Source: [Eubacterium] eligens ATCC 27750
Lineage (GTDB): Bacteria > Bacillota > Clostridia > Lachnospirales > Lachnospiraceae
DNA: 64,000 nt
Assembly: GCF_000146185.1 (NCBI RefSeq)
Contig: NC_012778.1
Location: 206,001 to 270,000 of the forward strand
Direction of reading: 5' to 3'
Shown here: positions 1 through 64,000 of the stretch, in pieces
How positions within the stretch are numbered: position 1 is the first letter of the stretch
Layout of the letters: every line of letters starts with the position of its first letter
Made by a program: the position numbers and the translations under genes
The notes under the pieces: model-generated
Told to the model about the DNA's origin: nothing
The model's database searches: none
What the model saw: only the letters and a program-made list of their open reading frames with translations

Positions 1-1312
1 CACCGGTTTCAAGTACACCTGAGTCAGAGTTGGCATGGATACCATCATCTGTTGAACATATGTTAATTGTAAAGCCTGAAATATTTATTTCGCTTTCAGC
101 TTTAATACCCTTAGTTGAGTAGGACTGTCCAGAAGAATTACCGGATTCATTAAAGTCACCAGGCATTCCTGGACGGTTGCCACCGGTCTTATTTCTATCA
201 GAGCTGCCGTTCATATTGGGAGCGTTGCCGTTACTCATATCTGGAGCATTGCCGCTACCCATGTTGCCACCACCAAAGCCGCTAGGTGCGTTGGCAATAG
301 TGTCAGAAGTTGCCACATAAGAAACAGTATTGGCAGAAGCAGACTTGTTAGCAGAGCTGTCCCGGCCAGAAGACGTGCCTGAAGAACTGCCTGACGAAGT
401 AACTTCTTCACTATATTCAGAGTAAGTATCTGTATAAATGTTTAAGTTACCGTCACCTGATATATCTGCCCCGTAAGATGCGTCTATACCGTCACAGGCT
501 GCATAAATATCAATGTTACCACTAGTGATTGTAACGATTCCCTTCTGGTTGCCCTTGTTAGAAATACTGCTGTTAGAAGTCTTGATGCCATCGCCTTTAG
601 CGGAGATTGCAATTATATTTCCAGATTCAATATCAACGGCATCGTTGACTTTGACTGCGTTGTTCACAGCAGTAACTTTAACAATCACATTTTTAATAGA
701 AAGGTCATCCTTGCTCTGGATACCATTATTGTAATTACCTGTTACAACTAAGGCTCCTTTGCCGACGAGTTTTAAATCGCATGTTGCATAGATTGCTGCG
801 TTGCCAGCGTCATCAGAAGAATCTTCTGTAGCTTCGTTACGATTGTCAATTACTTCGTTAAATGAGTTCTCTTCTGATTTAATCTTGACTTCTGAAGCAT
901 TTTTAACGTATATAGGTGAACCACTTGAGCATGTGATAGATGTTCCGTTCAATACGATAGTAACCTCGTTCTCATTACCTGCGTCAACGATAAGCTGTCC
1001 TTCTGATAAAAGTCCTGTTACTGTATATTCACCAGCCTTTGTGATTGTGTATACAGAACCTGACTGTGTAACTCCATCTGATGTATCAGATGTCACAGTG
1101 AAATCACCTGTAATGGAGACTCTGTAATTCTCAGCATCATCTGCGTGTGTTACATCTGTGTCTTCTTTAGTAATGGCTGAAGTGATGGTAGTCTCACCGC
1201 CTGATGCAGTAGTAGTTGAAGTTGAATTTCTGGCACAGCCAGCAGTCATAAGACACATAGTAAGAATAACTGCGGCTACGCAATTCCTTTTGATTTTATT
1301 TAATTTAATCAT
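1..1312 (-). CDS. Carbohydrate-binding-domain lipoprotein (partial, C-terminus off window)
   Basis: The frame is open from an ATG at 1312 to the window edge, so about 437 N-terminal codons are visible and the C-terminus is missing. A GGAGAG ribosome site lies just upstream. The N-terminus is a lipoprotein signal: a basic start, a hydrophobic stretch and the lipobox MTAGC with Cys at residue 26, so the protein is probably anchored on the outer face of the membrane. The body is rich in Ser, Thr, Asn and Asp and repeats short beta-type motifs such as GDGIKTSN, CDGIDASYG and DDGIHANSD. A Gly/Asn/Met-rich low-complexity linker lies near residues 330-395. This layout is typical of the DUF4353 carbohydrate-binding-domain proteins of gut clostridia. 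The binding target is not known. Confidence 0.75.
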   Translation of the reverse strand, partial: MIKLNKIKRNCVAAVILTMCLMTAGCARNSTSTTTASGGETTITSAITKEDTDVTHADDAENYRVSITGDFTVTSDTSDGVTQSGSVYTITKAGEYTVTGLLSEGQLIVDAGNENEVTIVLNGTSITCSSGSPIYVKNASEVKIKSEENSFNEVIDNRNEATEDSSDDAGNAAIYATCDLKLVGKGALVVTGNYNNGIQSKDDLSIKNVIVKVTAVNNAVKVNDAVDIESGNIIAISAKGDGIKTSNSSISNKGNQKGIVTITSGNIDIYAACDGIDASYGADISGDGNLNIYTDTYSEYSEEVTSSGSSSGTSSGRDSSANKSASANTVSYVATSDTIANAPSGFGGGNMGSGNAPDMSNGNAPNMNGSSDRNKTGGNRPGMPGDFNESGNSSGQSYSTKGIKAESEINISGFTINICSTDDGIHANSDSGVLETG

Positions 1313-1414
1313 AGTCATCTCTCCATTTCTTTAGTGTATGTTAATTGATTGTCTATAGTTTATTGGAGAAATTTGACTAAAATATGGTATGAGTGCGAAT
1401 ATTCTGTGTACTGA

Positions 1415-2293
1415 TTAATCATGTGGAATATCGTTAAATCTGCCGTCAAGCTCTTCGGTTTTTACCACATTTATAAATGCGTGCTTGTCAATTGAGCGTA
1501 TCAATGTGATAAGCTCACGTTTCGCTTCGGAGTTGATTACGGAGTATATGAGCGTGCGCTCTTTTTCCTCGTAGCAGCCGATTCCCTTGAAAAGCGTGGC
1601 GTCGTGGTTGGTTGTATTCTTTATGGCGTGATAGATTTCTTCGGATTTGTCAGAAATGATGAATAATGTCATCTTCTGGTAGCGTTTGTACATGAACTGG
1701 ATTACCTGAGTGCTACAGAACTGGTATATTATTGAGTAGAGCGCGATTGACCAGCCAAACAGTCCGCCTGCGATGAGCAGAATCACAACATTACCAAGAA
1801 GAATATAGTTCCATGCGTCTATTCCTTTAACATGAGAAAAATAAATGCTTATGAAATCGGTTCCGCCTGTGGTAGTGCCGACATTGAGGCACAGGCTTAT
1901 TGCAAATCCGTTGATAATGCCACCGAACACGCTTATAAGCAGGATATCTTCTGTAAAAATGTATGGAGGAAGGATATCAACAAGCACACTGGAAAGTATA
2001 ATTACCACGATTGAGTAGATGGTAAACTTCTTACCGATGTAGCGGTATGCAATGTAGGCGGGGAAAATGTTAAGTGCCACATTGAATATTGTAAATGGGA
2101 TGCTGATATAAAAAAAACGTAGTCCGATTGCCTGAAATAACAGGGAGACTCCTGAAAAGCCTCCTGGCAGCAGGTCTGCGACTTTGGCAAAGCATCTTAA
2201 ATTCCATGCGTACAGCACGGAAGCAATTATAACTATAATGAATCTGAATACCTGATAAAACTTAGGATATTTAACTTCTAAAGATTTGAACAT
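1415..2293 (-). CDS. YitT family membrane protein (DUF161 + DUF2179)
   Basis: This 292-residue protein has five to six hydrophobic segments in its first 200 residues, including the Gly-rich LPGGFSGVSLLF and NVGTTTGGTDF stretches typical of YitT/DUF161. A soluble C-terminal DUF2179-type domain (about residues 205-285) follows. The start is supported by GGAGG eight bases upstream. It lies 46 bp after the MerR gene on the same strand, so the two probably form an operon. The substrate or function of YitT proteins is not established. Confidence 0.85.
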   Translation of the reverse strand: MFKSLEVKYPKFYQVFRFIIVIIASVLYAWNLRCFAKVADLLPGGFSGVSLLFQAIGLRFFYISIPFTIFNVALNIFPAYIAYRYIGKKFTIYSIVVIILSSVLVDILPPYIFTEDILLISVFGGIINGFAISLCLNVGTTTGGTDFISIYFSHVKGIDAWNYILLGNVVILLIAGGLFGWSIALYSIIYQFCSTQVIQFMYKRYQKMTLFIISDKSEEIYHAIKNTTNHDATLFKGIGCYEEKERTLIYSVINSEAKRELITLIRSIDKHAFINVVKTEELDGRFNDIPHD

Positions 2294-2339
2294 ATATTAG
2301 CCTCCATATTTTGTGTTAAATATAATAAGCAAATAATAA

Positions 2340-2777
2340 TTATTTGTGTGAGTTGTCGTAGGCAGCCTGAATATTGGCGGGGAGCTTGTCTGGAAGCATT
2401 GAATGTATTCCGTCCTCGTTGCCGTCCTTGATAGCCTGCTCGTAATAGAAGCACTTGAAAGTAAGCATATCAAGAGTTTCCTGCATCTTCTCCATCTCTT
2501 TCTCAACAGCAGCTTTCTGTCTCTCAAAAAGCTGTTTTCTGAGTTCGTAAGTTCTGCTGCCTTCCTGACACCATTCCATAAACTGCTTGATGTCGCGGAT
2601 TTCAAGACCTGATTTTTTGAGACATTCAATAAGCTTAAGAGCAGCAATTTCAGTGTCAGAGAACTGTCTTATTCCAGAAGCACGCTGCATAAAAGGGAAT
2701 AATCCTTCTTTATCATAATATCTTAATGTTGAAACGGGAAGATTAAACATTTCTGAAACCTGTCCTATTGTGTACAT
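2340..2777 (-). CDS. MerR family transcriptional regulator
   Basis: This 145-residue protein starts with a MerR winged helix-turn-helix (YTIGQVSEMFNLPVSTLRYY, residues 2-21) and the DKEGLFP wing. A long charged coiled coil (about residues 75-115) would form the dimer. The short C-terminus has no clear metal-binding cysteines, so it looks like a small-molecule or redox-type member rather than a metal sensor. A MerR-type promoter with a 19-bp spacer lies about 90 bp upstream and faces the other way, so the regulator may control the divergent small genes. It is followed by the YitT gene on the same strand. Confidence 0.9.
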   Translation of the reverse strand: MYTIGQVSEMFNLPVSTLRYYDKEGLFPFMQRASGIRQFSDTEIAALKLIECLKKSGLEIRDIKQFMEWCQEGSRTYELRKQLFERQKAAVEKEMEKMQETLDMLTFKCFYYEQAIKDGNEDGIHSMLPDKLPANIQAAYDNSHK

Positions 2778-2868
2778 AACACACCTGCTTTCTGTAAGCT
2801 ATGCTTACCTGATATTAGTTTTTTACAAATGTGATAATAAAATTCACAAAATGTTCACTGTTATTGGG

Positions 2869-2899
2869 TTGACCTAAAGTTAGGTTTACCTCTTATGCT
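2869..2899 (+). promoter_or_regulatory. MerR-type promoter with dyad operator
   Basis: TTGACC (2869-2874) and TATGCT (2894-2899) are separated by 19 bp, the overlong spacer typical of promoters remodelled by MerR activators. The perfect dyad ACCTAA-AG-TTAGGT (2872-2885) overlaps the -35 box and the upstream part of the spacer. It points rightward, away from the adjacent MerR gene. Confidence 0.65.
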
Positions 2900-2985
2900 T
2901 AAATAGTAGCACAGAGAGACTTAAAATACAATTTAAAGTTGATTTAAAGTGAATATGATAGTGTTTTTAATAAAGAGGTGATCAT

Positions 2986-3060
2986 ATGTATGTAATGCTA
3001 ATGTATTTTTGTATTACTTTTTTTGGATTGATAATTATTATGATGGCAGTGGAAGGATGA
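2986..3060 (+). CDS. 24-residue hydrophobic micropeptide
   Basis: A short frame starts at ATG 2986 behind AGAGGTG and encodes 24 residues, mostly hydrophobic (for example FFGLIIIMMAV), enough for one membrane helix. It lies directly downstream of the MerR-type promoter and just before the next small gene. No family was recognised. It may be a membrane micropeptide or only a leader. The call rests on the ribosome site, hydrophobic composition and position. Confidence 0.35.
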   Translation: MYVMLMYFCITFFGLIIIMMAVEG

Positions 3061-3083
3061 CATATTCTATGGAGGATAAATGT

Positions 3084-3362
3084 ATGGAATGGAGACAGGA
3101 AAAAGACATGCCGGTATTTATGTATATTTTTCTTAATAAAATAGAGGATGCCGAGGAAGTAAGATGGACAGAGAAAGAGAAAAATGAGGGGTATAATACA
3201 TATAAAAAGTTGTTAGAACTTACAGAGGGTGATTCATCCGATGTAATTAAAAAATGTCTCAGGATAATTAAAGAAACAAGACATATTGTAGAGTATGAGC
3301 TTTGGAATAAGATTGTATATTTTATGACTGATTATATTAATGGTGAGACTGTGTGGGGATAA
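3084..3362 (+). CDS. Small hypothetical protein
   Basis: This 92-residue, mostly alpha-helical, charged protein starts at ATG 3084, eight bases after GGAGG (3071-3075). Other in-frame ATGs at 3057 and 3069 have poorer ribosome sites, although 3057 overlaps the stop of the micropeptide as ATGA. No domain was recognised. It probably shares a transcript with the micropeptide and may be controlled by the MerR-type promoter upstream. Confidence 0.5.
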   Translation: MEWRQEKDMPVFMYIFLNKIEDAEEVRWTEKEKNEGYNTYKKLLELTEGDSSDVIKKCLRIIKETRHIVEYELWNKIVYFMTDYINGETVWG

Positions 3363-3448
3363 GTGAAAAGTTGTCTGATAATTTTGTAATATTTGAAAAG
3401 AAAAACAATATACTTGTAATGTCTGATGGCATGTGATACAATGTCATT

Positions 3449-3517
3449 GGAAGACAAACATGTTCATATAATGAACGAAAACCCCACGAGTTGGTGGCTC
3501 GTGGGGTTTTCTATGCC
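3449..3517 (+). ncRNA. Candidate type I antitoxin RNA
   Basis: A promoter TTGTAA-17 bp-TACAAT with an extended TG (3414-3442) would start an RNA near 3449 that stops at the hairpin 3478-3510. The predicted RNA is about 65 nt. It holds AAACATGTTCATATAAT (3455-3471), which repeats the strand opposite the toxin start codon (AAACATGTCCATATAAT, 3631-3647) with one change, and that change still allows a G-U pair. GTTCAT-ATA-ATGAAC forms a small hairpin that could present the seed. The layout matches RNA II of the enterococcal par (fst) locus. Expression is inferred. Confidence 0.5.
3478..3510. terminator. Shared bidirectional terminator of the toxin/antitoxin pair
   Basis: AAAACCCCACGAG pairs with CTCGTGGGGTTTT around a TTGGTGG loop, giving a 13-bp stem with A and T tracts on both sides. 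It can end both the rightward antitoxin RNA and the leftward toxin mRNA. Confidence 0.8.
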
Positions 3518-3549
3518 GTTGTGGAAGGGTGGCTTAGTCCCCAGGCTGG

Positions 3550-3642
3550 CTACCTGTGATTATCTCTATCCAGCCATTTGCAGATATAGTATGAAACTAT
3601 CTCAGCCATAATAGTGATAATTAGAGACATAAACATGTCCAT
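3550..3642 (-). CDS. Candidate type I toxin, small membrane peptide
   Basis: The 30-residue peptide starts at 3642 with AGGAGG eight bases upstream. It has an N-terminal hydrophobic helix (MSLIITIMAEIVSYYI) followed by a charged tail (CKWLDRDNHR), the usual shape of Fst/TxpA-like pore-forming toxins. The mRNA leader has CCCCTCCT upstream, which can pair with the ribosome site, a common feature of type I toxin messages. A convergent short RNA complementary to the start-codon region and a shared terminator support the assignment. I did not match it to a named family, so toxicity is inferred. Confidence 0.55.
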   Translation of the reverse strand: MDMFMSLIITIMAEIVSYYICKWLDRDNHR

Positions 3643-3690
3643 ATAATACGCCTCCTTTCTCTACCAGGTATAGGAGGGGTAGCACTAAAA

Positions 3691-3719
3691 ATTATATCAT
3701 AACAATATATAACAAACAA
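3691..3719 (-). promoter_or_regulatory. Toxin promoter
   Basis: On the minus strand TTGTTT (3714-3719) and TATAAT (3691-3696) are 17 bp apart, with TG one base before the -10. Transcription would start near 3684, giving a 5' leader of about 40 nt. That leader holds an anti-ribosome-site CCTCCT and a CTACC/GGTAG stem. Confidence 0.6.
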
Positions 3720-3754
3720 GTATATAAAAAATATAAATAATAATCATTGCTATG

Positions 3755-3866
3755 ATTTATGATTTTATAACTAACATGTATTTTACAGGAATGACACATG
3801 GGGGTATGATACATTTATCAAGGGCAAAGGAGCCGGAAGTCTTTAGGGGATTCTGGCTCTTTTTTT
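3755..3866 (+). promoter_or_regulatory. Conserved leader RNA copy 1 with terminator
   Basis: A hairpin (ATTTAT/ATAACT) is followed by AACATGTATTTTACAGGAAT, then a spacer and GGCAAAGGAGCC, and ends in a terminator (stem GAGCCGGAA/TTCTGGCTC, T-run from 3860). The same elements with the same spacing occur at 7953-8069. It lies 33 bp upstream of the aminotransferase start. The bases match no riboswitch class I know. Premature termination control is the inferred role. Confidence 0.55.
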
Positions 3867-3898
3867 GCATTAGCAAGTATTTGAAGGAGGAAATATAT

Positions 3899-5089
3899 AT
3901 GGAATACGAGATTTCTAATCGTTTATCAGGTGTTCATGGTTCGATGATAAGAGAACTTTTTAAGTTAGGAGCAAGCAAGGATATTATATCTTTTGGCGGT
4001 GGCAATCCGTCAGCAGAGACATTCCCATGCAAGGAAATAGAAGAGATAGCAGCGAAGGGTCTTGGCGAGAATCCTGTTTCTTTATTACAGTATGGACTGA
4101 GTGAAGGTTATACACCTCTGCGTGATACTATGAAGAAATATCTTGAGAAGAAGGAAGGCTTTGATTTCGAGAATAATGAGCTTTTCATAGTGTCAGGCGG
4201 ACAGCAGTGTGCGGACCTTACAACTAAGGCACTTGTTAATGAAGGAGACGTTGTGCTTACTGAAGAGCCTGCATTTGTAGGCTGCCTTAATACATTCCGT
4301 TCTTACGGTGCAAAGCTTGTAGGAATCCCAATGGAGCAGGACGGAATGAATATAAATGCGCTTGAGGAGGCTTTAAAGGCTAATCCTGATGCAAAGCTTT
4401 TATACACAATTCCATCTTTTCAGAATCCTACAGGAATTACAACTTCTCTTGAGAAGAGAAAAAAAGTATATGAGCTTTGCTGCAAATATGATATCGCAAT
4501 ATTAGAGGACAATCCTTATGGTGAATTAAGATTTGCAGGTGAAAATGTGCCAACTATCAAGTCGATGGATACAGAGGGCAGGGTTATATATGCAGGAAGC
4601 TTCTCAAAGGTAATGGCACCTGCATTCCGTCTTGGTTTTCTTGTGTTTAACAAGTCGCTCACAGGACCGCTTACAGTTGCAAAACAGTGCACAGATGTAC
4701 ATTCAACTGTCCTTTTCCAGTACATTTGTAATGAATATATTAATAACTATGATTTCGACAAACATCTTGAGGATTCAAGAAAGGTGTATGAGCACAAATG
4801 TAATCTCATGATGGAGTGCATGAAGAAGGAATTCCATCCTTCAGTAACCTTCGGTCACCCTGAGGGCGGACTTTTCGTAATGGCATTCCTGCCAGAGGGA
4901 ATGGATTCTGCACCATTTGTAAGGGAGGCTATTAACAGAGGTGTTCTCTCAGTTCCGGGAGCAGCGTTCTTAGCAGATGAGAGCCAGAAGTCTAATGGAT
5001 TCAGACTTAATTATTCGACACCTTCTGATGAGCAGATTGTTAAGGGAATCGAAATTCTTGGAAAACTTACATATGAGTGGATTAAGTAG
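3899..5089 (+). CDS. PLP-dependent class I/II aminotransferase
   Basis: This 396-residue aminotransferase belongs to the 2-aminoadipate/aromatic aminotransferase group related to MocR C-terminal domains. Motifs in order are SFGGGNPS (31-38), FQNPTG (174-179), EDNPY (203-207) and SFSK with the cofactor lysine at 237. The start at 3899 follows AAGGAGG. The frame is open further upstream, but that part lies in the leader RNA and has no ribosome site. The next gene, a D-2-hydroxyacid dehydrogenase 15 bp away, suggests that amino acids are converted to 2-keto acids and then reduced. Substrate preference cannot be read from sequence; aromatic or branched amino acids are plausible. Confidence 0.88.
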   Translation: MEYEISNRLSGVHGSMIRELFKLGASKDIISFGGGNPSAETFPCKEIEEIAAKGLGENPVSLLQYGLSEGYTPLRDTMKKYLEKKEGFDFENNELFIVSGGQQCADLTTKALVNEGDVVLTEEPAFVGCLNTFRSYGAKLVGIPMEQDGMNINALEEALKANPDAKLLYTIPSFQNPTGITTSLEKRKKVYELCCKYDIAILEDNPYGELRFAGENVPTIKSMDTEGRVIYAGSFSKVMAPAFRLGFLVFNKSLTGPLTVAKQCTDVHSTVLFQYICNEYINNYDFDKHLEDSRKVYEHKCNLMMECMKKEFHPSVTFGHPEGGLFVMAFLPEGMDSAPFVREAINRGVLSVPGAAFLADESQKSNGFRLNYSTPSDEQIVKGIEILGKLTYEWIK

Positions 5090-5104
5090 GAGGAGTGAAA
5101 AGTT

Positions 5105-6091
5105 ATGAAGATAGCAGCATTCAGCGTTCGTCAAGATGAAAAACAGTATTTTGATACATTTGCAAATGTATACAAGGTGGAATTACAGATTAATAGGAGC
5201 GGATTTACAGCAGATGATATAGAAAGTGTCAAAGGCTGTGAGGCTATGTCGGTGTGCGATGGCATGTGTGACTTGTCAGCACCTGTTCTTGAAAAGCTTG
5301 CAGCAGAGGGTGTAAAGTACATCGGTTTCAGGACAATCGGATATAACAGTGTTGACCTTGAGGCAGCAAAGCGCCTTGGAATCCGTGTTGCACACAGCGG
5401 ATATTCGCCATATTCAGTTGCCAATTATACAGTAATGCTTATGCTTATGTGTATCCGCAAGGCTTTGTATGTAATGATGCGTTCACACACAGCAGATTAT
5501 TCACTTGGTCCTATATGTGGACGTGAAATGCAGAATATGACAGTAGGTATTATCGGAACAGGAAGAATTGGAAAGGCAGTAATTAAGAATCTTTCAGGAT
5601 TTGGATGTAAGATTATTGCGTATGACCCATATCCGGCAAAAGACCTTGAAAATGTTGAGTATGTAACTCTTGATGAATTGTATGCCAGAGCAGATATTAT
5701 CTCGCTTCATACTTTCTTAAGTGATGAGACATATCATATGATTAATAAGGATTCAATTGCAAAAATGAAGGATGGCGTTATCCTTATAAATGCGGCAAGA
5801 GGCGCGCTTGTTGATACAAAGGATCTGATTGAGGCTGTTGAGAGTGGCAAGATTGGTTCAGTTGGAACTGACTGCTGCGAGGGTGAGGATGAATTTATCC
5901 GTACAGACCGTAAGTATGATGACCTTGTTGTTAATCACGATTACATCATACTTAAGTCTTTTCAGAATACTATTGTCACACCTCATGTTGCATTTTTCAC
6001 AGATCAGGCTGTGTCTGACATGGTTGAGTCTTCAGTTAAGAGTGTTGTGCAGTTTGCAGCCGGTGAAGACACACCATTAGAGGTGCATTAA
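5105..6091 (+). CDS. D-isomer-specific 2-hydroxyacid dehydrogenase (D-lactate dehydrogenase-like)
   Basis: This 328-residue enzyme has the two-domain D-2-hydroxyacid dehydrogenase fold. The NAD-binding motif GIIGTGRIG is at residues 148-156, the catalytic Arg lies in NAARGALVD, the Glu in DCCEGED and the His in TPHVAFF. The DCCEGED stretch resembles the D-YEGE motif of D-lactate and D-hydroxyisocaproate dehydrogenases. It starts 15 bp after the aminotransferase with its own GGAGGAG, so the two are almost surely co-transcribed. The likely reaction is reduction of the 2-keto acid made by the aminotransferase to a D-2-hydroxy acid. Its last 4 bp overlap the convergent LysR gene. Confidence 0.88.
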   Translation: MKIAAFSVRQDEKQYFDTFANVYKVELQINRSGFTADDIESVKGCEAMSVCDGMCDLSAPVLEKLAAEGVKYIGFRTIGYNSVDLEAAKRLGIRVAHSGYSPYSVANYTVMLMLMCIRKALYVMMRSHTADYSLGPICGREMQNMTVGIIGTGRIGKAVIKNLSGFGCKIIAYDPYPAKDLENVEYVTLDELYARADIISLHTFLSDETYHMINKDSIAKMKDGVILINAARGALVDTKDLIEAVESGKIGSVGTDCCEGEDEFIRTDRKYDDLVVNHDYIILKSFQNTIVTPHVAFFTDQAVSDMVESSVKSVVQFAAGEDTPLEVH

Positions 6092-6945
6092 TTATTCAAA
6101 TTTTTGAAATATTCTTCAAGCTGGTGCTCGAAGATTCGCTGATTTTCTGAGCAGAATGAGCCAAGCGGCTGATAATAAATGCTTCTGAAATGTGGACAGT
6201 CATCTATATGCAGCAGGCTTATGTTTTCAGGAAGGCTGCTGCTTGTCCATGTTACAGAGGCAACAAATGATACTCCAAGACCGAGACTTATGAGTTTGCC
6301 CTGTAATATGTAATCATTGCATGAGTAGGCTATCTGAGGAGTTTTCTTACATTTACTGAATATTGAATTGAACACTCCGGCATAAGATGGAGTATCTGCA
6401 AGGTCAATGAATTTCTCATTCATCATCTGTTCTACTGATATGTGTCCGGTATGGGCAAGTGGATGTGATGATGAAACGGCAAGGCAGATTTCTTCTGTCA
6501 TAAGAAGATGTGCATTGTCTGGAATATCATAAGCTGATGAGACAGAGTCAATCAGCAGGTCACACCCTTTTGGTTCAGAAGATATTGAAAAGCTGACATG
6601 AGGGTGCTCATGGATAAAATCTTTAAGTACATTGCTGACAAGAACTGCACTTGAGCGGAGACAGAGCCTTATGTCGCCTGCATCGCCAAGACTTTCACTG
6701 ACAGCACGCGTAGCATCTTCTGAAAGAGCCAGTATTCTGTCTGCATATTCAAGCAGAATTTCTCCCTGACGGGTACATTCGAGCCCTTTTTTATTACGGA
6801 TAAAAAGCTGTGCGCCAAATTCTTCTTCAAGCTTATGGATTGTCTTGCTTAATGCCGGCTGTGCTATGCACAGTTCACTGGCAGCACGGGTCATATTCTT
6901 GTGTCTGGCGGCAGCCTGAAACTGCCTGAGCTGATATAATTCCAT
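6088..6945 (-). CDS. LysR family transcriptional regulator
   Basis: This 285-residue protein has the N-terminal LysR helix-turn-helix (MELYQLRQFQAAARHKNMT, then RAASELCIAQPALSKTIHKL). The C-terminal periplasmic-binding-like effector domain (about residues 90-280) is complete. The gene is convergent with the hydroxyacid dehydrogenase and divergent from the AEC carrier, 76 bp away. That is the usual LysR arrangement, so the carrier gene and perhaps the metabolic operon are its likely targets. The effector is unknown. Confidence 0.9.
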   Translation of the reverse strand: MELYQLRQFQAAARHKNMTRAASELCIAQPALSKTIHKLEEEFGAQLFIRNKKGLECTRQGEILLEYADRILALSEDATRAVSESLGDAGDIRLCLRSSAVLVSNVLKDFIHEHPHVSFSISSEPKGCDLLIDSVSSAYDIPDNAHLLMTEEICLAVSSSHPLAHTGHISVEQMMNEKFIDLADTPSYAGVFNSIFSKCKKTPQIAYSCNDYILQGKLISLGLGVSFVASVTWTSSSLPENISLLHIDDCPHFRSIYYQPLGSFCSENQRIFEHQLEEYFKNLNN

Positions 6946-7021
6946 GTTCGCACCTCTCTTGTATGTAGTATTTTATAAAAATTACAATTAACATAATATA
7001 GAAATCAGGATATTTACGATT

Positions 7022-7936
7022 ATGATAACACAAATATTATTAACGCAGACATTTATAATGTTTATTCTTATGATTCTGGGACTGATTCTGTCTAAAACAG
7101 GTCTGCTTACAGAACATGGCAGTAAGGATATGGCCAATATTCTGCTGTATGCGGTTATTCCGTGTGTAATTATAAGAAGCTATATAACAGATTTCACGAT
7201 GGAGAAGCTGTATGGACTTCTTATGTCGGCGGTACTGGCTGTAGCTGCATTTGCAGTGGCGATAGCTGTATCATATATAATATACGGCATGCGAAAGCCA
7301 ATAGACAACTTTGGAACGGCTTTCTGTAACGCAGGATTTATCGGAATTCCACTTGTAACTGCGGTATTTGGAAATGAAGCGGCATTCTATGTTGCATCAT
7401 TTGCAAGTATTCTTAATCTGTTGCAGTGGACATATGGAATTGTGATAATAACCCGCCGCAAGGATATGATAAATATAAAAAAGGTATTCGTCAATCCTGT
7501 GACAATATCACTTGTTATAGGACTGTTTCTTTTTATTACGGGAATTAAACTGCCAGGTGTAATAAACAGCACGATGGCTGGAGTTGCGGCACTTAATACA
7601 CCTGCAGCCATGATAGTACTGGGATATTATCTGTCATGTGTCAGGATCCGTGACTTACTGCTTAATCCGTCCCTGTATCTGGCATCGTTTGTCAGGCTTA
7701 TAATAATTCCGCTGCTTACACTGCTTGTGCTTTATATTATACCGGCGGGACACGGTCAGATTGGAATGATTACACTGATTGCTGCGGCAACACCGGTTGG
7801 AACGAGTACGGCAATATTTGCACAGAAATTCGGGCAGGATTATGAGCGGGCAGTATGTATGGTCTGCCTGTCAACGCTGTTTTCAATTATTACAATGCCA
7901 GTTGTGATGTATCTGGCACAGATGTGGATTATGTAG
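7022..7936 (+). CDS. AEC family transporter (auxin efflux carrier-like permease)
   Basis: This 304-residue integral membrane protein has about ten hydrophobic segments in two halves, the AEC/BART fold. Features include the N-terminal FIMFILMILGLILSK helix, GFIGIPLV in the middle and ATPVGTSTAIFAQKFG near the end. AEC carriers commonly move organic acids such as malate or hydroxy acids. Its place between a LysR gene and a second copy of the leader RNA, close to an aminotransferase and a hydroxyacid dehydrogenase, suggests export of the resulting hydroxy acid. That role is inference. Confidence 0.85.
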   Translation: MITQILLTQTFIMFILMILGLILSKTGLLTEHGSKDMANILLYAVIPCVIIRSYITDFTMEKLYGLLMSAVLAVAAFAVAIAVSYIIYGMRKPIDNFGTAFCNAGFIGIPLVTAVFGNEAAFYVASFASILNLLQWTYGIVIITRRKDMINIKKVFVNPVTISLVIGLFLFITGIKLPGVINSTMAGVAALNTPAAMIVLGYYLSCVRIRDLLLNPSLYLASFVRLIIIPLLTLLVLYIIPAGHGQIGMITLIAAATPVGTSTAIFAQKFGQDYERAVCMVCLSTLFSIITMPVVMYLAQMWIM

Positions 7937-7952
7937 TTTAACTATTATTTCT

Positions 7953-8069
7953 GGTTATGGTTTTATAACCAACATGTATTTTACAGGAATAACACAATGG
8001 TATATTATACAGACATCAAAGGCAAAGGAGCCATGACCCGGAAGGGGTAATGGTTTCTTTGCCTTTTTT
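7953..8069 (+). promoter_or_regulatory. Conserved leader RNA copy 2 with terminator
   Basis: The hairpin GGTTAT/ATAACC (7953-7970) is followed by AACATGTATTTTACAGGAAT (7971-7990) and GGCAAAGGAGCC (8021-8032). From AACATG to GAGCC it has the same length as copy 1. The terminator has a 14-bp stem (GGCAAAGGAGCCAT with ATGGTTTCTTTGCC) and a T-run at 8063-8068. Base pairs of the first hairpin differ between copies in a partly compensatory way (outer G-C here, A-U in copy 1). It precedes the SNF symporter gene. Confidence 0.6.
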
Positions 8070-8146
8070 GCGTATAAGATATCTTTGCAGGAAAATGTAT
8101 AGCGAATACGGCTATTCATAATATGAGGAAGAAAGGAACTAAAGCT

Positions 8147-9493
8147 ATGGGAAATAACGGAATTGAATTGGAAAGAGATGGCTTTAAGAGCCGTACAGGT
8201 TTTATTCTTGCCTGTATCGGTTCGGCAGTAGGAATGGGAAATATATGGCGTTTTCCATATATGGTATCTGCATGGGGTGGTATGACATTTTTAATACCTT
8301 ATGTATTATTTGTAATATTGATAGGTTCAACAGGTGTTATCGAGGAGATGGCACTTGGCCGTGCGACTAAGGGCGGACCTATTAAAGCATTTGGCGACTG
8401 TATGCAGATGCGTACAGGAAAGAGAAAAGCAGGTGAGGCAATTGGTTTTATTCCTGTGCTTGGCTCACTGGCTCTGGCAATGGGCTATACTGTAGTTGTT
8501 GGCTGGATATTCAAATATACTTATCTTGCATTTTCTGGAAAGCTTTCAGCAATGGGCAATGATATGTCAGCTATTGGTGGTATGTTTGGAAGTACAGCAA
8601 GCACATTTGGAAATAATATGTGGCTTATAATCGCAATGGTTGTAACTGCTGTTATTATGGCACTTGGTATTGCAGGCGGAATTGAGAAAGCAAACAAGGT
8701 CATGATGCCTTTGCTTTTCATCATGTTTGTAGGTCTTGGAATATACATTTTCACACTTCCAGGTTCAAGTGCAGGTTATAAATACATATTTACACTTAAC
8801 CCTAAGGAACTTCTTGATATAAAGCTCTGGATATATGCATTTGGTCAGGCGTTCTTCTCACTGTCTATCGCAGGTAACGGAACTGTTATCTATGGTTCAT
8901 ATCTTAGTGATAAGGAAAATATTGTTTCTTCTGCAAGAAATGTTGCAGTATTTGATACTATTGCTGCTTTATTAGCTGCATTTGTTATTATTCCTGGTAT
9001 GGCAGCAGGCGGTGCCGAGTTATCATCAGGTGGTCCCGGACTGATGTTTATCTATCTTGTAAATGTATTTAATGGTATGCCGGGTGGCAAGATTGTAGGA
9101 ATTGTATTCTATGTATGTGTTCTGTTTGCAGGTATGAGCTCACTTGTTAATCTGTATGAAGCTCCGGTTGCAACTATTCAGGAGAAGCTTAAGCTTAACC
9201 GTGTTGCATCTGTTGGAATTATCGCAGTGGCTGGCTGTGTTGTGTCACTTGTAATACAGGGTATTGTATCAGGCTGGATGGACGCAGTATCTATCTATAT
9301 CTGCCCACTTGGCGCAATGCTCGCAGCAATTATGTTCTTCTGGGTTGAAGGAAAGAAGTTTGCTGTTGATGCTGTTAATGCAGGTGCAGATAAGCCTATT
9401 GGAAAGTGGTTTGTACCACTTGGCAAATATGTCCTTGTTCCACTTGCACTTGTTGCACTTATTGCAGGTGCTTTACTTGGTGGAATTGGCTGA
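8147..9493 (+). CDS. SNF family sodium-dependent amino acid symporter
   Basis: This 448-residue, 11- to 12-helix protein carries the neurotransmitter:sodium symporter signature GSAVGMGNIWRFPYM in TM1 (about residues 25-39). TM6 contains SLSIAGNGTVIYGSY. Bacterial relatives such as LeuT, TnaT and MhsT take up hydrophobic or aromatic amino acids with sodium. ATG 8147 is preferred because AAGGA lies nine bases upstream; the ATG at 8123 has no ribosome site. The leader RNA shared with the aminotransferase operon suggests both respond to one signal, probably the transported amino acid or a product. Confidence 0.88.
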   Translation: MGNNGIELERDGFKSRTGFILACIGSAVGMGNIWRFPYMVSAWGGMTFLIPYVLFVILIGSTGVIEEMALGRATKGGPIKAFGDCMQMRTGKRKAGEAIGFIPVLGSLALAMGYTVVVGWIFKYTYLAFSGKLSAMGNDMSAIGGMFGSTASTFGNNMWLIIAMVVTAVIMALGIAGGIEKANKVMMPLLFIMFVGLGIYIFTLPGSSAGYKYIFTLNPKELLDIKLWIYAFGQAFFSLSIAGNGTVIYGSYLSDKENIVSSARNVAVFDTIAALLAAFVIIPGMAAGGAELSSGGPGLMFIYLVNVFNGMPGGKIVGIVFYVCVLFAGMSSLVNLYEAPVATIQEKLKLNRVASVGIIAVAGCVVSLVIQGIVSGWMDAVSIYICPLGAMLAAIMFFWVEGKKFAVDAVNAGADKPIGKWFVPLGKYVLVPLALVALIAGALLGGIG

Positions 9494-9521
9494 TGGAGGA
9501 TTGGACTGGTTGATTGAGACT

Positions 9522-9550
9522 GGCGGATTGCTTTGCAATCCGCCTTTTTT
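9522..9550 (+). terminator. Rho-independent terminator after the SNF symporter
   Basis: GGCGGATTGC-TTT-GCAATCCGCC forms a 10-bp stem followed by six T. It ends the symporter transcript just before the minisatellite. Confidence 0.9.
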
Positions 9551-9560
9551 GCGTGGTGGG

Positions 9561-10174
9561 GAGCGGGAGCGTGGCGGAATTGACCTTGAGGCGGAGGGGA
9601 GGCACGCGGAAGTCCAAAAGGAGTGAGAAAGAGTGGAGGATTGGACTTTGAAGCGGAGGAGAGGCAGGAGGAAGTCCAAAAGGAGTGAGAAAGAGCGGAG
9701 GATTGGACTTTGAAGTGGAGAGGCAGGAGGAAGTCCAAAAGGAGCGAGAAATAGCGGCGGATTGGACCTTGAGGCAGAGGAGAGGCACGAGGAAGTCCAA
9801 AAAGAGCGAGAAAGAGCTGAGGATTGGACCTTGAGGCAGAGGAGAGGCAGGAGAAAGTCCAAAAAGAGCGAGAAGGAGAGGAGGATTGGACCTTGAAGCG
9901 GAGGAGAGGCACGAGGAAGTCCAAAAGGAGCGAGAAAGGGCTGTGGATTGGACTTTGAGGCGGAGGGGAGGCACGAGGAAGTCCAAAAGGAGCGAGAAAT
10001 AGCGGAGGATTAGACCTTGAGGCAGAGGAGAGGCAGGAGGAAGTCCAAAAGGAGCGAGAAATAGCGGAGGATTGGACCTTGAGGCAGAGGGGAGGCAGGA
10101 GAAAGTCCAAAAGGGGTGAGAAATAGCGGAGGATTGGACCTTGAAGCGGAGGGGAGGCACGCGGAAGTCCAAAA
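9561..10174. repeat. 62-bp purine-rich minisatellite, about 10 copies
   Basis: About ten tandem units are visible. TTGGACC/TT starts at about 9580, 9641, 9703, 9762, 9824, 9886, 9948, 10010, 10072 and 10134, a period of 62 bp with single units of 61 and 59. Each unit contains TTGGACTT and AAGTCCAA, which can pair around a G/A-rich loop, then a linker such as AAAGGAGCGAGAAATAGCGG. The plus strand is strongly purine-biased. All three minus-strand frames are open over long stretches only because the unit lacks stop codons there. A 62-bp period would shift the frame each unit, so this is not a protein-coding repeat. Confidence 0.9.
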
Positions 10175-10199
10175 CGCAAGTCGGTGCACAAGAGCGTAA

Positions 10200-10229
10200 G
10201 ACCAGACATCACATGACCAGACATCACAT
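10200..10229. repeat. 15-bp tandem duplication upstream of the cupin promoter
   Basis: GACCAGACATCACAT occurs twice in direct succession, about 35 bp upstream of the MerR-type -35 box. It could be an activator site or only a small slippage duplication. Confidence 0.6.
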
Positions 10230-10264
10230 TTGTGCAAAAATTTATATAAAATCCCATAAACCGC

Positions 10265-10295
10265 TTGTCCTAAAGCTAACTTCAAGTCGTATCAT
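10265..10295 (+). promoter_or_regulatory. MerR-type promoter for the cupin/reductase genes
   Basis: TTGTCC (10265-10270) and TATCAT (10290-10295) are 19 bp apart, again the long spacer of MerR-controlled promoters. The spacer holds CTAAAGCTAACTTCAAGT, an imperfect dyad of the type seen at MerR/AdhR/NmlR-like targets. The cognate regulator is not adjacent. Confidence 0.55.
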
Positions 10296-10344
10296 ACAGG
10301 TATCAAATAATTTACATTTTTATGAAAGAAGAGGTGTTATTATC

Positions 10345-10779
10345 ATGAAATTTATGGATAAGGATGATTTTGAAAAGCAGAATGTCTTCGGAACAGGTCA
10401 GGCAAATACAGCATATGCTAAGTATTTTATTGGTGATTCTTTCCTGAATCCGCTGACAGATCCTAAGTGCGGGCTTTTTCTTGCAAATGTGACTTTTGAG
10501 CCGGGATGCCGTAATAACTGGCATATCCATCATGCAACAAAGGGCGGCGGACAGATGCTTATATGTACAGCTGGAGAGGGCTGGTATCAGGAAGAGGGCA
10601 AGGAGCCTGTAAGCCTTGTGCCGGGAACTGTAATCGCAATTCCACCAGAAGTTAAGCACTGGCATGGAGCTAAGAAGGACAGCTGGTTTTCACATATTGC
10701 TGCAGAGATTCCGGGCGAGAATACAAGTAATGAATGGTGTGAGCCTGTAACTGATGAAGAATATAACAGATTAGGATAA
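10345..10779 (+). CDS. Cupin domain protein
   Basis: This 144-residue single-domain cupin starts at ATG 10345 after AGAGGTG. The first cupin motif is seen as NNWHIHHATKGGGQMLICTA (residues 53-72), with metal-binding histidines and a Glu-rich loop after it. The second is PEVKHWHGA (about 99-107). Proteins of this size often sit beside carboxymuconolactone decarboxylase-like and aldo/keto reductase genes in anaerobes. Here the next genes are a tiny remnant frame and a broken aldo/keto reductase, so an older detoxification or aldehyde-handling operon seems to have been eroded. Its substrate is unknown. Confidence 0.85.
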   Translation: MKFMDKDDFEKQNVFGTGQANTAYAKYFIGDSFLNPLTDPKCGLFLANVTFEPGCRNNWHIHHATKGGGQMLICTAGEGWYQEEGKEPVSLVPGTVIAIPPEVKHWHGAKKDSWFSHIAAEIPGENTSNEWCEPVTDEEYNRLG

Positions 10780-10809
10780 TGTCTTATATGGCAGGAATGG
10801 AGGATTACA

Positions 10810-10839
10810 ATGGCTAAGGAAGTATGGAAAGAAGATTAA
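10810..10839 (+). other. Nine-codon frame with a strong ribosome site
   Basis: ATGGCTAAGGAAG starts seven bases after GGAGG and stops after nine codons (MAKEVWKED). The good ribosome site before so short a frame suggests the start of a gene whose body was deleted, or a translated leader for the reductase gene 23 bp further on. Confidence 0.25.
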
Positions 10840-10862
10840 TTGAAAGGTTTAGGTAAGAACTG

Positions 10863-11207
10863 ATGAGTGTTTTGAGCAAAAATTATACATTGAACAACGG
10901 TGTGGAGATACCAAAGCTTGGACTTGGAACATGGTTTATTGATGATGCGGACGCGGCAGATGCAGTTAGGGCTGCTGTTGCAACGGGCTACCGTCATATT
11001 GATACAGCGCAGGCTTACGGTAATGAGCGCGGTGTCGGTGAAGGTGTCAGAACCTGTGGTGTGCCGAGAGAGCAGCTTTTTGTCGTATCGAAGGTCGCTG
11101 CGGAGCATAAGACCAATGAGTCGGCAGCCAAGAGTATTGATGAGACTTTGGAAAAAATGGGTCTGGATTATCTGGTCATGATGATCATTCATTCGCCACA
11201 GCCCCTT
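10863..11207 (+). pseudogene. Aldo/keto reductase, N-terminal fragment
   Basis: The first 114 or so residues are a clear aldo/keto reductase N-terminus: GVEIPKLGLGTWFID, GYRHIDTAQAYGNE with the catalytic Asp and Tyr, and the Lys in VVSKV. The match stops abruptly after MMIIHSPQP, where intact relatives continue for about 160 more residues with the catalytic His and the NADPH site. The frame reads on for 22 unrelated codons to 11273. The break coincides with the first regulator binding site of the two-component locus, so acquisition of that locus or a deletion removed the 3' half. It is probably inactive. Confidence 0.8.
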
Positions 11208-11236
11208 TTCACAACAAAAAAAGGTCAATTCACAAC
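11208..11236 (+). promoter_or_regulatory. Paired LytTR-type binding site 1
   Basis: Two TTCACAAC repeats begin at 11208 and 11229, exactly 21 bp apart, with an A-tract between them. LytTR regulators (AgrA, ComE, PlnC) bind short direct repeats about two helical turns apart. A good -10, TATAAT (11269-11274), lies 32 bp further downstream and 35 bp before the regulator gene, suggesting autoregulation. Confidence 0.65.
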
Positions 11237-11308
11237 ATTCCAGATAGATATTGCAAGAACTTATCCGATATAATAGCTATAAATATATGTAAGCAAGGAA
11301 GTGACAAT

Positions 11309-12022
11309 ATGCAAATAGCTATCTGTGATGATGAAGTATCTATGGTTCAGATACTGGAGAAAAAGATAAAAAAGTTATTGCCAGATGCGGTTATAGATAA
11401 ATATTTATCGGGTGATGAACTGATTGCAAGTGGCATTAAGCCGGATATTCTTTTTCTGGATATTCAGATGCCGGGAATGGATGGGATGGAAACGGCAAAG
11501 GTGCTTCGTCAGGACAATGAGGATATGATACTCGTTTTTGTGACAGCAGCAGAGGCGTATGTTTTTCAGGCATTTGATGTCGGAGCATTTCATTATCTGG
11601 TTAAGCCATTTTCCGATGAGAAATTTAAAGAGGTTGTGACAAAGGCAGTTCATAACATAAAAAGAAGTTCCAGACTTGAAAAAGACGAAAAATATATCAT
11701 GGTACAGACAGCCGGAAGTCATATAAAAATTTTTCTGCGTGATATTGTGTATGCCGAGGTGTATAACCGGAAAGTTATTATCCATACACGAAGTACGGAT
11801 ATTGAATACTATGGTAAATTACAGGAATTAAGTGATATGGCAGGAACAGATTTTTTCCGAACACACAGAGCCTATCTTGTACATTTTAAATATGTAGAAA
11901 AATATGATGCAACTTGTGTAACTATGAAAAATGGAACTGCATTGATTGCAAAAAAGAATTATCCAGAGTTTGTGAAGCAATATCTGAAGTATAACCAGAG
12001 GAAAGGAAATGAAGTCAGATGA
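11309..12022 (+). CDS. LytTR family response regulator (AgrA-like)
   Basis: This 237-residue regulator has an N-terminal receiver domain with acidic residues near 8-10 (CDDE), the phospho-acceptor Asp51 in LFLDIQMPGMDG, and Lys in YLVKPF. The C-terminal LytTR DNA-binding domain (about 130-230) contains DIVYAEVYNRKVIIH and FFRTHRAYLVHF, hallmarks of AgrA/VirR-type domains. The start follows AAGGAAGTG. It overlaps the histidine kinase gene by 4 bp, so the pair is co-translated. No AgrB or AgrD-like peptide gene is nearby, so the inducing signal is unknown. The paired TTCACAAC sites upstream and at 13425 are its probable targets. Confidence 0.92.
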   Translation: MQIAICDDEVSMVQILEKKIKKLLPDAVIDKYLSGDELIASGIKPDILFLDIQMPGMDGMETAKVLRQDNEDMILVFVTAAEAYVFQAFDVGAFHYLVKPFSDEKFKEVVTKAVHNIKRSSRLEKDEKYIMVQTAGSHIKIFLRDIVYAEVYNRKVIIHTRSTDIEYYGKLQELSDMAGTDFFRTHRAYLVHFKYVEKYDATCVTMKNGTALIAKKNYPEFVKQYLKYNQRKGNEVR

Positions 12023-13389
12023 GTTTAGTGGAAAGATGTTGGATGATCACATCGAAGTTTTCTGTTATTGCAATTTTGATTATTACAGGAATCTGTTTTG
12101 GTGTTTTTGTATATCCATATATGAAAAAGAAAAGGGAAGCTGCTCTGGTCAGTATTGTTTATATTGGAATTATGTCTGTGCTGTATCTGATACCGCAGCA
12201 GATTGGCAATTTTTCTGCATATATGCTGGGAGTTGTGGCTGCATTTCTTGTGATGTATGTACAGGACAGAAGAAACATTTATCAGAAAATATTTCTTGCA
12301 GTGACATTTTTTTCTATCCGTTGGCTTGCGGTTGCAATGGCAGGCAGAATGGATGATTTTATCACAAAAGCTCTGGTTTTTGGAAATACGATTGCAGGAA
12401 GACAATGGCTGCAATATGTACTTTATGCTGGAACGAGAATTCTGGATATTGTGCTTTGTATCGTTTTCCTTGCAGTTGCAATCGGTCTGATCAATAAAGC
12501 ATATGTATACAAAAATGATGAAATGAGCGTTAAAGAGCTGGTAATGCTTATCATTCCTTCTCTTGTGGGAGTTACAGGATATGGCATTCTGCAATATTAT
12601 CTGAATATTTATGAAAAAGATACAGGAAAGAGCCTTACAGATACCTATGGATTTTATGGAGCTTTAAGCTTTGTGCATTATTTTATCTCTATCATAGCAA
12701 TTCTTGTTATGACTACGATGTTTCAAAACTGGAAGGTGGCACAGGAAGAACAGACAGGGCAGGAGTTGGTATTAAATCAGGTCAGTGACATGAAAAAGCA
12801 TATCGGGGAAGTGGAAAAGCTGTATCAGGATATCCGCAGCCTGCGTCATGACATGGGGAATCATATACAGATGCTGGAACATCTTGTGGCAGAGAATCAT
12901 ATGGATGATGCAGCAGAATATATGGAGCATTTGAAAAAGGAGTGGAATGAAATATCTCCCGAGATAAAAACGGGGAGTCCTGTCATTGATGTGATTCTGA
13001 TGGAAAAGTTAAGAGAAGCAAAGGAAAAGCAGATTCGTTTTATATCAGATTTTCATTATCCGGGGGATACGAAATTAAATGCATTTGATTTAAGTGTGAT
13101 CTTAAACAATGCACTGGATAATTGCATGGAAAATGTAAGTGGAGAAAATCCTTATATCTGTATCTCTTCTTTTCGGAAAAACAGTATTTTTATGATAACC
13201 ATAAAGAACAGATATGAGGGAGAGTTAAATTATAAGGACAGTGATCTGCCGGAAACAACGAAATCCGGGAAGGAGCATGGAATTGGACTGCATAATATCC
13301 GAAGGGTTGCAAGGATGTATATGGGAGATATATCTTTAGAGCAGGAGAATCAGGAAGTGGTTCTAAGTATTATGTTACAGGTAGAATAA
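12019..13389 (+). CDS. GHKL-type sensor histidine kinase (AgrC-like)
   Basis: This 456-residue kinase has about six membrane helices in residues 10-240 and no large external domain, the AgrC/ComD layout typical of peptide sensing. A coiled linker leads to the phospho-acceptor motif LRHDMGNHIQML with His277. The GHKL ATPase domain shows the N-box ILNNALDNCMEN and a G-box SGKEHGIGLHNI. It overlaps the response regulator by 4 bp and ends just before a terminator. Partner and membrane location are clear; the ligand is not. Confidence 0.92.
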   Translation: MSLVERCWMITSKFSVIAILIITGICFGVFVYPYMKKKREAALVSIVYIGIMSVLYLIPQQIGNFSAYMLGVVAAFLVMYVQDRRNIYQKIFLAVTFFSIRWLAVAMAGRMDDFITKALVFGNTIAGRQWLQYVLYAGTRILDIVLCIVFLAVAIGLINKAYVYKNDEMSVKELVMLIIPSLVGVTGYGILQYYLNIYEKDTGKSLTDTYGFYGALSFVHYFISIIAILVMTTMFQNWKVAQEEQTGQELVLNQVSDMKKHIGEVEKLYQDIRSLRHDMGNHIQMLEHLVAENHMDDAAEYMEHLKKEWNEISPEIKTGSPVIDVILMEKLREAKEKQIRFISDFHYPGDTKLNAFDLSVILNNALDNCMENVSGENPYICISSFRKNSIFMITIKNRYEGELNYKDSDLPETTKSGKEHGIGLHNIRRVARMYMGDISLEQENQEVVLSIMLQVE

Positions 13390-13395
13390 GGACAA

Positions 13396-13418
13396 AAAGC
13401 ACCTTCGAGGTGTTTTTT
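13396..13418 (+). terminator. Terminator after the two-component genes
   Basis: GCACCT-TCG-AGGTGT followed by a T-run gives a short stem that separates the two-component transcript from the following regulated operon. Confidence 0.65.
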
Positions 13419-13424
13419 ATTTGC

Positions 13425-13453
13425 TTCACAACAAAAAAAGGGCGGTTCACAAC
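13425..13453 (+). promoter_or_regulatory. Paired LytTR-type binding site 2
   Basis: TTCACAAC repeats begin at 13425 and 13446, again 21 bp apart with the same A-tract between them. The site lies upstream of the five-gene FlxA/FliD-like operon and repeats the site before the regulator gene. The operon is therefore the likely main target of the two-component system. Confidence 0.65.
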
Positions 13454-13566
13454 ATCGCTGTTTATTGTAAAGAAAGATATGCCGAAAGAATCAGTAAAGA
13501 GAAATCATGTTGTACAGATTTTTAAGGAAACGGATTTCAGAATTTAAGCTCAAGGAGGACAATACA

Positions 13567-14367
13567 ATGAGAATCAATGGATTTAGTGGGACAAATACGC
13601 AGACAGGAACAATGGGAATGACACAGGGGAATGATTCTGTAAGTAAAAATATTCAGAATCAGATTGCAAATGCACAGCAGAAGCTACAGGATTTATCATC
13701 GAATGAAGAAATGTCATTAGAGGATAAGATGAAAAAGCGTCAGGAGATACAGCAGGAGATTAACAATCTCAATCAGCAGTTAAGACAGCACCAGATCGAG
13801 CAGAGAAAGGAACAGCAGAGTAAAAATTCGTCATCTATGGATGATATGGTGGCTGGAACAAGTAGCACTTCTAAAAAGAAAGACACCGGATTGTCACAGG
13901 CAAGTATGCAGGCGATGATCTCCGCAGATTCTTCCATGAAACAGGCAAAGGTGCAGGGAAGTATGGCAACACAGATACAGGGACGTGCCAGTGTGCTTGA
14001 ATCTGAAATCAAACAGGATGCCGGAAAAGGAAATACTGAGAAGAAGGAAGAAGAACTGGCAGAGCTGCAGGCAAAGGCACAGTCTGCGACAGCAGCACAG
14101 ATGTCTACACTTGCAGATGCAAATAAATCAGTAGAAGAAGCTGCAAAAGCAGAGAACAGCAATACAGAAGACACTGCAACAAAGAACAATACTGATAAAT
14201 CCGAGAAAACACAGGAATCTGCGGGGGCTGCGGCAGAGGAGACAGACAGCGTAAAGAATACGGATATCAAAGGGGAAACACAAGTGACAGTAGAAACACC
14301 GACTCTGGAAAATGCACAGAATGCAACACAGCAGGCAGTGTATACACCGATTGATATTCGTTTATAG
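13567..14367 (+). CDS. FlxA-like coiled-coil protein
   Basis: This 266-residue protein starts at ATG 13567 behind AAGGAGG. Residues 30-85 match the FlxA-like pattern: helices rich in Gln and Lys with EEMSLEDKMKKRQEIQQEI. The rest is Ser/Thr/Ala/Glu-rich, low in hydrophobics and probably disordered or coiled. It has no cysteine, signal peptide or membrane helix. It ends in YTPIDIRL, closely like YVPIDIRV at the end of the third gene of this operon. FlxA-like proteins are linked to flagellar regulons in enteric bacteria, but their function is unknown. A surface or flagellum-type export role is an inference. Confidence 0.7.
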   Translation: MRINGFSGTNTQTGTMGMTQGNDSVSKNIQNQIANAQQKLQDLSSNEEMSLEDKMKKRQEIQQEINNLNQQLRQHQIEQRKEQQSKNSSSMDDMVAGTSSTSKKKDTGLSQASMQAMISADSSMKQAKVQGSMATQIQGRASVLESEIKQDAGKGNTEKKEEELAELQAKAQSATAAQMSTLADANKSVEEAAKAENSNTEDTATKNNTDKSEKTQESAGAAAEETDSVKNTDIKGETQVTVETPTLENAQNATQQAVYTPIDIRL

Positions 14368-14388
14368 TTGGTAAAGGAGAATGGTATT

Positions 14389-15144
14389 ATGTCAGAGATT
14401 AAGAGTTTTAGTGATTACACAAGTAAATATAACAGCAATGTAGATTATTCCGCATTATTTGGAGGAACTTCCGACAGTTCATCCGTAGGAAACACCAATA
14501 TGCTTTCTGATTATGCTGCGATTAAAAACGGAAGCTATGGAAAACTTATGAAAGCATATTATGCAAAGCAGGATGCAGAAAAATTATCGGGGAAAGGCGA
14601 TACTTCACAGAAGCTTACACTGATGAAAACAAGTGCGGATTCCCTGAAAAAATCAGCAGATGCACTAAACGATGCGTCACTCTGGGAAAAAAAGAAAATA
14701 AAAAAGAAGGATGAAAAGACCGGGGAAGAAACAGAGGTAGAGGATTATGACTGGGATGCAATTACCAAAAAAGTGAAATCTTTTATTGATGATTATAATG
14801 ATGTTGTTAAGGAGGCAGGAGAATCCAATACAAAAGATGTCCTTAGAAATGCTTCATGGATGACAGGCATGACAGACAAAACCAGTCATTTACTTTCTAA
14901 AATAGGTATTACCATAGGAAAGGGGAATAAGCTGGAGCTGGATGAAGATGAATTGAAGAAAGCAGATATCAGTTCATTGAAAACGATTTTTACAGGTTAC
15001 AATTCCTTTGCAGGCAAAACAGCCCAGAAAGCAGCTGGTATATCAAATGCTGCAAACCGGGCAAGTGCAACGTATACAAACAATGGTACATATTCTAAAA
15101 CGGATTCCTCTCTAACGTCACGTAAGATAGATAAGGAAGTATAG
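14389..15144 (+). CDS. FliD-like (flagellar cap C-terminal-like) protein
   Basis: The 251-residue protein starts at ATG 14389 after AAGGAG. Its middle and end follow the pattern of the FliD C-terminal domain: SFIDDYNDVVKEAGES, then a LLSKIGITIGKGNKLELDED segment and a short SSLKTIFTGYNSF loop. The N-terminal hydrophobic FliD parts are missing. The true FliD of the flagellum is encoded at 57.2 kb, so this is a second, shorter homologue. It may be exported by the flagellar apparatus or may act in another filament-like structure. No signal peptide is seen. Confidence 0.65.
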   Translation: MSEIKSFSDYTSKYNSNVDYSALFGGTSDSSSVGNTNMLSDYAAIKNGSYGKLMKAYYAKQDAEKLSGKGDTSQKLTLMKTSADSLKKSADALNDASLWEKKKIKKKDEKTGEETEVEDYDWDAITKKVKSFIDDYNDVVKEAGESNTKDVLRNASWMTGMTDKTSHLLSKIGITIGKGNKLELDEDELKKADISSLKTIFTGYNSFAGKTAQKAAGISNAANRASATYTNNGTYSKTDSSLTSRKIDKEV

Positions 15145-15209
15145 TATGTTAAGCCTAAATGACAAGAAGAAAAATCTTTTGTATTAATTTGTCGGGAAGG
15201 AGGAACCAG

Positions 15210-15806
15210 ATGAGTTTTACAGTCAATTTATCCGGTGGAGGTTTATTGATAAATAGATTTAATAGTTCTAATATGTTGAAAAGTACACAGGAAAAATTGC
15301 AGCGACAGCAGGAACGGGATAATAAGGTGGCTTTTTTTGAAGCACAAAAAGAAAATCTGAAAAACCGAAAGGCTGACACTTTGGAAGAAATCTCTGAAAA
15401 GCTGGAAATGTTTCATAATTATGAGAATGAAATTGCGGCAGCAAATCAGGAGTATAATAATTCGCAGATGTTTCATGTCATGGACGAGGCAGAAGAACAT
15501 GGCGAAAAGATTGCGGAAGCTGCTGAGAGGAATAAGCCTAAAACAGAAGAAGAACGAAAGGAAGAAATGGTGGATGAAGCTCTTGGAACAGAGGAAAACA
15601 AGGGCATGATGTCTGAAATCATGGACGAACTTTCGGAGACAACCGAAGAAATGACAGAGCAGATGACGGAAAAAACTATGGAGAATATGGAAGAACTTCC
15701 AGACGAGGTTTTGCAGGAGCAGCTTGTTACAGATAGTTTAGAGGCAGCAGAAATGGTACAAACAGAGACAATTAAAAGGTATGTGCCGATTGATATTAGA
15801 GTCTAA
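15210..15806 (+). CDS. Charged coiled-coil protein with PIDIR tail
   Basis: This 198-residue protein starts at ATG 15210 after GGAAGGAGG. It opens with a short Gly-rich segment (VNLSGGGLLINRFN) and continues as long Glu/Lys-rich helices suited to a coiled coil. There are no cysteines and no membrane helix. Its last residues, YVPIDIRV, echo the tail of the FlxA-like protein in the same operon, so the tail may be a shared sorting, chaperone or assembly signal. I do not recognise the family. Confidence 0.6.
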   Translation: MSFTVNLSGGGLLINRFNSSNMLKSTQEKLQRQQERDNKVAFFEAQKENLKNRKADTLEEISEKLEMFHNYENEIAAANQEYNNSQMFHVMDEAEEHGEKIAEAAERNKPKTEEERKEEMVDEALGTEENKGMMSEIMDELSETTEEMTEQMTEKTMENMEELPDEVLQEQLVTDSLEAAEMVQTETIKRYVPIDIRV

Positions 15807-15833
15807 TGGTATTTATCTGGGAAGGAAACAGCT

Positions 15834-16592
15834 ATGAAGATTTACAATAATACAAATATTACATATTCTGCAATCGAACATAACAGCAGGAAAAATACGA
15901 AGCAAAATTTTCCAGCAGATTTAGAAAAGAAAATGACACAGTATACAGATACAGTATCTATTTCTAAAACGGGGCAGGAGAGATTTAGGTATTTATCTTC
16001 TGTCAGCTCTATGGATTATCAGAACCGTTTTGAGAGGGAAGTGACGGATATATTTGTCAAAGAAGATACAGAGAGTGTAAAGTCCGATTCCTTTGAACAT
16101 CATGTAAACAGAATGGCGACAGCATATAACAAAATGAAAAACAGCATTGAAGAAAAATATGCGGAACAAGATTATGAGCTGGAGTATTATGTGACAGAAT
16201 CGGGCAAAATTGAGGAATTGACCAAAGAAAAAGAACTGGATATGCTGAATCAGGCATATGAAAACCACAGTAATTTTATGGCAACTTCCACAGAAATCTG
16301 GTCAGAATTACAGGATTTTACACCATCGGTAGTTTACCATAAAGAAAGTGAACAGACAGCAAATGAACAGAACATAGGTGAGAACCAGGAAAATACTGCA
16401 AAATCTAAAGAAAAGGGGGTTATCAAAAATTCGGCATATCAGGCATTTTTATCCGCCATCCAGTCGGATAACCAGAAATTATCGCAGCAGTATTTGGGTG
16501 ATTGGAAAGATTTAAGGCTAAATCTGAATGTATCAGATGGTAATCGGAAAATGCTTAATGGTATTTGGGATTATTATGCTAATAAAAGGTAA
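15834..16592 (+). CDS. Hypothetical protein of the two-component-regulated operon
   Basis: This 252-residue, mostly helical and charged protein starts at ATG 15834 after GGAAGG. Residues 1-50 are polar and include DTVSISKTGQERF, a type of stretch common near the start of clostridial flagellum-associated or secreted hypothetical proteins. The rest holds coiled-coil helices and ends with LNGIWDYYANKR. No signal peptide, cysteine pair or enzymatic motif is visible. It is co-directional with its neighbours at 27-34 bp gaps, so it probably works with them. Confidence 0.6.
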   Translation: MKIYNNTNITYSAIEHNSRKNTKQNFPADLEKKMTQYTDTVSISKTGQERFRYLSSVSSMDYQNRFEREVTDIFVKEDTESVKSDSFEHHVNRMATAYNKMKNSIEEKYAEQDYELEYYVTESGKIEELTKEKELDMLNQAYENHSNFMATSTEIWSELQDFTPSVVYHKESEQTANEQNIGENQENTAKSKEKGVIKNSAYQAFLSAIQSDNQKLSQQYLGDWKDLRLNLNVSDGNRKMLNGIWDYYANKR

Positions 16593-16625
16593 TGAAAGCT
16601 TTGTAATACGAAAGGAGATGTTAGT

Positions 16626-16844
16626 ATGGCAGTTACAGGTGTAAACAATTACTCTAATATTTACACAAATGCTTATACCGGTAATATACGGAAAAATAAT
16701 GCTAAGGAAACCACAGAAAAGCAGGTTGTGGAGCAAACAGAAGATGTAAAGACAGGGATAACCCGAAAAACTGCAGCGGATGAACTTTCCTATCTTTCTA
16801 AAAAATTTGACAGTGATGCGGTGTGGATACGGTATCAGTGTTAA
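16626..16844 (+). CDS. Small hypothetical protein, probably truncated
   Basis: The frame encodes 72 residues after a strong AAAGGAG site. The N-terminus (VTGVNNYSNIYTNAYTG) and DELSYLSKKFDSD resemble the beginning of longer clostridial proteins found beside FlxA-like genes. Those continue well past this point. Here the protein ends with an unrelated-looking VWIRYQC and the terminator follows at once, so a 3' deletion is likely. The full-length comparison is from memory and needs alignment. Confidence 0.5.
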   Translation: MAVTGVNNYSNIYTNAYTGNIRKNNAKETTEKQVVEQTEDVKTGITRKTAADELSYLSKKFDSDAVWIRYQC

Positions 16845-16851
16845 AAGTCGA

Positions 16852-16897
16852 GGTGGCAAATCATCAACAATATGTTGAGATGATTTGCCGCCTTTTT
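16852..16897 (+). terminator. Terminator of the FlxA/FliD-like operon
   Basis: GGTGGCAAATCATC pairs with GATGATTTGCCGCC around a 13-nt loop and is followed by five T. Confidence 0.85.
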
Positions 16898-16919
16898 GAA
16901 GTCTATACGTTTCTCCCTT

Positions 16920-17222
16920 TTATACCGATACATCAATAGAATTACGAACGAGTCTGTTACCATTTTGGACAAGTGTAGCTTCTATGGATTCTCTTGTGAC
17001 ATTATCAAGAATGCCTGTATCAAATGCTTGTCCGGGCTTCAAATTTGGATTGACTGATTTTACGGCTGCGTACATAGCAGCTCTGTACTGTCCTTCATAT
17101 TGTTCTAAAGTCCATGTACCACTTAAACGATTACAGTAACATCCATACCTGTAACACCATTTGCATTCAGTAAATCTCCGTCCGAATAAAACTGCTAATA
17201 TTCATTGACATATAAAAGCCTC
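16920..17222 (-). pseudogene. Remnant of a hypothetical gene with a frameshift
   Basis: On the minus strand a frame ending at 16920 reads SGTWTLEQYEGQYRAAMYAA and on to a natural-looking end, but has no start. The upstream part (GDLLNANGVTGMDVTV) lies in another frame, with a stop between the two. This fits a decayed gene of a clostridial hypothetical family. The function is unknown. Confidence 0.5.
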
Positions 17223-17309
17223 CCTGCAAATAAATTCAAAACCTGTTTAGAATGTGCGTATAATCATAAAAATTAGAACTAACATATATGCGCATAATCT
17301 GGAGGAACC

Positions 17310-17538
17310 ATGATATTAAAAAGAAAAATATATAAAAAACTACTGGAATGGAAAAATGAATGTCAGGGGAAAAAGCTTTACTGATAGAAGGCGCCAGACG
17401 TATTGGAAAGTCTACCATCTGAGAAGAATTTGGAAAAAACGAATACGAAAGTTATATTATTCATCCAAGAAATTTAATTGTAAAAGATGGAATTATATGC
17501 ATTCCCCCATATATGACGATGAATATATAAAAATCTGA
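17310..17538 (+). pseudogene. AAA ATPase (DUF4143-type) deletion remnant
   Basis: The start after GGAGGAA encodes a typical opening for AAA/DUF4143 ATPases (MILKRKIYKKLLEWKNE). A one-base shift is then needed to read the Walker A region LLIEGARRIGKST, and an in-frame TGA follows. The sequence then jumps to what looks like the natural C-terminus (HPRNLIVKDGIICIPPYMTM). About 300 codons between the two ends are missing, so the gene is dead. Confidence 0.7.
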
Positions 17539-17610
17539 CATACACACTTGATTTTAAAATAATTGTTATTATGATATTATAAAGAAATGCCAAAAACAAA
17601 GGAGAGGTGT

Positions 17611-17985
17611 ATGTATCACAAGAAATTAGAATCAGATATCAGATGTCCATTGGAATACGGCCTGGAAGTATTTGGAGGCAAATGGAAATCAAGAGTTATA
17701 TGTGTTCTGGCGGATAAGAAGATATTAAGATATAGTGAGTTAAGGGCAGAACTGGTGAATATTACAGATGCAGTTCTTTCAACAACATTAAAGGCACTGA
17801 TTGCGGATGATATTGTATCAAGGAAATCATATGATGAGATTCCGCCAAGAGTTGAATATTCACTTACGGAAAAGGGCTTATCTGTAATGCCGATATTGCA
17901 AAGTATATGCGACTGGTCATGTGCATTTTACAAGAAAGAAACTGACAAAGAATCGAGCCAGTGCATGAAGTGCGACCATAAGTAA
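17611..17985 (+). CDS. HxlR family transcriptional regulator
   Basis: This 124-residue winged-helix protein has the HxlR pattern: CPLEYGLEVFGGKWKSRVI near the N-terminus, RYSELRAEL with the recognition helix ITDAVLSTTLKAL, and the wing RVEYSLTEKG. Cys in the RCPLEY position and a C-terminal CMKCDHK may sense redox or electrophile stress as in some relatives. ATG 17611 follows GGAGAGG and is preferred over the ATG at 17587. It stands alone with a strong terminator behind it; the hydrogenase operon that follows is a possible target. Confidence 0.88.
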   Translation: MYHKKLESDIRCPLEYGLEVFGGKWKSRVICVLADKKILRYSELRAELVNITDAVLSTTLKALIADDIVSRKSYDEIPPRVEYSLTEKGLSVMPILQSICDWSCAFYKKETDKESSQCMKCDHK

Positions 17986-17994
17986 TGGATGAAG

Positions 17995-18030
17995 GGAAGG
18001 TTATTGTGTGAAAAAAATAACCTTCCTTTT
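17995..18030 (+). terminator. Terminator after the HxlR gene
   Basis: GGAAGGTTATT and AATAACCTTCC pair around a 10-nt loop and are followed by TTTT. Confidence 0.85.
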
Positions 18031-18118
18031 CAAATTAACATATATTGTGTAAAATGTTACATGGAACTGCCTAGCGGTATACTGGCAAGCAGCAATACGA
18101 CATACGCAATATGCAGAA

Positions 18119-19966
18119 ATGGAGCGGGAATTGAGCAGATTAACAATTATTACTAAGGATAAGGCTCAGGTTACAATGGAGTCTTTATATCAGGATTTAG
18201 AGAGAAGAATAGTAGCAAGTCCACCGGGATTGTGTACTATTGACCTTACGAGGTCATTTATAAAAATGTGTCTTGCACAGTCATGTGGCAAATGTGTCCC
18301 ATGCCGTGTGGGACTTAGACAGCTTGCGAGACTTTTTGATGATGTGCTTGATGGTAACGCAACAGAGGAAACTCTTGATGTTATCAGGCTCACAGCAGAG
18401 GGAATCTATTATTCGGCCGACTGTGCAATTGGATATGAGGCGGCCAAGCTTGTATTAAAATGTATTGATGGCTGCGAGGATGATTTCAGGTCACATATGG
18501 AGAGGGGATTTTGTTCATGTAACAGTAACCAGCCGGTTGCATGCGTGAAATCATGTCCTGCAGGAGTAGATATTCCGGGATACATAGCACTTGTGCATGA
18601 AGGCAGATATGCAGACGCGGTTCGTCTTATAAGAAGAGACAATCCAATGCCTACAACATGCGCATACATTTGTGAGCATCCATGTGAAAACAGATGTAAG
18701 AGAACACTTATTGACGCGCCAGTCAACATCAGGGGACTTAAGAAAATGGCAGTTGATAATGCCGGTGATGTTCCGGTTCCAGCATGTAATGAGCCAACAG
18801 GTAAGAAAGTTGCAATAATCGGTGGTGGTCCGGGAGGACTCAGTGCTGCATATTATCTGGCTCTTATGGGACATAAGGTTACTATATTTGAGCAGAGAAA
18901 GCAGCTTGGCGGAATGTTAAGATATGGAATTCCTAATTACAGACTTCCAAGAAAGAAGCTTGATGCAGAGATTAATTCAATTCTGTCTACAGGAATAGAA
19001 GTTAAGAAAAATATAAGCGTAGGAACAGATATTACGCTTGAGGATATTAACAAAGAATATAATGCAGTATACATTTCTATCGGAGCACATGCAGACAAGA
19101 AGATTGGAATTGATGGTGAGGATGCTAAAACAGGCGTAATATCAGCAGTAGAAATGCTTCGTGCAATTGGTGATGATGAGATGCCTGATTATACAGGCAA
19201 GCGTGTAGTTGTTATTGGCGGTGGAAATGTAGCAATGGATGTTGCCCGTTCTTCTGTAAGATTAGGTGCTGAGAAAGTAAGCATTGTATATAGAAGAAGA
19301 AAAGCCGACATGACGGCACTTCCGGAAGAGGTTGAAGGTGCAGAGGCAGAGGGCTGCGATGTTCTTGAACTTATGTCACCAGTTAGAATAGAGAAAGATG
19401 AAAATGACGCAGCAGTTGGTTTATGGGTTCAGCCACAGATGATAAGCAGGATAAAAGGTGGCAGACCATCACCTAAGACTGCAGCTAAGGACGAGGTTCT
19501 TATTCCTTGCGACCTTATTGTAGTTGCCATCGGACAGGGTATCGAAACAAGATATTTTGAGGAGCATGGCGTTACAGTCAAGAGAGGAACAATTGAGGCA
19601 CTTGATACAAGTGAGATTAAAGAACGTAAAGGAATATTTGCAGGAGGAGACTGCGTAACAGGACCTGCAACAGTAATCAGGGCTATAGCAGCCGGAAAGG
19701 TTGCGGCAGCCAACATTGATGAATATCTTGGCTACCATCACGAGATAACTTCAGATGTAGAGATACCTTATGCCGGATATGAGGACAAGGTACCTTGCGG
19801 ACGAGTTGAGGTCGCACTGCGTGATGCCGCAGACAGAAAGAAAGACTTTGAACCTATTGAATATGGATTTTCATGCGAGGAAGCATGTCAGGAATCTGGA
19901 CGCTGCTTAAGATGTGATCATTTTGGATTTGGTTCATTCAGAGGAGGCAGAGAGAAACAATGGTAA
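18119..19966 (+). CDS. NuoF C-terminal/GltD-like NAD(P)H-dependent flavoprotein (hydrogenase partner)
   Basis: This 615-residue fusion begins with the iron-sulfur end of NuoF-type subunits (QSCGKCVPCRVGLRQL, about residues 54-69, and SADCAIGYEA). A GltD-like protein follows: cysteine motifs in ACVKSCPAGVDI and CEHPCENRCKR for [4Fe-4S] clusters, then two nucleotide-binding GxGxxG-like motifs (AIIGGGPGGLSAAYY and VVIGGGNVAMDVA). It would shuttle electrons between NAD(P)H and the hydrogenase. The gene overlaps the [FeFe] hydrogenase start by 7 bp. This pairing is known for group A4 (glutamate-synthase-linked) [FeFe] hydrogenases. The start at 18119 lacks a good ribosome site and is uncertain. 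Confidence 0.85.
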   Translation: MERELSRLTIITKDKAQVTMESLYQDLERRIVASPPGLCTIDLTRSFIKMCLAQSCGKCVPCRVGLRQLARLFDDVLDGNATEETLDVIRLTAEGIYYSADCAIGYEAAKLVLKCIDGCEDDFRSHMERGFCSCNSNQPVACVKSCPAGVDIPGYIALVHEGRYADAVRLIRRDNPMPTTCAYICEHPCENRCKRTLIDAPVNIRGLKKMAVDNAGDVPVPACNEPTGKKVAIIGGGPGGLSAAYYLALMGHKVTIFEQRKQLGGMLRYGIPNYRLPRKKLDAEINSILSTGIEVKKNISVGTDITLEDINKEYNAVYISIGAHADKKIGIDGEDAKTGVISAVEMLRAIGDDEMPDYTGKRVVVIGGGNVAMDVARSSVRLGAEKVSIVYRRRKADMTALPEEVEGAEAEGCDVLELMSPVRIEKDENDAAVGLWVQPQMISRIKGGRPSPKTAAKDEVLIPCDLIVVAIGQGIETRYFEEHGVTVKRGTIEALDTSEIKERKGIFAGGDCVTGPATVIRAIAAGKVAAANIDEYLGYHHEITSDVEIPYAGYEDKVPCGRVEVALRDAADRKKDFEPIEYGFSCEEACQESGRCLRCDHFGFGSFRGGREKQW

Positions 19967-21642
19967 ATTTAACAATTAACGGTAAAGCTGTATCAGTAAA
20001 AGAAGGAACTACCATTCTTGAAGCTGCCAAAACAATAGGAGAGACAATACCTACACTCTGCTATCTCAAAGAAGTCAACGCAATTGGTGCATGTCGTGTA
20101 TGTGTTGTTGAAGTAGAAGGTACTGACAGATGTGTTACAGCATGTAATAACTTCGTAGAAGAAGGCATGGTTGTCTACACTAATTCAAGAAAAGTGCGTA
20201 CAACAAGAAAGACTAATGTAAAGCTCATACTTTCACAGCATGATTACAAATGTGGTACATGTATAAGAAGTGGTAACTGTGCATTACAGTCAATTGCAAA
20301 TGAACTTAATATATCAGAGATGCCATATGATTCAATCTTAGAAAAAGATAATTGGGATAAAACATTTCCACTTATAAGAGATGCCCAGAAATGTATCAAA
20401 TGTATGCGTTGTGTGCAGGTGTGTGATAATATTCAGGGAATGCACATATGGGATGTTGTAAATACAGGTTCGCGTACAACTGTAAATGTGCGTGCAAACA
20501 AGAACATTGCGGAGACTGCATGTACACTTTGTGGTCAGTGTGTAAGCAACTGCCCTGTAGGTGCACTTACAGAAAGAGATGATGTCGGAATTGTGCTTGA
20601 TGCAATTGAAAATGAGGATATCATTACAGTAGTACAGATTGCACCAGCAGTAAGAGCAGCATGGGGCGAAGATTTTGGTATGTCTAAGGAATATGCGACA
20701 GCACAAAGACTTGTTGCAGGACTTAGAAGAATAGGATTTGATTATATATTTGACACAACATTTGCAGCAGACATGACAATTATGGAGGAGGGAAGCGAGT
20801 TTCTTGAAAGGCTTCCAGAAATCAAGGAGTCAGGACTTCCAATGTTCACATCATGCTGTCCAGGATGGGTGAAATTCGTAAAGAGCGAGTTCCCTGAGAT
20901 GGCAGGCAGACTTTCAACAGCAAAGTCACCACAGCAGATGTTTGGTGCAATAACAAAGTCGTATTATGCAGAAAAGCTTGGGGTTGACCCGGAGAAGATA
21001 TTCTGTGTGTCAATCATGCCTTGTCTTGCAAAAAAGGACGAGTGTACATGGGACGGAGGCAAAGATGTTGACGCAGTTCTTACAACAAGAGAAGTTGAAA
21101 GAATGTTCAAAGCATTTTTCATAAAGCCGGAAGAACTTGATGAGGACGAGTTCGACAATCCTTTAGGTGAAGGAACAGGTGCTGGCGTTATATTCGGTGC
21201 AACAGGCGGTGTTATGGAGGCGGCACTCAGAAGTGCTTACTATCTTGTGACAGGAAATAATCCTGATGCGGATGCGTTCCAGTCAGTGAGAGGTCTTGAG
21301 GGCTGGAAGGAAGCTTCATTTGACCTTAATGGGACAACTGTAAATGTAGCTGTTGCCAGCGGACTTGGCAACACAAGACGTTTGGTGAATGCTATTAAGA
21401 AGGGCGAGGTTCACTATGATTTCGTTGAAATCATGTCCTGTCCGGGCGGCTGTATCAACGGTGGCGGACAGCCTTACAAGGAAGATGCTGTGATGGTTGA
21501 GGAGCGACGTCATGTGCTGTACGGGCTTGATAAGCGCGATAATCTTAGATTCTCACATGAGAATCCATCGGTTAAGCAGTGCTATGAGGAGTATTTTGAG
21601 AAACCGTTGTCACATAGGGCTCATGAGATATTGCATGTGTAG
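19960..21642 (+). CDS. [FeFe] hydrogenase, catalytic subunit (group A4-like)
   Basis: This 560-residue enzyme makes or uses H2. In order it has a [2Fe-2S] domain (residues 1-75, GACRVCVVEV), a His-Cys3 cluster site (HDYKCGTCIRSGNC), two [4Fe-4S] motifs (CIKCMRCVQVC and CTLCGQCVSNCPVG) and the H-cluster motifs TSCCPGW, MPCLAKKDE and EIMSCPGGCINGGGQP. All H-cluster cysteines are present. It overlaps the NuoF/GltD-like gene by 7 bp, so they are translated together. The maturases HydEFG are not in the window. It probably disposes of reducing power during fermentation. Confidence 0.95.
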   Translation: MVNLTINGKAVSVKEGTTILEAAKTIGETIPTLCYLKEVNAIGACRVCVVEVEGTDRCVTACNNFVEEGMVVYTNSRKVRTTRKTNVKLILSQHDYKCGTCIRSGNCALQSIANELNISEMPYDSILEKDNWDKTFPLIRDAQKCIKCMRCVQVCDNIQGMHIWDVVNTGSRTTVNVRANKNIAETACTLCGQCVSNCPVGALTERDDVGIVLDAIENEDIITVVQIAPAVRAAWGEDFGMSKEYATAQRLVAGLRRIGFDYIFDTTFAADMTIMEEGSEFLERLPEIKESGLPMFTSCCPGWVKFVKSEFPEMAGRLSTAKSPQQMFGAITKSYYAEKLGVDPEKIFCVSIMPCLAKKDECTWDGGKDVDAVLTTREVERMFKAFFIKPEELDEDEFDNPLGEGTGAGVIFGATGGVMEAALRSAYYLVTGNNPDADAFQSVRGLEGWKEASFDLNGTTVNVAVASGLGNTRRLVNAIKKGEVHYDFVEIMSCPGGCINGGGQPYKEDAVMVEERRHVLYGLDKRDNLRFSHENPSVKQCYEEYFEKPLSHRAHEILHV

Positions 21643-21811
21643 GGTGTAGACAGCCTGCTCTGCGGGTGGGGAGTGCGGGGCATCTGTTTTCAGTATTCCT
21701 CGCTTAGTAGAAGTATATGCCGCCAGCTGCAGCGGGTGGTGTGTTATGTGACTTTGTTCATTTGGAATAGTGTCAAATAGCACATGAAATCAGCGCATAA
21801 GTAGGGAAAAG

Positions 21812-22014
21812 CCTACTAATGTTGCTAAATGTGATGAATTAGTAGGTTTATTTAGAAGAAATTATGATGAAAATAGAGGAGAAAAAAGAAAATTGCCTAC
21901 TAAATTTATGATTTATGCGAAAATAGTAGGTTTTTTGACTGATAAGAAATGTCTAATATTATAAACGTATGAGAAAAAGACCTACTAAAGTGTGAAATGT
22001 GATGAATTAGTAGG
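21812..22014. repeat. Three CCTACTAA...TTAGTAGG hairpin repeats
   Basis: Three related inverted repeats occur at 21812-21846, 21896-21930 and 21981-22014. Each has arms CCTACTA(AT) and (AT)TAGTAGG around a 17-21 nt A/T-rich loop. Two share the loop end ATGTGATGAATTAGTAGG. The second is followed by six T and could act as a terminator. A weaker fourth copy (CCTATC...AGTAGG) is at 23453-23487, beyond the inserted IS element. They fill the gap between the hydrogenase and PepD genes. Confidence 0.7.
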
Positions 22015-22043
22015 CATTTAATGGGGGAAAGAAGCATAATAAA

Positions 22044-23423
22044 AGTCAAGTCCAAATTTGTGTGTAAATTCATCTTTCAGTTATGTGGTTTTATCTACGC
22101 TACTTTTATCTTCAAAAGATTTGACTGAATGGAGCTTAGTTTATCATAGTACTCTTTCATATCAAAGATTTTATGACCTACACTCCATTCATTATGATCA
22201 TCTTGAAGGACTGCACCAATTAATCTAATAATAGATTCTGTATTTGGAAAAATCTGAATAACTTTTTCGCGTCTTCTGATTTCTCTGTTCTCGCGTTCTA
22301 TTATGTTGCTGGTTCTTAATGCTATACGATATTTTGAGGGAAGTGCCATGATGGTAATACTATCTTCAAATCCTTCATCAAGGACAGTCATTGCTTCATT
22401 TGCAACATCCTGATATTCATCGTATATAGATTCTTTTAAACGACGGGCCTCTTCAATAGTAGCTGCGTTAAACATGTCTCGTAACTCAGAAGCTAAACCA
22501 GTGCTGTATTTTTTAGGACACTTATTTATGATGTTTCTTGTAAAGTGAGCCTGACATCGCTGCCATGAAGAGCCAGAGAAACTCTCCTTTATTGCTTCAA
22601 CAAGCCCCGCGTGTGCGTCAGATATTACAATATCTACACCGCGCAAACCGCGACTTTTAAGATTTTCAAAAAAGTCTCTCCAGGTGTTCACTTTCTCTGA
22701 ATCATAAACTTCAAATCCCAGGACTTCTTTGTGCCCGGTATTGTTTATTCCAATTGCAACAAACAACGCTTTTGATTTAACACGATGATCTTCACGAGCT
22801 TTTAAATATATCGCATCAACAATAATAAACGGATAGTGTTCCGGCAATAAGCGCTCCTTGAAATGCTTAACAGGGACATCTAGTTCCTTGCAGATTTCAG
22901 AAACAGCAGATTTTGAAAAAGATTCTCCACAAAGCTCTTCAGTTACTTTTTTTATATTTCTGGTTGATACGCCTTGCACAACCATTTCCATCATTGTTGT
23001 AATTAAAGCCTGTTCATTACGCTGATAATTTTCGAACAAGGAAGTTTTAAATGGAACATTACGATGTCTTGGAACCTGTAATTCAATCTTTCCAATACGG
23101 GTGGTTAATGTTCTTGTCCTAACTCCATTTCTATAATCAGAACGTTCTTGAGATCGTTCGTAATTACTTGCTCCAAGCTGTTCAGTAGATTCAGCCTGAA
23201 GAACCTGATTAAGTAAAGCTTCCATAAGTTTGCCAAAAGCTTCATCCTTAGTTTCTGAAAAAAGTCCTACAAAAAAATCACTATCTAATGTAAAATGTAA
23301 TTGAGCCATGAGTTTCATCCTTTCAATTATGTTTTTGTGTGGTAACTTAATTATAACTGAAAGATGAGCTCTCGGCTCTTTTTTATATAAATTTGTAATT
23401 TACACCATTATATGGACTTTATC
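22044..23423 (-). mobile_element. IS256-family insertion sequence, complete
   Basis: The element is bounded by imperfect inverted repeats: AAGTCC...GTGTAAATT at 22048-22070 and its counterpart at 23397-23419 (18 of 23 match), with the right end reading GATAAAGTCC like IS256 itself. An 8-bp target duplication ATAATAAA flanks it (22036-22043 and 23424-23431). One full transposase gene is inside. The insertion lies in the hairpin-repeat region between two genes and breaks no gene. Intact ends suggest it is recent and possibly active. Confidence 0.85.
22095..23309 (-). CDS. IS256 family transposase (mutator type)
   Basis: This 404-residue transposase has the N-terminal DNA-binding part (YRNGVRTRTLTTRIGKIEL, PRHRN) and a DDE catalytic domain. 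The latter shows IVDAIYLKAREDHRVKSKAL with the first Asp, VIVISDAH-type VDIVISDAHAGL with the second, and a CQAHFTRNI segment. The final acidic residue lies near the C-terminal SNIIERENREIRRR. ATG 23309 follows AAAGGA and is preferred over 23318. Length and motifs agree with a full-length member. Confidence 0.93.
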   Translation of the reverse strand: MAQLHFTLDSDFFVGLFSETKDEAFGKLMEALLNQVLQAESTEQLGASNYERSQERSDYRNGVRTRTLTTRIGKIELQVPRHRNVPFKTSLFENYQRNEQALITTMMEMVVQGVSTRNIKKVTEELCGESFSKSAVSEICKELDVPVKHFKERLLPEHYPFIIVDAIYLKAREDHRVKSKALFVAIGINNTGHKEVLGFEVYDSEKVNTWRDFFENLKSRGLRGVDIVISDAHAGLVEAIKESFSGSSWQRCQAHFTRNIINKCPKKYSTGLASELRDMFNAATIEEARRLKESIYDEYQDVANEAMTVLDEGFEDSITIMALPSKYRIALRTSNIIERENREIRRREKVIQIFPNTESIIRLIGAVLQDDHNEWSVGHKIFDMKEYYDKLSSIQSNLLKIKVA

Positions 23424-23502
23424 ATAATAAACCAACTAACGATGTAAAAAAGACCTATCAGATTGTGAAAATTGATGAAAAAGTAGGTTTAGGAGGCTTT
23501 TT

Positions 23503-24984
23503 ATGGATATAAATGAGTTATCACCATCAGAGGTTTTCTCTTATTTTCAGGAGATTTGTGCGATTCCGCATGGTTCTGGGAATACCGGGATGATTGCGGA
23601 TTATTGTCTGGAGTTTGCTAAGTTGCATGGACTTAAGGCAAGGAAGGATACGTCTGATAATGTTGTTATATTTAAGGCTGGTTCTTCTGGATATGAGGAC
23701 TGTGAGCCTGTGATTTTGCAGGGACATCTTGATATGGTGTGTGAGAAAGAGCCAGATTGCGATATTGACATGAGTGTACAGAGCATTAAGGCTTGCACTG
23801 ATGGTAAGATGGTGTGGGCTGACGGCACAACTCTTGGCGCTGATGATGGAATTGCTGTTGCATTTATACTGGCAGTGCTTGCTTCGGATACGATTGCGCA
23901 TCCTCCTATACAGGCAGTGCTTACGAGCGATGAGGAGATTGGAATGCTTGGCGCAAGAGACCTCGACACTTCTGACCTTACAGCAAAGAGACTTATCAAT
24001 ATTGATTCTGAAAATGAGGGAATATTGTATGTAAGCTGTGCTGGTGGTGTGAGAGCTGAGTGTGACATTCCGGTTGCGTATGAGGATGCTGCGGGCTGGG
24101 TGGCAGATGGTGCAATTGATGTGCAGAATGGTTCGGTATGCTTCGAAGTTAAGATAAGCGGGCTTGCCGGTGGTCATTCCGGCGTTGAGATTCACAAACA
24201 GCACACTAATGCTATAAGATTGCTTGCTTCATTACTTTCACATGCCAGCGGGGCAGCAGATTTCCGTCTTGTGTCGCTTTCAGGTGGCGGCAAGGAAAAT
24301 GCAATTCCAAAAGAAGCAAAGGCAGTTGTAAGTGTCAGAAGCTGCGATGCCACAACATTTGAACAAAGCATCAAAGAGAGTGCGGCTGTGTGGATGCAGG
24401 AAATCAGCGCGACAGAGCCATATGCTAAGATTGAGCTTGAAAAGACAGACATTGCAGCAGACAAGGTTCTTGATTCCAAGAGTACTGCAAATGTAATATA
24501 TGCCCTCTGGTTAAGTCCTGATGGTGTGTACAAAATGAGTCAGGAGATTAATGGCATGGTGCAGACTTCGCTCAATCTGGGAACTGCTTACCTCGACGCA
24601 GACAAGCTTGTGTACAAATATCTTATAAGAAGCAATACAGCGGCTGGAAAGAAATTATTGCTTGAGAGAGTCACCACATTTGTAAAACATTTGTCAGGAA
24701 AAGTAGTCACAATGTCGGACTATCCTGCGTGGGAATACAAGAGTGATTCGCAGTTAAGAAAGATATGCGTTGATAGCTTTACAAATGTGTACGGCCACGA
24801 ACCGGAAGTGACCTCAATCCACGCCGGACTCGAATGTGGCATACTTGCCGGGAAAATGCCGGGAGTAGATATGATATCATTTGGACCGACACTTGAAAGT
24901 GTGCATACGCCTGATGAGTGTATGGACGCGGCTTCAGTGGAGCGGACCTGGGAATATCTGATGGAGATACTTAAAGAAATGTAA
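23503..24984 (+). CDS. pepD: Aminoacyl-histidine dipeptidase (M20 peptidase)
   Basis: This 493-residue cytosolic zinc dipeptidase hydrolyses Xaa-His and related dipeptides. The metal site shows HLDMV near residue 76 with Asp after it, GADDGIA, SDEEIGMLGA with the general-base Glu, and the dimerisation domain between (GLAGGHSGVEIH). The C-terminal HAGLECG motif supplies another metal ligand. The length equals that of enterobacterial PepD. The start follows AGGAGG. It is followed 58 bp later by a DUF819 membrane protein and may share its transcript, which would fit peptide use. Confidence 0.9.
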   Translation: MDINELSPSEVFSYFQEICAIPHGSGNTGMIADYCLEFAKLHGLKARKDTSDNVVIFKAGSSGYEDCEPVILQGHLDMVCEKEPDCDIDMSVQSIKACTDGKMVWADGTTLGADDGIAVAFILAVLASDTIAHPPIQAVLTSDEEIGMLGARDLDTSDLTAKRLINIDSENEGILYVSCAGGVRAECDIPVAYEDAAGWVADGAIDVQNGSVCFEVKISGLAGGHSGVEIHKQHTNAIRLLASLLSHASGAADFRLVSLSGGGKENAIPKEAKAVVSVRSCDATTFEQSIKESAAVWMQEISATEPYAKIELEKTDIAADKVLDSKSTANVIYALWLSPDGVYKMSQEINGMVQTSLNLGTAYLDADKLVYKYLIRSNTAAGKKLLLERVTTFVKHLSGKVVTMSDYPAWEYKSDSQLRKICVDSFTNVYGHEPEVTSIHAGLECGILAGKMPGVDMISFGPTLESVHTPDECMDAASVERTWEYLMEILKEM

Positions 24985-25042
24985 TATACTACAGAAAAAT
25001 GGGTAGAATATGCTATATATTAACCATAAGGAGAATTTATAC

Positions 25043-26218
25043 ATGATAAAAGATGGATTTTTATACCTTGCGGCGCTTATATTTGCAGCTGCAGTATTAG
25101 TAAATCTACCCAAGATTTTTAAAGGAAAAAAGGCGCAGGTGTTCTTTAATTTTGCACCGCCGATTGTACTTATATATCTGGGGCTTATGCTCCTTTGCAC
25201 AATGAAAGTGTGGGATCTTAGTGCAACAAGCGCTGTGTACAAATCAGTCAAGAACCCAATATTATATGCGATGCTTTTCATAATGCTGCTTCGCTGTGAT
25301 TTGAAGAAAATCATCAAGCTTGGACCTAAAATGCTTATCGGTTTCTTCGCAGCAACATTGTCAATCGGACTTGGATTCTTCGTTTCTTATGCGATATTCC
25401 ACCAGCTCTTAGGCGCAGGTTCATGGAAAGCGCTCGGCGCGCTGTGCGGAAGCTGGATGGGCGGCGGCGGCAATATGCTCGCAATCCAGGCAGCACTTGA
25501 TGTTGACGAAGCAACAATGGCTTACGCCCTTGTTATGGATTCAATCTGCGCGACACTTTATGTAATGTTCCTTCTGTGGGCAATCGGAAATCACGAGAAG
25601 TTCAACAAATGGACAAAGGCAGACACAAGCATAATCGACGGCGTTGGCGCTGCACTCGAAGAGGAAGCAAAAGCCAACACAAAGCCGCTTGTATGGCAGA
25701 ACATCATTCTTCTGCTCGGTTCAGGACTCCTAGTATCTGCAGTTTCAATGGAGCTTGGCAGCATGATTAATGCACATTTATCATTCTTTGACAGCACAAC
25801 ATGGACAGTGCTTATCGTATCAGTGCTTGGTATCGTATTCGCCCTGACACCATTTGGCAAGATTAAGGGAACTGAGGAGATTTCAAATGTAATGCTTTAT
25901 ATAGTCATTGCCTTAATCGCTTCAAGAGCAGACCTCGGAGCAGTTGGCAATGCCCCAATATGGCTTCTCGCAGGATTCGTAATCCTCCTTATCCATGTGG
26001 CAATAATGATTGCACTTGCGAAGATATTGAAACTCGACATCTTCACATGCTGCGTTGCTTCCCTCGCCAACATCGGCGGAACAGCAACAGCACCGGTTCT
26101 CGCCGGCGCATACTCAAATGCCCTCGTACCAGTTGGTATCATGATGGCGCTGCTCGGCTATGTCGTCGGAACCGGCGGCGGCCTGGTTGTGGCTAATCTG
26201 ATGAGTATATTTGGGTAG
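25043..26218 (+). CDS. DUF819 family membrane protein
   Basis: This 391-residue protein has about ten hydrophobic helices. Gly-rich segments GSWMGGGGNMLAIQ and ANIGGTATAPVLAGAYS occur at equivalent places in the two halves, as in DUF819 (YjcL-like) proteins, which resemble ion-coupled carriers. ATG 25043 follows AAGGAG; an in-frame ATG at 25010 has no ribosome site. It follows the dipeptidase gene and precedes a strong terminator. The substrate is unknown. Confidence 0.88.
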   Translation: MIKDGFLYLAALIFAAAVLVNLPKIFKGKKAQVFFNFAPPIVLIYLGLMLLCTMKVWDLSATSAVYKSVKNPILYAMLFIMLLRCDLKKIIKLGPKMLIGFFAATLSIGLGFFVSYAIFHQLLGAGSWKALGALCGSWMGGGGNMLAIQAALDVDEATMAYALVMDSICATLYVMFLLWAIGNHEKFNKWTKADTSIIDGVGAALEEEAKANTKPLVWQNIILLLGSGLLVSAVSMELGSMINAHLSFFDSTTWTVLIVSVLGIVFALTPFGKIKGTEEISNVMLYIVIALIASRADLGAVGNAPIWLLAGFVILLIHVAIMIALAKILKLDIFTCCVASLANIGGTATAPVLAGAYSNALVPVGIMMALLGYVVGTGGGLVVANLMSIFG

Positions 26219-26247
26219 AGTTTAATGGAATAATTGATGGAATGGAT

Positions 26248-26290
26248 AGCACTTCGGCAGTAGATTGGTACTGCCGGGGTGCTGTTTTTT
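26248..26290 (+). terminator. Terminator of the PepD/DUF819 transcript
   Basis: AGCACTTCGGCAGTA pairs with TACTGCCGGGGTGCT and is followed by a T-run, a strong 15-bp stem. Confidence 0.9.
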
Positions 26291-26311
26291 ATATGGGATA
26301 GAATGGGGAAA

Positions 26312-26376
26312 ATAAAAAAGAAACGAGCTACCCGCTTGAGCAGTAATGCTGTACACGACAAAAAACTCATTTCTTA
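26312..26376 (-). ncRNA. Candidate small RNA
   Basis: A minus-strand promoter TTGACT-17 bp-TAATAT (26411 to 26383) has no gene behind it. It would produce an RNA of about 65 nt whose ends pair (AAGAAATGAG with CTCGTTTCTT) and which stops at a T-run. Inside is a small AGCA-TTAC-TGCT hairpin. No reading frame of note is present. The sequence matches no RNA family I can name. Confidence 0.4.
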
Positions 26377-26543
26377 GTTAGTATATTATAAAATATGTGT
26401 GAGATAGTCAAGCGGAGAAAAATATATGGTTGTGGAGCAGATTAAATAAATTGTAATAGGCGAGATATTTTTATTACTTTCGACAAAATACGACAAAACA
26501 TATGTTATAGCAAGTATATACTATTAGTATGGAGGATAGGACA

Positions 26544-26921
26544 ATGATGTATTTTGAAAAAGATTTAGTAAATAAGGCAATTGAGTTAATAGATGGGAAA
26601 AGTAAAAGTGATGAATTGAAGGCATTTACAGATGTGAATGACATTAATAATATGATTAGAAATCTGCAAATAAATAGAGATTATCAGTGTTATGCTATTA
26701 AATTAAATCAAAGATTGAGAGAAGAGTATCCAAGTATAGAAAAGTTGCTGAATTTGGGAAGAAGTATGGTTAATAATAGTGTGGGTAACAATACAATATA
26801 TGATGTTGTTTCTGCAATTATAGCTGACTTGAATGCAGATAAATATGGAATATATGCGGATGTGCTTCTTAAACATGAGGTTATAAATGATATGAAGAAG
26901 TTTATAGAGAAGGTGGATTAA
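26544..26921 (+). CDS. Hypothetical protein
   Basis: This 125-residue helical protein starts at ATG 26544, eight bases after GGAGG. It has no cysteine, signal or membrane segment and I do not recognise a domain. Codons are very AT-rich compared with the hydrogenase and PepD genes, and it is the first gene of the accessory island. A role with the DUF2971 gene 100 bp downstream is possible but unproven. Confidence 0.55.
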   Translation: MMYFEKDLVNKAIELIDGKSKSDELKAFTDVNDINNMIRNLQINRDYQCYAIKLNQRLREEYPSIEKLLNLGRSMVNNSVGNNTIYDVVSAIIADLNADKYGIYADVLLKHEVINDMKKFIEKVD

Positions 26922-27024
26922 TGTAAAAATGACTCTGGAATAGTCGATTATAATTCTTTATAATTAGTTTAAAGTACATTTTAAATAGATGATGAGGATT
27001 TTCATATCTAAGAGAAAGGATTAC

Positions 27025-28311
27025 ATGGATATATTTGAAGAAAAAAGACAATTAATTGAAAAGTTTGCATGTCAGAAAGAATACACTTTAGAATCGAAGA
27101 TGGAGTTAAAACAACTTTTATTAAAGGACACTAATGGAGGGAAATTATATAAATACAGGTCGTTTGATAAAGATGGATATTCTCTTAAAAATCTTGAAGA
27201 AGGAACTTTACATTGTTCTTTGGTGGAAGCTTTTAATGATCCGTTTGATAGTAAATTTGGGTATTCATTTGAAGCTCTGTACAAAGAAATGAGTAGGGAC
27301 TATGAAAAAGAAATAAGTGAAAAGATGTATATATTTGAACAGGCTATATATGTACTTAAAAGGGATAAAGAAATTGAAGATTTTAATAAAGAAGAACAAA
27401 GAAAAATTAATAAGTTATTGCAAAATAGAAAAATTATAGATTTTTGGGAAGCATTTAAAAAAGAAAATGCTGATAAAGATAAAATTAGTTTGGAAGATAA
27501 CAAAAATAATATTATACAATTAATAATGATTGCTTTATTAGATGGAGACTCAAAACAATATAATGGAGTTGATGAAGGACTTTTAAAATTAATATTGATT
27601 AATATGAATGAACAATCGATGGATATGCTTGCAAATGAAGATTTTAACATGAATGAGTTTGCCATAGCAAATGGAATTACAAAGGATGTAGATGAAATAA
27701 GTTTAATCTCAGAAGTATGGAAGAAACTTTGCCCACAATTCAAAAATATACTAGAAAAAGTATTGGAAATTTTTGGCGATAAATGTGGTGAGATTGATAG
27801 ATATATAAATGAATTATATTTAGTTGGATGTTTATCAAGTGATTTTAAGAATAGACTCATGTGGTCACATTATGCAGATTGTCACAAGGGATTCTGTATT
27901 GAGTATGATTTTAGTGCTTTAGAAAAAATACAAAATGATCAATATCTTTTGCCAGTGCTGTATGATAATAAAAGACCATTGTTTCCATGGAGTATTGCAT
28001 TTGATCAATCTGAAAGTAGCATAAAAGAGGCTCAGAAAAAAATTTTATTAAGTTTGTTAACTAAAGATAATGTTTGGAGTTATGAAAAAGAATGGAGAAT
28101 ATTTATTAGAAAACAAAGAAGTTCTGAATTAATAATGCCTCCAATAACATGTATTTATTTGGGAGCATGTATTGATAATGAAAGTAAAAATGCAATTATT
28201 AATATTGCTAATAAGCGTAATATTCCAGTGAAACAAATGCAATTAGATAGAGTAACATATGATTTGCATGCTGAGGATATTACTAATAAATATAATACCG
28301 TAATATTTTGA
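27025..28311 (+). CDS. DUF2971 domain protein
   Basis: This 428-residue protein has the two marks of DUF2971: an early LYKYRSF...EEGTLHCSLVEAFNDPFD region (about residues 40-75) and the central RLMWSHYADCHKGFCIEYD (about 276-294), with EKEWRIF further on. The segment between them is a long helical insert. DUF2971 proteins have no known activity but often lie in mobile or defence-rich DNA. ATG 27025 after AAAGGA is preferred to the in-frame ATGs at 26989. The gene is AT-rich. Confidence 0.8.
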   Translation: MDIFEEKRQLIEKFACQKEYTLESKMELKQLLLKDTNGGKLYKYRSFDKDGYSLKNLEEGTLHCSLVEAFNDPFDSKFGYSFEALYKEMSRDYEKEISEKMYIFEQAIYVLKRDKEIEDFNKEEQRKINKLLQNRKIIDFWEAFKKENADKDKISLEDNKNNIIQLIMIALLDGDSKQYNGVDEGLLKLILINMNEQSMDMLANEDFNMNEFAIANGITKDVDEISLISEVWKKLCPQFKNILEKVLEIFGDKCGEIDRYINELYLVGCLSSDFKNRLMWSHYADCHKGFCIEYDFSALEKIQNDQYLLPVLYDNKRPLFPWSIAFDQSESSIKEAQKKILLSLLTKDNVWSYEKEWRIFIRKQRSSELIMPPITCIYLGACIDNESKNAIINIANKRNIPVKQMQLDRVTYDLHAEDITNKYNTVIF

Positions 28312-28455
28312 GTAACTGAATTAGGTATTAGTGTTTCTGAATTTATAACATTAGTAAAAGAAGATTCATAAATTTAAAATTGAGGAGTTAAATAAAGATA
28401 AACCATAATGAACAAAGCAACCATTTGAGTAGGAACAACTGAGGTGTGTTTTCAC

Positions 28456-28548
28456 ATGATTATGACATATAAGAATGTCGAAGAATTAAGTAAAGGTGCG
28501 GATATTTGTGAGTTTAGTGTAAATTATATTGATTTTATTAAATTGTAA
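28456..28548 (+). CDS. 30-residue frame, possible gene remnant
   Basis: A 30-codon frame (MIMTYKNVEELSKGADICEF and more) follows GAGGTG. Just upstream, a stopless run reading ELGISVSEFITLVKEDS ends near 28370 without a start. Both look like pieces of small genes. The 28312-28600 gap otherwise holds only AT-rich DNA. Confidence 0.2.
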   Translation: MIMTYKNVEELSKGADICEFSVNYIDFIKL

Positions 28549-28600
28549 AGTTAAATTAGAACTTCAACATGATTGAATTAGGATAGACCAGGAGGTGTAA

Positions 28601-29503
28601 ATGAATAGGCATAAACATATTTTTAGTTTTATTTTTACTGTAGTATCAGTCCCTTTAGTGCTTGCAGTACAGGAGTTATGTTCTGATATACAATATTCTT
28701 TAAAGAACTATTTGATAATACTATTGATTATATCGATTGCTGGAATTTCAGCTTGGATTGAGTATGGTCAATATAAATCAGAGAAAGAAATTGAGGAAAA
28801 AGAAAAAGTTGAAAAACAAAATGAGAGAGCTAAAATGGTACTATCTCAAATAGTCCAATTGATTGATAGAAAAGCAGGAAATATTCGTGACAATACATAT
28901 GAATTAGTAATTACAACTAAAGAGTGGCCATATTTTTATGGTGCTCATAAGTATTTGCATGAAGTATGTGAAAATTTAAAATTTACTGTTGCGAAGATAA
29001 TTAAGGCTGAAAATGATTATGTAGATGTTTCACTTATATATAAATATTATGGAGAAGAGGAATGGAAATGGCTCGCTGGGAAATCAGGAGTTAGTGGTGC
29101 AGTAAATTTAAATGAATTTATAAATGATTCTGAAACGTTATATAACTACATATTATCACATAAAGATGAATCACCAATATTTTGTAATGATAAATCAAAA
29201 AGTAAAATATATAAATGGGGCAGAAGAGATAACCTTTTTGGTGGAAAGGGATCGTTTTATGTAATGCCGATAACATTTTCTAATAATCAAGAAGCTTTAG
29301 TTGAAGCGGTTTTATTGATTTCTACATATGGAGTTAATTTTATAGCTTTAAATTCAACTAAAGAAGAAGAAAATGAATTTAGAAGGATATTAGCTTATGA
29401 AGTTGTTCCTTACTATGTGTCTATAATTCAATCAGAATTAGGTGCTTTGTACATGCGGCATAATATAGACAGGATAAAAAGAGTTTTATTAGAGGACAAG
29501 TGA
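28601..29503 (+). CDS. Membrane-anchored hypothetical protein, GAF-like
   Basis: This 300-residue protein has two hydrophobic segments near the N-terminus (residues 8-24 and 37-52), then a charged coiled coil (55-80) and a soluble domain of about 200 residues. The soluble domain (GGKGSFYVMPITFS near 205, LLISTYGVNFIAL near 240) resembles a GAF-type sensor fold, but without a clear ligand motif. It lies in the AT-rich island next to an FRG gene. I did not assign a family. A sensor in a defence or stress system is a guess. Confidence 0.55.
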   Translation: MNRHKHIFSFIFTVVSVPLVLAVQELCSDIQYSLKNYLIILLIISIAGISAWIEYGQYKSEKEIEEKEKVEKQNERAKMVLSQIVQLIDRKAGNIRDNTYELVITTKEWPYFYGAHKYLHEVCENLKFTVAKIIKAENDYVDVSLIYKYYGEEEWKWLAGKSGVSGAVNLNEFINDSETLYNYILSHKDESPIFCNDKSKSKIYKWGRRDNLFGGKGSFYVMPITFSNNQEALVEAVLLISTYGVNFIALNSTKEEENEFRRILAYEVVPYYVSIIQSELGALYMRHNIDRIKRVLLEDK

Positions 29504-29736
29504 TATCTAAATAAAATTATTATCCCGTGGCATAGAGACATAATTTAGAAGTAAAAAAGCCGGAAATTTTTGTTATAAATGTCAAAAGATTTACGAAAAG
29601 AGTTGCACCTAAGAGCATAGATGAGATTGTATGATGAGAACCTTATTGCTGTAATTTGTGGAAAGAGTGGTATTTCATTAAAATGGAAAGCAAAGATTGT
29701 ACAAGATAATCTGAAACTAAAATTTAAGGAGGAAAT

Positions 29737-30597
29737 ATGTTATATAAAATCCAAAATTTTGAGAATAAAACACCATCAGACATTTCTTATGAGGAAATAG
29801 AACTTGCATGTGGTAAAAAGATAAAAGTATATGATATTGAAATGGTTCATGATTTGACACAGTTTATAGGGTTTGGCAAATATATGAATAATCAAAAATG
29901 TAATGTATATTTACGGGGGCAAAATGATTTATATAATGGCAAACTGATACCATCTTTGTATAGAGGACGTACAAATCTAGAGAGTATAACTAAAAAATAC
30001 AATAAGAGGATGAACAAATTGAAAGTCGATATAGATTCCTTTAGCCAATATGATAGATGTGTATTGGAACCTTTATTGCAGCATTATGGTGTAAAGACCA
30101 CATATTTAGATCTTGTTGATAATGTCTGGGTGGCATTGTGGTTTGCTCTTCATCAAACCAAAAGTGAATCGATTAATTCACATGAATATGTATATTATTC
30201 TAGTAATACAAATAAGTATTCGTATATTATACTAGTTGCAACAGATGCAATAAATGTATCTGATAAAAATGGGGTTTATGAAGGTGAAACAACGCGATTG
30301 GTCGATTTAAGAAAGGCATTGCCATCATATTTTTTACGACCACATGCTCAACATGCATATATGTTGAAGAAAAAGGGTGAAATTGAAAGTGACTATTCAG
30401 ACTTAATAATAGGTATTGCCAAAATCCCAACAGAATTAGGTTTTAAATGGATAGGTACAAGTGAATTCCTAACAGTTAGTTCGCTGTTTCCTGCTGCATA
30501 TTTCGATTCTGGGTACAAAATTCTTTTGAAAAAGTATCCAGAAGAAGAGCAAGGGATAATTAATCAATATGGGTCAATTCAAATATTGACCGACTAA
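29737..30597 (+). CDS. FRG domain protein
   Basis: This 286-residue protein contains the FRG signature: RGQNDLYNGKLIPSLYRG (about residues 67-84), then LLQHYGVKTTYLDLVDNVWV (about 111-130) and the aromatic WFALHQT. The start follows AAGGAGG. FRG domains are found widely in phage, plasmid and defence contexts. Their activity is not settled. The neighbouring GAF-like membrane gene, 233 bp upstream, and the DUF2971 gene support a mobile-defence setting. Confidence 0.85.
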   Translation: MLYKIQNFENKTPSDISYEEIELACGKKIKVYDIEMVHDLTQFIGFGKYMNNQKCNVYLRGQNDLYNGKLIPSLYRGRTNLESITKKYNKRMNKLKVDIDSFSQYDRCVLEPLLQHYGVKTTYLDLVDNVWVALWFALHQTKSESINSHEYVYYSSNTNKYSYIILVATDAINVSDKNGVYEGETTRLVDLRKALPSYFLRPHAQHAYMLKKKGEIESDYSDLIIGIAKIPTELGFKWIGTSEFLTVSSLFPAAYFDSGYKILLKKYPEEEQGIINQYGSIQILTD

Positions 30598-31030
30598 TTG
30601 AAATTCAAATTCTTTCATTGAGGTTGTGGATACAGAAAGCGTATGATTAACGGAGTTATTTACCATCTTAGGTAAATGGTATAAAATGTGAGTAGCTTTC
30701 AGGATGGCGGTGTCTACTACATCATAATCAGAGAAATGATTTTCTTGTTTTCAATGACGAAGTCAGTAAGCTTATGTGGGTTCATATTTATCAGTGTTTC
30801 TGCAAAATCACATTATTGGATTTGTTGCTAACATCAATATCAACATAAAGAGTGCTCACAGTAATCGCTATCTTTGTAAATGAAAGGGATTAATTAGCTT
30901 GATAAAATACATAATCATGTACTTAAGTAAGTAGCCAGCTGGTTTGGAGCTGACTTTCATGTCAGGGGAATAAACTTTTGATGAAGTAACCATTACTTGT
31001 ACAACAGAAGGTACAAGAACTATTACCTAA
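30598..31030. other. Gene-poor degraded stretch
   Basis: No convincing gene is seen. A palindrome ATTTACC-ATCTTA-GGTAAAT at 30658-30677 resembles the HigA-type operators at 31552 and 31607 but has a 6-bp rather than 5-bp centre. The rest looks like decayed coding DNA. Confidence 0.4.
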
Positions 31031-31450
31031 TTGACACTGAGACAATTATGTTATAAATTTAACCAAGCTTATTGGAAAAATCAACAGGATATTGCATTTA
31101 GTGAGATACCTTTTTGCCGGAGTCTTCCTAATCTGCATTGTATGCAGATATTAGACCATTTGCTTGAGAAGGAAGGAGTTACGCTGGATTGTGTGCACAC
31201 ATTAGGTCATTTTGACCTGCATCAGCAGACGGCACAGGAGAATCTGGCGACATGTTTCAGCTTGTTTATGTATCTGCCACATTTGCACGAATTGAACTTA
31301 TATAATGACAATAAGCTGCTGGTGTTTCCTATAAAAGATTTGACTGAAACCAATCCGGTATACATATTTATGAATAAGGATAATGCGTATGTTGAAGGAA
31401 CTGATGGATTAAAGAATTTGTTGAAAAATGAAGTGGAAAATTATGTTTAG
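31031..31450 (+). pseudogene. Possible C-terminal fragment of a regulator
   Basis: A 139-codon frame with only a TTG at its beginning and no ribosome site is followed by a strong terminator. The end (LLVFPIKDLTETNPVYIFMN) is loosely like the tail of a LysR effector domain. The lack of a start and the degraded upstream DNA suggest the 3' part of an older gene. The family assignment is weak. Confidence 0.3.
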
Positions 31451-31481
31451 ATAATTTAGATTTTCGTATACAATAATTATG

Positions 31482-31540
31482 CCCTGATTGATGAATCTAT
31501 AGATTATAGAATATTTATAGATTCATCAATCAGGGTTTTT
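31482..31540 (+). terminator. Strong 20-bp hairpin terminator
   Basis: CCCTGATTGATGAATCTATA and its exact complement (31516-31535) enclose a 14-nt loop and are followed by TTTTT. It insulates the HigBA promoter from upstream DNA. Confidence 0.9.
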
Positions 31541-31551
31541 ATTTTGTTGAT

Positions 31552-31629
31552 AATTTACCTGCGAGGTAAATTATTGATTGACATGAGAGTTGACAGATGT
31601 TAATATAAATTTACCACAAAGGTAAATTT
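31552..31629 (+). promoter_or_regulatory. HigBA-type promoter flanked by two operators
   Basis: A promoter TTGACA (31578-31583), 17 bp, TAATAT (31601-31606) lies between two palindromes: AATTTACC-TGCGA-GGTAAATT (31552-31572) and AAATTTACC-ACAAA-GGTAAATTT (31607-31629). The second overlaps the expected start of transcription. This is the classic layout for autorepression by a HigA-type antitoxin. Confidence 0.75.
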
Positions 31630-31647
31630 GTATTAAGAGGTGGTTCA

Positions 31648-31752
31648 TTGGATATTACATACAAAGACAAGAAAATTAAGAATATTTGTATGGATGCTAA
31701 AGCTGCCGATAGAACCTATGGAAATAGTGGATTATCATTAGTTGGAATATGA
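31648..31752 (+). pseudogene. HigB toxin, N-terminal remnant
   Basis: A TTG start behind AAGAGGTGG encodes 34 residues. The first 25 (DITYKDKKIKNICMDAKAAD and then RTYG) match the opening of HigB/RelE-type toxins that precede HigA. About 60 residues, including the RNase core, are missing and the tail reads SLVGI before a stop. The toxin is therefore probably inactive while its antitoxin gene remains intact. Confidence 0.65.
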
Positions 31753-31767
31753 ATAGGAGGTAGCAAA

Positions 31768-32820
31768 ATGGTGAGAAGTCGCAGTATAATTGCAACGCCA
31801 CCAGGAGCAACAATAAAAGAACAGCTTAACGACAGGGGGATGAGTCAGAAAGAGTTTGCTGTAAGAATTGATATGACAGAGAAACATGTCAGCAAACTCA
31901 TTAATGGAGAGGTTCAGTTGACACCTGAGGTGGCTGTTAGATTGGAAATAGTGCTTGGCGTGCCAGCAAGGTTTTGGAATAATTTGGAGGCAATATATAG
32001 AGAAAAACTTATAAAGATTGCAGCGGAAAAGGCTATGGATGCGGATGAGAATTTGGCTAGACAATTTCCATATAGTGAGATGGCTAAGTTAGGCTGGATA
32101 CCACAAACAAGGAATTCTAAGGAAAAAGTTATTAATCTTAGAAAGTATTTTGAAGTGGTTAGTTTATCATTGTTAGAGAATACACAGATTACAAGAATTG
32201 CATGCAGAAGACTTGCAGTGACAGATAAGAGTGATTTGGCTTTGCTAGCATGGACACAGGAAGCTAAAATTCAGGCACGTGGCATAGAAACGAAACCAAT
32301 TAATATTAAGGGTCTTATAAGTGTTATGCCAGATATAAGAAAGATGACTTTAAAAAAACCAAAAGATTTTTGCTTTGAGCTTAAATCATTGCTTGCAGAA
32401 AATGGAGTTGCATTGGTATTTTTACCACATTTGAAAGGTTCATTTTTACAAGGCGCTACATTTATAGATGGGAATAAGATTGTTGTTGGATTAACAGCAA
32501 GAGGCAAGGATGCAGATAAATTCTGGTTTAGTCTGTTCCATGAACTTGGACATATTATTCTTGGGCATGTGGGGAAAAATGGTGGAACAACAGAACAGGA
32601 TGAACAGGATGCAGATGTATGGTCAAGAGATGAATTGATTCCATTAGAGACATTTAAAATGTTTAAAGAAGAACAGAATTTTTCGGTTGCAAGTGTAAAA
32701 AGATTTGCAAAAGAGAATAGAATTGCTCCGGGAATTGTTGTTGGACGATTACAGAATGAAGGCTGTATTGAGTACAATATGTTAAATGAATTGAAGGAAC
32801 ATTATGTAATTACTGTATAA
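31768..32820 (+). CDS. HigA-type antitoxin fused to an ImmA/IrrE metallopeptidase
   Basis: This 350-residue protein starts after AGGAGG. Residues 15-75 form an XRE/HigA helix-turn-helix (MSQKEFAVRIDMTEKHVSKL, then INGEVQLTPEVAVRLE). The C-terminal half is an ImmA/IrrE (M78) domain with the zinc motif HELGH at residues 258-262. Such proteins bind DNA and can be cleaved or can cleave partners. The palindromes upstream are its likely binding sites. With the adjacent HigB reduced to a fragment, it may now act as a free regulator or as an anti-addiction antitoxin. Confidence 0.88.
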   Translation: MVRSRSIIATPPGATIKEQLNDRGMSQKEFAVRIDMTEKHVSKLINGEVQLTPEVAVRLEIVLGVPARFWNNLEAIYREKLIKIAAEKAMDADENLARQFPYSEMAKLGWIPQTRNSKEKVINLRKYFEVVSLSLLENTQITRIACRRLAVTDKSDLALLAWTQEAKIQARGIETKPINIKGLISVMPDIRKMTLKKPKDFCFELKSLLAENGVALVFLPHLKGSFLQGATFIDGNKIVVGLTARGKDADKFWFSLFHELGHIILGHVGKNGGTTEQDEQDADVWSRDELIPLETFKMFKEEQNFSVASVKRFAKENRIAPGIVVGRLQNEGCIEYNMLNELKEHYVITV

Positions 32821-32843
32821 GAATTTACATAAGGAGGATTTTC

Positions 32844-33383
32844 ATGAGCAATATTATTGTTTTGTCAGGCAGCCCGCGTAAGGGTGGCAATACTGACCTG
32901 TTGGTTGACGCATTTGTTAAAGGTGCGGAAAAGAGTAATAATGTAGAAGTCGTTTCTGTGGCGTATTATAAGGTCAACCCATGCATTGGCTGCAATTCGT
33001 GTTTTGACAGGGCGGGGCATGAATGTTTTCAGCAGGACGACATGCAGATAGTTTATGATAAGTTAAAATGTGCTGATGTGATTGTCGTTGCCTCGCCAGT
33101 GTATTTTTATGGAGTGAGCGCGCAGCTTAAAGCAATTATCGACAGGTTACATACTCCTATGAGAAATGATTTCAAAGTCAAGAAGCTGGCATTGATACTA
33201 GTGGGGGCAGCAGTTTTGCCAGAATTGTTTGATTCTATTAAGATACAGTATCAGCTTGTGCTTAATTTCTTCAAACTTGAAGATGCGGGAATGGTGCTGG
33301 TCAGAGGTGCTAAGGATAAAGGTGATGTCAGGAACACTGATGGGCTGGATGAGGCTTATCGGCTGGGATTGGCGATGGAGTGA
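32844..33383 (+). CDS. Flavodoxin-like NAD(P)H-dependent FMN reductase
   Basis: This 179-residue protein has the phosphate-binding loop LSGSPRKGGNTDLL (residues 6-19), the cysteine region CIGCNSCFDRAGHECFQQDD and the flavin loop SPVYFYGVSAQLKAIIDR. It belongs to the flavodoxin-fold iron-sulfur flavoprotein-like group. The C-terminus looks shorter than in usual 190-205-residue relatives. The gene starts 23 bp after HigA with AAGGAGG. A 38-bp piece of its 3' region recurs at 33999-34036 inside the next XRE gene, and its very end recurs at 35309, marking an older duplication. Confidence 0.85.
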   Translation: MSNIIVLSGSPRKGGNTDLLVDAFVKGAEKSNNVEVVSVAYYKVNPCIGCNSCFDRAGHECFQQDDMQIVYDKLKCADVIVVASPVYFYGVSAQLKAIIDRLHTPMRNDFKVKKLALILVGAAVLPELFDSIKIQYQLVLNFFKLEDAGMVLVRGAKDKGDVRNTDGLDEAYRLGLAME

Positions 33384-33427
33384 TGAAATAATAAATTAAA
33401 GGTAACATTATTATGTATGGAGGGGAT

Positions 33428-33514
33428 ATGTTTCCAATAATTGATAAAAGAGAAACCGGGATTAATATAAGAAAAATCATGGATTGTCAGGACTGACGGC
33501 AAAAGATGTTCAGC
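33428..33514 (+). pseudogene. XRE regulator N-terminal remnant
   Basis: After GGAGGGG, the frame MFPIIDKRETGINIRKIMD matches the beginning of a common small clostridial XRE regulator. One base is then lost, and the continuation GLTAKDVQ is read in another frame before the match ends. The remainder of the gene is absent. Confidence 0.55.
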
Positions 33515-33561
33515 AATAATAAGATTGAATGAATTACAAACTCAATGACAAATATTAAATA

Positions 33562-33607
33562 CACCGTTAGAATATTAGTAGGAATAGTATTCTAATGGTG
33601 CATTTTT
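33562..33607 (+). terminator. Terminator-like hairpin
   Basis: CACCGTTAGAATA pairs with TATTCTAATGGTG (one mismatch) and is followed by TTTTT. It lies between the XRE remnant and the next small genes. Confidence 0.7.
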
Positions 33608-33670
33608 GTTTGGTGGATATATATTTAGAAAAGTGGTTTGGTATGATTACATTAAATGGATAATTGACGA

Positions 33671-33778
33671 ATGGGTTTTATTAAAAAGACACAGAAAACT
33701 CCAAAAGAAGAGATACAGATTGCAAAGGATAGACGAAAGGATTTCATAGAAAGGGTGATGAGGGATGAGAACATTTGA
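33671..33778 (+). CDS. Short basic frame before the XRE gene
   Basis: A 35-codon, Lys/Glu-rich frame (MGFIKKTQKTPKEEIQIAKD and more) overlaps the XRE gene start by 14 bp in another frame. The ribosome site is weak. It may be the remnant of a toxin or a small partner of the regulator. No family was recognised. Confidence 0.25.
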   Translation: MGFIKKTQKTPKEEIQIAKDRRKDFIERVMRDENI

Positions 33779-34061
33779 TGATATGCTTTCTAAGCAATTA
33801 CAGGACGAAGAATTTAAAAAAGAATATGATGCAATTCAGCCAGAGATGGACGTTATAAGGGCTATTGTAGATGCTCGTACTTCTCAGAACATGACACAGA
33901 AGGAACTGGCTGAACGCACTGGTATTAATCAGGCAGATATCAGCAAGCTTGAGAATGGAACACGGAACCCTTCTGTTAATTTGCTTAAAAGGTTAGCGGA
34001 TGCGGAAATGGTGCTGGTCAGAGGCTCTAAGGATAATGTGAAGCCGACACAAAATGATTAG
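33765..34061 (+). CDS. XRE family regulator with a chimeric C-terminus
   Basis: This 98-residue protein looks like a HigA/RelB-type antitoxin: an N-terminal helix (FDDMLSKQLQDEEFKKEYD) and an XRE domain (NMTQKELAERTGINQADISK, residues 44-63). After LLKRLAD the expected tail is replaced by EMVLVRGSKDN, which is encoded by DNA nearly identical to the flavodoxin gene at 33282-33319 (35 of 38 bases). The fusion therefore arose by recombination. No intact RelE-type toxin precedes it. DNA binding could remain because the helix-turn-helix is whole. Confidence 0.8.
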   Translation: MRTFDDMLSKQLQDEEFKKEYDAIQPEMDVIRAIVDARTSQNMTQKELAERTGINQADISKLENGTRNPSVNLLKRLADAEMVLVRGSKDNVKPTQND

Positions 34062-34077
34062 GCAACGGTTGACTTCG

Positions 34078-34106
34078 TTGACATTGAATTTTGTGTATGA
34101 TAGTAT
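34078..34106 (+). promoter_or_regulatory. Promoter of the PBECR4-like gene leader
   Basis: TTGACA (34078-34083) and TAGTAT (34101-34106) are 17 bp apart, with TG before the -10. The transcript would have a leader of about 240 nt before the next gene. Confidence 0.6.
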
Positions 34107-34112
34107 AAGGAA

Positions 34113-34340
34113 AGTGAAGGAGCTAATATTTTATATGTATATGCATATATTAATAAAGATTCTTTTAGCTTACGGGCGAAGAATCTCTTGGCTGATGAAG
34201 TTTGTGTGAGTGATACCAAATGCAAATGGAGGTCTTCATGTTGGTTTATGCATTGAGCCAACAGTATCTTACTCTTCGGAGGAAAAGGCGAAAATGCTTA
34301 TAAATGTCTTCTGGGATTTCCTGGAAGACATTTATTTTTT
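34113..34340 (+). promoter_or_regulatory. Structured leader ending in a terminator
   Basis: The leader ends in a good terminator (AAATGTCTTC/GAAGACATTT at 34302-34333, then a T-run) only 14 bp before the toxin-like gene start. Upstream arms GAGTGATAC (34207-34215) and GTATCTTACTC can pair around an inner TTGGTT/AGCCAA hairpin. The gene can only be expressed if RNA polymerase passes this terminator. I could not match it to a known riboswitch or type III antitoxin; no tandem repeats are present. Confidence 0.45.
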
Positions 34341-34353
34341 ATGGAGGGAAAAT

Positions 34354-35283
34354 TTGAATATTATTAAAGATATTATTGTGGATTACGAAAAACTAATAAA
34401 GACAAGTGTTAAGATACCATTAAACAATGGAGATAGTATTAAGTTTACATTTAATCCACAGGATTTACCTCATTTATTAGGTTTGCAGCATTTGGTTGAT
34501 AATCCTATATTGTTTGAGTACAGTGAAAAACGCTTAAGTGCAACTGAACTATACAATAGAATGTGTAGTGACGGGGATGATTCAATTGATACCGATGAAT
34601 TTGAAAATAGTGCGTATTTTGATGAGTTATATAAGGGCAGAATACAGTATTTTAGCAGTGAATTAATATTAGATATAATTCGTGCAAAGCAAATTGTAAA
34701 ATTTGATTATTCAAAAGTTAAAAACTTTTCAACAAAGCTGGATAAGATAGAGTATATGTTTTGGAAAAAATATAAGGATAAAAATAATAATTATGGGTAT
34801 TTTGGTGTTGGATTTATGGCATCAGGAAAAGATACAGATGTGAATTATCCTAATACTTTTTTCTTTCGATTAGGTGATGATTATATAAAAAATCAAGAAG
34901 AAGTTTTACCATATTCATTTATGAAGAAAGATAAGAATGGAAAGAAATTTTTTGAGATATACTGGAAACAGATATGGAAGGTGTTAGAGAAAAATAAGCA
35001 TTATAAAAAATTGAAAAATGGATATATAATGGAAGATGGTTCAATTGACGAAAATAGTATAAAGAATTGTGTAAATGCGGATATTTTAAAACATTATGAA
35101 CTTTTGCAATTAGATGCACTGGACAAGATCTATTTGCCATATATGAAAGAAGAATTTCGTTGGACAAATGATGAAAAACGTTATATTTTGAAGAAAATAA
35201 AAATTTCTGACAGGGATTTACTGCCCAATGAAATAAAGCAGTTGTTGAATGAGTATAAACAGAGTTGCAGGATGATGATATGA
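34354..35283 (+). CDS. PBECR4-like toxin/nuclease domain protein
   Basis: This 309-residue protein is best started at TTG 34354, five bases after GGAGGG; the open frame runs back to 34210 but through the terminator. The N-terminal 150 residues carry FNPQDLPHLLGLQHL and later YPNTFFFRLGDDYIKNQEEV, the pattern of PBECR4 domains (barnase/EndoU/colicin/RelE-like nucleases of phage and mobile DNA). The C-terminal half is helical and charged. It is AT-rich and sits between two pieces of a flavodoxin gene copy, so it was acquired by insertion. The domain call is from motif memory. Confidence 0.6.
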   Translation: MNIIKDIIVDYEKLIKTSVKIPLNNGDSIKFTFNPQDLPHLLGLQHLVDNPILFEYSEKRLSATELYNRMCSDGDDSIDTDEFENSAYFDELYKGRIQYFSSELILDIIRAKQIVKFDYSKVKNFSTKLDKIEYMFWKKYKDKNNNYGYFGVGFMASGKDTDVNYPNTFFFRLGDDYIKNQEEVLPYSFMKKDKNGKKFFEIYWKQIWKVLEKNKHYKKLKNGYIMEDGSIDENSIKNCVNADILKHYELLQLDALDKIYLPYMKEEFRWTNDEKRYILKKIKISDRDLLPNEIKQLLNEYKQSCRMMI

Positions 35284-35299
35284 TAATTGCTTCTCGGAC

Positions 35300-35330
35300 A
35301 GCAGTTTTGCTGGGATTGGTGATGGGATGA
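35300..35330 (+). pseudogene. 3' end fragment of a flavodoxin gene copy
   Basis: GCTGGGATTGGTGATGG and the adjoining stop match the end of the flavodoxin gene at 33362-33383 with few changes. With the 38-bp piece at 33999, it suggests that a second flavodoxin copy was split by the PBECR4-like gene. Confidence 0.5.
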
Positions 35331-35378
35331 AAAGTCAATGTATCTGTAAATTTATCGTTTGCAGATACATTGACTTTT
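35330..35378. terminator. Bidirectional terminator between convergent genes
   Basis: AAAAGTCAATGTATCTG and CAGATACATTGACTTTT form a perfect 17-bp stem with A and T ends. It serves the PBECR4-like gene and the convergent XRE gene. Confidence 0.85.
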
Positions 35379-35407
35379 AAATTAATATTTATAAATAATA
35401 GTGAAAA

Positions 35408-36160
35408 CTAAGCCACATAATAATTGTGGACTTCATCTCCTGTGTAGTTTAATAATTGGAGTAAAATATGTTCACATACAATTGTCTGATGTAACTGAGA
35501 TGTCGTATCAGATTTGTATGAAAGAAAGGCATCTATAAGAAATCTTTCAATATCAGAGGGCAGGTAAATGCTATATAATGGATTGAATTTGTATTTGTTG
35601 CATGTATTGCACACTTTTTCTGCCAGGTTATTTATTTCTGAGTTGTTAAACAATCCTTCATTAGGGTAAAATAAATCATTAGCCAATAACTTCAATTGTA
35701 ATTCATAATCAAAGCATGAATAATTAATTCTATAATGTAACTGATTAAGCCATTCTTTAGACTTAAGAAGAAAGACCAATCTGGAATAAATATTAGTAAT
35801 TTCCAAAGATATATTTAGAAGATCCTCAAGCATGTTGTCATTATACTTAATAAAAGTATGTCTATAAATGTCGTGAATAACATTTTGTGAAGACAATATA
35901 TTAATTGATGCTAAAATCTCCTTTTTTATAAATGCAAAATCTATAGAACCTGATTGACCAATTGGAAATTCAGGCATTTTTTCATTTTCCTCAAGTAAAT
36001 TGTAAGGAAAGACCTCGAAATAGTTGGCTAATTTAAGAATAATTCTCGTAGAGGGAGTGGAGCTTTCCCAACGGCGGATTGTTCTTACATCAACGTTTAG
36101 GTCTTCGGCTAATTTTTCTTGCGTGATTTTTTTCATTTTACAGAATTCTCTTATTTTCAT
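35408..36160 (-). CDS. XRE-type regulator with a long helical C-terminus
   Basis: This 250-residue protein starts at 36160 after GAGGT. Residues 2-60 form a helix-turn-helix (KIREFCKMKKITQEKLAEDL, then NVDVRTIRRWE). The rest is helical with no catalytic motif, perhaps a sensing or tetratricopeptide-like region. A near-perfect 34-bp palindrome 110 bp upstream may be its operator. The gene is AT-rich and belongs to the accessory island. Its targets are unknown. Confidence 0.75.
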   Translation of the reverse strand: MKIREFCKMKKITQEKLAEDLNVDVRTIRRWESSTPSTRIILKLANYFEVFPYNLLEENEKMPEFPIGQSGSIDFAFIKKEILASINILSSQNVIHDIYRHTFIKYNDNMLEDLLNISLEITNIYSRLVFLLKSKEWLNQLHYRINYSCFDYELQLKLLANDLFYPNEGLFNNSEINNLAEKVCNTCNKYKFNPLYSIYLPSDIERFLIDAFLSYKSDTTSQLHQTIVCEHILLQLLNYTGDEVHNYYVA

Positions 36161-36270
36161 AATGTTATACCTCGCTTTCAAATGAATAATAATATGTTTA
36201 GCATATAAAAAACAGGACATTTATTATAAAATTTGTAGCATTTATTAAAAAGTTGAATTTGAAAACAAGA

Positions 36271-36304
36271 TGAATATTATTGACATTTTTGTCAAAAATA
36301 TTCA
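36271..36304. promoter_or_regulatory. 34-bp palindrome, possible operator
   Basis: TGAATATTATTGACA and TGTCAAAAATATTCA are reverse complements except for one position, separated by TTTT. TTGACA in the centre could be a -35 box, so a bound regulator would block transcription. It lies upstream of the XRE gene and before the integrase remnant. Confidence 0.5.
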
Positions 36305-36344
36305 ATGATAAATTAATTAACTAAAAATACAAGTGTTACGGCCA

Positions 36345-37146
36345 GCCTTTCAGATGGCTGTGCATGATGACGTTTTTATGAAAAATCCCTTCCAAATTTT
36401 AATTAGCCGGAGTAGTAGCCAATGATGCTGTTACAAGAGAAGTAATTACAAAAGACCAGATGCGAAAATTCTTAAAATTTATACATGTTGATGTGGTTTA
36501 TTGTAAATATTATGAAGAGATTTATATTTTTTTTCACACTGGTATGAGAATTTCGGAATTTTGTGGACTTACGATGATGGATATTGATTTAGAGAAAAGA
36601 ACAATCAATATTGATCATCAGCTGCAAAGAACTTCCAAAAGAGAGTATGTAATTGAGCCAACAAAAACCAATGCCGGAACAAGGGTTATTCCAATGACAA
36701 ATGAAGTGACAGAAATGTTTCGAGCAATTATTGAGGATAGACCAGATTATAAGGTTGAGAAAGTGATAGATGGTTATACGGGATTTCTTTTTCTGGACAA
36801 AGATGGAATGCCACTTGTATCCATGCATTGGGAACACAGATTCAATCATATGGTCAGCAGGTACAATGAAATCTATAAGGTTCAGATGCCCAATATTACC
36901 CCTCATGTTTGCAGACATACATATTGTTCCAATATGGCAAAGTCCGGCATGAATCCTAAAACACTGCAGTATTTGATGGTACATTCGGATATAGCTGTGA
37001 CGCTCAATGTCTACACCCATGTAGGACTTGAGGATGCTGAGAAGGAACTTCAGAAGATGCAGGGATTGGAAAATGCCAGAAAAGAGATGGGAATTTCGGA
37101 TACGGATGATAAACCTTTGAAACAGAATATGTTCAAGGTGGTATGA
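36345..37146 (+). pseudogene. Tyrosine recombinase (Tn916/ICE-type integrase), truncated and frameshifted
   Basis: The catalytic domain is nearly complete (from about 36460): Arg in TGMRISEF, TPHVCRHTYCSNMAKSGMNP with His and Arg, a His in LMVHSD and the nucleophile Tyr in LNVYTHVG. The part before it (FQMAVHDDVFMKNPFQI) is in another frame with a stop between, and the N-terminal arm- and core-binding domains are absent. It is therefore the remnant of an integrative element. The LMVHSD sequence in place of the common LMGHSD is a further sign of decay. Confidence 0.8.
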
Positions 37147-37168
37147 TAATATAATAAGGAAAAAATAT

Positions 37169-37204
37169 AAAAAGCACTCAGCCTGTTTGGGTTGAGTGCT
37201 TTTT
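37169..37204 (+). terminator. Terminator after the integrase remnant
   Basis: AAAAGCACTCAGCC pairs with GGTTGAGTGCTTTT (one G-U pair) around a TGTTTG loop, with a T-run. Confidence 0.85.
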
Positions 37205-37329
37205 ATATGGTGTGAATTCAGCTGGTATGGTAGAATAATTTTGTTAAGGGGGATTTATAGGGGCTAACAAAATTGAAATGTAAAGGCTGTTTAATACATA
37301 TTATTATTTTTTGAATATTATGAGGAAGG

Positions 37330-38616
37330 GTGATTTTTATTTTAGATACCTCTGTTAAGAAAATAGATGTAAAGGTTGGAATGAAGTTTGGATGTTTGCA
37401 AATCTTGGATGATGGCACGGAATATTTGCAAATAAAAGAAACGTGTATTTCAGATATTAAAGAAGAAAAGATGGGGTTTCTTCAAGCTGTGAAAGAAGGT
37501 AAATATGTTCGAAGAGATTGGACTGGATGGGATGGTGGAAAGACAATTGTTACACCAGCATATATATATAAGCCGATTAATTTTAACGTGTATAGAGAGT
37601 CAGTAACATTTTCTGATTTTGATAAAGCAATTGAAGAGTTACAGAAGAGTACAGGAGTAAAACATTATAAATGTAGATGTAGAAAATGTGGAAAGATAAG
37701 ATATTATTCTGAAGAAACATTGCAGACAGAACCTAAGGTTTGTTACAAGCCTGTATATTGTTCGTCAAGGTTTACTTATTCTATAAAGGCAAGTAATGCC
37801 AATTATAATAAAAGAAAGAAGTACGAGAATAATGAGGCAGTATGTCTAGTGAATGATAAGGAGGCTGTTATTCCATCAGATGAATATTGTAGTGCTTGGA
37901 ATGATAAGCGAGAGAAAGAGTTATTCAAACAAGCAGAAAAAGATGCTCAGATTATTGCAGCAATTCCAAGAAAAAATGCAATAAATTATGATAAAGATTA
38001 TACGGGATTGATATATGAGTCACTAGAGGTGCTTGAATGTGTAAACGATAAATTGGAAAGTGTCCCAATTCCTTATTATACGCAAAGACATCAAAAGAAA
38101 TATCAAGATATTATTGTCTATAAAGAATATAAATGTCAATGTTATCTATGTGGAAATAAAAAAATGGTGACTTGTGATAAGTTTGGTATCTTTCCACCAA
38201 CTGAGTATGGTTACAGATCTTACAATGGATATTGGAGTGCTGTTTCTTGTGAATGCCATAAGATATCTTCTTTTCAATGGATTGTAAATGATATTTTAAT
38301 AAAAAATGGGATCAATTATAGAGTCGAAGTAGCAGTTGATGGGGTATATGGAATAGATAATGAAACTCCTTTGAGATATGACTTTGCAGTTTATAAACAA
38401 GGGAAAATTGTTGCATTTATTGAATGTCAAGGCGAGCAACACTATAAGCCTGTTACTGAATTTGGTGGAGAGAGAAGGTTTGCTATTCAACAAAGAAATG
38501 ATGAAGAAAAGCGAAAGTATGCTAAAGAACATGAAATAAAGCTGATTGAAATTTCATATAAGAATAAAAAATATGAAATAGTAGAATCTATATTACGAAA
38601 TAACCATATTATTTAG
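37330..38616 (+). CDS. Zinc-ribbon protein with PD-(D/E)XK-like C-terminus
   Basis: The 428-residue frame begins with GTG 37330; an internal ATG at 37381 after AAAGG is another possible start. Two cysteine clusters (CRCRKCGK with later cysteines, and CQCYLCGNKK...CECH) look like zinc ribbons. The C-terminus reads LRYDFAVYKQGKIVAFIECQ, then GEQHYKP and a helix. This fits a PD-(D/E)XK nuclease core with Asp, Glu and Gln/Lys positions, as in Vsr- or homing-type enzymes. A further N-terminal segment FVRRDWTGWDGG-like region (YVRRDWTGWDGG) occurs near residue 58, also seen in phage proteins. The target is unknown. Confidence 0.6.
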   Translation: MIFILDTSVKKIDVKVGMKFGCLQILDDGTEYLQIKETCISDIKEEKMGFLQAVKEGKYVRRDWTGWDGGKTIVTPAYIYKPINFNVYRESVTFSDFDKAIEELQKSTGVKHYKCRCRKCGKIRYYSEETLQTEPKVCYKPVYCSSRFTYSIKASNANYNKRKKYENNEAVCLVNDKEAVIPSDEYCSAWNDKREKELFKQAEKDAQIIAAIPRKNAINYDKDYTGLIYESLEVLECVNDKLESVPIPYYTQRHQKKYQDIIVYKEYKCQCYLCGNKKMVTCDKFGIFPPTEYGYRSYNGYWSAVSCECHKISSFQWIVNDILIKNGINYRVEVAVDGVYGIDNETPLRYDFAVYKQGKIVAFIECQGEQHYKPVTEFGGERRFAIQQRNDEEKRKYAKEHEIKLIEISYKNKKYEIVESILRNNHII

Positions 38617-38652
38617 GTTGACACATATATAAATTTAGGGCGGTGATTGTAA

Positions 38653-39468
38653 ATGAAATATATAGATGCAAGAACACAAGGTAGCTTAAAACAAGGTGTA
38701 ATGGAATTCTTAAACCTTTCTGCAGGTGGATTGATACGGTTATTTGTTTCTGTTTATGAAGATACGGAGAGGGAACCGTGGGAGTGCGTTGAAGATTTTC
38801 TTTCTGAACACATTGTAGATGAGAAACTTGAATATATTCAAATGTTTCATTTATCACGAAGGCTGAATGGAACTGACTTGAAAGCGAACAACAATCTGGA
38901 GAAACTCTTATTAGGGAGTTCTCCGCTGTCTAATTTCTTTAGAAAGTATAAGGTAACTTTTGAATCTGGTGAAGGACACATTAATTTGTATTGTAATGGA
39001 ATACTACAATCGCTTGATAATGAATTTGCATATAATGATGGCAATGTTTGTTATGTGAAATCCAGACTTGGATATTTCAAAAATCAAGATTATTGTGTAA
39101 ACGGGTTTGCATTTCGCTCATATTTAGAGCAAAATCATTATTATTCTTCGTTGGCGAGTTGTCCTGAATTGGTGGGTAATATCGAAAGACTTCTCGGAAT
39201 CAAGGGAATGTGTGCTGATTATTATAGTAATAGCAAATATTATTGCATTGAGTATTTGATACCCATGTCGGAGGTGATTTTTGATATGGGGAATCCACCA
39301 GAAACTGACTGTGAAAAGACTGTGGAATTTTTGAAACAGGCAATATTAAGATTGTATAATGAATGGCTAGGAAGTAGTTTTATTTGTGATGAGAATCTCA
39401 TATTAAGGCTTCCAGATGATGAATGTATTGAGTCAGAGTGGTTTGTGAATGCAGAAGAATTAGCATAA
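38653..39468 (+). CDS. Hypothetical protein of the accessory island
   Basis: This 271-residue protein starts at ATG 38653 after GGCGGTGA, 36 bp behind the nuclease-like gene, so they may be one operon. It is acidic, without signal, membrane helices or recognisable motif. Cysteines are scattered (for example NDGNVCYVKSRLGYF, ASCPELVG). No homologous family came to mind. Pairing with the nuclease-like protein as an immunity or accessory factor is a guess. Confidence 0.55.
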   Translation: MKYIDARTQGSLKQGVMEFLNLSAGGLIRLFVSVYEDTEREPWECVEDFLSEHIVDEKLEYIQMFHLSRRLNGTDLKANNNLEKLLLGSSPLSNFFRKYKVTFESGEGHINLYCNGILQSLDNEFAYNDGNVCYVKSRLGYFKNQDYCVNGFAFRSYLEQNHYYSSLASCPELVGNIERLLGIKGMCADYYSNSKYYCIEYLIPMSEVIFDMGNPPETDCEKTVEFLKQAILRLYNEWLGSSFICDENLILRLPDDECIESEWFVNAEELA

Positions 39469-39861
39469 AAAGGCATACCTATTTCAGCCCCTTTCGTTAA
39501 ATAATGCACATTCCATCAGTAGTCTGACCCCCTTAACTGACTACGATTTGACTACTACACACTGCTTTGAATTGCACCATTTTGAAGTATTTTGCAAAAA
39601 GTGTAGTTATAAACAAGAAAAATACGATGCCCAGAAAAGCCGATAAACCAACGCAAAACTCGGCATTACAGGGCATTTCAGAATAGGAGAAATTTATGAT
39701 TAGAGTACTTTTCATCTGCCACGGCAGGAGTTTCCGTTCTTATTAAGTTTCCTTATTTTATGAAGGGATAACATAGCAGGATAAGATTTACAACAGTTTT
39801 ACAACTGTTGAGAGATGTTCAGACATGATTGAGAATTTGATTAAAAAGGGGTCAACTGTTT
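39469..39861. other. Junction DNA between island segments
   Basis: This gap holds no complete gene. It contains an inverted repeat around 39625-39675 (ATGCCC...GGGCAT ends) and a copy of the first 13 or so codons of the phosphatase gene that lies intact at 41457. It looks like a recombination scar. Confidence 0.4.
39696..39746 (+). pseudogene. Duplicate start of the phosphatase gene
   Basis: The ATG after AGGAGA encodes MIRVLFICHGRSFRSY, nearly the same as the beginning of the phosphatase at 41457 (MIKVLFICHGNICRS), then stops. The DNA matches closely over about 30 bases (for example TTCATCTGCCACGGCA). It is a leftover from insertion of the HEPN-type gene beside or into this locus. Confidence 0.6.
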
Positions 39862-41313
39862 ATGTTGAATTATATAAATAATAATTTAGTATTAATAAAT
39901 GAATATCAAAATCTATATTTACATGAGATTAGCATCGATAAGTTAATAGAAGGATTTAGAACAGAAGAAATAATTATGCATAATGGCTTTGACTATGGAA
40001 GATTTCGAGTGTTTATCGATAGTTGTTTGTTATTATTAAATAAAGAGAAATTGAATAATTATTATAAAAATAGATATAGTTTTAAGGACTTTATAAAGGA
40101 AGTAGAAAATGATATTAATTTAAAAGATTACTATGAATTAATTAAACAAGAGCAGTTAACCAGTGATATTTCCAATATATGCTTGTATCATTCTTTTGAA
40201 AATAAAAAGAAAAATCCGTGGGATCAAGTTATGACTATACGAAATGCAATGGCACATATGCAATATGGATATTTTTCTTCGCAAAAAAATGGTACGATGA
40301 TTTACTATTATCTGTATAACAAAGACCATGGAATAAGAAAAGACTCTGGGATTGTTTTTGAATGGGTTCTTCACGAATTGATCCAACGTTTTTTTAGTAA
40401 CTATAGTTCTGGACTCCTATTTAAATATACTTTTTTTTCGAGATATTCTTTTAGATTACGAAAAAAAAGTATTTGGAAATATTATTTTTATGAAATCACA
40501 CCTAAAATATGTAATGAAAATTTATATAATGGATACAATCAAGGGATAATGAGTAAACTGGCAAAAGTGTCTCAAGATAACAAAAAATTGTTGCGGTTTT
40601 TGAAAGAAAATAATGAAAGGATTAATGTTAAGGAACTAGAATTAAATAGAACTATAAAAATAAGAAATTATAAAAAATTAGCGAAAAAATTGAAATTACA
40701 AACACGAGATGACTATATTTATGGATTAAAAGCATTTCTTGATTTTGAAGGGGAACTGTCAAATTTTTTGATACATATTAGTCAACTTAATAATGTATTT
40801 TATAGTTACTGTACAAAACGTGATAGTGAGAATGTTACTCAAAATGAAATTGAAAAATATAAGAAACAACTTGAAAAATCATTACTGGAATTGCGTGAAG
40901 ACAAAAATGCAAAAATTTCGTTTAAGATAGGTTTTGTTTATTTATATGCTATGAATTTTGCATTGCGAACAGAAGATGATGACTATGAGGAATTGAAATA
41001 TCAAGAACTTAATGTATCTAAGTTCAAATATCAAAAAGAAAATTGGATACAATATAGCCAAAGAAATAAAACACAAAATTGCTTATTCCCACGATATATT
41101 GTTGAACGTATGAGAAATTCTTTAATGCATGGTAATATTGAAATTCTACTGAATAATAAAGGGAAAATAGAATTTATTTTTCGAGATAAATATAATAAGC
41201 GAGATGAAGTAATATCTATTATATTGGAAGATTTAGAAGAATTTTTGTCTCAAAAGTGTTTATATACGGGGATACCAAAAAAGACGCTAACTTTTCTAGT
41301 ACAGAAAAGTTAA
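39862..41313 (+). CDS. Protein with two HEPN RNxxxH motifs
   Basis: This 483-residue, very AT-rich gene encodes a helical protein with two RNxxxH motifs: RNAMAH at residues 127-132 and RNSLMH at 418-423. Each sits in a helix-rich stretch (TIRNAMAHMQYG and ERMRNSLMHGNIE). RNxxxH is the catalytic motif of HEPN ribonucleases found in toxins, abortive-infection proteins and Cas13. No other domain is obvious. It was inserted between two copies of the phosphatase gene start, so it is a recent cargo. Function as an antiviral or toxin RNase is inferred. Confidence 0.6.
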   Translation: MLNYINNNLVLINEYQNLYLHEISIDKLIEGFRTEEIIMHNGFDYGRFRVFIDSCLLLLNKEKLNNYYKNRYSFKDFIKEVENDINLKDYYELIKQEQLTSDISNICLYHSFENKKKNPWDQVMTIRNAMAHMQYGYFSSQKNGTMIYYYLYNKDHGIRKDSGIVFEWVLHELIQRFFSNYSSGLLFKYTFFSRYSFRLRKKSIWKYYFYEITPKICNENLYNGYNQGIMSKLAKVSQDNKKLLRFLKENNERINVKELELNRTIKIRNYKKLAKKLKLQTRDDYIYGLKAFLDFEGELSNFLIHISQLNNVFYSYCTKRDSENVTQNEIEKYKKQLEKSLLELREDKNAKISFKIGFVYLYAMNFALRTEDDDYEELKYQELNVSKFKYQKENWIQYSQRNKTQNCLFPRYIVERMRNSLMHGNIEILLNNKGKIEFIFRDKYNKRDEVISIILEDLEEFLSQKCLYTGIPKKTLTFLVQKS

Positions 41314-41456
41314 ATGTGCATTTCATAATTATTTCATAATTTTTTACCATCAAAACATGAGAAATTATAAAAGTTATATGATAACCGCAAAATCAATAAA
41401 GTCCCGAAAAGCCTTTAAATACAAGGAAAAGTGAAAATTTAAGGAGATATAAAAAT

Positions 41457-41915
41457 ATGATAAAAGTACTATTCATCTGCCACGGCAACATCTGCCGAAG
41501 CACTATGGCAGAAAGCGTTATGACATATTTAGTTGAGAAAGAGGGACTTGCTGATAAGTTCTATATTAATTCAGCGGCGACAAGCCGCGAGGAAATTGGT
41601 AATGGAGTGCATCATGGCACTGTTGCCAAGTTGAAGAAAGAAGGGATTCCGGTGATTCCCCACAGGGCAGTGCAGATGACTCTGAATGATTATGAGGAAT
41701 ATGATTACCTTATTGGAATGGATACTGAGAATATCCGCAATATGCAGAGGATATCGGACGGAGATCCGGATGAGAAGATATATAAGCTGCTTACTTTTGC
41801 GGGGAGTGGGCTTGATGTGGCAGACCCATGGTATACGGGAGATTTTGAGGCAACCTACAGGGACGTTCTGGCAGGTTGCAAAGGGTTGCTTGAATGCCTT
41901 AAGGAAGAATTGTAG
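41457..41915 (+). CDS. Low-molecular-weight protein tyrosine phosphatase
   Basis: This 152-residue enzyme has the P-loop CHGNICRS (residues 8-15) with the nucleophilic Cys and the Arg, and the general-acid loop DPWYTG near residue 121. It is a complete member of the LMW-PTP/arsenate reductase family and is more like a phosphatase than ArsC, since the extra redox cysteines are absent. Such enzymes act on phosphotyrosine in regulatory or exopolysaccharide kinases. The start follows AAGGAGA. It marks the return to core-type codon usage after the island. Confidence 0.9.
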   Translation: MIKVLFICHGNICRSTMAESVMTYLVEKEGLADKFYINSAATSREEIGNGVHHGTVAKLKKEGIPVIPHRAVQMTLNDYEEYDYLIGMDTENIRNMQRISDGDPDEKIYKLLTFAGSGLDVADPWYTGDFEATYRDVLAGCKGLLECLKEEL

Positions 41916-41972
41916 GCGGCTACAGGTAGGTTGTATGAGCAAGTGCCACGGCAATATATGTGAATAAAAAGG

Positions 41973-42021
41973 GTCGGGCAAGGCAGGCTGTCTTCAACGG
42001 GGACAGCCTGCCTTGCCCGAC
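41973..42021 (-). terminator. Perfect 20-bp hairpin, terminator of the GNAT gene
   Basis: GTCGGGCAAGGCAGGCTGTC and its exact complement enclose a 9-nt loop. On the minus strand the stem is followed by CCCTTTTT, so it ends the acetyltransferase transcript. Confidence 0.85.
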
Positions 42022-42047
42022 AGCCACTACCTACCGGTTGCCATTAC

Positions 42048-42551
42048 CTACCACGGCAGAATATACATATTCCTCTGGTAAGAACCGAATACAGTGGCAG
42101 TTGCCTTAAGCTCTGCGCCGAGACGGCGGAAAGACGAATTGCTGGCGACGTTGTCAGGGTGGGCTACGGCGAGGATTGTGTCGATGCCGCGGTTGCGGGC
42201 AATTGAACAGAGGCGCTTGTTAAGCTCACACATAAGGTTGTGACCGCGGAAGTCAGGGTGAACCATGCATCGTCCGACTTCAGCTACATTTGTAGAACGA
42301 ATGTCGAGACCGAGCTTTTCAGCTTCCTCGGCAAATTCATGCTCATTAAAGAAAAGGGCGCTGGCGGCAACAAGTTCATTATCGTCATTAAATGCACCTA
42401 AGAAGCATGTCCAGTCAGCATCAAAGAAATGCGAGCGTTCAATATCATCAATAGGAATCCACCATTCCGGAACAGGGAGAGCATTTTCTATAGTAAATAT
42501 AAGCTGTTCGAGAGCAGCCTTATCATTTTTATCTAATACACGGATATTCAT
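42048..42551 (-). CDS. GNAT family N-acetyltransferase
   Basis: This 167-residue protein follows the GNAT fold: an N-terminal strand (MNIRVLDKNDKAALEQLI), the acetyl-CoA-binding VGRCMVHPDFRGHNLMCELN segment (about residues 89-108) and ANN-like HPDNVASNSSFRRLG near the end. The substrate is unknown. It is transcribed against its neighbours, with a strong terminator on the downstream side. Confidence 0.85.
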   Translation of the reverse strand: MNIRVLDKNDKAALEQLIFTIENALPVPEWWIPIDDIERSHFFDADWTCFLGAFNDDNELVAASALFFNEHEFAEEAEKLGLDIRSTNVAEVGRCMVHPDFRGHNLMCELNKRLCSIARNRGIDTILAVAHPDNVASNSSFRRLGAELKATATVFGSYQRNMYILPW

Positions 42552-42916
42552 AGCAATCTCCTATACACTTAAATTCAGAATTACCTTAACATATGTAAGT
42601 TATAATCCTGATCCACCACATTATAATATGTATGTATCTCAAAATCAAAATATTTTTAAATTCGCGGGCAGAATATTAAGCAGACACAAATTAATGCCGA
42701 TATACATTTATAAGACATATTGCTTCTTGAATATTTATAAAAATATATATTTAGATAGATTTTTTTTATTTAGGGCTTTTAAATTTCCTTTTTTATGTAT
42801 ATAATGGTGTTTAGCCATGGGCACACATGGCTTCTAATGACTTTTGAGTTTATGTTTTATCTGAATATATCGGACAGACAGAGGTCCGCATTGTTTTATA
42901 AGAAAGGGGAATTATC
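42552..42916. other. Intergenic region before mbl/mreB
   Basis: AT-rich DNA between the acetyltransferase and MreB-type genes. AGCCATG-GGCAC-ACATGGCT near 42813 can form a hairpin without a T-run. No gene is seen; promoters for both flanking genes must lie here, but none could be assigned with certainty. Confidence 0.4.
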
Positions 42917-43915
42917 ATGTTATCAACAGATATTGGTATAGATTTAGGTACTGCAAGTATTCTTGTGTACATCAGAGGCAAAGGAGTTGTTCTTAAAGAG
43001 CCTTCAGTTGTTGCATTTGACAGGGATACTAATAAGATTAAGGCTATCGGTGAGGAAGCAAGACTGATGCTTGGTAGAACACCAGGTAACATCGTTGCTG
43101 TAAGACCTCTTCGTCAGGGTGTTATCTCTGATTACACTGTAACTGAGAAGATGCTTAAGTACTTTATCCAGAAGGCTATCGGCAAGAGAATGCTTAAGAA
43201 GCCTAGAATCAGTGTATGCGTACCTTCAGGTGTTACTGAGGTTGAGAAGAAGGCGGTTGAGGATGCTACTCTTCAGGCAGGTGCAAGAGAGGTTGCTATT
43301 ATTGAAGAGCCTATCGCAGCAGCTATCGGTGCAGGTATTGATATTTCAAGACCATGTGGTAATATGATTGTTGATATCGGTGGTGGTACAACTGATATCG
43401 CTGTTATCTCTTTAGGAGGAACTGTTGTAAGTACTTCTATTAAGATTGCCGGTGATGATTTTGATGAAGCTATCGTAAGATACATGAGAAAGAAGCATAA
43501 TCTTCTTATCGGTGAAAGAACCGCAGAAGATATTAAGATAAAGGTTGGTTCTGCTTATCCTAAGGCAGAAGTCACAACTATGAATGTACGAGGAAGAAAC
43601 CTTGTAACAGGTCTTCCTAAGACTGTAGAGGTAAGCTCAGAGGAGACAGAGGAAGCTTTAAGAGAGGCAACTTCACAGATTGTTGAAGCTGTTCACAGCG
43701 TTCTTGAGAAGACTCCACCAGAACTTGCATCTGATATTGCAGACAGAGGAATCGTCCTTACAGGAGGCGGAAGTCTTCTTTCAGGACTTGAGGATTTAAT
43801 TGAAGCCAAGACAGGAATTAATACTATGACAGCCGAAGATCCAATGACATGTGTTGCTATTGGTACAGGTAAGTTTATTGAGTTCCTTGCAGGCTACAGA
43901 GACGAAGTTAAGTAA
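42917..43915 (+). CDS. mbl: Rod-shape-determining protein, MreB/Mbl family
   Basis: This 332-residue actin-like ATPase guides lateral wall synthesis at the membrane. It has the phosphate-1 motif DIGIDLGTASILVY at the N-terminus, PSGVTEVEKKAVEDA, the phosphate-2 motif VDIGGGTTDIAV (about 155-166) and the adenosine motif GIVLTGGGSLL near 275. The start follows AAAGGGG. Placement directly before two FlgG-type rod genes copies the mbl-flhO-flhP order of Bacillus, so Mbl is the likelier name than MreB. Confidence 0.92.
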   Translation: MLSTDIGIDLGTASILVYIRGKGVVLKEPSVVAFDRDTNKIKAIGEEARLMLGRTPGNIVAVRPLRQGVISDYTVTEKMLKYFIQKAIGKRMLKKPRISVCVPSGVTEVEKKAVEDATLQAGAREVAIIEEPIAAAIGAGIDISRPCGNMIVDIGGGTTDIAVISLGGTVVSTSIKIAGDDFDEAIVRYMRKKHNLLIGERTAEDIKIKVGSAYPKAEVTTMNVRGRNLVTGLPKTVEVSSEETEEALREATSQIVEAVHSVLEKTPPELASDIADRGIVLTGGGSLLSGLEDLIEAKTGINTMTAEDPMTCVAIGTGKFIEFLAGYRDEVK

Positions 43916-44018
43916 CCTGGAACATTTTTAATAAGATTATTACAAATGTTTCTTAACATTCTGGCAGAATGGACAATTTTTATGCCGGAAGAATATATTA
44001 TCAAGAAAGAGGCGGGCT

Positions 44019-44789
44019 ATGGTAAAAGGGCTTTATACAGCGTACTCTGGCTTGACAGTTCAGCAGAAGAGACTGGATGTAGTGTCTAATAATCTGGCTA
44101 ATGCAACTACCACAGGTTATAAGAAAGAAGGCCTTACGACACAGTCGTTTAAAGATGTTTATGGCATCAAAGTTAAAGATGAAACTGTGGGCTATATTAA
44201 TCAGAATATCGGAACTCTGAATCTTGGAGCGAAAGTAGGAGAATCCTTCAGAAGCTGGGATCAGGGTTCTTTCCAGAATACTGGCAATACATTTGACTTT
44301 GCGCTTAGTGGAAGTGGATTGTTTTCGATTTCATTCACTAACAAAGCTGGAGAAACTTCAACGCTTTATACCAGGGACGGATCTTTCCAGATGAACCGTG
44401 AAGGTTATCTGGTAACCAAGGATGGTGATTTTGTATTGGGCGAGAATGGTCCGATACAGTTACCTACAGACTTTGAGAGCCTTACTGTAGAAGAGAGTGG
44501 CGAAATATATGCTGACGGACAGTATGTTGACAGGCTTGCGCTTGTAGATTTTGAGGATTACGATTATGTTGAAGCGTATGGAGAGAATCTTTACAAGGCA
44601 GTTGATGGCGCAACACAGACAGAAGCTACAGCAAAGGTTAATCAGGGATATTTGGAGGCTTCCAATATTAATGTGGTAACAGAGATGGTAGATATGATAT
44701 CTATCGCAAGAGATTTTGAAAGTAATCAGAAGATTATGAATACTATCGATGAGATGTTAGGAAAGATGGTATCTATTTCTGAAATTTAG
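44019..44789 (+). CDS. Flagellar hook-basal body protein (FlhO/FlgF-like)
   Basis: This 256-residue rod protein has the N-terminal axial motif SGLTVQQKRLDVVSNNLANA and the matching C-terminal coiled helix (NQGYLEASNINVVTEMVDMI). FlgF/FlgG-type proteins form the rod of the basal body and leave by the flagellar export system. It follows Mbl and precedes a second family member at 40 bp, like flhO-flhP of Bacillus. Size and order suggest FlhO. Confidence 0.9.
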   Translation: MVKGLYTAYSGLTVQQKRLDVVSNNLANATTTGYKKEGLTTQSFKDVYGIKVKDETVGYINQNIGTLNLGAKVGESFRSWDQGSFQNTGNTFDFALSGSGLFSISFTNKAGETSTLYTRDGSFQMNREGYLVTKDGDFVLGENGPIQLPTDFESLTVEESGEIYADGQYVDRLALVDFEDYDYVEAYGENLYKAVDGATQTEATAKVNQGYLEASNINVVTEMVDMISIARDFESNQKIMNTIDEMLGKMVSISEI

Positions 44790-44828
44790 TGACAACTGTT
44801 AGACATTTACATATGGAGGACTAACGAT

Positions 44829-45662
44829 ATGATGAGATCATTGTGGACTGCTGCATCAGGAATGATGAGCCAGCAGACAAGCGTAGATACTATTGCCAAT
44901 AATCTGGCAAATGTTAATACAATCGGATATAAGCAGGAGCAGACTCAGTTTAAGTCTCTGCTTTATCAGAATCTTCAGGCAAAGACTACTTCAGCTAACG
45001 GAGATGATAAGCCTGTTGGAGCACAGGTAGGACTTGGCTCAAGAGTTTCAGCAGTAACATCAATATATACACAGGGTGCTCTTAATGCAACTGACAGTTT
45101 AACTGATTTTGCTATTGATGGAAATGGTTTTTTTGCAGTGAGGGATACTAACACAGGTGATACTGTTTATACAAGAAATGGACATTTTACATGGGCAACA
45201 GCTACAGAAGGCGTAATGCTCAGTACTTCTGAAGGATATCCTGTGCTCAGCGCAGATGGCGCAGAGATTGTTCTTGGGCAGGATGCTAATGGGGAAGATT
45301 ATAAGACGAATCTTATAACTATTGATACGGATGGCAATCTTTTATATCCTGATGAGTCTAACAATCCGGCACCTATTGGAATTAAGATTGGTCTATATCA
45401 GTTTTCTAACCCGGCAGGACTTGATAAGCTTGGAAGCAGCTATCTTGGCGAGACAGAAGCTTCAGGTGTTCCGCTTAATGAGGATTATGATGAAGTTGGG
45501 AAGAAGAGTTCCTTAAGACAATCATATCTTGAGGCATCTAATGTTCAGGTTGCAACTGAGATGGTTAATCTTATTACAGCACAGAGAGCATATGAGTTAT
45601 GCTCTAAAGCTATAACAACATCTGATACAATGATGGAGCAGGCTAATAACCTTAAGAGATAA
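44829..45662 (+). CDS. Flagellar distal rod protein (FlhP/FlgG-like)
   Basis: This 277-residue protein shares the rod-protein ends with its neighbour: SVDTIANNLANVNTIGYKQE near the N-terminus and SYLEASNVQVATEMVNLITA at the C-terminus. The middle part (FAIDGNGFFAV, VYTRNGHFTW) is typical of FlgG. GGAGG precedes the start. Together with the upstream gene it would build the distal rod of the flagellum. Confidence 0.9.
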   Translation: MMRSLWTAASGMMSQQTSVDTIANNLANVNTIGYKQEQTQFKSLLYQNLQAKTTSANGDDKPVGAQVGLGSRVSAVTSIYTQGALNATDSLTDFAIDGNGFFAVRDTNTGDTVYTRNGHFTWATATEGVMLSTSEGYPVLSADGAEIVLGQDANGEDYKTNLITIDTDGNLLYPDESNNPAPIGIKIGLYQFSNPAGLDKLGSSYLGETEASGVPLNEDYDEVGKKSSLRQSYLEASNVQVATEMVNLITAQRAYELCSKAITTSDTMMEQANNLKR

Positions 45663-45676
45663 GTGGGGTGCAGTGT

Positions 45677-46111
45677 ATGAGTGATTCTATCACAGGACTT
45701 AGCAGTATGAATTATTCAGATGTGTATGATTCTAAGGCGGGTTCTTTAACTAATAAACTTACCGGTACTGATTATTCTAAGGCATCAGACGATGAACTTA
45801 TGTCTGTATGCAAGGATTTTGAAAGTTATTTTGTTGAACAGGTTCTTAAGTCAATGGAGAAGATGGCTAAGATTGATTCGGATGACGAAGATAGCAATCT
45901 GTTCTCTTCTATGGCTGGAATTGGTGGAACAGAGGATACTTCACTTAATACTTTGGGGAGTTACTTTGGAGATGAGATGGTGTCATCTTATGCCAAGCTT
46001 ATGACTGATTCTAATCATGGCAAAGGACTTGGAATAGCACAGACGCTTTATGAGCAGATGAAGAGAAATTATTCTACAGAGTCTATTCCTAAGGCAGATG
46101 AGCAGAAATAA
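45677..46111 (+). CDS. Rod-binding protein (FlgJ N-terminal type)
   Basis: This 144-residue protein has the rod-binding domain seen in FlgJ: CKDFESYFVEQVLKSMEKM (about residues 43-61) and later GIAQTLYEQMKRN. It lacks the muramidase domain of proteobacterial FlgJ, as is common in Firmicutes. ATG 45677 after GGGG is used, 14 bp behind the FlgG-like gene, so it is co-transcribed. It would cap or scaffold rod assembly in the cell wall. Confidence 0.88.
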   Translation: MSDSITGLSSMNYSDVYDSKAGSLTNKLTGTDYSKASDDELMSVCKDFESYFVEQVLKSMEKMAKIDSDDEDSNLFSSMAGIGGTEDTSLNTLGSYFGDEMVSSYAKLMTDSNHGKGLGIAQTLYEQMKRNYSTESIPKADEQK

Positions 46112-46136
46112 TATTTAACATAAAGGAGATAACAGA

Positions 46137-48408
46137 TTGGATTACGAGTCTGTGAAATATGTAGAGGGCTTTGTGGAGAATATTATCTTCAGGAATGAAG
46201 ACAATGGATATACGGTTTTTAATATTGTATACGATGATGAAGAAATCACCTGTGTTGGAGTGTTAAGCTATATCAACACAGGTGAATTTATTACCGCACA
46301 AGGCGAATTTGTTAAGCATGCAGTTTACTACATGCAGTTTAAAGTCACATCTTATGAGTTCAGAGCGCCGGATGATGCTGCATCCGTAAGGCGTTATCTA
46401 AGCTCCGGGGCAATAAAGGGTATCGGCGAGAAGATGGCTGAACGAATAGTTAAGACATTTGGCGATGATACATTCAGGATTATGGAAGAAGAACCGGAGC
46501 GTCTGGCTGAGATTAAAGGAATAAGCATGTCTAAAGCTATGGATATAGCGAACCAGCTTATTGACAAGAAAGACATCAGAAAAGCAATGATGTTTCTTCA
46601 GCGTTATGGAATCCAGATGAATCTTGCCAACAAAATATTTAAGCGTTATGGAAACGACATTTATAACATTCTTGAACAGAATCCGTACAGGCTTGCTGAT
46701 GACATAGAGGGTGTCGGTTTTAGGACGGCTGATGAGATTGCTTCGCGTGCCGGAATCAAGATTGATTCTGAATTCAGGATTAAGAGCGGAATATTTTATG
46801 TGCTTAATCAGGCGACAATGCAGGGGCACACATATCTTCCGTATGATAAGCTTGTGCGTCAGGTAAACGAATTGCTTTTGATTGATGTTCAGGATTATGA
46901 CAAATATCTTATGGACCTGACAATGGATAAGAAGATAGTTGTTAAGGTTAAGGACAATGTAAAATGTGTCTATGCCCGTATGTATTACAACATGGAAGCA
47001 AATGTTGCAGCTATGCTTAATAATCTTGACGTCCAGATTGAGGAAGACCAGAAATTCATAGATGACAGGATTGCAAGGATTGAGGATAAAGAAGGAATAA
47101 CTCTTGATGATATCCAGAAAGAGGCTGTTGCGAAAGCAGTAAGAAACGGGCTTGTTATTGTTACTGGCGGTCCGGGAACCGGTAAGACTACAACTATTAA
47201 TACAATAATCAAATATTTTGAGCTGGAAGGTCTGGAAATCAGGCTGGCAGCGCCTACGGGACGTGCAGCCAAGAGAATGACAGAAGCCTGTGGATATGAA
47301 GCACAGACTATCCACAGAATGTTAGAGATAAGCGGCGGCGTTCCTGAGGGTGACAGAAAGTCGGCGGCAACAGGGCTGTCTATGTTCTTTGAGAGAAATG
47401 AGGACAATCCGCTTGAAGCTGATGTTATTATTGTTGATGAGATGTCAATGGTAGACATTAGCATTATGAATTCACTTCTTAAAGCTGTTTCGATTGGAAC
47501 AAAACTGATTCTTGTAGGTGATGTGGACCAGCTTCCAAGTGTAGGTCCGGGAAATGTACTTAAAGACATTATAGAATCCGGATGTTTTCCGGTTGTTAAG
47601 CTGGAGAGGATATTCAGACAGGCGGCACAGAGTGAGATTATTATTAACGCCCATAAGATAAACAGGGGTGAGGAGGTAGTACTTAACAAGTACAGCAAGG
47701 ATTTTCTCTTTGTTCACAGAAACGGTGCTGACAATATTATAAATGCGATGAAAACGCTTATTAAGGACAAACTTCCGGACTATGTAGGTGCCGATGTGTA
47801 TGACCTTCAGATTCTTACTCCATCGCGAAAATCCAATGTCGGGGTGGAACGTCTTAATAAGATTATGCAGGATTTTCTTAATCCGGCTGATGCTATCAAG
47901 CAGGAAAGACAGGTCGGTGATGTTACTTTCCGTGAAGGTGATAAGGTTATGCAGATTAAGAATGACTATCAGCTTGCATGGGAAAAACGAAGCAGATACG
48001 GTATTCCAACAGAACAGGGAACGGGCGCATTTAACGGGGATACCGGAGTTATTAGAGAGAATAAGCACATTTGATGAGAATGTAACTGTGAAATTCGAAG
48101 ATGGCAGATTCGTTACTTATGAATTCTCTCAGCTTGATGAGCTTGAACTTGCGTATGCGATTACAGTTCACAAATCACAGGGAAGTGAGTACCCGGCGGT
48201 TATTATTCCGATGTCGCAGGGACCAAGAATGCTGATGAACAGGAATATTCTGTATACGGCAGTTACAAGAGCAAGAAAATGTGTGTGCCTCGTTGGGGAA
48301 GAGGAGATATTCAGGCTTATGGCTGACAATGTATCAGAGTCAAAACGATATTCTTCACTCACAGACAGGATTGAAGAAATCAGACATATTGAAGATTTTG
48401 GACAATGA
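46137..48408 (+). pseudogene. recD2: RecD2-type DNA helicase with a frameshift
   Basis: A TTG start after AAGGAG opens a RecD2-like helicase: an N-terminal OB/HhH region with GIGEKMAERI and GVGFRTADEIA, Walker A GGPGTGKTT, Walker B IVDEMSMVD and RIFRQAAQSE. The frame stops at 48074. An overlapping frame from about 48060 continues correctly (STFDENVTVKFEDG, ITVHKSQGSEYP, TAVTRARK) to 48408. One extra A around 48058-48061 explains the break (GAGAATAAG instead of GAGATAAG). If real, the protein lacks motifs V-VI. Sequencing error is the other explanation. Confidence 0.85.
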
Positions 48409-48454
48409 TAATTGATATGTTTATATGTGATAATGATGACAATAATGGGGGATT

Positions 48455-49186
48455 ATGGATTATAAGAAGGTATTAATGGAGGCAGTTAATGCGGTACTTC
48501 CGCCAGCGTGTCCTATGTGTGGAAAGCCGGCACCTTTTGCTGGGGGCAGCAGGGTTGATATATGCCCGGACTGTATGCGCAAGGTGAGCTATGTCAGTGA
48601 GCCGGTCTGTCTTAAATGTGGCAAACCGGTTGAAAATGATGAAGTGGAATATTGCAGTGATTGCAGCAGGAAAGAACATGTTTATGACCAGGCATGCGCT
48701 GTGTATGAATATTCTAAGTGCATCAAGGATTCAATATACAGATTCAAGTATCACAATAAAAGGGAATATGCAGGTATCTATGCAAAACAGATTGCAGACA
48801 AGTGTGGCAGCATGATTCATGCCTGGGCGCCAGATGCACTGATTCCTGTGCCTATTCACAGTTCAAGACTTAAGGAAAGAGGGTTTAACCAGGCAGAGCT
48901 GATTGCAGGAGAATTGGAACAGCTTATTGGTATCCCTATGGATTGTGAAGCTCTTGTGAGAGTTGTTAAAACAGTTCCTATGAAAGAACTGGATAATGCA
49001 CATAGGGTTAAAAATCTGCAAAATGCTTTTCAAGCAGGAGAAAAAGTTGTAAGATATAGTAAAGTTTTAATTGTGGACGATATATATACAACAGGAGCAA
49101 CATTTGATGCATGTGCTGCAGTACTCAAGCATGCTGGCGTTCAGGAAGTGTATGGGGTAAGTTTGTGCATTGGCGACGGATTCTAG
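48455..49186 (+). CDS. comFC: ComF family protein (phosphoribosyltransferase-like)
   Basis: This 243-residue protein has an N-terminal zinc-binding region with four cysteine pairs (PACPMCGKP, CPDC, CLKCGKP, CSDC) and a C-terminal type I phosphoribosyltransferase fold with VLIVDDIYTTGAT (about residues 208-220). ComFC takes part in DNA uptake for transformation in Bacillus and Haemophilus relatives. It stands where the Bacillus comF operon lies, just before yvyF-flgM-flgN-flgK-flgL. Confidence 0.92.
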   Translation: MDYKKVLMEAVNAVLPPACPMCGKPAPFAGGSRVDICPDCMRKVSYVSEPVCLKCGKPVENDEVEYCSDCSRKEHVYDQACAVYEYSKCIKDSIYRFKYHNKREYAGIYAKQIADKCGSMIHAWAPDALIPVPIHSSRLKERGFNQAELIAGELEQLIGIPMDCEALVRVVKTVPMKELDNAHRVKNLQNAFQAGEKVVRYSKVLIVDDIYTTGATFDACAAVLKHAGVQEVYGVSLCIGDGF

Positions 49187-49237
49187 TGCGGATGCGGTTT
49201 TGTTTTGCAAAACAATGATGCTTAACAAGGAGGATTT

Positions 49238-49657
49238 ATGGAAGTTAGAAATTGTAAGAATTGTGGAAGATTATATAATTATATCGGGGGCGCATACAGA
49301 CTCTGCCCTGACTGTATGAAGAAACTTGAAGAAAAGTTTCAGGAGGTTAAGCAATATATAGAAGATAATCCAAGATCTGATATGAGAGATATATCAGAGA
49401 ACTGTGATGTAAGTACAAGACAGATTGAGCAGTGGATAAGAGAAGAAAGACTGTCGTTCAGTGATGATTCACCTATTGGCATTGCATGCGAAGTATGCGG
49501 AGCTACCATAAAAACAGGAAGATACTGTGAAAGATGCAAGTATGACATGGCTAACAGGCTTGGCAGCATGTATGGAAGTGCTACATCGGCCGTAGGCAAT
49601 GTTGACAAGGAAAGAGCGAGAAGAGAAAAGGCAAGAATGAGATTCCTTGATAAGTAA
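49238..49657 (+). CDS. yvyF: YvyF family flagellar operon protein
   Basis: This 139-residue protein matches the YvyF/TIGR03826 type: an N-terminal zinc knuckle (CKNCGRLYNYIGG...CPDC), a helix-turn-helix-like middle (DISENCDVSTRQIEQWIREE) and a second zinc knuckle (CEVCGATI...CERC). It lies between ComFC and FlgM exactly as in Bacillus. Its function is not settled; regulation of flagellar genes has been suggested. Confidence 0.88.
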   Translation: MEVRNCKNCGRLYNYIGGAYRLCPDCMKKLEEKFQEVKQYIEDNPRSDMRDISENCDVSTRQIEQWIREERLSFSDDSPIGIACEVCGATIKTGRYCERCKYDMANRLGSMYGSATSAVGNVDKERARREKARMRFLDK

Positions 49658-49710
49658 TTAAAGGGTGAAACTTACCCGGATAATTAATTAGCATTTTTTC
49701 AAAAGAGGTA

Positions 49711-49738
49711 TAAAGTATTTTGAAAAACCGTCCGATAT
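49711..49738 (+). promoter_or_regulatory. Sigma-28 (SigD) promoter before flgM
   Basis: TAAA (49711-49714) and TCCGATAT (49731-49738) are 16 bp apart, close to the TAAA-N15-GCCGATAT consensus of flagellar sigma factors. It would drive flgM and the hook-associated genes late in assembly. Confidence 0.75.
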
Positions 49739-49794
49739 CTTACACATAAAGCAGGAGTTATCTGTTTTAATTAATAGAAAGTGAGGCGGTTAAT

Positions 49795-50076
49795 ATGCGT
49801 ATAGATGCTTATAATGCTGTTAATCAGATATATCAGACCAGCCAGATTTCTAAAGCTAAGGCTACAGCAAAGACATCATCGGCTAGTGATAAGTTTGAAA
49901 TTTCTGACACAGCCAGGACATATCAGACAGCCAGAACAGCAGTGAGCGCGGCTTCCGATGTTCGGGAAGATAAGATTGCCGATATCAAGGCACGCATGGC
50001 AGCAGGAACATATAATATCAGTTCAGAAGCTGTTGCAGATAAGATTTTGAACAACATTTCTACATTAACATTTTAG
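49795..50076 (+). CDS. flgM: Anti-sigma-28 factor FlgM
   Basis: This 93-residue protein has the FlgM pattern: a polar start, SDKFEISDTARTYQTA and the C-terminal sigma-binding helices REDKIADIKARMAAGTYNIS and SEAVADKILN. It holds the flagellar sigma factor inactive until the hook is complete, when it is exported. The sigma-28 promoter directly upstream gives feedback control. It starts after GAGGCGG and is followed by FlgN after 14 bp. Confidence 0.9.
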   Translation: MRIDAYNAVNQIYQTSQISKAKATAKTSSASDKFEISDTARTYQTARTAVSAASDVREDKIADIKARMAAGTYNISSEAVADKILNNISTLTF

Positions 50077-50090
50077 CGGGGTTTTATTAG

Positions 50091-50603
50091 ATGGCAAGTT
50101 TGATTGATTCTTTGATTAATATAATGGATGATGAAAACAGACAGTATACAGCACTGCTGGACTTGTCTAATAATAAGACTGCTGCTATTGTTAATGGCAA
50201 TGTTGAGCAGCTTCAGGAAATATTTGGGAAAGAGCAGAAGCTGATTGATGTAATCACAAGACTTGAGACGGAACGAGAGGCGTGTGTTACAGACATATGT
50301 AAGATTTTGCATCTGTCACCTTCAGAGGTTAAAGTCAGAGAGATTGTAAGACTTTTGGAGAAGAAGCCTAAAGAACATGATGCACTTGAACAGTCGTATC
50401 TTAATCTTAAGAATACTGTTAAACAGCTGACAGAAGTTAATGATAATAATAAGCAGCTTCTTAAGCAGTCTATGGATATGATAGAATTCGAGATTAATCT
50501 GGCCAGGAATGCAAGCATGGCACCACAGACAGCTAACTATGGAAAGGGAGCTTATGAGGAGAACAGCGGCTTAGGCGGTGGCAGTTTTGATGCAAAGCAG
50601 TAA
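50091..50603 (+). CDS. flgN: FlgN family export chaperone
   Basis: This 170-residue, almost wholly helical protein fits the FlgN chaperone family, which keeps FlgK and FlgL unfolded for export. The N-terminal helix (LIDSLINIMDDENRQYTALL) and its place between flgM and flgK support this. The Gly-rich C-terminal tail is probably disordered. Confidence 0.85.
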   Translation: MASLIDSLINIMDDENRQYTALLDLSNNKTAAIVNGNVEQLQEIFGKEQKLIDVITRLETEREACVTDICKILHLSPSEVKVREIVRLLEKKPKEHDALEQSYLNLKNTVKQLTEVNDNNKQLLKQSMDMIEFEINLARNASMAPQTANYGKGAYEENSGLGGGSFDAKQ

Positions 50604-50682
50604 TGGCTGCATGAATGATTTTACATTTATAATTGGATATTATCACGGATGATGTATATGTGCTTATCCGTGTTCGGGAATG

Positions 50683-50716
50683 AGCCACATTTTCACAATG
50701 AGAATGTGGCTTTTTT
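50683..50716 (+). terminator. Terminator between flgN and flgK
   Basis: GCCACATTTTC-ACAAT-GAGAATGTGGC forms an 11-bp stem followed by six T. Transcription into flgK must partly read through or begin after it. Confidence 0.85.
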
Positions 50717-50797
50717 AAGCCCTGAGGGGTGTTTTATCAGAAAAATGTGTCGATATACATATCAGATGATTTTAAATTTTAAGAAAGAGGTGACCTT

Positions 50798-52738
50798 ATG
50801 GCTAACGGAATGGCGGGGCTGTTTATTGGAACAACAGGGCTTAAGACAGCACAGACAGCACTTAATACAACAGCACACAATCTGTCAAATATTAATACAT
50901 CGGGATATACAAGACAGCAGGTCACATTTTCAGATACACAGTATGTAAGAGTGAATACCAGTGATAAGGTGAGTTCACCGGATTATGGACTTGGTGTTGC
51001 GGTTTCTGAAGTGAGAAGAATAAGAGACCAGTTTATAGATCAGGCATACAGAAATGAAAATTCCAGACTTGGATTTTATGAGAGCCAGTATAAGGCGATT
51101 GAAGAGATAGAAGACCAGTTTGGCGAGATGCAGGGCGTTACATATGAATCATATCTTATTAATCTTTATAATTCTGTTAATGAGCTGGCCAAGAATCCTA
51201 CAAGTACAGTAGCGAGGTCATCGCTTATCCAGAATGCAACAGCTTTTATTGAAAAGTCTGAAAATGTATATAAAGGACTGAAGGATTACCAGACAACACT
51301 TAATACACAGGTTAAGAATATGGTTGATTCAATTAATAAGCTTGGAGACAAAATCTATACACTGAATAAGAAAATATCAAAGATTGAGTCTACAGGAATT
51401 GAGGATGCCAATGATTTAAGAGATGAAAGAGATGCGGCAATCGATGAACTCAGCAAGTATATTGATATTACATATTACGAGAATGACAGCAAGGAAGTAG
51501 TTATATCTGCTGAAGGAATTCCATTTATAACAATGGGAGAACTTGCGAAGATGGATACAAGAGTTGTTGAAGGCACGAACCTTGTTATTCCTACATGGCC
51601 GGGATATGAAAGAGATGTGTATGATTTAAGTACAGAGGCATCTAATGTAGATGATACAGACAAGGGTGAACTTAAGGGACTTCTTATTGCAAGAGGCAAT
51701 ATGGTTGTTGATTATACGGTTGTTCCTGAAGCACCAAGCAGTTCGGATTATGATATGAGTACTGCTGATGGAAGGGCAGCATATCAGGAAGCATATAACA
51801 AATATTACAAGGCACAGGAATATTACAATACTTATATTGAGCCATCTGCAATTCTTAGTGCTATGGCTGGATTCGATAAGCTTGTCAATGGCATTGTTGA
51901 GAAGATTAATAATATACTTTGTCCGGAAAAGTCAGAGGTAAGGAATAATCCTTATATGGCGCCAGACGGAACAGAGATTCAGGCAGATATATATACATAC
52001 AATTCTGTCAGCCAGCAGGTGCTTTTCGACAGATATGGACGCGAGGTTACCGGAACTGATAATGGAGATGGAACATACAGCTTTTCTTCCGGAGAAAAGT
52101 TATATATGAGCTTCGGGGGCGCAGAAGTGCCGGTTGATTCATATACATATTCAATGCTTGATATGGACAAGACCGGATATGGAATGGATGATGATAAGAC
52201 GGTAGGAACAGAGCTATTTTCAAGAAAAGGCACTGACAGATATATTAAGACAACTGATGATTCAGGAAAAACAATTTATATAAGAAATAATCTTAATGAA
52301 ACAGATTATGAATCGCTTTATAAGCTTGGCAATCTACAGATTAATCCGGAAGCAGCCCAGAATGTTGGAAAGATTCCACTTTCTACAGTTCAGGGAAAAG
52401 AAGATTTTGACAGGGCTAAGGAACTGGTAGATGCATGGGATGAAAAGTTTGCGTCACTTAATCCTGATACATATGCCAAATCAGATTTCATGACATTTTA
52501 TAATAACTTTATTGGAGAGTATGCGACACTAGGAAAAGCGCTTGGCAATTATGTAAGCAATCAGACTACTATGGTTGATGGATATGATAACCAGAGACTT
52601 CAGTCTGAGGGCGTTTCTTCCGATGAAGAATTAGAGAAAATGATTAAATACCAGCAGGCATACAATGCAGCATCACGATATGTCAATGTTGTAAATCAGA
52701 TGTTAGAGCATCTTGTAACATCGCTTGGTAATGCATAA
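50798..52738 (+). CDS. flgK: Flagellar hook-associated protein FlgK (HAP1), copy 1
   Basis: This 646-residue protein has the conserved N-terminal part (LKTAQTALNTTAHNLSNINT and GYTRQQV) and the C-terminal coiled helix (VSSDEELEKMIKYQQAYNAA and SRYVNVVNQMLEHL) of FlgK. It would form the first hook-filament junction ring. Gaps in the middle hold a variable surface domain. A second, shorter FlgK follows 35 bp later. Confidence 0.92.
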   Translation: MANGMAGLFIGTTGLKTAQTALNTTAHNLSNINTSGYTRQQVTFSDTQYVRVNTSDKVSSPDYGLGVAVSEVRRIRDQFIDQAYRNENSRLGFYESQYKAIEEIEDQFGEMQGVTYESYLINLYNSVNELAKNPTSTVARSSLIQNATAFIEKSENVYKGLKDYQTTLNTQVKNMVDSINKLGDKIYTLNKKISKIESTGIEDANDLRDERDAAIDELSKYIDITYYENDSKEVVISAEGIPFITMGELAKMDTRVVEGTNLVIPTWPGYERDVYDLSTEASNVDDTDKGELKGLLIARGNMVVDYTVVPEAPSSSDYDMSTADGRAAYQEAYNKYYKAQEYYNTYIEPSAILSAMAGFDKLVNGIVEKINNILCPEKSEVRNNPYMAPDGTEIQADIYTYNSVSQQVLFDRYGREVTGTDNGDGTYSFSSGEKLYMSFGGAEVPVDSYTYSMLDMDKTGYGMDDDKTVGTELFSRKGTDRYIKTTDDSGKTIYIRNNLNETDYESLYKLGNLQINPEAAQNVGKIPLSTVQGKEDFDRAKELVDAWDEKFASLNPDTYAKSDFMTFYNNFIGEYATLGKALGNYVSNQTTMVDGYDNQRLQSEGVSSDEELEKMIKYQQAYNAASRYVNVVNQMLEHLVTSLGNA

Positions 52739-52773
52739 AACAGTCGCAGCTGCTTCACAAATAAGGAGGATTT

Positions 52774-54345
52774 ATGGCATCAACATTTTTTGGATTAACA
52801 ATTGCATATACAGGATTGCAGGCTGCACAGACTTCAATCAATGTTACATCACATAATCTTGCCAATATTAATACTAAAGGATACACAAGGGAATCTGCAT
52901 CAACCAAAGCAGCTGATGCGCTGAGAACTTATGCAAGATATGGAACACTCGGTTCAGGAGTTGTTGTTGATGCAATCAACCAGACAAGAGATTCCTACTA
53001 TGATGAGAAGTACAGGAATAATAATACTAATTATGGACAGTATAATGTTAAGAACAGTTATATGTCACAGATAGAGAATTATCTTAATGAATTTACTTTA
53101 AAGGGATATTCCACAGAGTATGAAAATTTCTTTTCAGCACTTAACCAGCTTGACCGTACTCCGGCTGACACATCTGCAAAGAACCAGCTTATTAATAATG
53201 CAAAGAGTCTTACAGATTATTTTAATACTTTATCAACTAACTTAAGAAATGTTCAGGTTGATGCCAATAATGAGATTAAAGATGCTGTACAGCAGATTAA
53301 TTCCCTGGCACAGAATATTTCATCGCTTAATAAGCAGATTAACCAGATTCAGGCAAATTACGGTAACGCCAATGATTTGAAGGATCAGAGAAATGCCTTG
53401 ATTGATGATCTGTCACAGATTGTTAATATAACAGTAAGCGAAAGTGATATGGGTAACAATCTTACTAATCTTCAGATAACAATCAATGGTAATAGTCTTG
53501 TTGATGGGTATAACTACCATACTCTCCAGACTGTTGCAAGGGAGAATCCAAGAAATGTATCTGATGCAGCAGGACTTTATGATATACAGTGGGAGAATGG
53601 TCAGGAGTTTTATATTTACAGTGATTCTTTAAGTGGTGAATTAAAAGGACTTATTGATATAAGAGATGGCTGTAATGGTGAAATTGAGAAATACGCATCT
53701 ACAACAGATGCTGCCGGTAATTCTACATATAAGACAGATGCAGATGGTAATATTCTTACAGAAACTGAAAGCCAGAAGGATAAGAACACACAATATAAAG
53801 GTGTTCCATATTATCAGTCACAGCTGAATCAGTTTATACAGACATTTGCATCATCTGTTAATGAGATACTTAATAAGGGTGTAACTTCTGATGGTTCGGC
53901 ACAGGGGATTTCACTTTTTGTTATGAAGGAAAATTCACAGGCGCTTACAGCAAGCACAGTTACGGTTAATCAGGCTTTACTTGATAACGCAGACCTTCTT
54001 GCAACCAAGTACAATGTAAGCGATGGTGAAGCAAATGTAGATTTGATAGTAGACCTTATTAATACTAAAGATGCCAGAATATATGATGGCGGTACAGGTT
54101 CATTTTTCCTTGAGAGTATCGTCAGTGATATGTCAATAGATTCAAGTAAGGCAATCAATTTTACAAAGAATTATATGAATCTTCAGACAACTATCCAGAA
54201 CCAGAGACTTTCTGTAATGGGAGTTGATACGGATGAAGAAGCAATGGACCTTGTAAAATTTCAGGAAGCTTATAATCTCAGTTCAAAAATGTTAAGTGTT
54301 ATGAATGAGTTATATGACAGACTTATAAATAACACGGGAGTATAA
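52774..54345 (+). CDS. flgK: Flagellar hook-associated protein FlgK-like, copy 2
   Basis: This 523-residue protein also has complete FlgK ends: LQAAQTSINVTSHNLANINT with KGYTRES, and VDTDEEAMDLVKFQEAYNLS before the last helix. It is about 120 residues shorter than its neighbour and clearly diverged, so it is a paralogue rather than a recent copy. It starts after AAGGAGG and is followed by flgL after 15 bp. It may be the main HAP1, with the first copy in a related role. Confidence 0.9.
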   Translation: MASTFFGLTIAYTGLQAAQTSINVTSHNLANINTKGYTRESASTKAADALRTYARYGTLGSGVVVDAINQTRDSYYDEKYRNNNTNYGQYNVKNSYMSQIENYLNEFTLKGYSTEYENFFSALNQLDRTPADTSAKNQLINNAKSLTDYFNTLSTNLRNVQVDANNEIKDAVQQINSLAQNISSLNKQINQIQANYGNANDLKDQRNALIDDLSQIVNITVSESDMGNNLTNLQITINGNSLVDGYNYHTLQTVARENPRNVSDAAGLYDIQWENGQEFYIYSDSLSGELKGLIDIRDGCNGEIEKYASTTDAAGNSTYKTDADGNILTETESQKDKNTQYKGVPYYQSQLNQFIQTFASSVNEILNKGVTSDGSAQGISLFVMKENSQALTASTVTVNQALLDNADLLATKYNVSDGEANVDLIVDLINTKDARIYDGGTGSFFLESIVSDMSIDSSKAINFTKNYMNLQTTIQNQRLSVMGVDTDEEAMDLVKFQEAYNLSSKMLSVMNELYDRLINNTGV

Positions 54346-54360
54346 CAAGGAGACAAAATT

Positions 54361-55917
54361 ATGAGAATCACTAACCAGATGATGATTAACAGTTCGATTT
54401 CGAATATTCAGGTTAATAAAAATCAGATAAATACTCTGAGTACAGAACTTTCTACACAAAAAAAGATAAGCAAGCCATCTGACGATCCAATTATTGCGAT
54501 AAGGGCATTAAGACTTCGTTCGAGTCTTGATGAGGTAACCCAGTATCTTGGAAAGAATATACCGGATGCATCATCATGGCTTAGTGTTACACATGATGCA
54601 CTTGATGAAAGTAACAGTATTATCAAGGATTTATACAAATATTGTGTGCAGGGCTCTACAGATTCTTATTCAGAATCTGAAAGAAATACTCTTGCAGAAA
54701 GTCTTAATAAGCTTGTGGAGGCTTATTATGAACAGGGAAATGTAGATTATGCAGGAAGATATGTATTTACGGGACATGCAACTGACAGACCGCTTACATA
54801 TCAGTCCGATGCAGATGCTAAGAATGTTGATTATTCAATTACCCAGAATTTTACAAGGGAAGATCTTTCTACAAAGACAGCATATACTAATGCCTACAGT
54901 AATGATGATATATTAAATCTTACAGTTAAGACAGATGCTAATGGAAATATAATTACACCTAATATCCAGAGTGTAAACAGAATACAGTTAGCTTATGATG
55001 AGATTAATGGCGGAACATTTACATTAGGAATGGGAAATAATAATTCTGCAAATGTTACTATCAATGCAGATGGAACAGTTACAATGAATGGCAGCCTTAC
55101 AGCTGATATAACTCAAGCAGATGGCAGTGTTGTGCAGAATCAGGTAAGCGTTGTTACAACATCAGATCCTGACTATATTCCGGGAGATAATGAGATTGCC
55201 ATAAATGCAACAACAGGGGAGCTGCTTCTTGGACAGAATGTATATCAGTCTGTATACCAGAATAATGAATTCTCAGTTACATATGAAAAGAGCAATTTCA
55301 TAAAGGGTGATATAGACCCGACAATGTATTTTGACTGTGTTGATAATAATACAGGAGTTGTATATGATAAAAAGAGTGAGGATATTGAATACATAGTTAA
55401 TTTCTCACAAAAGTTAAAGGTTAATACAGAGGCTGACGAGGCTTTTAACATATATCTTGGTAGAAACGTTAATGACCTTGTAAATACAGTTCAGAATGTT
55501 CTTGATATTGATGCCCAGATATCTAAGGTTGAATCAATGCAGAAGGATTCGCAGTATAGCGATGATGCTTCACAGGAAAAGCTTAAAACTATTATGGAAG
55601 GACTTACAAAGCAGAGAGATTTTGCAAAGTCTGAGATGAAGAATGCTTTTGAGGCAGGAATTGGTCAGATGCAGGGATATATGGATCAGGTATCAAATGC
55701 TAAGGCAGATGTTGGAAACAGACAGATAAGACTGGATCTTACTAAGACACGACTTACAGAACAGAAGACTAACTTTACTGATTTGAAGTCACAGAATGAA
55801 GATATTGATCTTGAGGAGATTGTTGTTACATATACATCAGCAGAGCTTGTATATCAGGCAGCATTATCAGCAGCCAGTAAGGTTGTACAGCAGTCACTGC
55901 TTGATTTCCTCAGATAG
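54361..55917 (+). CDS. flgL: Flagellar hook-associated protein FlgL (HAP3)
   Basis: This 518-residue protein has the flagellin-like ends of FlgL: MRITNQMMINSSISNIQVNK at the start and EEIVVTYTSAELVYQAALSA near the C-terminus. The long central part exceeds the usual 300-residue FlgL by about 200 residues, so it carries an extra surface domain. It would form the adaptor between HAP1 and the filament. Confidence 0.9.
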   Translation: MRITNQMMINSSISNIQVNKNQINTLSTELSTQKKISKPSDDPIIAIRALRLRSSLDEVTQYLGKNIPDASSWLSVTHDALDESNSIIKDLYKYCVQGSTDSYSESERNTLAESLNKLVEAYYEQGNVDYAGRYVFTGHATDRPLTYQSDADAKNVDYSITQNFTREDLSTKTAYTNAYSNDDILNLTVKTDANGNIITPNIQSVNRIQLAYDEINGGTFTLGMGNNNSANVTINADGTVTMNGSLTADITQADGSVVQNQVSVVTTSDPDYIPGDNEIAINATTGELLLGQNVYQSVYQNNEFSVTYEKSNFIKGDIDPTMYFDCVDNNTGVVYDKKSEDIEYIVNFSQKLKVNTEADEAFNIYLGRNVNDLVNTVQNVLDIDAQISKVESMQKDSQYSDDASQEKLKTIMEGLTKQRDFAKSEMKNAFEAGIGQMQGYMDQVSNAKADVGNRQIRLDLTKTRLTEQKTNFTDLKSQNEDIDLEEIVVTYTSAELVYQAALSAASKVVQQSLLDFLR

Positions 55918-55977
55918 TAAGTTTTAGCAGGATATGTAGCAGGGATAAAGGATAGATTATAAAATTGGAGGTTTGAC

Positions 55978-56433
55978 ATGAAAGTACAGACTAAATGGTT
56001 TGGAGAGATTGAAGTTAGTGAGGATAAAATCATCACATTTGATAAGGGAATTATTGGATTTGAGGACTGGAAGAAGTATACTCTTGTGTATGACGCAGAG
56101 AAAGAGGAGAATATATCAATTATATGGCTTCAGGCGATTGATGAGCCAACACTTGCACTTCCTGTCATGAAGCCGGAATTTGTGTTTGAGACATATGATC
56201 CTGTTGTTGAGGATGAGCTTCTTAAGGCTCTCGGAGATGATATACAGGATGATAATATCAGAGTGTACTGTGCGCTTACGGTACCACGGGATATTACTAA
56301 GATGACAATTAATCTTAAAGCTCCTATCATTGTTGATTTTGATACGATGAAGGGAATACAGCTTATAGCAGATAATTCTGAATATCAGGTAAGATATCCT
56401 ATATACGATATTCTAAAGAAGGAGGAGAACTAA
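55978..56433 (+). CDS. fliW: Flagellar assembly factor FliW
   Basis: This 151-residue protein is a typical FliW with [20 protein letters not shown] and [10 protein letters not shown] near the N-terminus, then beta-rich segments. FliW binds flagellin or CsrA in a partner switch that limits flagellin synthesis. CsrA starts one base after its stop codon, so the two are co-translated. Confidence 0.95.
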
Positions 56434-56434
56434 T

Positions 56435-56656
56435 ATGCTCGCATTATCAAGAAAGAAAGACGAAGCAATCATTATTAATGATGATATTGAGATTACAATA
56501 ATCGAAATCAAGGGCGACCAGGTAAAGCTTGGCATATCAGCTCCGAAGTCAGTACCTATATATCGTAAGGAAGTGTATGCACAGATACTTGATTCTAATA
56601 AGGAAGCAGCAAGTTCGGTTGATGTGAAGACTCTTAACCAGTTATTTAAGAAATGA
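56435..56656 (+). CDS. csrA: Carbon storage regulator CsrA
   Basis: This 73-residue RNA-binding dimer has the conserved [20 protein letters not shown] and [19 protein letters not shown]. It represses flagellin translation in Firmicutes by binding GGA motifs in its leader; such a site is seen at 60372-60412. AAGGAGG precedes the start. Confidence 0.97.
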
Positions 56657-56691
56657 TTTGTTTTATTTGTGTATATTTTTGTCCAAAGGGT

Positions 56692-56718
56692 TAAATTTTA
56701 CTTAACATTTTCCGATAT
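56692..56718 (+). promoter_or_regulatory. Sigma-28 promoter before flaG
   Basis: TAAA (56692-56695) and TCCGATAT (56711-56718) are 15 bp apart, an excellent flagellar sigma promoter. It would drive flaG-fliD-fliS and the following gene. Confidence 0.8.
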
Positions 56719-56784
56719 ATGCAGTACAACATGAATGTAACTACAGGATAAAGTTTTGTTTTCACACGGAGGTGGAATTGTATC

Positions 56785-57237
56785 ATGGGAATGGAAGTTA
56801 ATGGAGTAGCGGCAGCGTCAAGCTACCAGAGCCAGAATTTACAGGCTGCTAAGCCGGTATCACAGGTAAGCAGTGTTACATCAGCTACAGATAAGAGCAA
56901 TGAGGTTGTTGTTGATTCAGCAAAGTCAGCAGCATCTAATGTAGCAGTTTCTGTAGGACAGGCAGCAGACAGTGAGAAGAATGGCAACAACGCTAATGAC
57001 AATGACAAGGCAAAGAAGCAAGCTGAATCTATGGCTGATGTTAAGGATATAAGGAAAGTCCTTAACAACAATACGATTGCAGAATTCGGCTACAACGAAC
57101 CAACTAACAGAATCACAATTAAGATTAAAGATAAAGATACAGACGAAGTTATTAAGGAGATACCTTCAGAGAAAGCTCTTGAGATGCTTGCCAAGGCATG
57201 GGAGCTTGCAGGTATCATAGTAGATGAGAGGAGATAA
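56785..57237 (+). CDS. flaG: FlaG family protein
   Basis: This 150-residue protein has a polar, low-complexity first half and a folded FlaG domain (AEFGYNEPTNRITIKIKDKD, EVIKEIPSEKALEMLAKAWE). FlaG proteins influence filament length and are usually next to fliD, as here (stop and start 3 bp apart). Confidence 0.88.
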   Translation: MGMEVNGVAAASSYQSQNLQAAKPVSQVSSVTSATDKSNEVVVDSAKSAASNVAVSVGQAADSEKNGNNANDNDKAKKQAESMADVKDIRKVLNNNTIAEFGYNEPTNRITIKIKDKDTDEVIKEIPSEKALEMLAKAWELAGIIVDERR

Positions 57238-57240
57238 GCT

Positions 57241-59355
57241 ATGGCAATAAGATTATCTGGTATGGTATCGGGTATGGATACAGAATCACTTGTTTCAGCG
57301 CTCGTATCATCATATAAGTTAAAGAAAGACAATCTTGTTAAAGCACAGACCAAGCTTTCATGGAAGCAGGAAAAGTGGAAGACCATGAATACAAGTATTT
57401 ATGGGTTCTATAGCGGAAAGCTTTCAAGTGCAAGATTTTCTACAAGTTATAATCTGAAGACATCAAGTGTGTCTAATGATAAGTATGCTAAGGTTTCTGC
57501 AAGTTCATCTGCGGTAAGCGGAACACAGAGACTTAAGGTTAAGCAGCTGGCGTCAACAGGATATCTTACAGGTGGACAGATTAAAGCTGCTGATGGAAGC
57601 AAGGTTACAGGTGATACTAAGATATCAGACATAGTTGGAACAACAGATGGTTCTATAAGTTTTAAGACTGCTTCTGGAACCAAGAGTATTGATATAACAT
57701 CAGATATGAATGTTAACCAGTTCGTATCTAAGTTAAAGGAAGCTGGCGTTAATGCAAGCTTTGATGAGAATAATGCAAGATTCTTTATAAGCTCTAAGGA
57801 GTCAGGCAAGGATAACGATTTCTCGCTTGTGGCTAATGACTCTAACGGACTTAATGCATTACAGAAGCTTGGAATATATACAGTTAATGATACTGATTCA
57901 GCAGAATACAAGAGACTGGCAGCTTTAACAGAGGGCAGTGATGCATATAATACAGAACTTGAAGGTATGTATAGTAAGATTACAGCTGAGGATACTGCCA
58001 AGAGTTATGCTGATAAGTATAATGCAGCCAAGGATAAGCTTGATGCACTGGCAGCAGATGATACTTGGGATCATTCATTGACATTAGATGAATATGTCGC
58101 AAAGCTTAAGACAGAGACACCAGATATTCTTAATGCTTATGATAAGTATAAGAAGGAAAAGGTGGATTCAGAGGGCAATACAGTTAAAGATTCTGATGGC
58201 AAAGTTGTGTACGAATATGACACAGAGGCTATGGAAAAAGATGGTGTCAAGGATGAATATGAGGCTGCGGTAAAGAAAAAAGCGTCTAATGAATCACTGA
58301 TTAAGGTGTATGATGATAATTCCAAGGTTATTGAGGATACTAAGGATTATGTAACAATCGGCGATGATGGAAAAGCTGTGGCAGATGCTTCTAATGCCAA
58401 TATATTACAGGAAGTAAACGATACTAATGCTGACAGACAGGCTAAAGCTAAGGCATTGCTTGACTCTAAGATTGCAATGGCATCAAATGTTGCTGGTAGT
58501 GCGTCATCTTCAGGTGCTGTCAGAATAACAGGACAGGATTCAGAGATTGAGCTTAATGGGGCAACATTTACTAACAACTCTAATAACTACTCAATCAATG
58601 GTCTTACAATTGAGGCAATGGAAGTTACTGGTAATGATGAAGTAACTATCACAACCAACACGGATGTAGATGGCATATATGATATGATTAAGGGCTTCCT
58701 TAAGGATTATAACGATCTTGTCAAGTCTGTAGATGTTGCCTACAATGCGGCAAGCTCTAAGGGCTATGAGCCTCTAACAAGTGATGAGAAAGATGCAATG
58801 TCTGATGATGAGGTTAAGAAGTGGGAAGAAAAGATTAAGGATTCACTTCTTAGAAAAGATTCAACACTTGGAAGCGTTCTTGATACTATGAAGAATGATA
58901 TGGCAAGATCATTCAAGGTGGGAGATAAGTCCTATTCACTTTCTAGTTTTGGAATAGCCACACTTGGATATTTTAATTCTCCAGAGAATGAAACAGGTGT
59001 ATATCATATAGATGGTGATAAGGATGATTCTAAGACATCAGCTAATACAGATAAACTGAGAGAAATGATAGCAAGTGACCCTGATACGGTTATATCATTC
59101 TTTTCACAGTTATCTACACAATTGTATACTGATCTTGGAAAGAAGATGGCAGCATCATCAACAAGTAGTGCTTATACTATATATAATGATAAGCAGATGA
59201 ATACACAGTATTCAGAGTATAATACTAAGATATCAGAAGCAGAAGATAAAGTTACTACATGGGAAGATTATTATTATAGTAAGTTCTCAGCAATGGAATC
59301 AGCATTGGCTAAGATGAATGCGCAGTCATCATCGTTGACAGGTTTATTCAGTTAA
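57241..59355 (+). CDS. fliD: Flagellar filament cap protein FliD (HAP2)
   Basis: This 704-residue protein has FliD_N (IRLSGMVSGMDTESLVSALV at the start) and FliD_C (IYDMIKGFLKDYNDLVKSVD and the long final coiled coil). The length exceeds the 450-500 residues of many FliDs because of a long insert (about residues 215-420) rich in Asp and Lys. It caps the filament and folds incoming flagellin outside the cell. Confidence 0.93.
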   Translation: MAIRLSGMVSGMDTESLVSALVSSYKLKKDNLVKAQTKLSWKQEKWKTMNTSIYGFYSGKLSSARFSTSYNLKTSSVSNDKYAKVSASSSAVSGTQRLKVKQLASTGYLTGGQIKAADGSKVTGDTKISDIVGTTDGSISFKTASGTKSIDITSDMNVNQFVSKLKEAGVNASFDENNARFFISSKESGKDNDFSLVANDSNGLNALQKLGIYTVNDTDSAEYKRLAALTEGSDAYNTELEGMYSKITAEDTAKSYADKYNAAKDKLDALAADDTWDHSLTLDEYVAKLKTETPDILNAYDKYKKEKVDSEGNTVKDSDGKVVYEYDTEAMEKDGVKDEYEAAVKKKASNESLIKVYDDNSKVIEDTKDYVTIGDDGKAVADASNANILQEVNDTNADRQAKAKALLDSKIAMASNVAGSASSSGAVRITGQDSEIELNGATFTNNSNNYSINGLTIEAMEVTGNDEVTITTNTDVDGIYDMIKGFLKDYNDLVKSVDVAYNAASSKGYEPLTSDEKDAMSDDEVKKWEEKIKDSLLRKDSTLGSVLDTMKNDMARSFKVGDKSYSLSSFGIATLGYFNSPENETGVYHIDGDKDDSKTSANTDKLREMIASDPDTVISFFSQLSTQLYTDLGKKMAASSTSSAYTIYNDKQMNTQYSEYNTKISEAEDKVTTWEDYYYSKFSAMESALAKMNAQSSSLTGLFS

Positions 59356-59403
59356 TTATAGAATATATTAAATTATGGGATATCCATATATCATGGAGGA
59401 GTT

Positions 59404-59790
59404 ATGGCGTTTAATCAGAATATCGCACAGGAGTATAACCGTAATAAAATTCTTACAGCAAGTCCGGCAGAGCTTACACTTATGCTTTATGAAGGGGCAA
59501 TTAAATTCTGTAATATTGCATTAATTGCTATAGAGAAGCAGGACTATGAAAAAGCAAATATTAATATTAAGAAAGCTGAGAACATAATAACGGAGTTTAA
59601 GGTGACACTTAATCATAAGTATCCGGTTGCTAAGGATTTTGAAAATGTATATAATTATATATATTCATTATTGGTTGATGCTAATATTAAAAAAGACACT
59701 GAGATACTTAATAGGGCACTTGATGAAATCAGGGGCATGAGAGATACATGGAAAGAAGTTATGAACCGAACAAGGTCAATGAATAAGTAG
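59404..59790 (+). CDS. fliS: Flagellin export chaperone FliS
   Basis: This 128-residue four-helix chaperone has the typical YNRNKILTASPAELTLMLYE and GAIKFCNIALIAIE near the N-terminus. It keeps flagellin from polymerising in the cytoplasm. Its gene lies between fliD and a FliT-like gene, as in Bacillus. Confidence 0.93.
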   Translation: MAFNQNIAQEYNRNKILTASPAELTLMLYEGAIKFCNIALIAIEKQDYEKANINIKKAENIITEFKVTLNHKYPVAKDFENVYNYIYSLLVDANIKKDTEILNRALDEIRGMRDTWKEVMNRTRSMNK

Positions 59791-59799
59791 GAGACAGGT

Positions 59800-60273
59800 A
59801 TGACTACTAATTATCTTCAGATTATGATAGACAGTCTTAAGAAGAAGAAGGATATTCTTGATAAGATTATAGTTCTTAATGAGACTCAGAATAAGATACT
59901 TTCTAATACAGAGTTTGATCATGATGTATTTGAAAATAATATGCATGAAAAGGGTGAATGCATTGATGAATTGGAGAAGCTTGATGAAGGCTTTCAGAGT
60001 GTATTTGACCGTATTAAGGAAGAACTCAGTGATAATAAACAGATGTATTCTGATGAAATCGAAACTATGAAGACACTTATTAAAGCAGTTACAGAACTTG
60101 GCGCTAAGATAGAAGTTCAGGAAGCTCGAAATAAGGTTAAGGTTGAGGCAATGTTTCGCAGGGAACGTCAGGAGCATAAGGAAGCTAAAAGAAGTGCTTC
60201 AATGGCGAAGTCATATTATCAGAATATGAGCCGTGTAAGTGATGAACCTCAGTTTATGGATACGAAGCAGTAA
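59800..60273 (+). CDS. FliT/FlgN-like flagellar chaperone
   Basis: This 157-residue helical protein is encoded 9 bp after fliS. It resembles FlgN/FliT-type proteins (LQIMIDSLKKKKDILDKIIV at the N-terminus, later CIDELEKLDEGF), and its place matches fliT. It probably binds FliD. The similarity is low, as usual in this family. Confidence 0.75.
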   Translation: MTTNYLQIMIDSLKKKKDILDKIIVLNETQNKILSNTEFDHDVFENNMHEKGECIDELEKLDEGFQSVFDRIKEELSDNKQMYSDEIETMKTLIKAVTELGAKIEVQEARNKVKVEAMFRRERQEHKEAKRSASMAKSYYQNMSRVSDEPQFMDTKQ

Positions 60274-60301
60274 AAGTTTTTTAAAAAGTTATATTACGGA
60301 C

Positions 60302-60328
60302 TAAAGTTTTGGTACTAAGGTCCGATAT
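60302..60328 (+). promoter_or_regulatory. Sigma-28 promoter of flagellin
   Basis: TAAA (60302-60305) and TCCGATAT (60321-60328) are 15 bp apart. It gives the flagellin mRNA a leader of about 85 nt. Confidence 0.85.
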
Positions 60329-60371
60329 ATAAAGTACAAGGGAACAGAAAGTTTCCTGTAAACCATAACTA

Positions 60372-60412
60372 GATGCAGCATGGAAGCTGCATCACAATAT
60401 AATTTCAAGGAG
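60372..60412 (+). promoter_or_regulatory. Putative CsrA-binding leader of flagellin
   Basis: GATGCAGC-ATGGAA-GCTGCATC (60372-60393) is a perfect 8-bp stem whose loop shows GGA in the ATGGA context that CsrA prefers. A second GGA lies in the ribosome site AAGGAGGA (60407-60414). Two such sites, one on the ribosome site, copy the hag leader of Bacillus. Confidence 0.65.
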
Positions 60413-60421
60413 GAAAATATT

Positions 60422-61234
60422 ATGGTAGTACAACACAATTTATCAGCAATGAACACAAACAGACAGATGGGTGTAGTTACAAGCGCACTCCAGAAGTCAA
60501 CAGAGAAGTTATCATCAGGTTATAAGATTAACCGTGCTGGTGATGATGCAGCTGGTCTTTCAATCTCAGAGAAGATGAGAAGCCAGATCAGAGGTCTTAA
60601 TAAGGCATCTGATAATGCACAGGATGGTATCTCTCTTATCCAGGTAGCTGAAGGTGCTCTTAATGAGACACATTCAATTCTTCAGAGAATGAATGAGTTA
60701 GCAACACAGGCTGCTAACGATACTAACACATCAACAGACAGAACTGCAATAAAGGCTGAGATTGATCAGTTAACATCAGAAATTAACAGAATCCAGTCAA
60801 CAACACAGTTCAATACACAGAATCTGTTAGATGGAAAGTTCACAGGAAAGAATCTTCAGGTTGGTTCTCTTAAGGGACAGACAATCAAGATCAGCATCAG
60901 CAACATGAATGCTAAAACATTAGGTGTTAGTGGACTTACAGTTGATAAGAACAGTACAGCTGGAGTATCAATGTCAAAGATTCAGGCAGCTATTGATAAG
61001 GTATCAACACAGAGATCTAATCTTGGTGCACTTCAGAACAGACTTGAGCATACTATCAACAATCTTGATACAACATCAGAGAATACATCAGCAGCAGAGT
61101 CTCGTATCCGTGATACAGATATGGCTGATGAGATGGTACAGTACAGCAAGAACAACATCCTTGCACAGGCTGGAAATTCAATGCTTGCTCAGGCTAATCA
61201 GCAGACACAGGGAGTTCTTTCACTTCTCGGTTAA
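60422..61234 (+). CDS. Flagellin
   Basis: This 270-residue flagellin starts at ATG 60422 after AAGGAGGA. It has the conserved D0/D1 N-terminus (VVQHNLSAMNTNRQMG, LSSGYKINRAGDDAAGLSIS) and C-terminus (RIRDTDMADEMVQYSKNNIL). The central domain is short, as in many clostridial flagellins. The SILQRMNELATQAAND stretch is where TLR5 recognises flagellins. It lies under a sigma-28 promoter and a CsrA-type leader. Confidence 0.97.
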   Translation: MVVQHNLSAMNTNRQMGVVTSALQKSTEKLSSGYKINRAGDDAAGLSISEKMRSQIRGLNKASDNAQDGISLIQVAEGALNETHSILQRMNELATQAANDTNTSTDRTAIKAEIDQLTSEINRIQSTTQFNTQNLLDGKFTGKNLQVGSLKGQTIKISISNMNAKTLGVSGLTVDKNSTAGVSMSKIQAAIDKVSTQRSNLGALQNRLEHTINNLDTTSENTSAAESRIRDTDMADEMVQYSKNNILAQAGNSMLAQANQQTQGVLSLLG

Positions 61235-61256
61235 TAATTATTACTACTATAAGCAG

Positions 61257-61285
61257 AAGAGTCGGTGCTTGCACCGGCTCTTTTT
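61257..61285 (+). terminator. Flagellin terminator
   Basis: GAGTCGGTGC-TT-GCACCGGCTC (one G-T pair) is followed by TTTTT. Confidence 0.9.
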
Positions 61286-61311
61286 GTCTTTAAAGAAAAA
61301 GGGGTACATTA

Positions 61312-63318
61312 ATGAAATTTGACAAGAGTTTTTTTGAAGCGGAAGTAAGAGATGGATTTTATGTAACATCAGAGATGAAGCAGGTGTGGGCTGCACAGCT
61401 GGAAGTCCTTAATGATGTAGATAATGCATGTAGAGAGAATGGAATACAATATTTTGCAGAATGGGGAACACTGTTAGGTGCAGTCAGACATCATGGGTTC
61501 ATACCATGGGATGATGATATGGATATATGCATGAAAAGACCTGATTATAATAGGTTTTTGGAGATAGCAGAAAAAATAATGCCATCTAATTATAAAATAT
61601 ATAACCTGAAGTCTCATAATAATGATGGAAACATGGTATCAAGGATTATTAATACAGACCAGATTTCATATGATGCCGAGAAATTAAAAAAATATCATGG
61701 TGTACCGTATGTTATAGGACTTGATATATTTCCTTTGGATTATATATCAGATAATAAAGAGGATGATGAGCTTCAAAGCAATGTGATTGTTATGATAAGC
61801 TCAATCATGAATGTGATAAAAAGCATTCAGGATAATAATGTTCAGTTAGATGAAGAAAATTTAACGCAGATTAATATGCAGCTTAGTCAGGTAGAGAATA
61901 TATGTGGAGTTACTATAAACAGAGAGGATGATATAGTACAACAGCTCAATATACTTATTGACAGAATGTGTGGAATATACAGAGAGAATGAGGCAGAATA
62001 TATAACAATAATGCTTTTATGGGTAGGAGGCAAAAACTATCGATTTCCGAAAAAGTATTATGATAAAGCAATAAGAATACCTTTTGAGAATACTACAATT
62101 CCTGTTCCGTATGCGTATGATTCTATTTTAAAAAAGAAATATGGTGATTATATGAAGCTTGTCCATACATGGGATTCACATGACTATCCATTCTTTGAGA
62201 GTCAGAAAAAAATTATTGAAAATGCAGGAGTAGATATTAACAAATATACAGACGATTATAGAAACTATAATCAGTTTAAGAATAAGATAGAAGAAATAAG
62301 AATAGATAAAGAGAAGAAAGATTATAAAGATAAGAAAATGGTAGTATTTATGCCATTTAAAGCAAAATACTGGAATATGATGGCGGGATTATGGAAAGAG
62401 TATGAAAGAAGCGGAGAATATACTCTTATTGCCATACCTGCCCCATATTATTATAAAAATATTGATGGAACAATTGAAAAATTTAATGATGATAAGCAGT
62501 ATCCGGAATATGTTAAGATTGTATCACCAGAGAATTTTGATTTTGATAATGAATATGTAGAAAAAATTATAATTCAGAATCCATATGATTCTTATAATGC
62601 AACAACAACTGTGTATCCACAATTTTATGCAAAGAAGCTGGCAATGTGCACTAAAGAATTGATATACATACCTTATTTTGAAACAGAAGAAATTAATCCA
62701 TCGGATATGAGAGCTTATGTAAGTATGGATTCATATGTAACAATGCCTGGAGTTGTATATTCAGATAAAGTTATTGTCCAGTCTGAAGGTATTAAGGAAT
62801 TGTATGTAAAAAAGTTATCTGAATATTTTGGTGAAGAGACAAGGGATATATGGAACACTAAAATTATTGGAAATGGAAAGCATTATATTGAGATGGAAAA
62901 TTCCGATTCAAAGTATGATGATATACCGGAGAAATGGAAGGGTTATATAAAAAAATCGGATGGTTCTTATAAAAAAGTAATATTGTATTTTATATGTACA
63001 AATGATGTCCTTGAAAATGGACACAGAGTATTTGATAAAATAAAAAGGTCTATGGATACATTTTTAGAATATGAGGATAGTGTGGTTCCATTGATGATGT
63101 TTGAATCAAACATTGATGAAATATTACAAATGGAAAATCCAGAACTGCTTGAAGATTATAATGAAATTAAAATGAATTTTACTCAATATATTGTTAATGA
63201 AAATGAATTGGATAAGGCCATGAATTTGTGTGATGCATTTTATGGAGATGCAGGATCAGAGGCGCAATTATGCAGAAATTCAGGTAAGCCAGTTATGATT
63301 CAGAATGTAGAAATTTAG
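61312..63318 (+). CDS. LicD family protein with a second, glycerophosphotransferase-like half
   Basis: This 668-residue protein begins with a LicD domain: YFAEWGTLLGAVRHHGFIPW and DDDMDICMKRPDY (about residues 44-77), then DIFPLDYI. LicD proteins are nucleotidyltransferase-fold enzymes that attach phosphocholine or related groups to surface polymers. The second half (about 340-668) has a Rossmann-like pattern (VVFMPFKAKYWNMMAGLWKE, EYVEKIIIQNPYDS) resembling CDP-glycerol glycerophosphotransferases. It follows flagellin directly, so decoration of the filament or a wall polymer is likely. AAAGGGG precedes the start. Confidence 0.8.
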   Translation: MKFDKSFFEAEVRDGFYVTSEMKQVWAAQLEVLNDVDNACRENGIQYFAEWGTLLGAVRHHGFIPWDDDMDICMKRPDYNRFLEIAEKIMPSNYKIYNLKSHNNDGNMVSRIINTDQISYDAEKLKKYHGVPYVIGLDIFPLDYISDNKEDDELQSNVIVMISSIMNVIKSIQDNNVQLDEENLTQINMQLSQVENICGVTINREDDIVQQLNILIDRMCGIYRENEAEYITIMLLWVGGKNYRFPKKYYDKAIRIPFENTTIPVPYAYDSILKKKYGDYMKLVHTWDSHDYPFFESQKKIIENAGVDINKYTDDYRNYNQFKNKIEEIRIDKEKKDYKDKKMVVFMPFKAKYWNMMAGLWKEYERSGEYTLIAIPAPYYYKNIDGTIEKFNDDKQYPEYVKIVSPENFDFDNEYVEKIIIQNPYDSYNATTTVYPQFYAKKLAMCTKELIYIPYFETEEINPSDMRAYVSMDSYVTMPGVVYSDKVIVQSEGIKELYVKKLSEYFGEETRDIWNTKIIGNGKHYIEMENSDSKYDDIPEKWKGYIKKSDGSYKKVILYFICTNDVLENGHRVFDKIKRSMDTFLEYEDSVVPLMMFESNIDEILQMENPELLEDYNEIKMNFTQYIVNENELDKAMNLCDAFYGDAGSEAQLCRNSGKPVMIQNVEI

Positions 63319-63351
63319 AACATACGATAATAAGGAGTGACTAGCTGCGTA

Positions 63352-64000
63352 ATGTTAGAAAAATATTTTGAAGATGAAGTCAGGGATGGCTTCTATGTTC
63401 CATCAATGATTAAACGCTCATGGGCTGTGGCATTAGATGTGCTTTCAGAAGTTGACAGGATATGCCGGAAATATGATATTAAGTATTACGCAGAGTGGGG
63501 AACTTTATTGGGAGCAGTAAGACACGCAGGATTCGTACCGTGGGATGATGATCTTGATATTGCTATGCCAAGAAATGACTATATTAAATTCTGTCAGGTT
63601 GCGAAGCAGGAATTAAAAAATGGATATGAAATATTTAATTTTAAAAATCATGATAATTTTCATCATTTTCTTGCAAGAGTAACCTGTACCAGCAGGATAT
63701 GTTTTGAGGATAAGTATTTAAAAGAACATCATGGATTTCCTTATATTGCAGGATTGGATATATTTGTACATGATAATGTTTCAAGGGATAGAAAAAATCA
63801 GGAACATTGTGAGAAAATAGCAGAATATATAATAACAGTGGCTGATAATATTGCGGATGGCAGTATGAATAGTGAGCAGGAGAAAGATGCTTTAAAAAGA
63901 ATCAGTCAGTTATGTAACTGTGATGTATCTGCATATCAAAATAAAGAGGAAGAAAGAATACAATTATATACTCTGGCAGAAAATATATTTGCTGCATTTA
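63352..64000 (+). CDS. LicD family protein, second copy (partial)
   Basis: The frame starts at ATG 63352 after AAGGAG and runs off the window (216 codons seen). It is clearly homologous to the previous gene: YFEDEVRDGFYVPSMIKRSW, YYAEWGTLLGAVRHAGFVPW, DDDLDIAMPRNDY, DIFVHDN. Tandem LicD genes suggest two related transfer steps on the same polymer or protein. Whether this copy also has the second domain cannot be seen. Confidence 0.85.
   Translation, partial: MLEKYFEDEVRDGFYVPSMIKRSWAVALDVLSEVDRICRKYDIKYYAEWGTLLGAVRHAGFVPWDDDLDIAMPRNDYIKFCQVAKQELKNGYEIFNFKNHDNFHHFLARVTCTSRICFEDKYLKEHHGFPYIAGLDIFVHDNVSRDRKNQEHCEKIAEYIITVADNIADGSMNSEQEKDALKRISQLCNCDVSAYQNKEEERIQLYTLAENIFAAF

Follow-up and report, generated by a model that had tools for sequence, protein, structure and literature searches.

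ANTAR antiterminators recognise an RNA hexaloop whose first base is A and whose fourth is G (PMC3369931), and in their known targets two hairpins are needed for antitermination (PMC3369931, PMC8934654). In the EutV structure paper, the minimal ANTAR binding site was redefined as one hexaloop, both hairpins were held to be necessary for eut antitermination, and the role of single-hexaloop sites was left to further bioinformatic and experimental work (PMC8934654). The open-licence literature, as far as its accessible text goes, describes dual-hairpin ANTAR nitrogen regulons and reports no single-hairpin regulon in Lachnospiraceae. The two leaders described here, from a window of 64,000 nucleotides (the whole stretch of DNA analysed), resemble the targets of EutV, NasR and AmiR in the A1/G4 hexaloop of both copies, the short stem and its overlap with the 5' arm of a terminator (PMC3369931, PMC8934654); nitrogen genes among the relatives and an ANTAR protein in the genome are further likenesses. 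They differ in that a single hairpin lies almost at the 5' end predicted for the transcript, the receiver of the ANTAR protein is altered, as are several of its RNA contacts, and the two copies also carry a putative LysR-type operator. With LysR-type operator/promoters they share an upstream dyad with T-N11-A, fixed promoter spacing and a LysR gene in the cluster; here, however, the dyad is centred at about -54 (predicted), and the regulator is encoded between two target units rather than divergently from one. Glutamine, glycine and lysine riboswitches and T-boxes (Rfam) likewise place leader terminators before amino-acid genes, but the present leaders have no Rfam match at gathering score and no room for an aptamer.

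The best reading of these sequences combines LysR-type control of the promoter with ANTAR-type attenuation at a single hexaloop, a model that as a whole we hold with moderate confidence. At the DNA layer, a sigma-70 promoter would be preceded by a dyad centred some 54 bp upstream of the predicted start, with a LysR-type protein as its probable binder. At the RNA layer, the transcript would fold at once into an intrinsic terminator in the off state; in the on state an antiterminator protein, likely the single ANTAR protein, whose gene adjoins glnA, would hold the first bases as the mini-hairpin, which would be one of a group of single-hexaloop attenuators that precede nitrogen genes in Lachnospiraceae. 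Substrate, acting through LysR, would switch on the uptake of amino acids, their transamination and their reduction to hydroxy acids, and nitrogen status, acting through ANTAR, would gate these steps. The analysis, computational throughout, shows the architecture, its conservation, the covarying stems of relatives and the associated genes; the start sites, the binding of LysR and ANTAR and the sense in which nitrogen acts are inferred.

By inspection and alignment, the leader copies (3755-3867 and 7953-8069) match their original description, with GGCAAAGGAGCC common to both. When up to three mismatches are allowed, the 36-nt block TTTTATAACYAACATGTATTTTACAGGAATRACACA is matched at exactly two places in the 2.83-Mb genome and its reversed control pattern at none; together with the alignment, these matches bear out the claim that one regulatory element is repeated ahead of an operon for amino-acid catabolism and of an SNF symporter gene (Table 1). 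A search of 299 genomes of the family with the long block gave two extra places, both rejected on reading: L003 sits inside a protein-coding stretch, and L005 lacks both GCAAAGG and a terminator. A plasmid collection searched with copy 1 yielded no match.

Table 1. Features of the two control regions and neighbouring genes (window positions).
Feature	Position	Strand	Basis or remark
Operator dyad copy 1, ATTTAT-GATTTT-ATAACT	3755..3772	+	gap-free alignment with 15 other upstream regions; probable LysR-type site
-35 hexamer TTTACA copy 1	3782..3787	+	10/12 sigma-70 match, 17-nt spacer
-10 hexamer TATGAT copy 1	3805..3810	+	predicted start ~3817; 6 nt then ATC
Mini-hairpin GGC-AAAGGA-GCC copy 1, candidate ANTAR hexaloop	3823..3834	+	stem covariation in relatives
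Intrinsic terminator copy 1	3826..3863	+	fold -19.0 kcal/mol, z -3.24; mutually exclusive with mini-hairpin
Aminotransferase class I/II, multi-substrate, KAT II/aromatic-like	3899..5089	+	Pfam PF00155; PDB relatives
D-2-hydroxyacid dehydrogenase, D-LDH/HicDH/VanH type	5105..6091	+	Pfam domain
LysR-type regulator	6088..6945	-	PF00126/PF03466; present with operator module; candidate reader of dyad
AEC/Mem_trans family transporter	7022..7936	+	Pfam domain
Operator dyad copy 2, GGTTAT-GGTTTT-ATAACC	7953..7970	+	alignment of upstream regions
-35 hexamer TTTACA copy 2	7980..7985	+	promoter match and alignment
-10 hexamer TATTAT copy 2	8003..8008	+	predicted start ~8015; promoter match and alignment
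Intrinsic terminator copy 2	8018..8066	+	fold -32.7 kcal/mol, z -7.14
Mini-hairpin GGC-AAAGGA-GCC copy 2	8021..8032	+	hexaloop search
SNF (neurotransmitter:sodium) symporter	8147..9493	+	closest solved relative 4us3 (MhsT)

Judged from sequence, the first 62 bases of each copy (3755-3816 and 7953-8014) are a DNA control region, consisting of dyad and sigma-70 promoter. Sixteen upstream regions align over these 62 columns without gaps, with the dyad GGTTAT-N6-ATAACC followed by the promoter. TTAT, AT, TATT..ACA and TA...T are invariant, the -35 to -10 spacing is constant, and the T-N11-A of the dyad (columns 3 and 15) has T in 16/16 and A in 15/16 regions. The -10 hexamer is followed by 6 nt and then ATC in 12 of 13 aligned leaders; the L017 SNF leader, identical to that of L016, was omitted from both leader alignments. 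A strict operator pattern made from these regions matches the module loci, occurs at none of 70 other aminotransferase loci (L024-L093) and is also absent from the own-genome stretches L115-L134. A looser dyad-plus-promoter pattern gave 8 matches in the genome versus 6 for its reversed control, and only the two copies among them are credible. Within the genus, G315 lacks the block.

The dyad, AACATGTATTTTACAGGAAT and their "equal spacing" had been taken for leader RNA; because they lie upstream of the predicted start site, they are better described as operator and promoter DNA. Nor does the first hairpin keep pairing while its bases change, as had been proposed. Across the 16 homologous upstream regions, of which 15 are distinct, it shows no covariation, it pairs in 77.8% of cells versus 80.4% in shuffles, and its two outer pairs are broken in 10 and 9 of 15 rows; an RNA hairpin at the dyad was rejected for want of covariation. 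The 66 nt upstream of the terminators show no better folding than their shuffled versions (z -0.59 and -0.25). The original prediction thus survives for the repeated element, the terminators and the gene links, and fails for the RNA nature of most of the block.

The LysR-type protein whose gene lies between the two units probably binds the dyad, with an amino acid or its keto acid as the probable effector. The LysR gene adjoins the aminotransferase-dehydrogenase pair in nine of ten named operator-bearing loci, and at the tenth the record stops 333 bases past the dehydrogenase. It is found in 4 of 22 genomes of the genus, three of which carry the block, and is missing from G313. A regulator other than the neighbouring LysR is a rather unlikely reader: the even length of the site (18 bp) would suit one, as would the fact that no LysR-like dyad was seen at the promoter of the LysR gene itself, but LysR accompanies the module in Lachnospira, Agathobaculum and G043, a linkage scored in part on at most six candidates per genome.

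Downstream of the promoter, the transcript probably begins AUCAARGGCAAAGGAGCC, as read from the predicted start, and leads directly into the terminator. As originally noted, each copy ends in its own terminator with GGAGCC in the 5' arm, and these parts alone fold strongly against shuffles (z in Table 1). The same arm is able to form the alternative mini-hairpin, whose stem of at least 3 bp (GGC/GCC in both copies) overlaps it and whose hexaloop carries A1 and G4 (AAAGGA in both copies and AACGGG in the L016 SNF leader). Among 75 AAAGG terminators in 1.34 Mb, 12 have complementary arms, 10 of them from the same gene module. On these numbers, and on those from the genome's own sequence, the mini-hairpin did not look widespread; only the search of entire Lachnospiraceae genomes, given below, spoke for a broader occurrence. 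A second upstream hairpin (P1) was sought in both copies and not found, and an ANTAR dual hairpin was rejected on that ground. A leader-peptide attenuator was also rejected, the short open reading frame not being conserved: ATG, four codons and a stop occur in copy 2 and the L023 SNF leader, the L014 SNF leader has no stop there, and copy 1 has no ATG.

Other readings of the RNA were weighed against this model. A riboswitch for an amino, keto or hydroxy acid, in line with the sensing RNA first suggested, would suit two copies of matching sequence and linked genes that take up and convert amino acids. It is nevertheless highly improbable: the predicted transcript begins at the terminator and, being about 50 nt and nearly all terminator, therefore leaves no room for an aptamer; the 5' hairpin does not covary; and the same RNA element was found before gdhA, amt, pyrG and urease genes. 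The accompanying claim that no known amino-acid riboswitch or T-box is involved held good. Rfam covariance models matched neither leader at gathering score, the best sub-threshold match being a plastid 3' UTR family (E 0.008, 24.5 bits with 65.6 needed), and riboswitches, T-boxes and other Rfam families were rejected, none being convincing below threshold. A simpler arrangement would join LysR-controlled promoters to constitutive, unregulated early terminators, the mini-hairpin being a by-product of 5' arms (AAAGG..CCUUU) that no protein reads. AAAGG pairs with CCUUU or the U-tract in ordinary terminators, three aminotransferase leaders (L015-L017) keep operator and promoter with no terminator seen, and 447.5 kb of own-genome sequence yielded no mini-hairpin element beyond the two copies. 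We still consider this arrangement unlikely. Across 150 Lachnospiraceae genomes, the complementary arms of GAC-AAAGGN-GTC and GGC-AAAGGN-GCC occur in 57 and 37 genomes, versus 16 for the one-mismatch GAC-AAAGGN-GCC. Matches number 108 versus 46, 58 versus 22 and 19 versus 19 in reversed-pattern controls (totals summed by hand, overlapping rows counted), and 47 of 73, 23 of 41 and 4 of 16 strings, respectively, are terminator-like (73 and 41 being the distinct strings with GAC and GGC arms). Among the loci listed, for 30 places each, 23 of 30 classed complementary-arm terminators precede nitrogen or amino-acid genes.

Against constitutive terminators also stands the covariation of stems in glnA leaders; the covariation check proposed at the outset, negative for the 5' hairpin, was positive for these relatives of the GGCAAAGGAGCC element. 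Among 38 glnA-ANTAR leaders taken regardless of motif, the hairpin is present in 16 by eye and in 8 by a strict automatic count; the 16 all have loop G4, and 14 have A1, the other two having G at position 1. Outer pairs covary (54 versus 41.7 shuffled, with 0/2000 shuffles as high) in a test anchored on closing pair and loop only, false rows kept. A second test on the 16 by-eye hairpins (13 rows of the first plus three added, five dropped) gave covariation too, and leans towards structure because the hairpins were chosen once their pairing had been noticed. In clostridia a GlnR-like antiterminator is encoded next to glnA, and a 13-nt eut motif forms part of the background to such sites. The present genome encodes one ANTAR protein, its gene immediately 3' of glnA, and its own glnA has no such terminator leader. 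A regulated attenuator read by some other factor, whether another RNA-binding protein or a 30S subunit for which AAAGGNG would act like a Shine-Dalgarno sequence, is distinctly unlikely. It would accord with the lack of the second hairpin of known ANTAR targets and with the loss of several EutV RNA contacts from the local protein, which is without the equivalents of R142, K147, R175 and R177 and has a receiver without the Asp. Hairpin leaders, however, are found before glnA and the ANTAR gene, a terminator-like match occurs in 53 of 131 ANTAR-positive versus 2 of 19 other genomes (Fisher p 0.008, relatedness ignored), and the A1/G4 hexaloop fits the ANTAR signature (PMC3369931). The EutV-equivalent residues E160 and M172 are invariant in 30/30 ANTAR proteins.

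More generally, with a slight leaning in its favour, we propose a Lachnospiraceae nitrogen regulon in which antitermination occurs at a single ANTAR hexaloop beginning within a few bases of the transcript 5' end, without the recruitment hairpin considered necessary for EutV, and in which the reader is a glnA-linked ANTAR protein whose receiver is degenerate; Lachnospira would have extended this regulon to a LysR-switched pathway from amino acids to hydroxy acids. With good promoters, a hairpin at the 5' end and one terminator, these leaders are natural test cases for single-hexaloop sites. From them one would expect nitrogen to control the genes for glutamate dehydrogenase, ammonium transport, asparagine synthase and CTP synthase in various Lachnospiraceae of the gut, and in Lachnospira to gate a pathway that likely yields hydroxy acids.

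In the family survey, a second hairpin was seen in 1 of 35 terminator loci among those listed. The median distance from predicted start to hairpin is 8 nt in the 30 of 43 leaders with a good promoter, and in 19 of these 30 it is at most 12 nt. Of the three places with a mismatch-arm terminator, one (L197) likewise stands before a symporter gene, by reading. The classifying script set aside L156 (the window's own aminotransferase leader) and L175, because each is crossed by a long open frame, and also L168 and L173, which fold weakly; it did not re-find L142 and L195. L142 nevertheless folds as a terminator before an aminotransferase, and L168, L173 and L175 precede genes for CTP synthase, DUF1989 and an ammonium transporter, respectively.

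The two repeated stretches described in the original prediction were confirmed by sequence reading and alignment, and the 36-nt block common to both has exactly two occurrences in the genome (2.83 Mb). The unit after copy 1 comprises an aminotransferase (PF00155) and a D-2-hydroxyacid dehydrogenase, and the unit after copy 2 an SNF symporter; a minus-strand LysR gene and an AEC transporter gene lie between them. The nearest solved structures for the aminotransferase are enzymes of the KAT II/aromatic type; those for the dehydrogenase act on D-lactate or D-hydroxyisocaproate, and that for the symporter is transporter 4us3, which we take to be MhsT. About 9.6 copies of a 62-bp repeat unit (88% matches) follow closely on the SNF gene. 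An Rfam SpF66_sRNA match barely above threshold (42.3 vs 42) contains a 30-aa ORF, MDMFMSLIITIMAEIVSYYICKWLDRDNHR, resembling a small membrane peptide; reading of L014, one of the compared loci, shows a similar element ahead of each of the two units.

Positions of the features discussed (window coordinates)
Feature	Position	Strand	Detail
SpF66_sRNA match	3466-3683	-	
30-aa ORF	3550-3642	-	
Copy 1	3755-3867		
Promoter match, copy 1	3782-3810	+	TTTACA-17-TATGAT, 10/12
Predicted start, copy 1	~3817		
AEC transporter gene	7022-7936	+	
Copy 2	7953-8069		
Promoter match, copy 2	7980-8008	+	TTTACA-17-TATTAT, 10/12
Predicted start, copy 2	~8015		
62-bp repeats	9582-10174		

Because the scanned 5-kb stretch holds 30 promoter-like sites vs 15.9 expected, a match in the promoter scan alone is weak evidence for a promoter. 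Comparison of upstream regions settles this reading, and the conserved block would, judged by sequence, be mostly a DNA control region. Sixteen regions, of which 15 are distinct, came from Lachnospira, from three related MAG records, and from five records of Agathobaculum. Each trimmed to 62 bases counted from the symmetric GGTTAT-N6-ATAACC-type dyad, they align without gaps; no region departs from TTAT, AT, TATT..ACA, or TA...T, and the sequence of the 17-nt spacer varies. By reading, the L016 SNF region has a stronger -10 placed 2 bases closer. A strict layout pattern, written from the aligned regions, matches loci of this gene module, with no match in 70 other aminotransferase loci lacking it (L024-L093, 45-53% identity) or in 20 own-genome stretches. 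The dyad had been proposed to form a first hairpin whose pairing is kept through base changes. This is not upheld, because the dyad read as RNA pairs in 77.8% of cells, lower than the 80.4% of shuffled alignments, and its two outer pairs are broken in 10/15 and 9/15 rows. A DNA-binding dimer would require just such a symmetric core at constant promoter distance.

The LysR protein, whose binding we infer, is the likely reader of the dyad. Its gene adjoins the dehydrogenase gene in nine of ten operator-bearing named loci, the tenth record stopping 333 bases past the dehydrogenase. A search of 22 genomes from this genus found the block (≤3 mismatches) in 4, the LysR gene in 4, and both in 3; in G313 the block sits on a 7.3-kb contig ending ~2.1 kb downstream of it, and in G315 LysR is present and the operator diverged. 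When up to 6 candidates per genome were scored in 392 genomes of the order, only G000 and G043 had a LysR with an E value of 1e-55 or lower. The latter has clustered SNF, aminotransferase, dehydrogenase, and LysR genes; by reading, its SNF gene is preceded by a promoter with a diverged dyad, and also by GGC-AAAGGC-GCC and a terminator. No dyad of the operator kind was seen in the LysR-AEC intergenic stretch. The LysR homologues of G304 (on the contig shared with L014) and G315 are reported with an internal stop; the regulator may therefore be lost in some strains, with the promoters remaining.

In 12 of 13 aligned leaders keeping the terminator, the -10 is followed by 6 bases, ATC, and, 1-4 bases on, GCAAAGG; the exception, the L016 SNF leader, has AAC and GCAACGG. 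With transcription starts predicted from this layout, the transcript would reach its own terminator after only a few bases. A mini-hairpin of 3 bp with loop AAAGGA lies in the terminator 5' arm; its counterpart in Agathobaculum reads AGC-AAAGGC-GCU or AGC-AAAGGU-GCU, with as many as 5 pairs when G-U is included, and that in the L016 SNF leader reads GGC-AACGGG-GCC. The three L015-L017 aminotransferase leaders keep the promoter, and no terminator was seen in them. In the own genome, GCAAAGGNGC plus a U-tract matched both copies, one site within a coding frame, and three more terminators, before genes named by reading as SDR, serine-dehydratase-like, and aminotransferase-like.

Comparison across 150 Lachnospiraceae genomes indicates that the mini-hairpin is a class of putative leader element. 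Patterns with complementary arms or a one-mismatch arm, each with a U-tract, were searched in the same genomes, with the tool's reversed patterns as controls. GGC-AAAGGN-GCC was present in 37 genomes and GAC-AAAGGN-GTC in 57, vs 16 for GAC-AAAGGN-GCC, in which one pair is broken. Matches vs reversed controls, summed by hand with overlapping rows included, were 58 vs 22, 108 vs 46, and 19 vs 19, and terminator-like strings made up 23/41, 47/73, and 4/16, respectively. Thirty of 35 loci classed as terminators have complementary arms; the five mismatch-arm matches represent three places, and by reading one of these (L197) is also upstream of a symporter gene. Nitrogen or amino-acid genes follow 23 of the 30: glutamate dehydrogenase (5), ammonium transporter (4), asparagine synthase (3), CTP synthase, class-II glutamine amidotransferase of the glutamate-synthase type, and urease gamma (2 each), and glutamine synthetase III, carbamoyl-phosphate synthase small chain, alanine symporter, amino-acid permease, and class-III aminotransferase (1 each). 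The remaining seven lie before DHFR, PPDK_N, RelA/TPR, and an amidohydrolase fragment or, in three cases, before no convincing gene. Tandem mini-hairpin terminators, GGCAAAGGCGTC... then GGCAAAGGCGCC..., were read before a glutamate-synthase-type gene (L164, genome G039). Before distant aminotransferase relatives of the same family (L024 and L027), a T-box-like GGGTGGCACCGC was read; other lineages may therefore use a T-box there.

PMC3369931 gives the signature of targets of ANTAR antiterminator proteins as a short-stem hexaloop with A1 and G4 that overlaps a terminator, dual-hairpin targets lying mainly upstream of nitrogen genes. The Lachnospiraceae leaders share the hexaloop and the overlapping short stem but have a single hairpin near the predicted start. 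The upstream hairpin, P1, is absent before the mini-hairpin in both copies; among the 35 terminator loci, one has it. Thirty of 43 leaders have a promoter scoring 9/12 or higher, vs 6.9 in shuffles; in these 30 the hairpin begins a median 8 nt after the predicted start, and in 19 at ≤12 nt, leaving too little room for P1 and a linker. According to PMC8934654, eut antitermination requires both hairpins, and a single hexaloop makes up the minimal ANTAR binding site; what lone sites do is left open there. For this reason the leaders are, by sequence, a candidate variant and not members under the published dual-hairpin definition.

ANTAR proteins occur in 131 of the 150 genomes, nearly always one per genome. 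A terminator-like match was found in 53/131 ANTAR-positive vs 2/19 ANTAR-negative genomes (Fisher p 0.008, relatedness ignored), both of the latter being incomplete. The own ANTAR gene lies directly 3' of glnA, which here is without such a hairpin-terminator leader. Upstream regions of ANTAR genes from 40 genomes, chosen regardless of motif, contained glnA in 38; the hairpin was present in 8 of these leaders by strict automatic count and in 16 by eye with G-U allowed, and in some others glnA is, by inspection, not first in its operon. In 18 rows anchored on the closing pair and loop alone, with false rows retained, outer pairs numbered 54 vs 41.7 shuffled (0/2000 shuffles as high). The 16 eye-picked hairpins, a set biased towards structure, pair in 96.7% of stem cells vs 89.1% shuffled, with nine double changes vs 2.9; their hexaloops have G4 in 16/16 and A1 in 14/16.

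The direction of the signal, with read-through at low nitrogen, is assumed by analogy with known systems. Equivalents of EutV residues (numbered as in PMC8934654) were placed on the alignment by eye. Across 30 ANTAR proteins, the one of this genome included, E160 and M172 do not vary, Y164 is replaced by His in 24 and by Phe in 6, and R175 and R177 are absent from most. Most of these proteins carry CGYK or similar at the position of the phosphorylated Asp of EutV in the receiver segment, and the signal may therefore not be phosphorylation.
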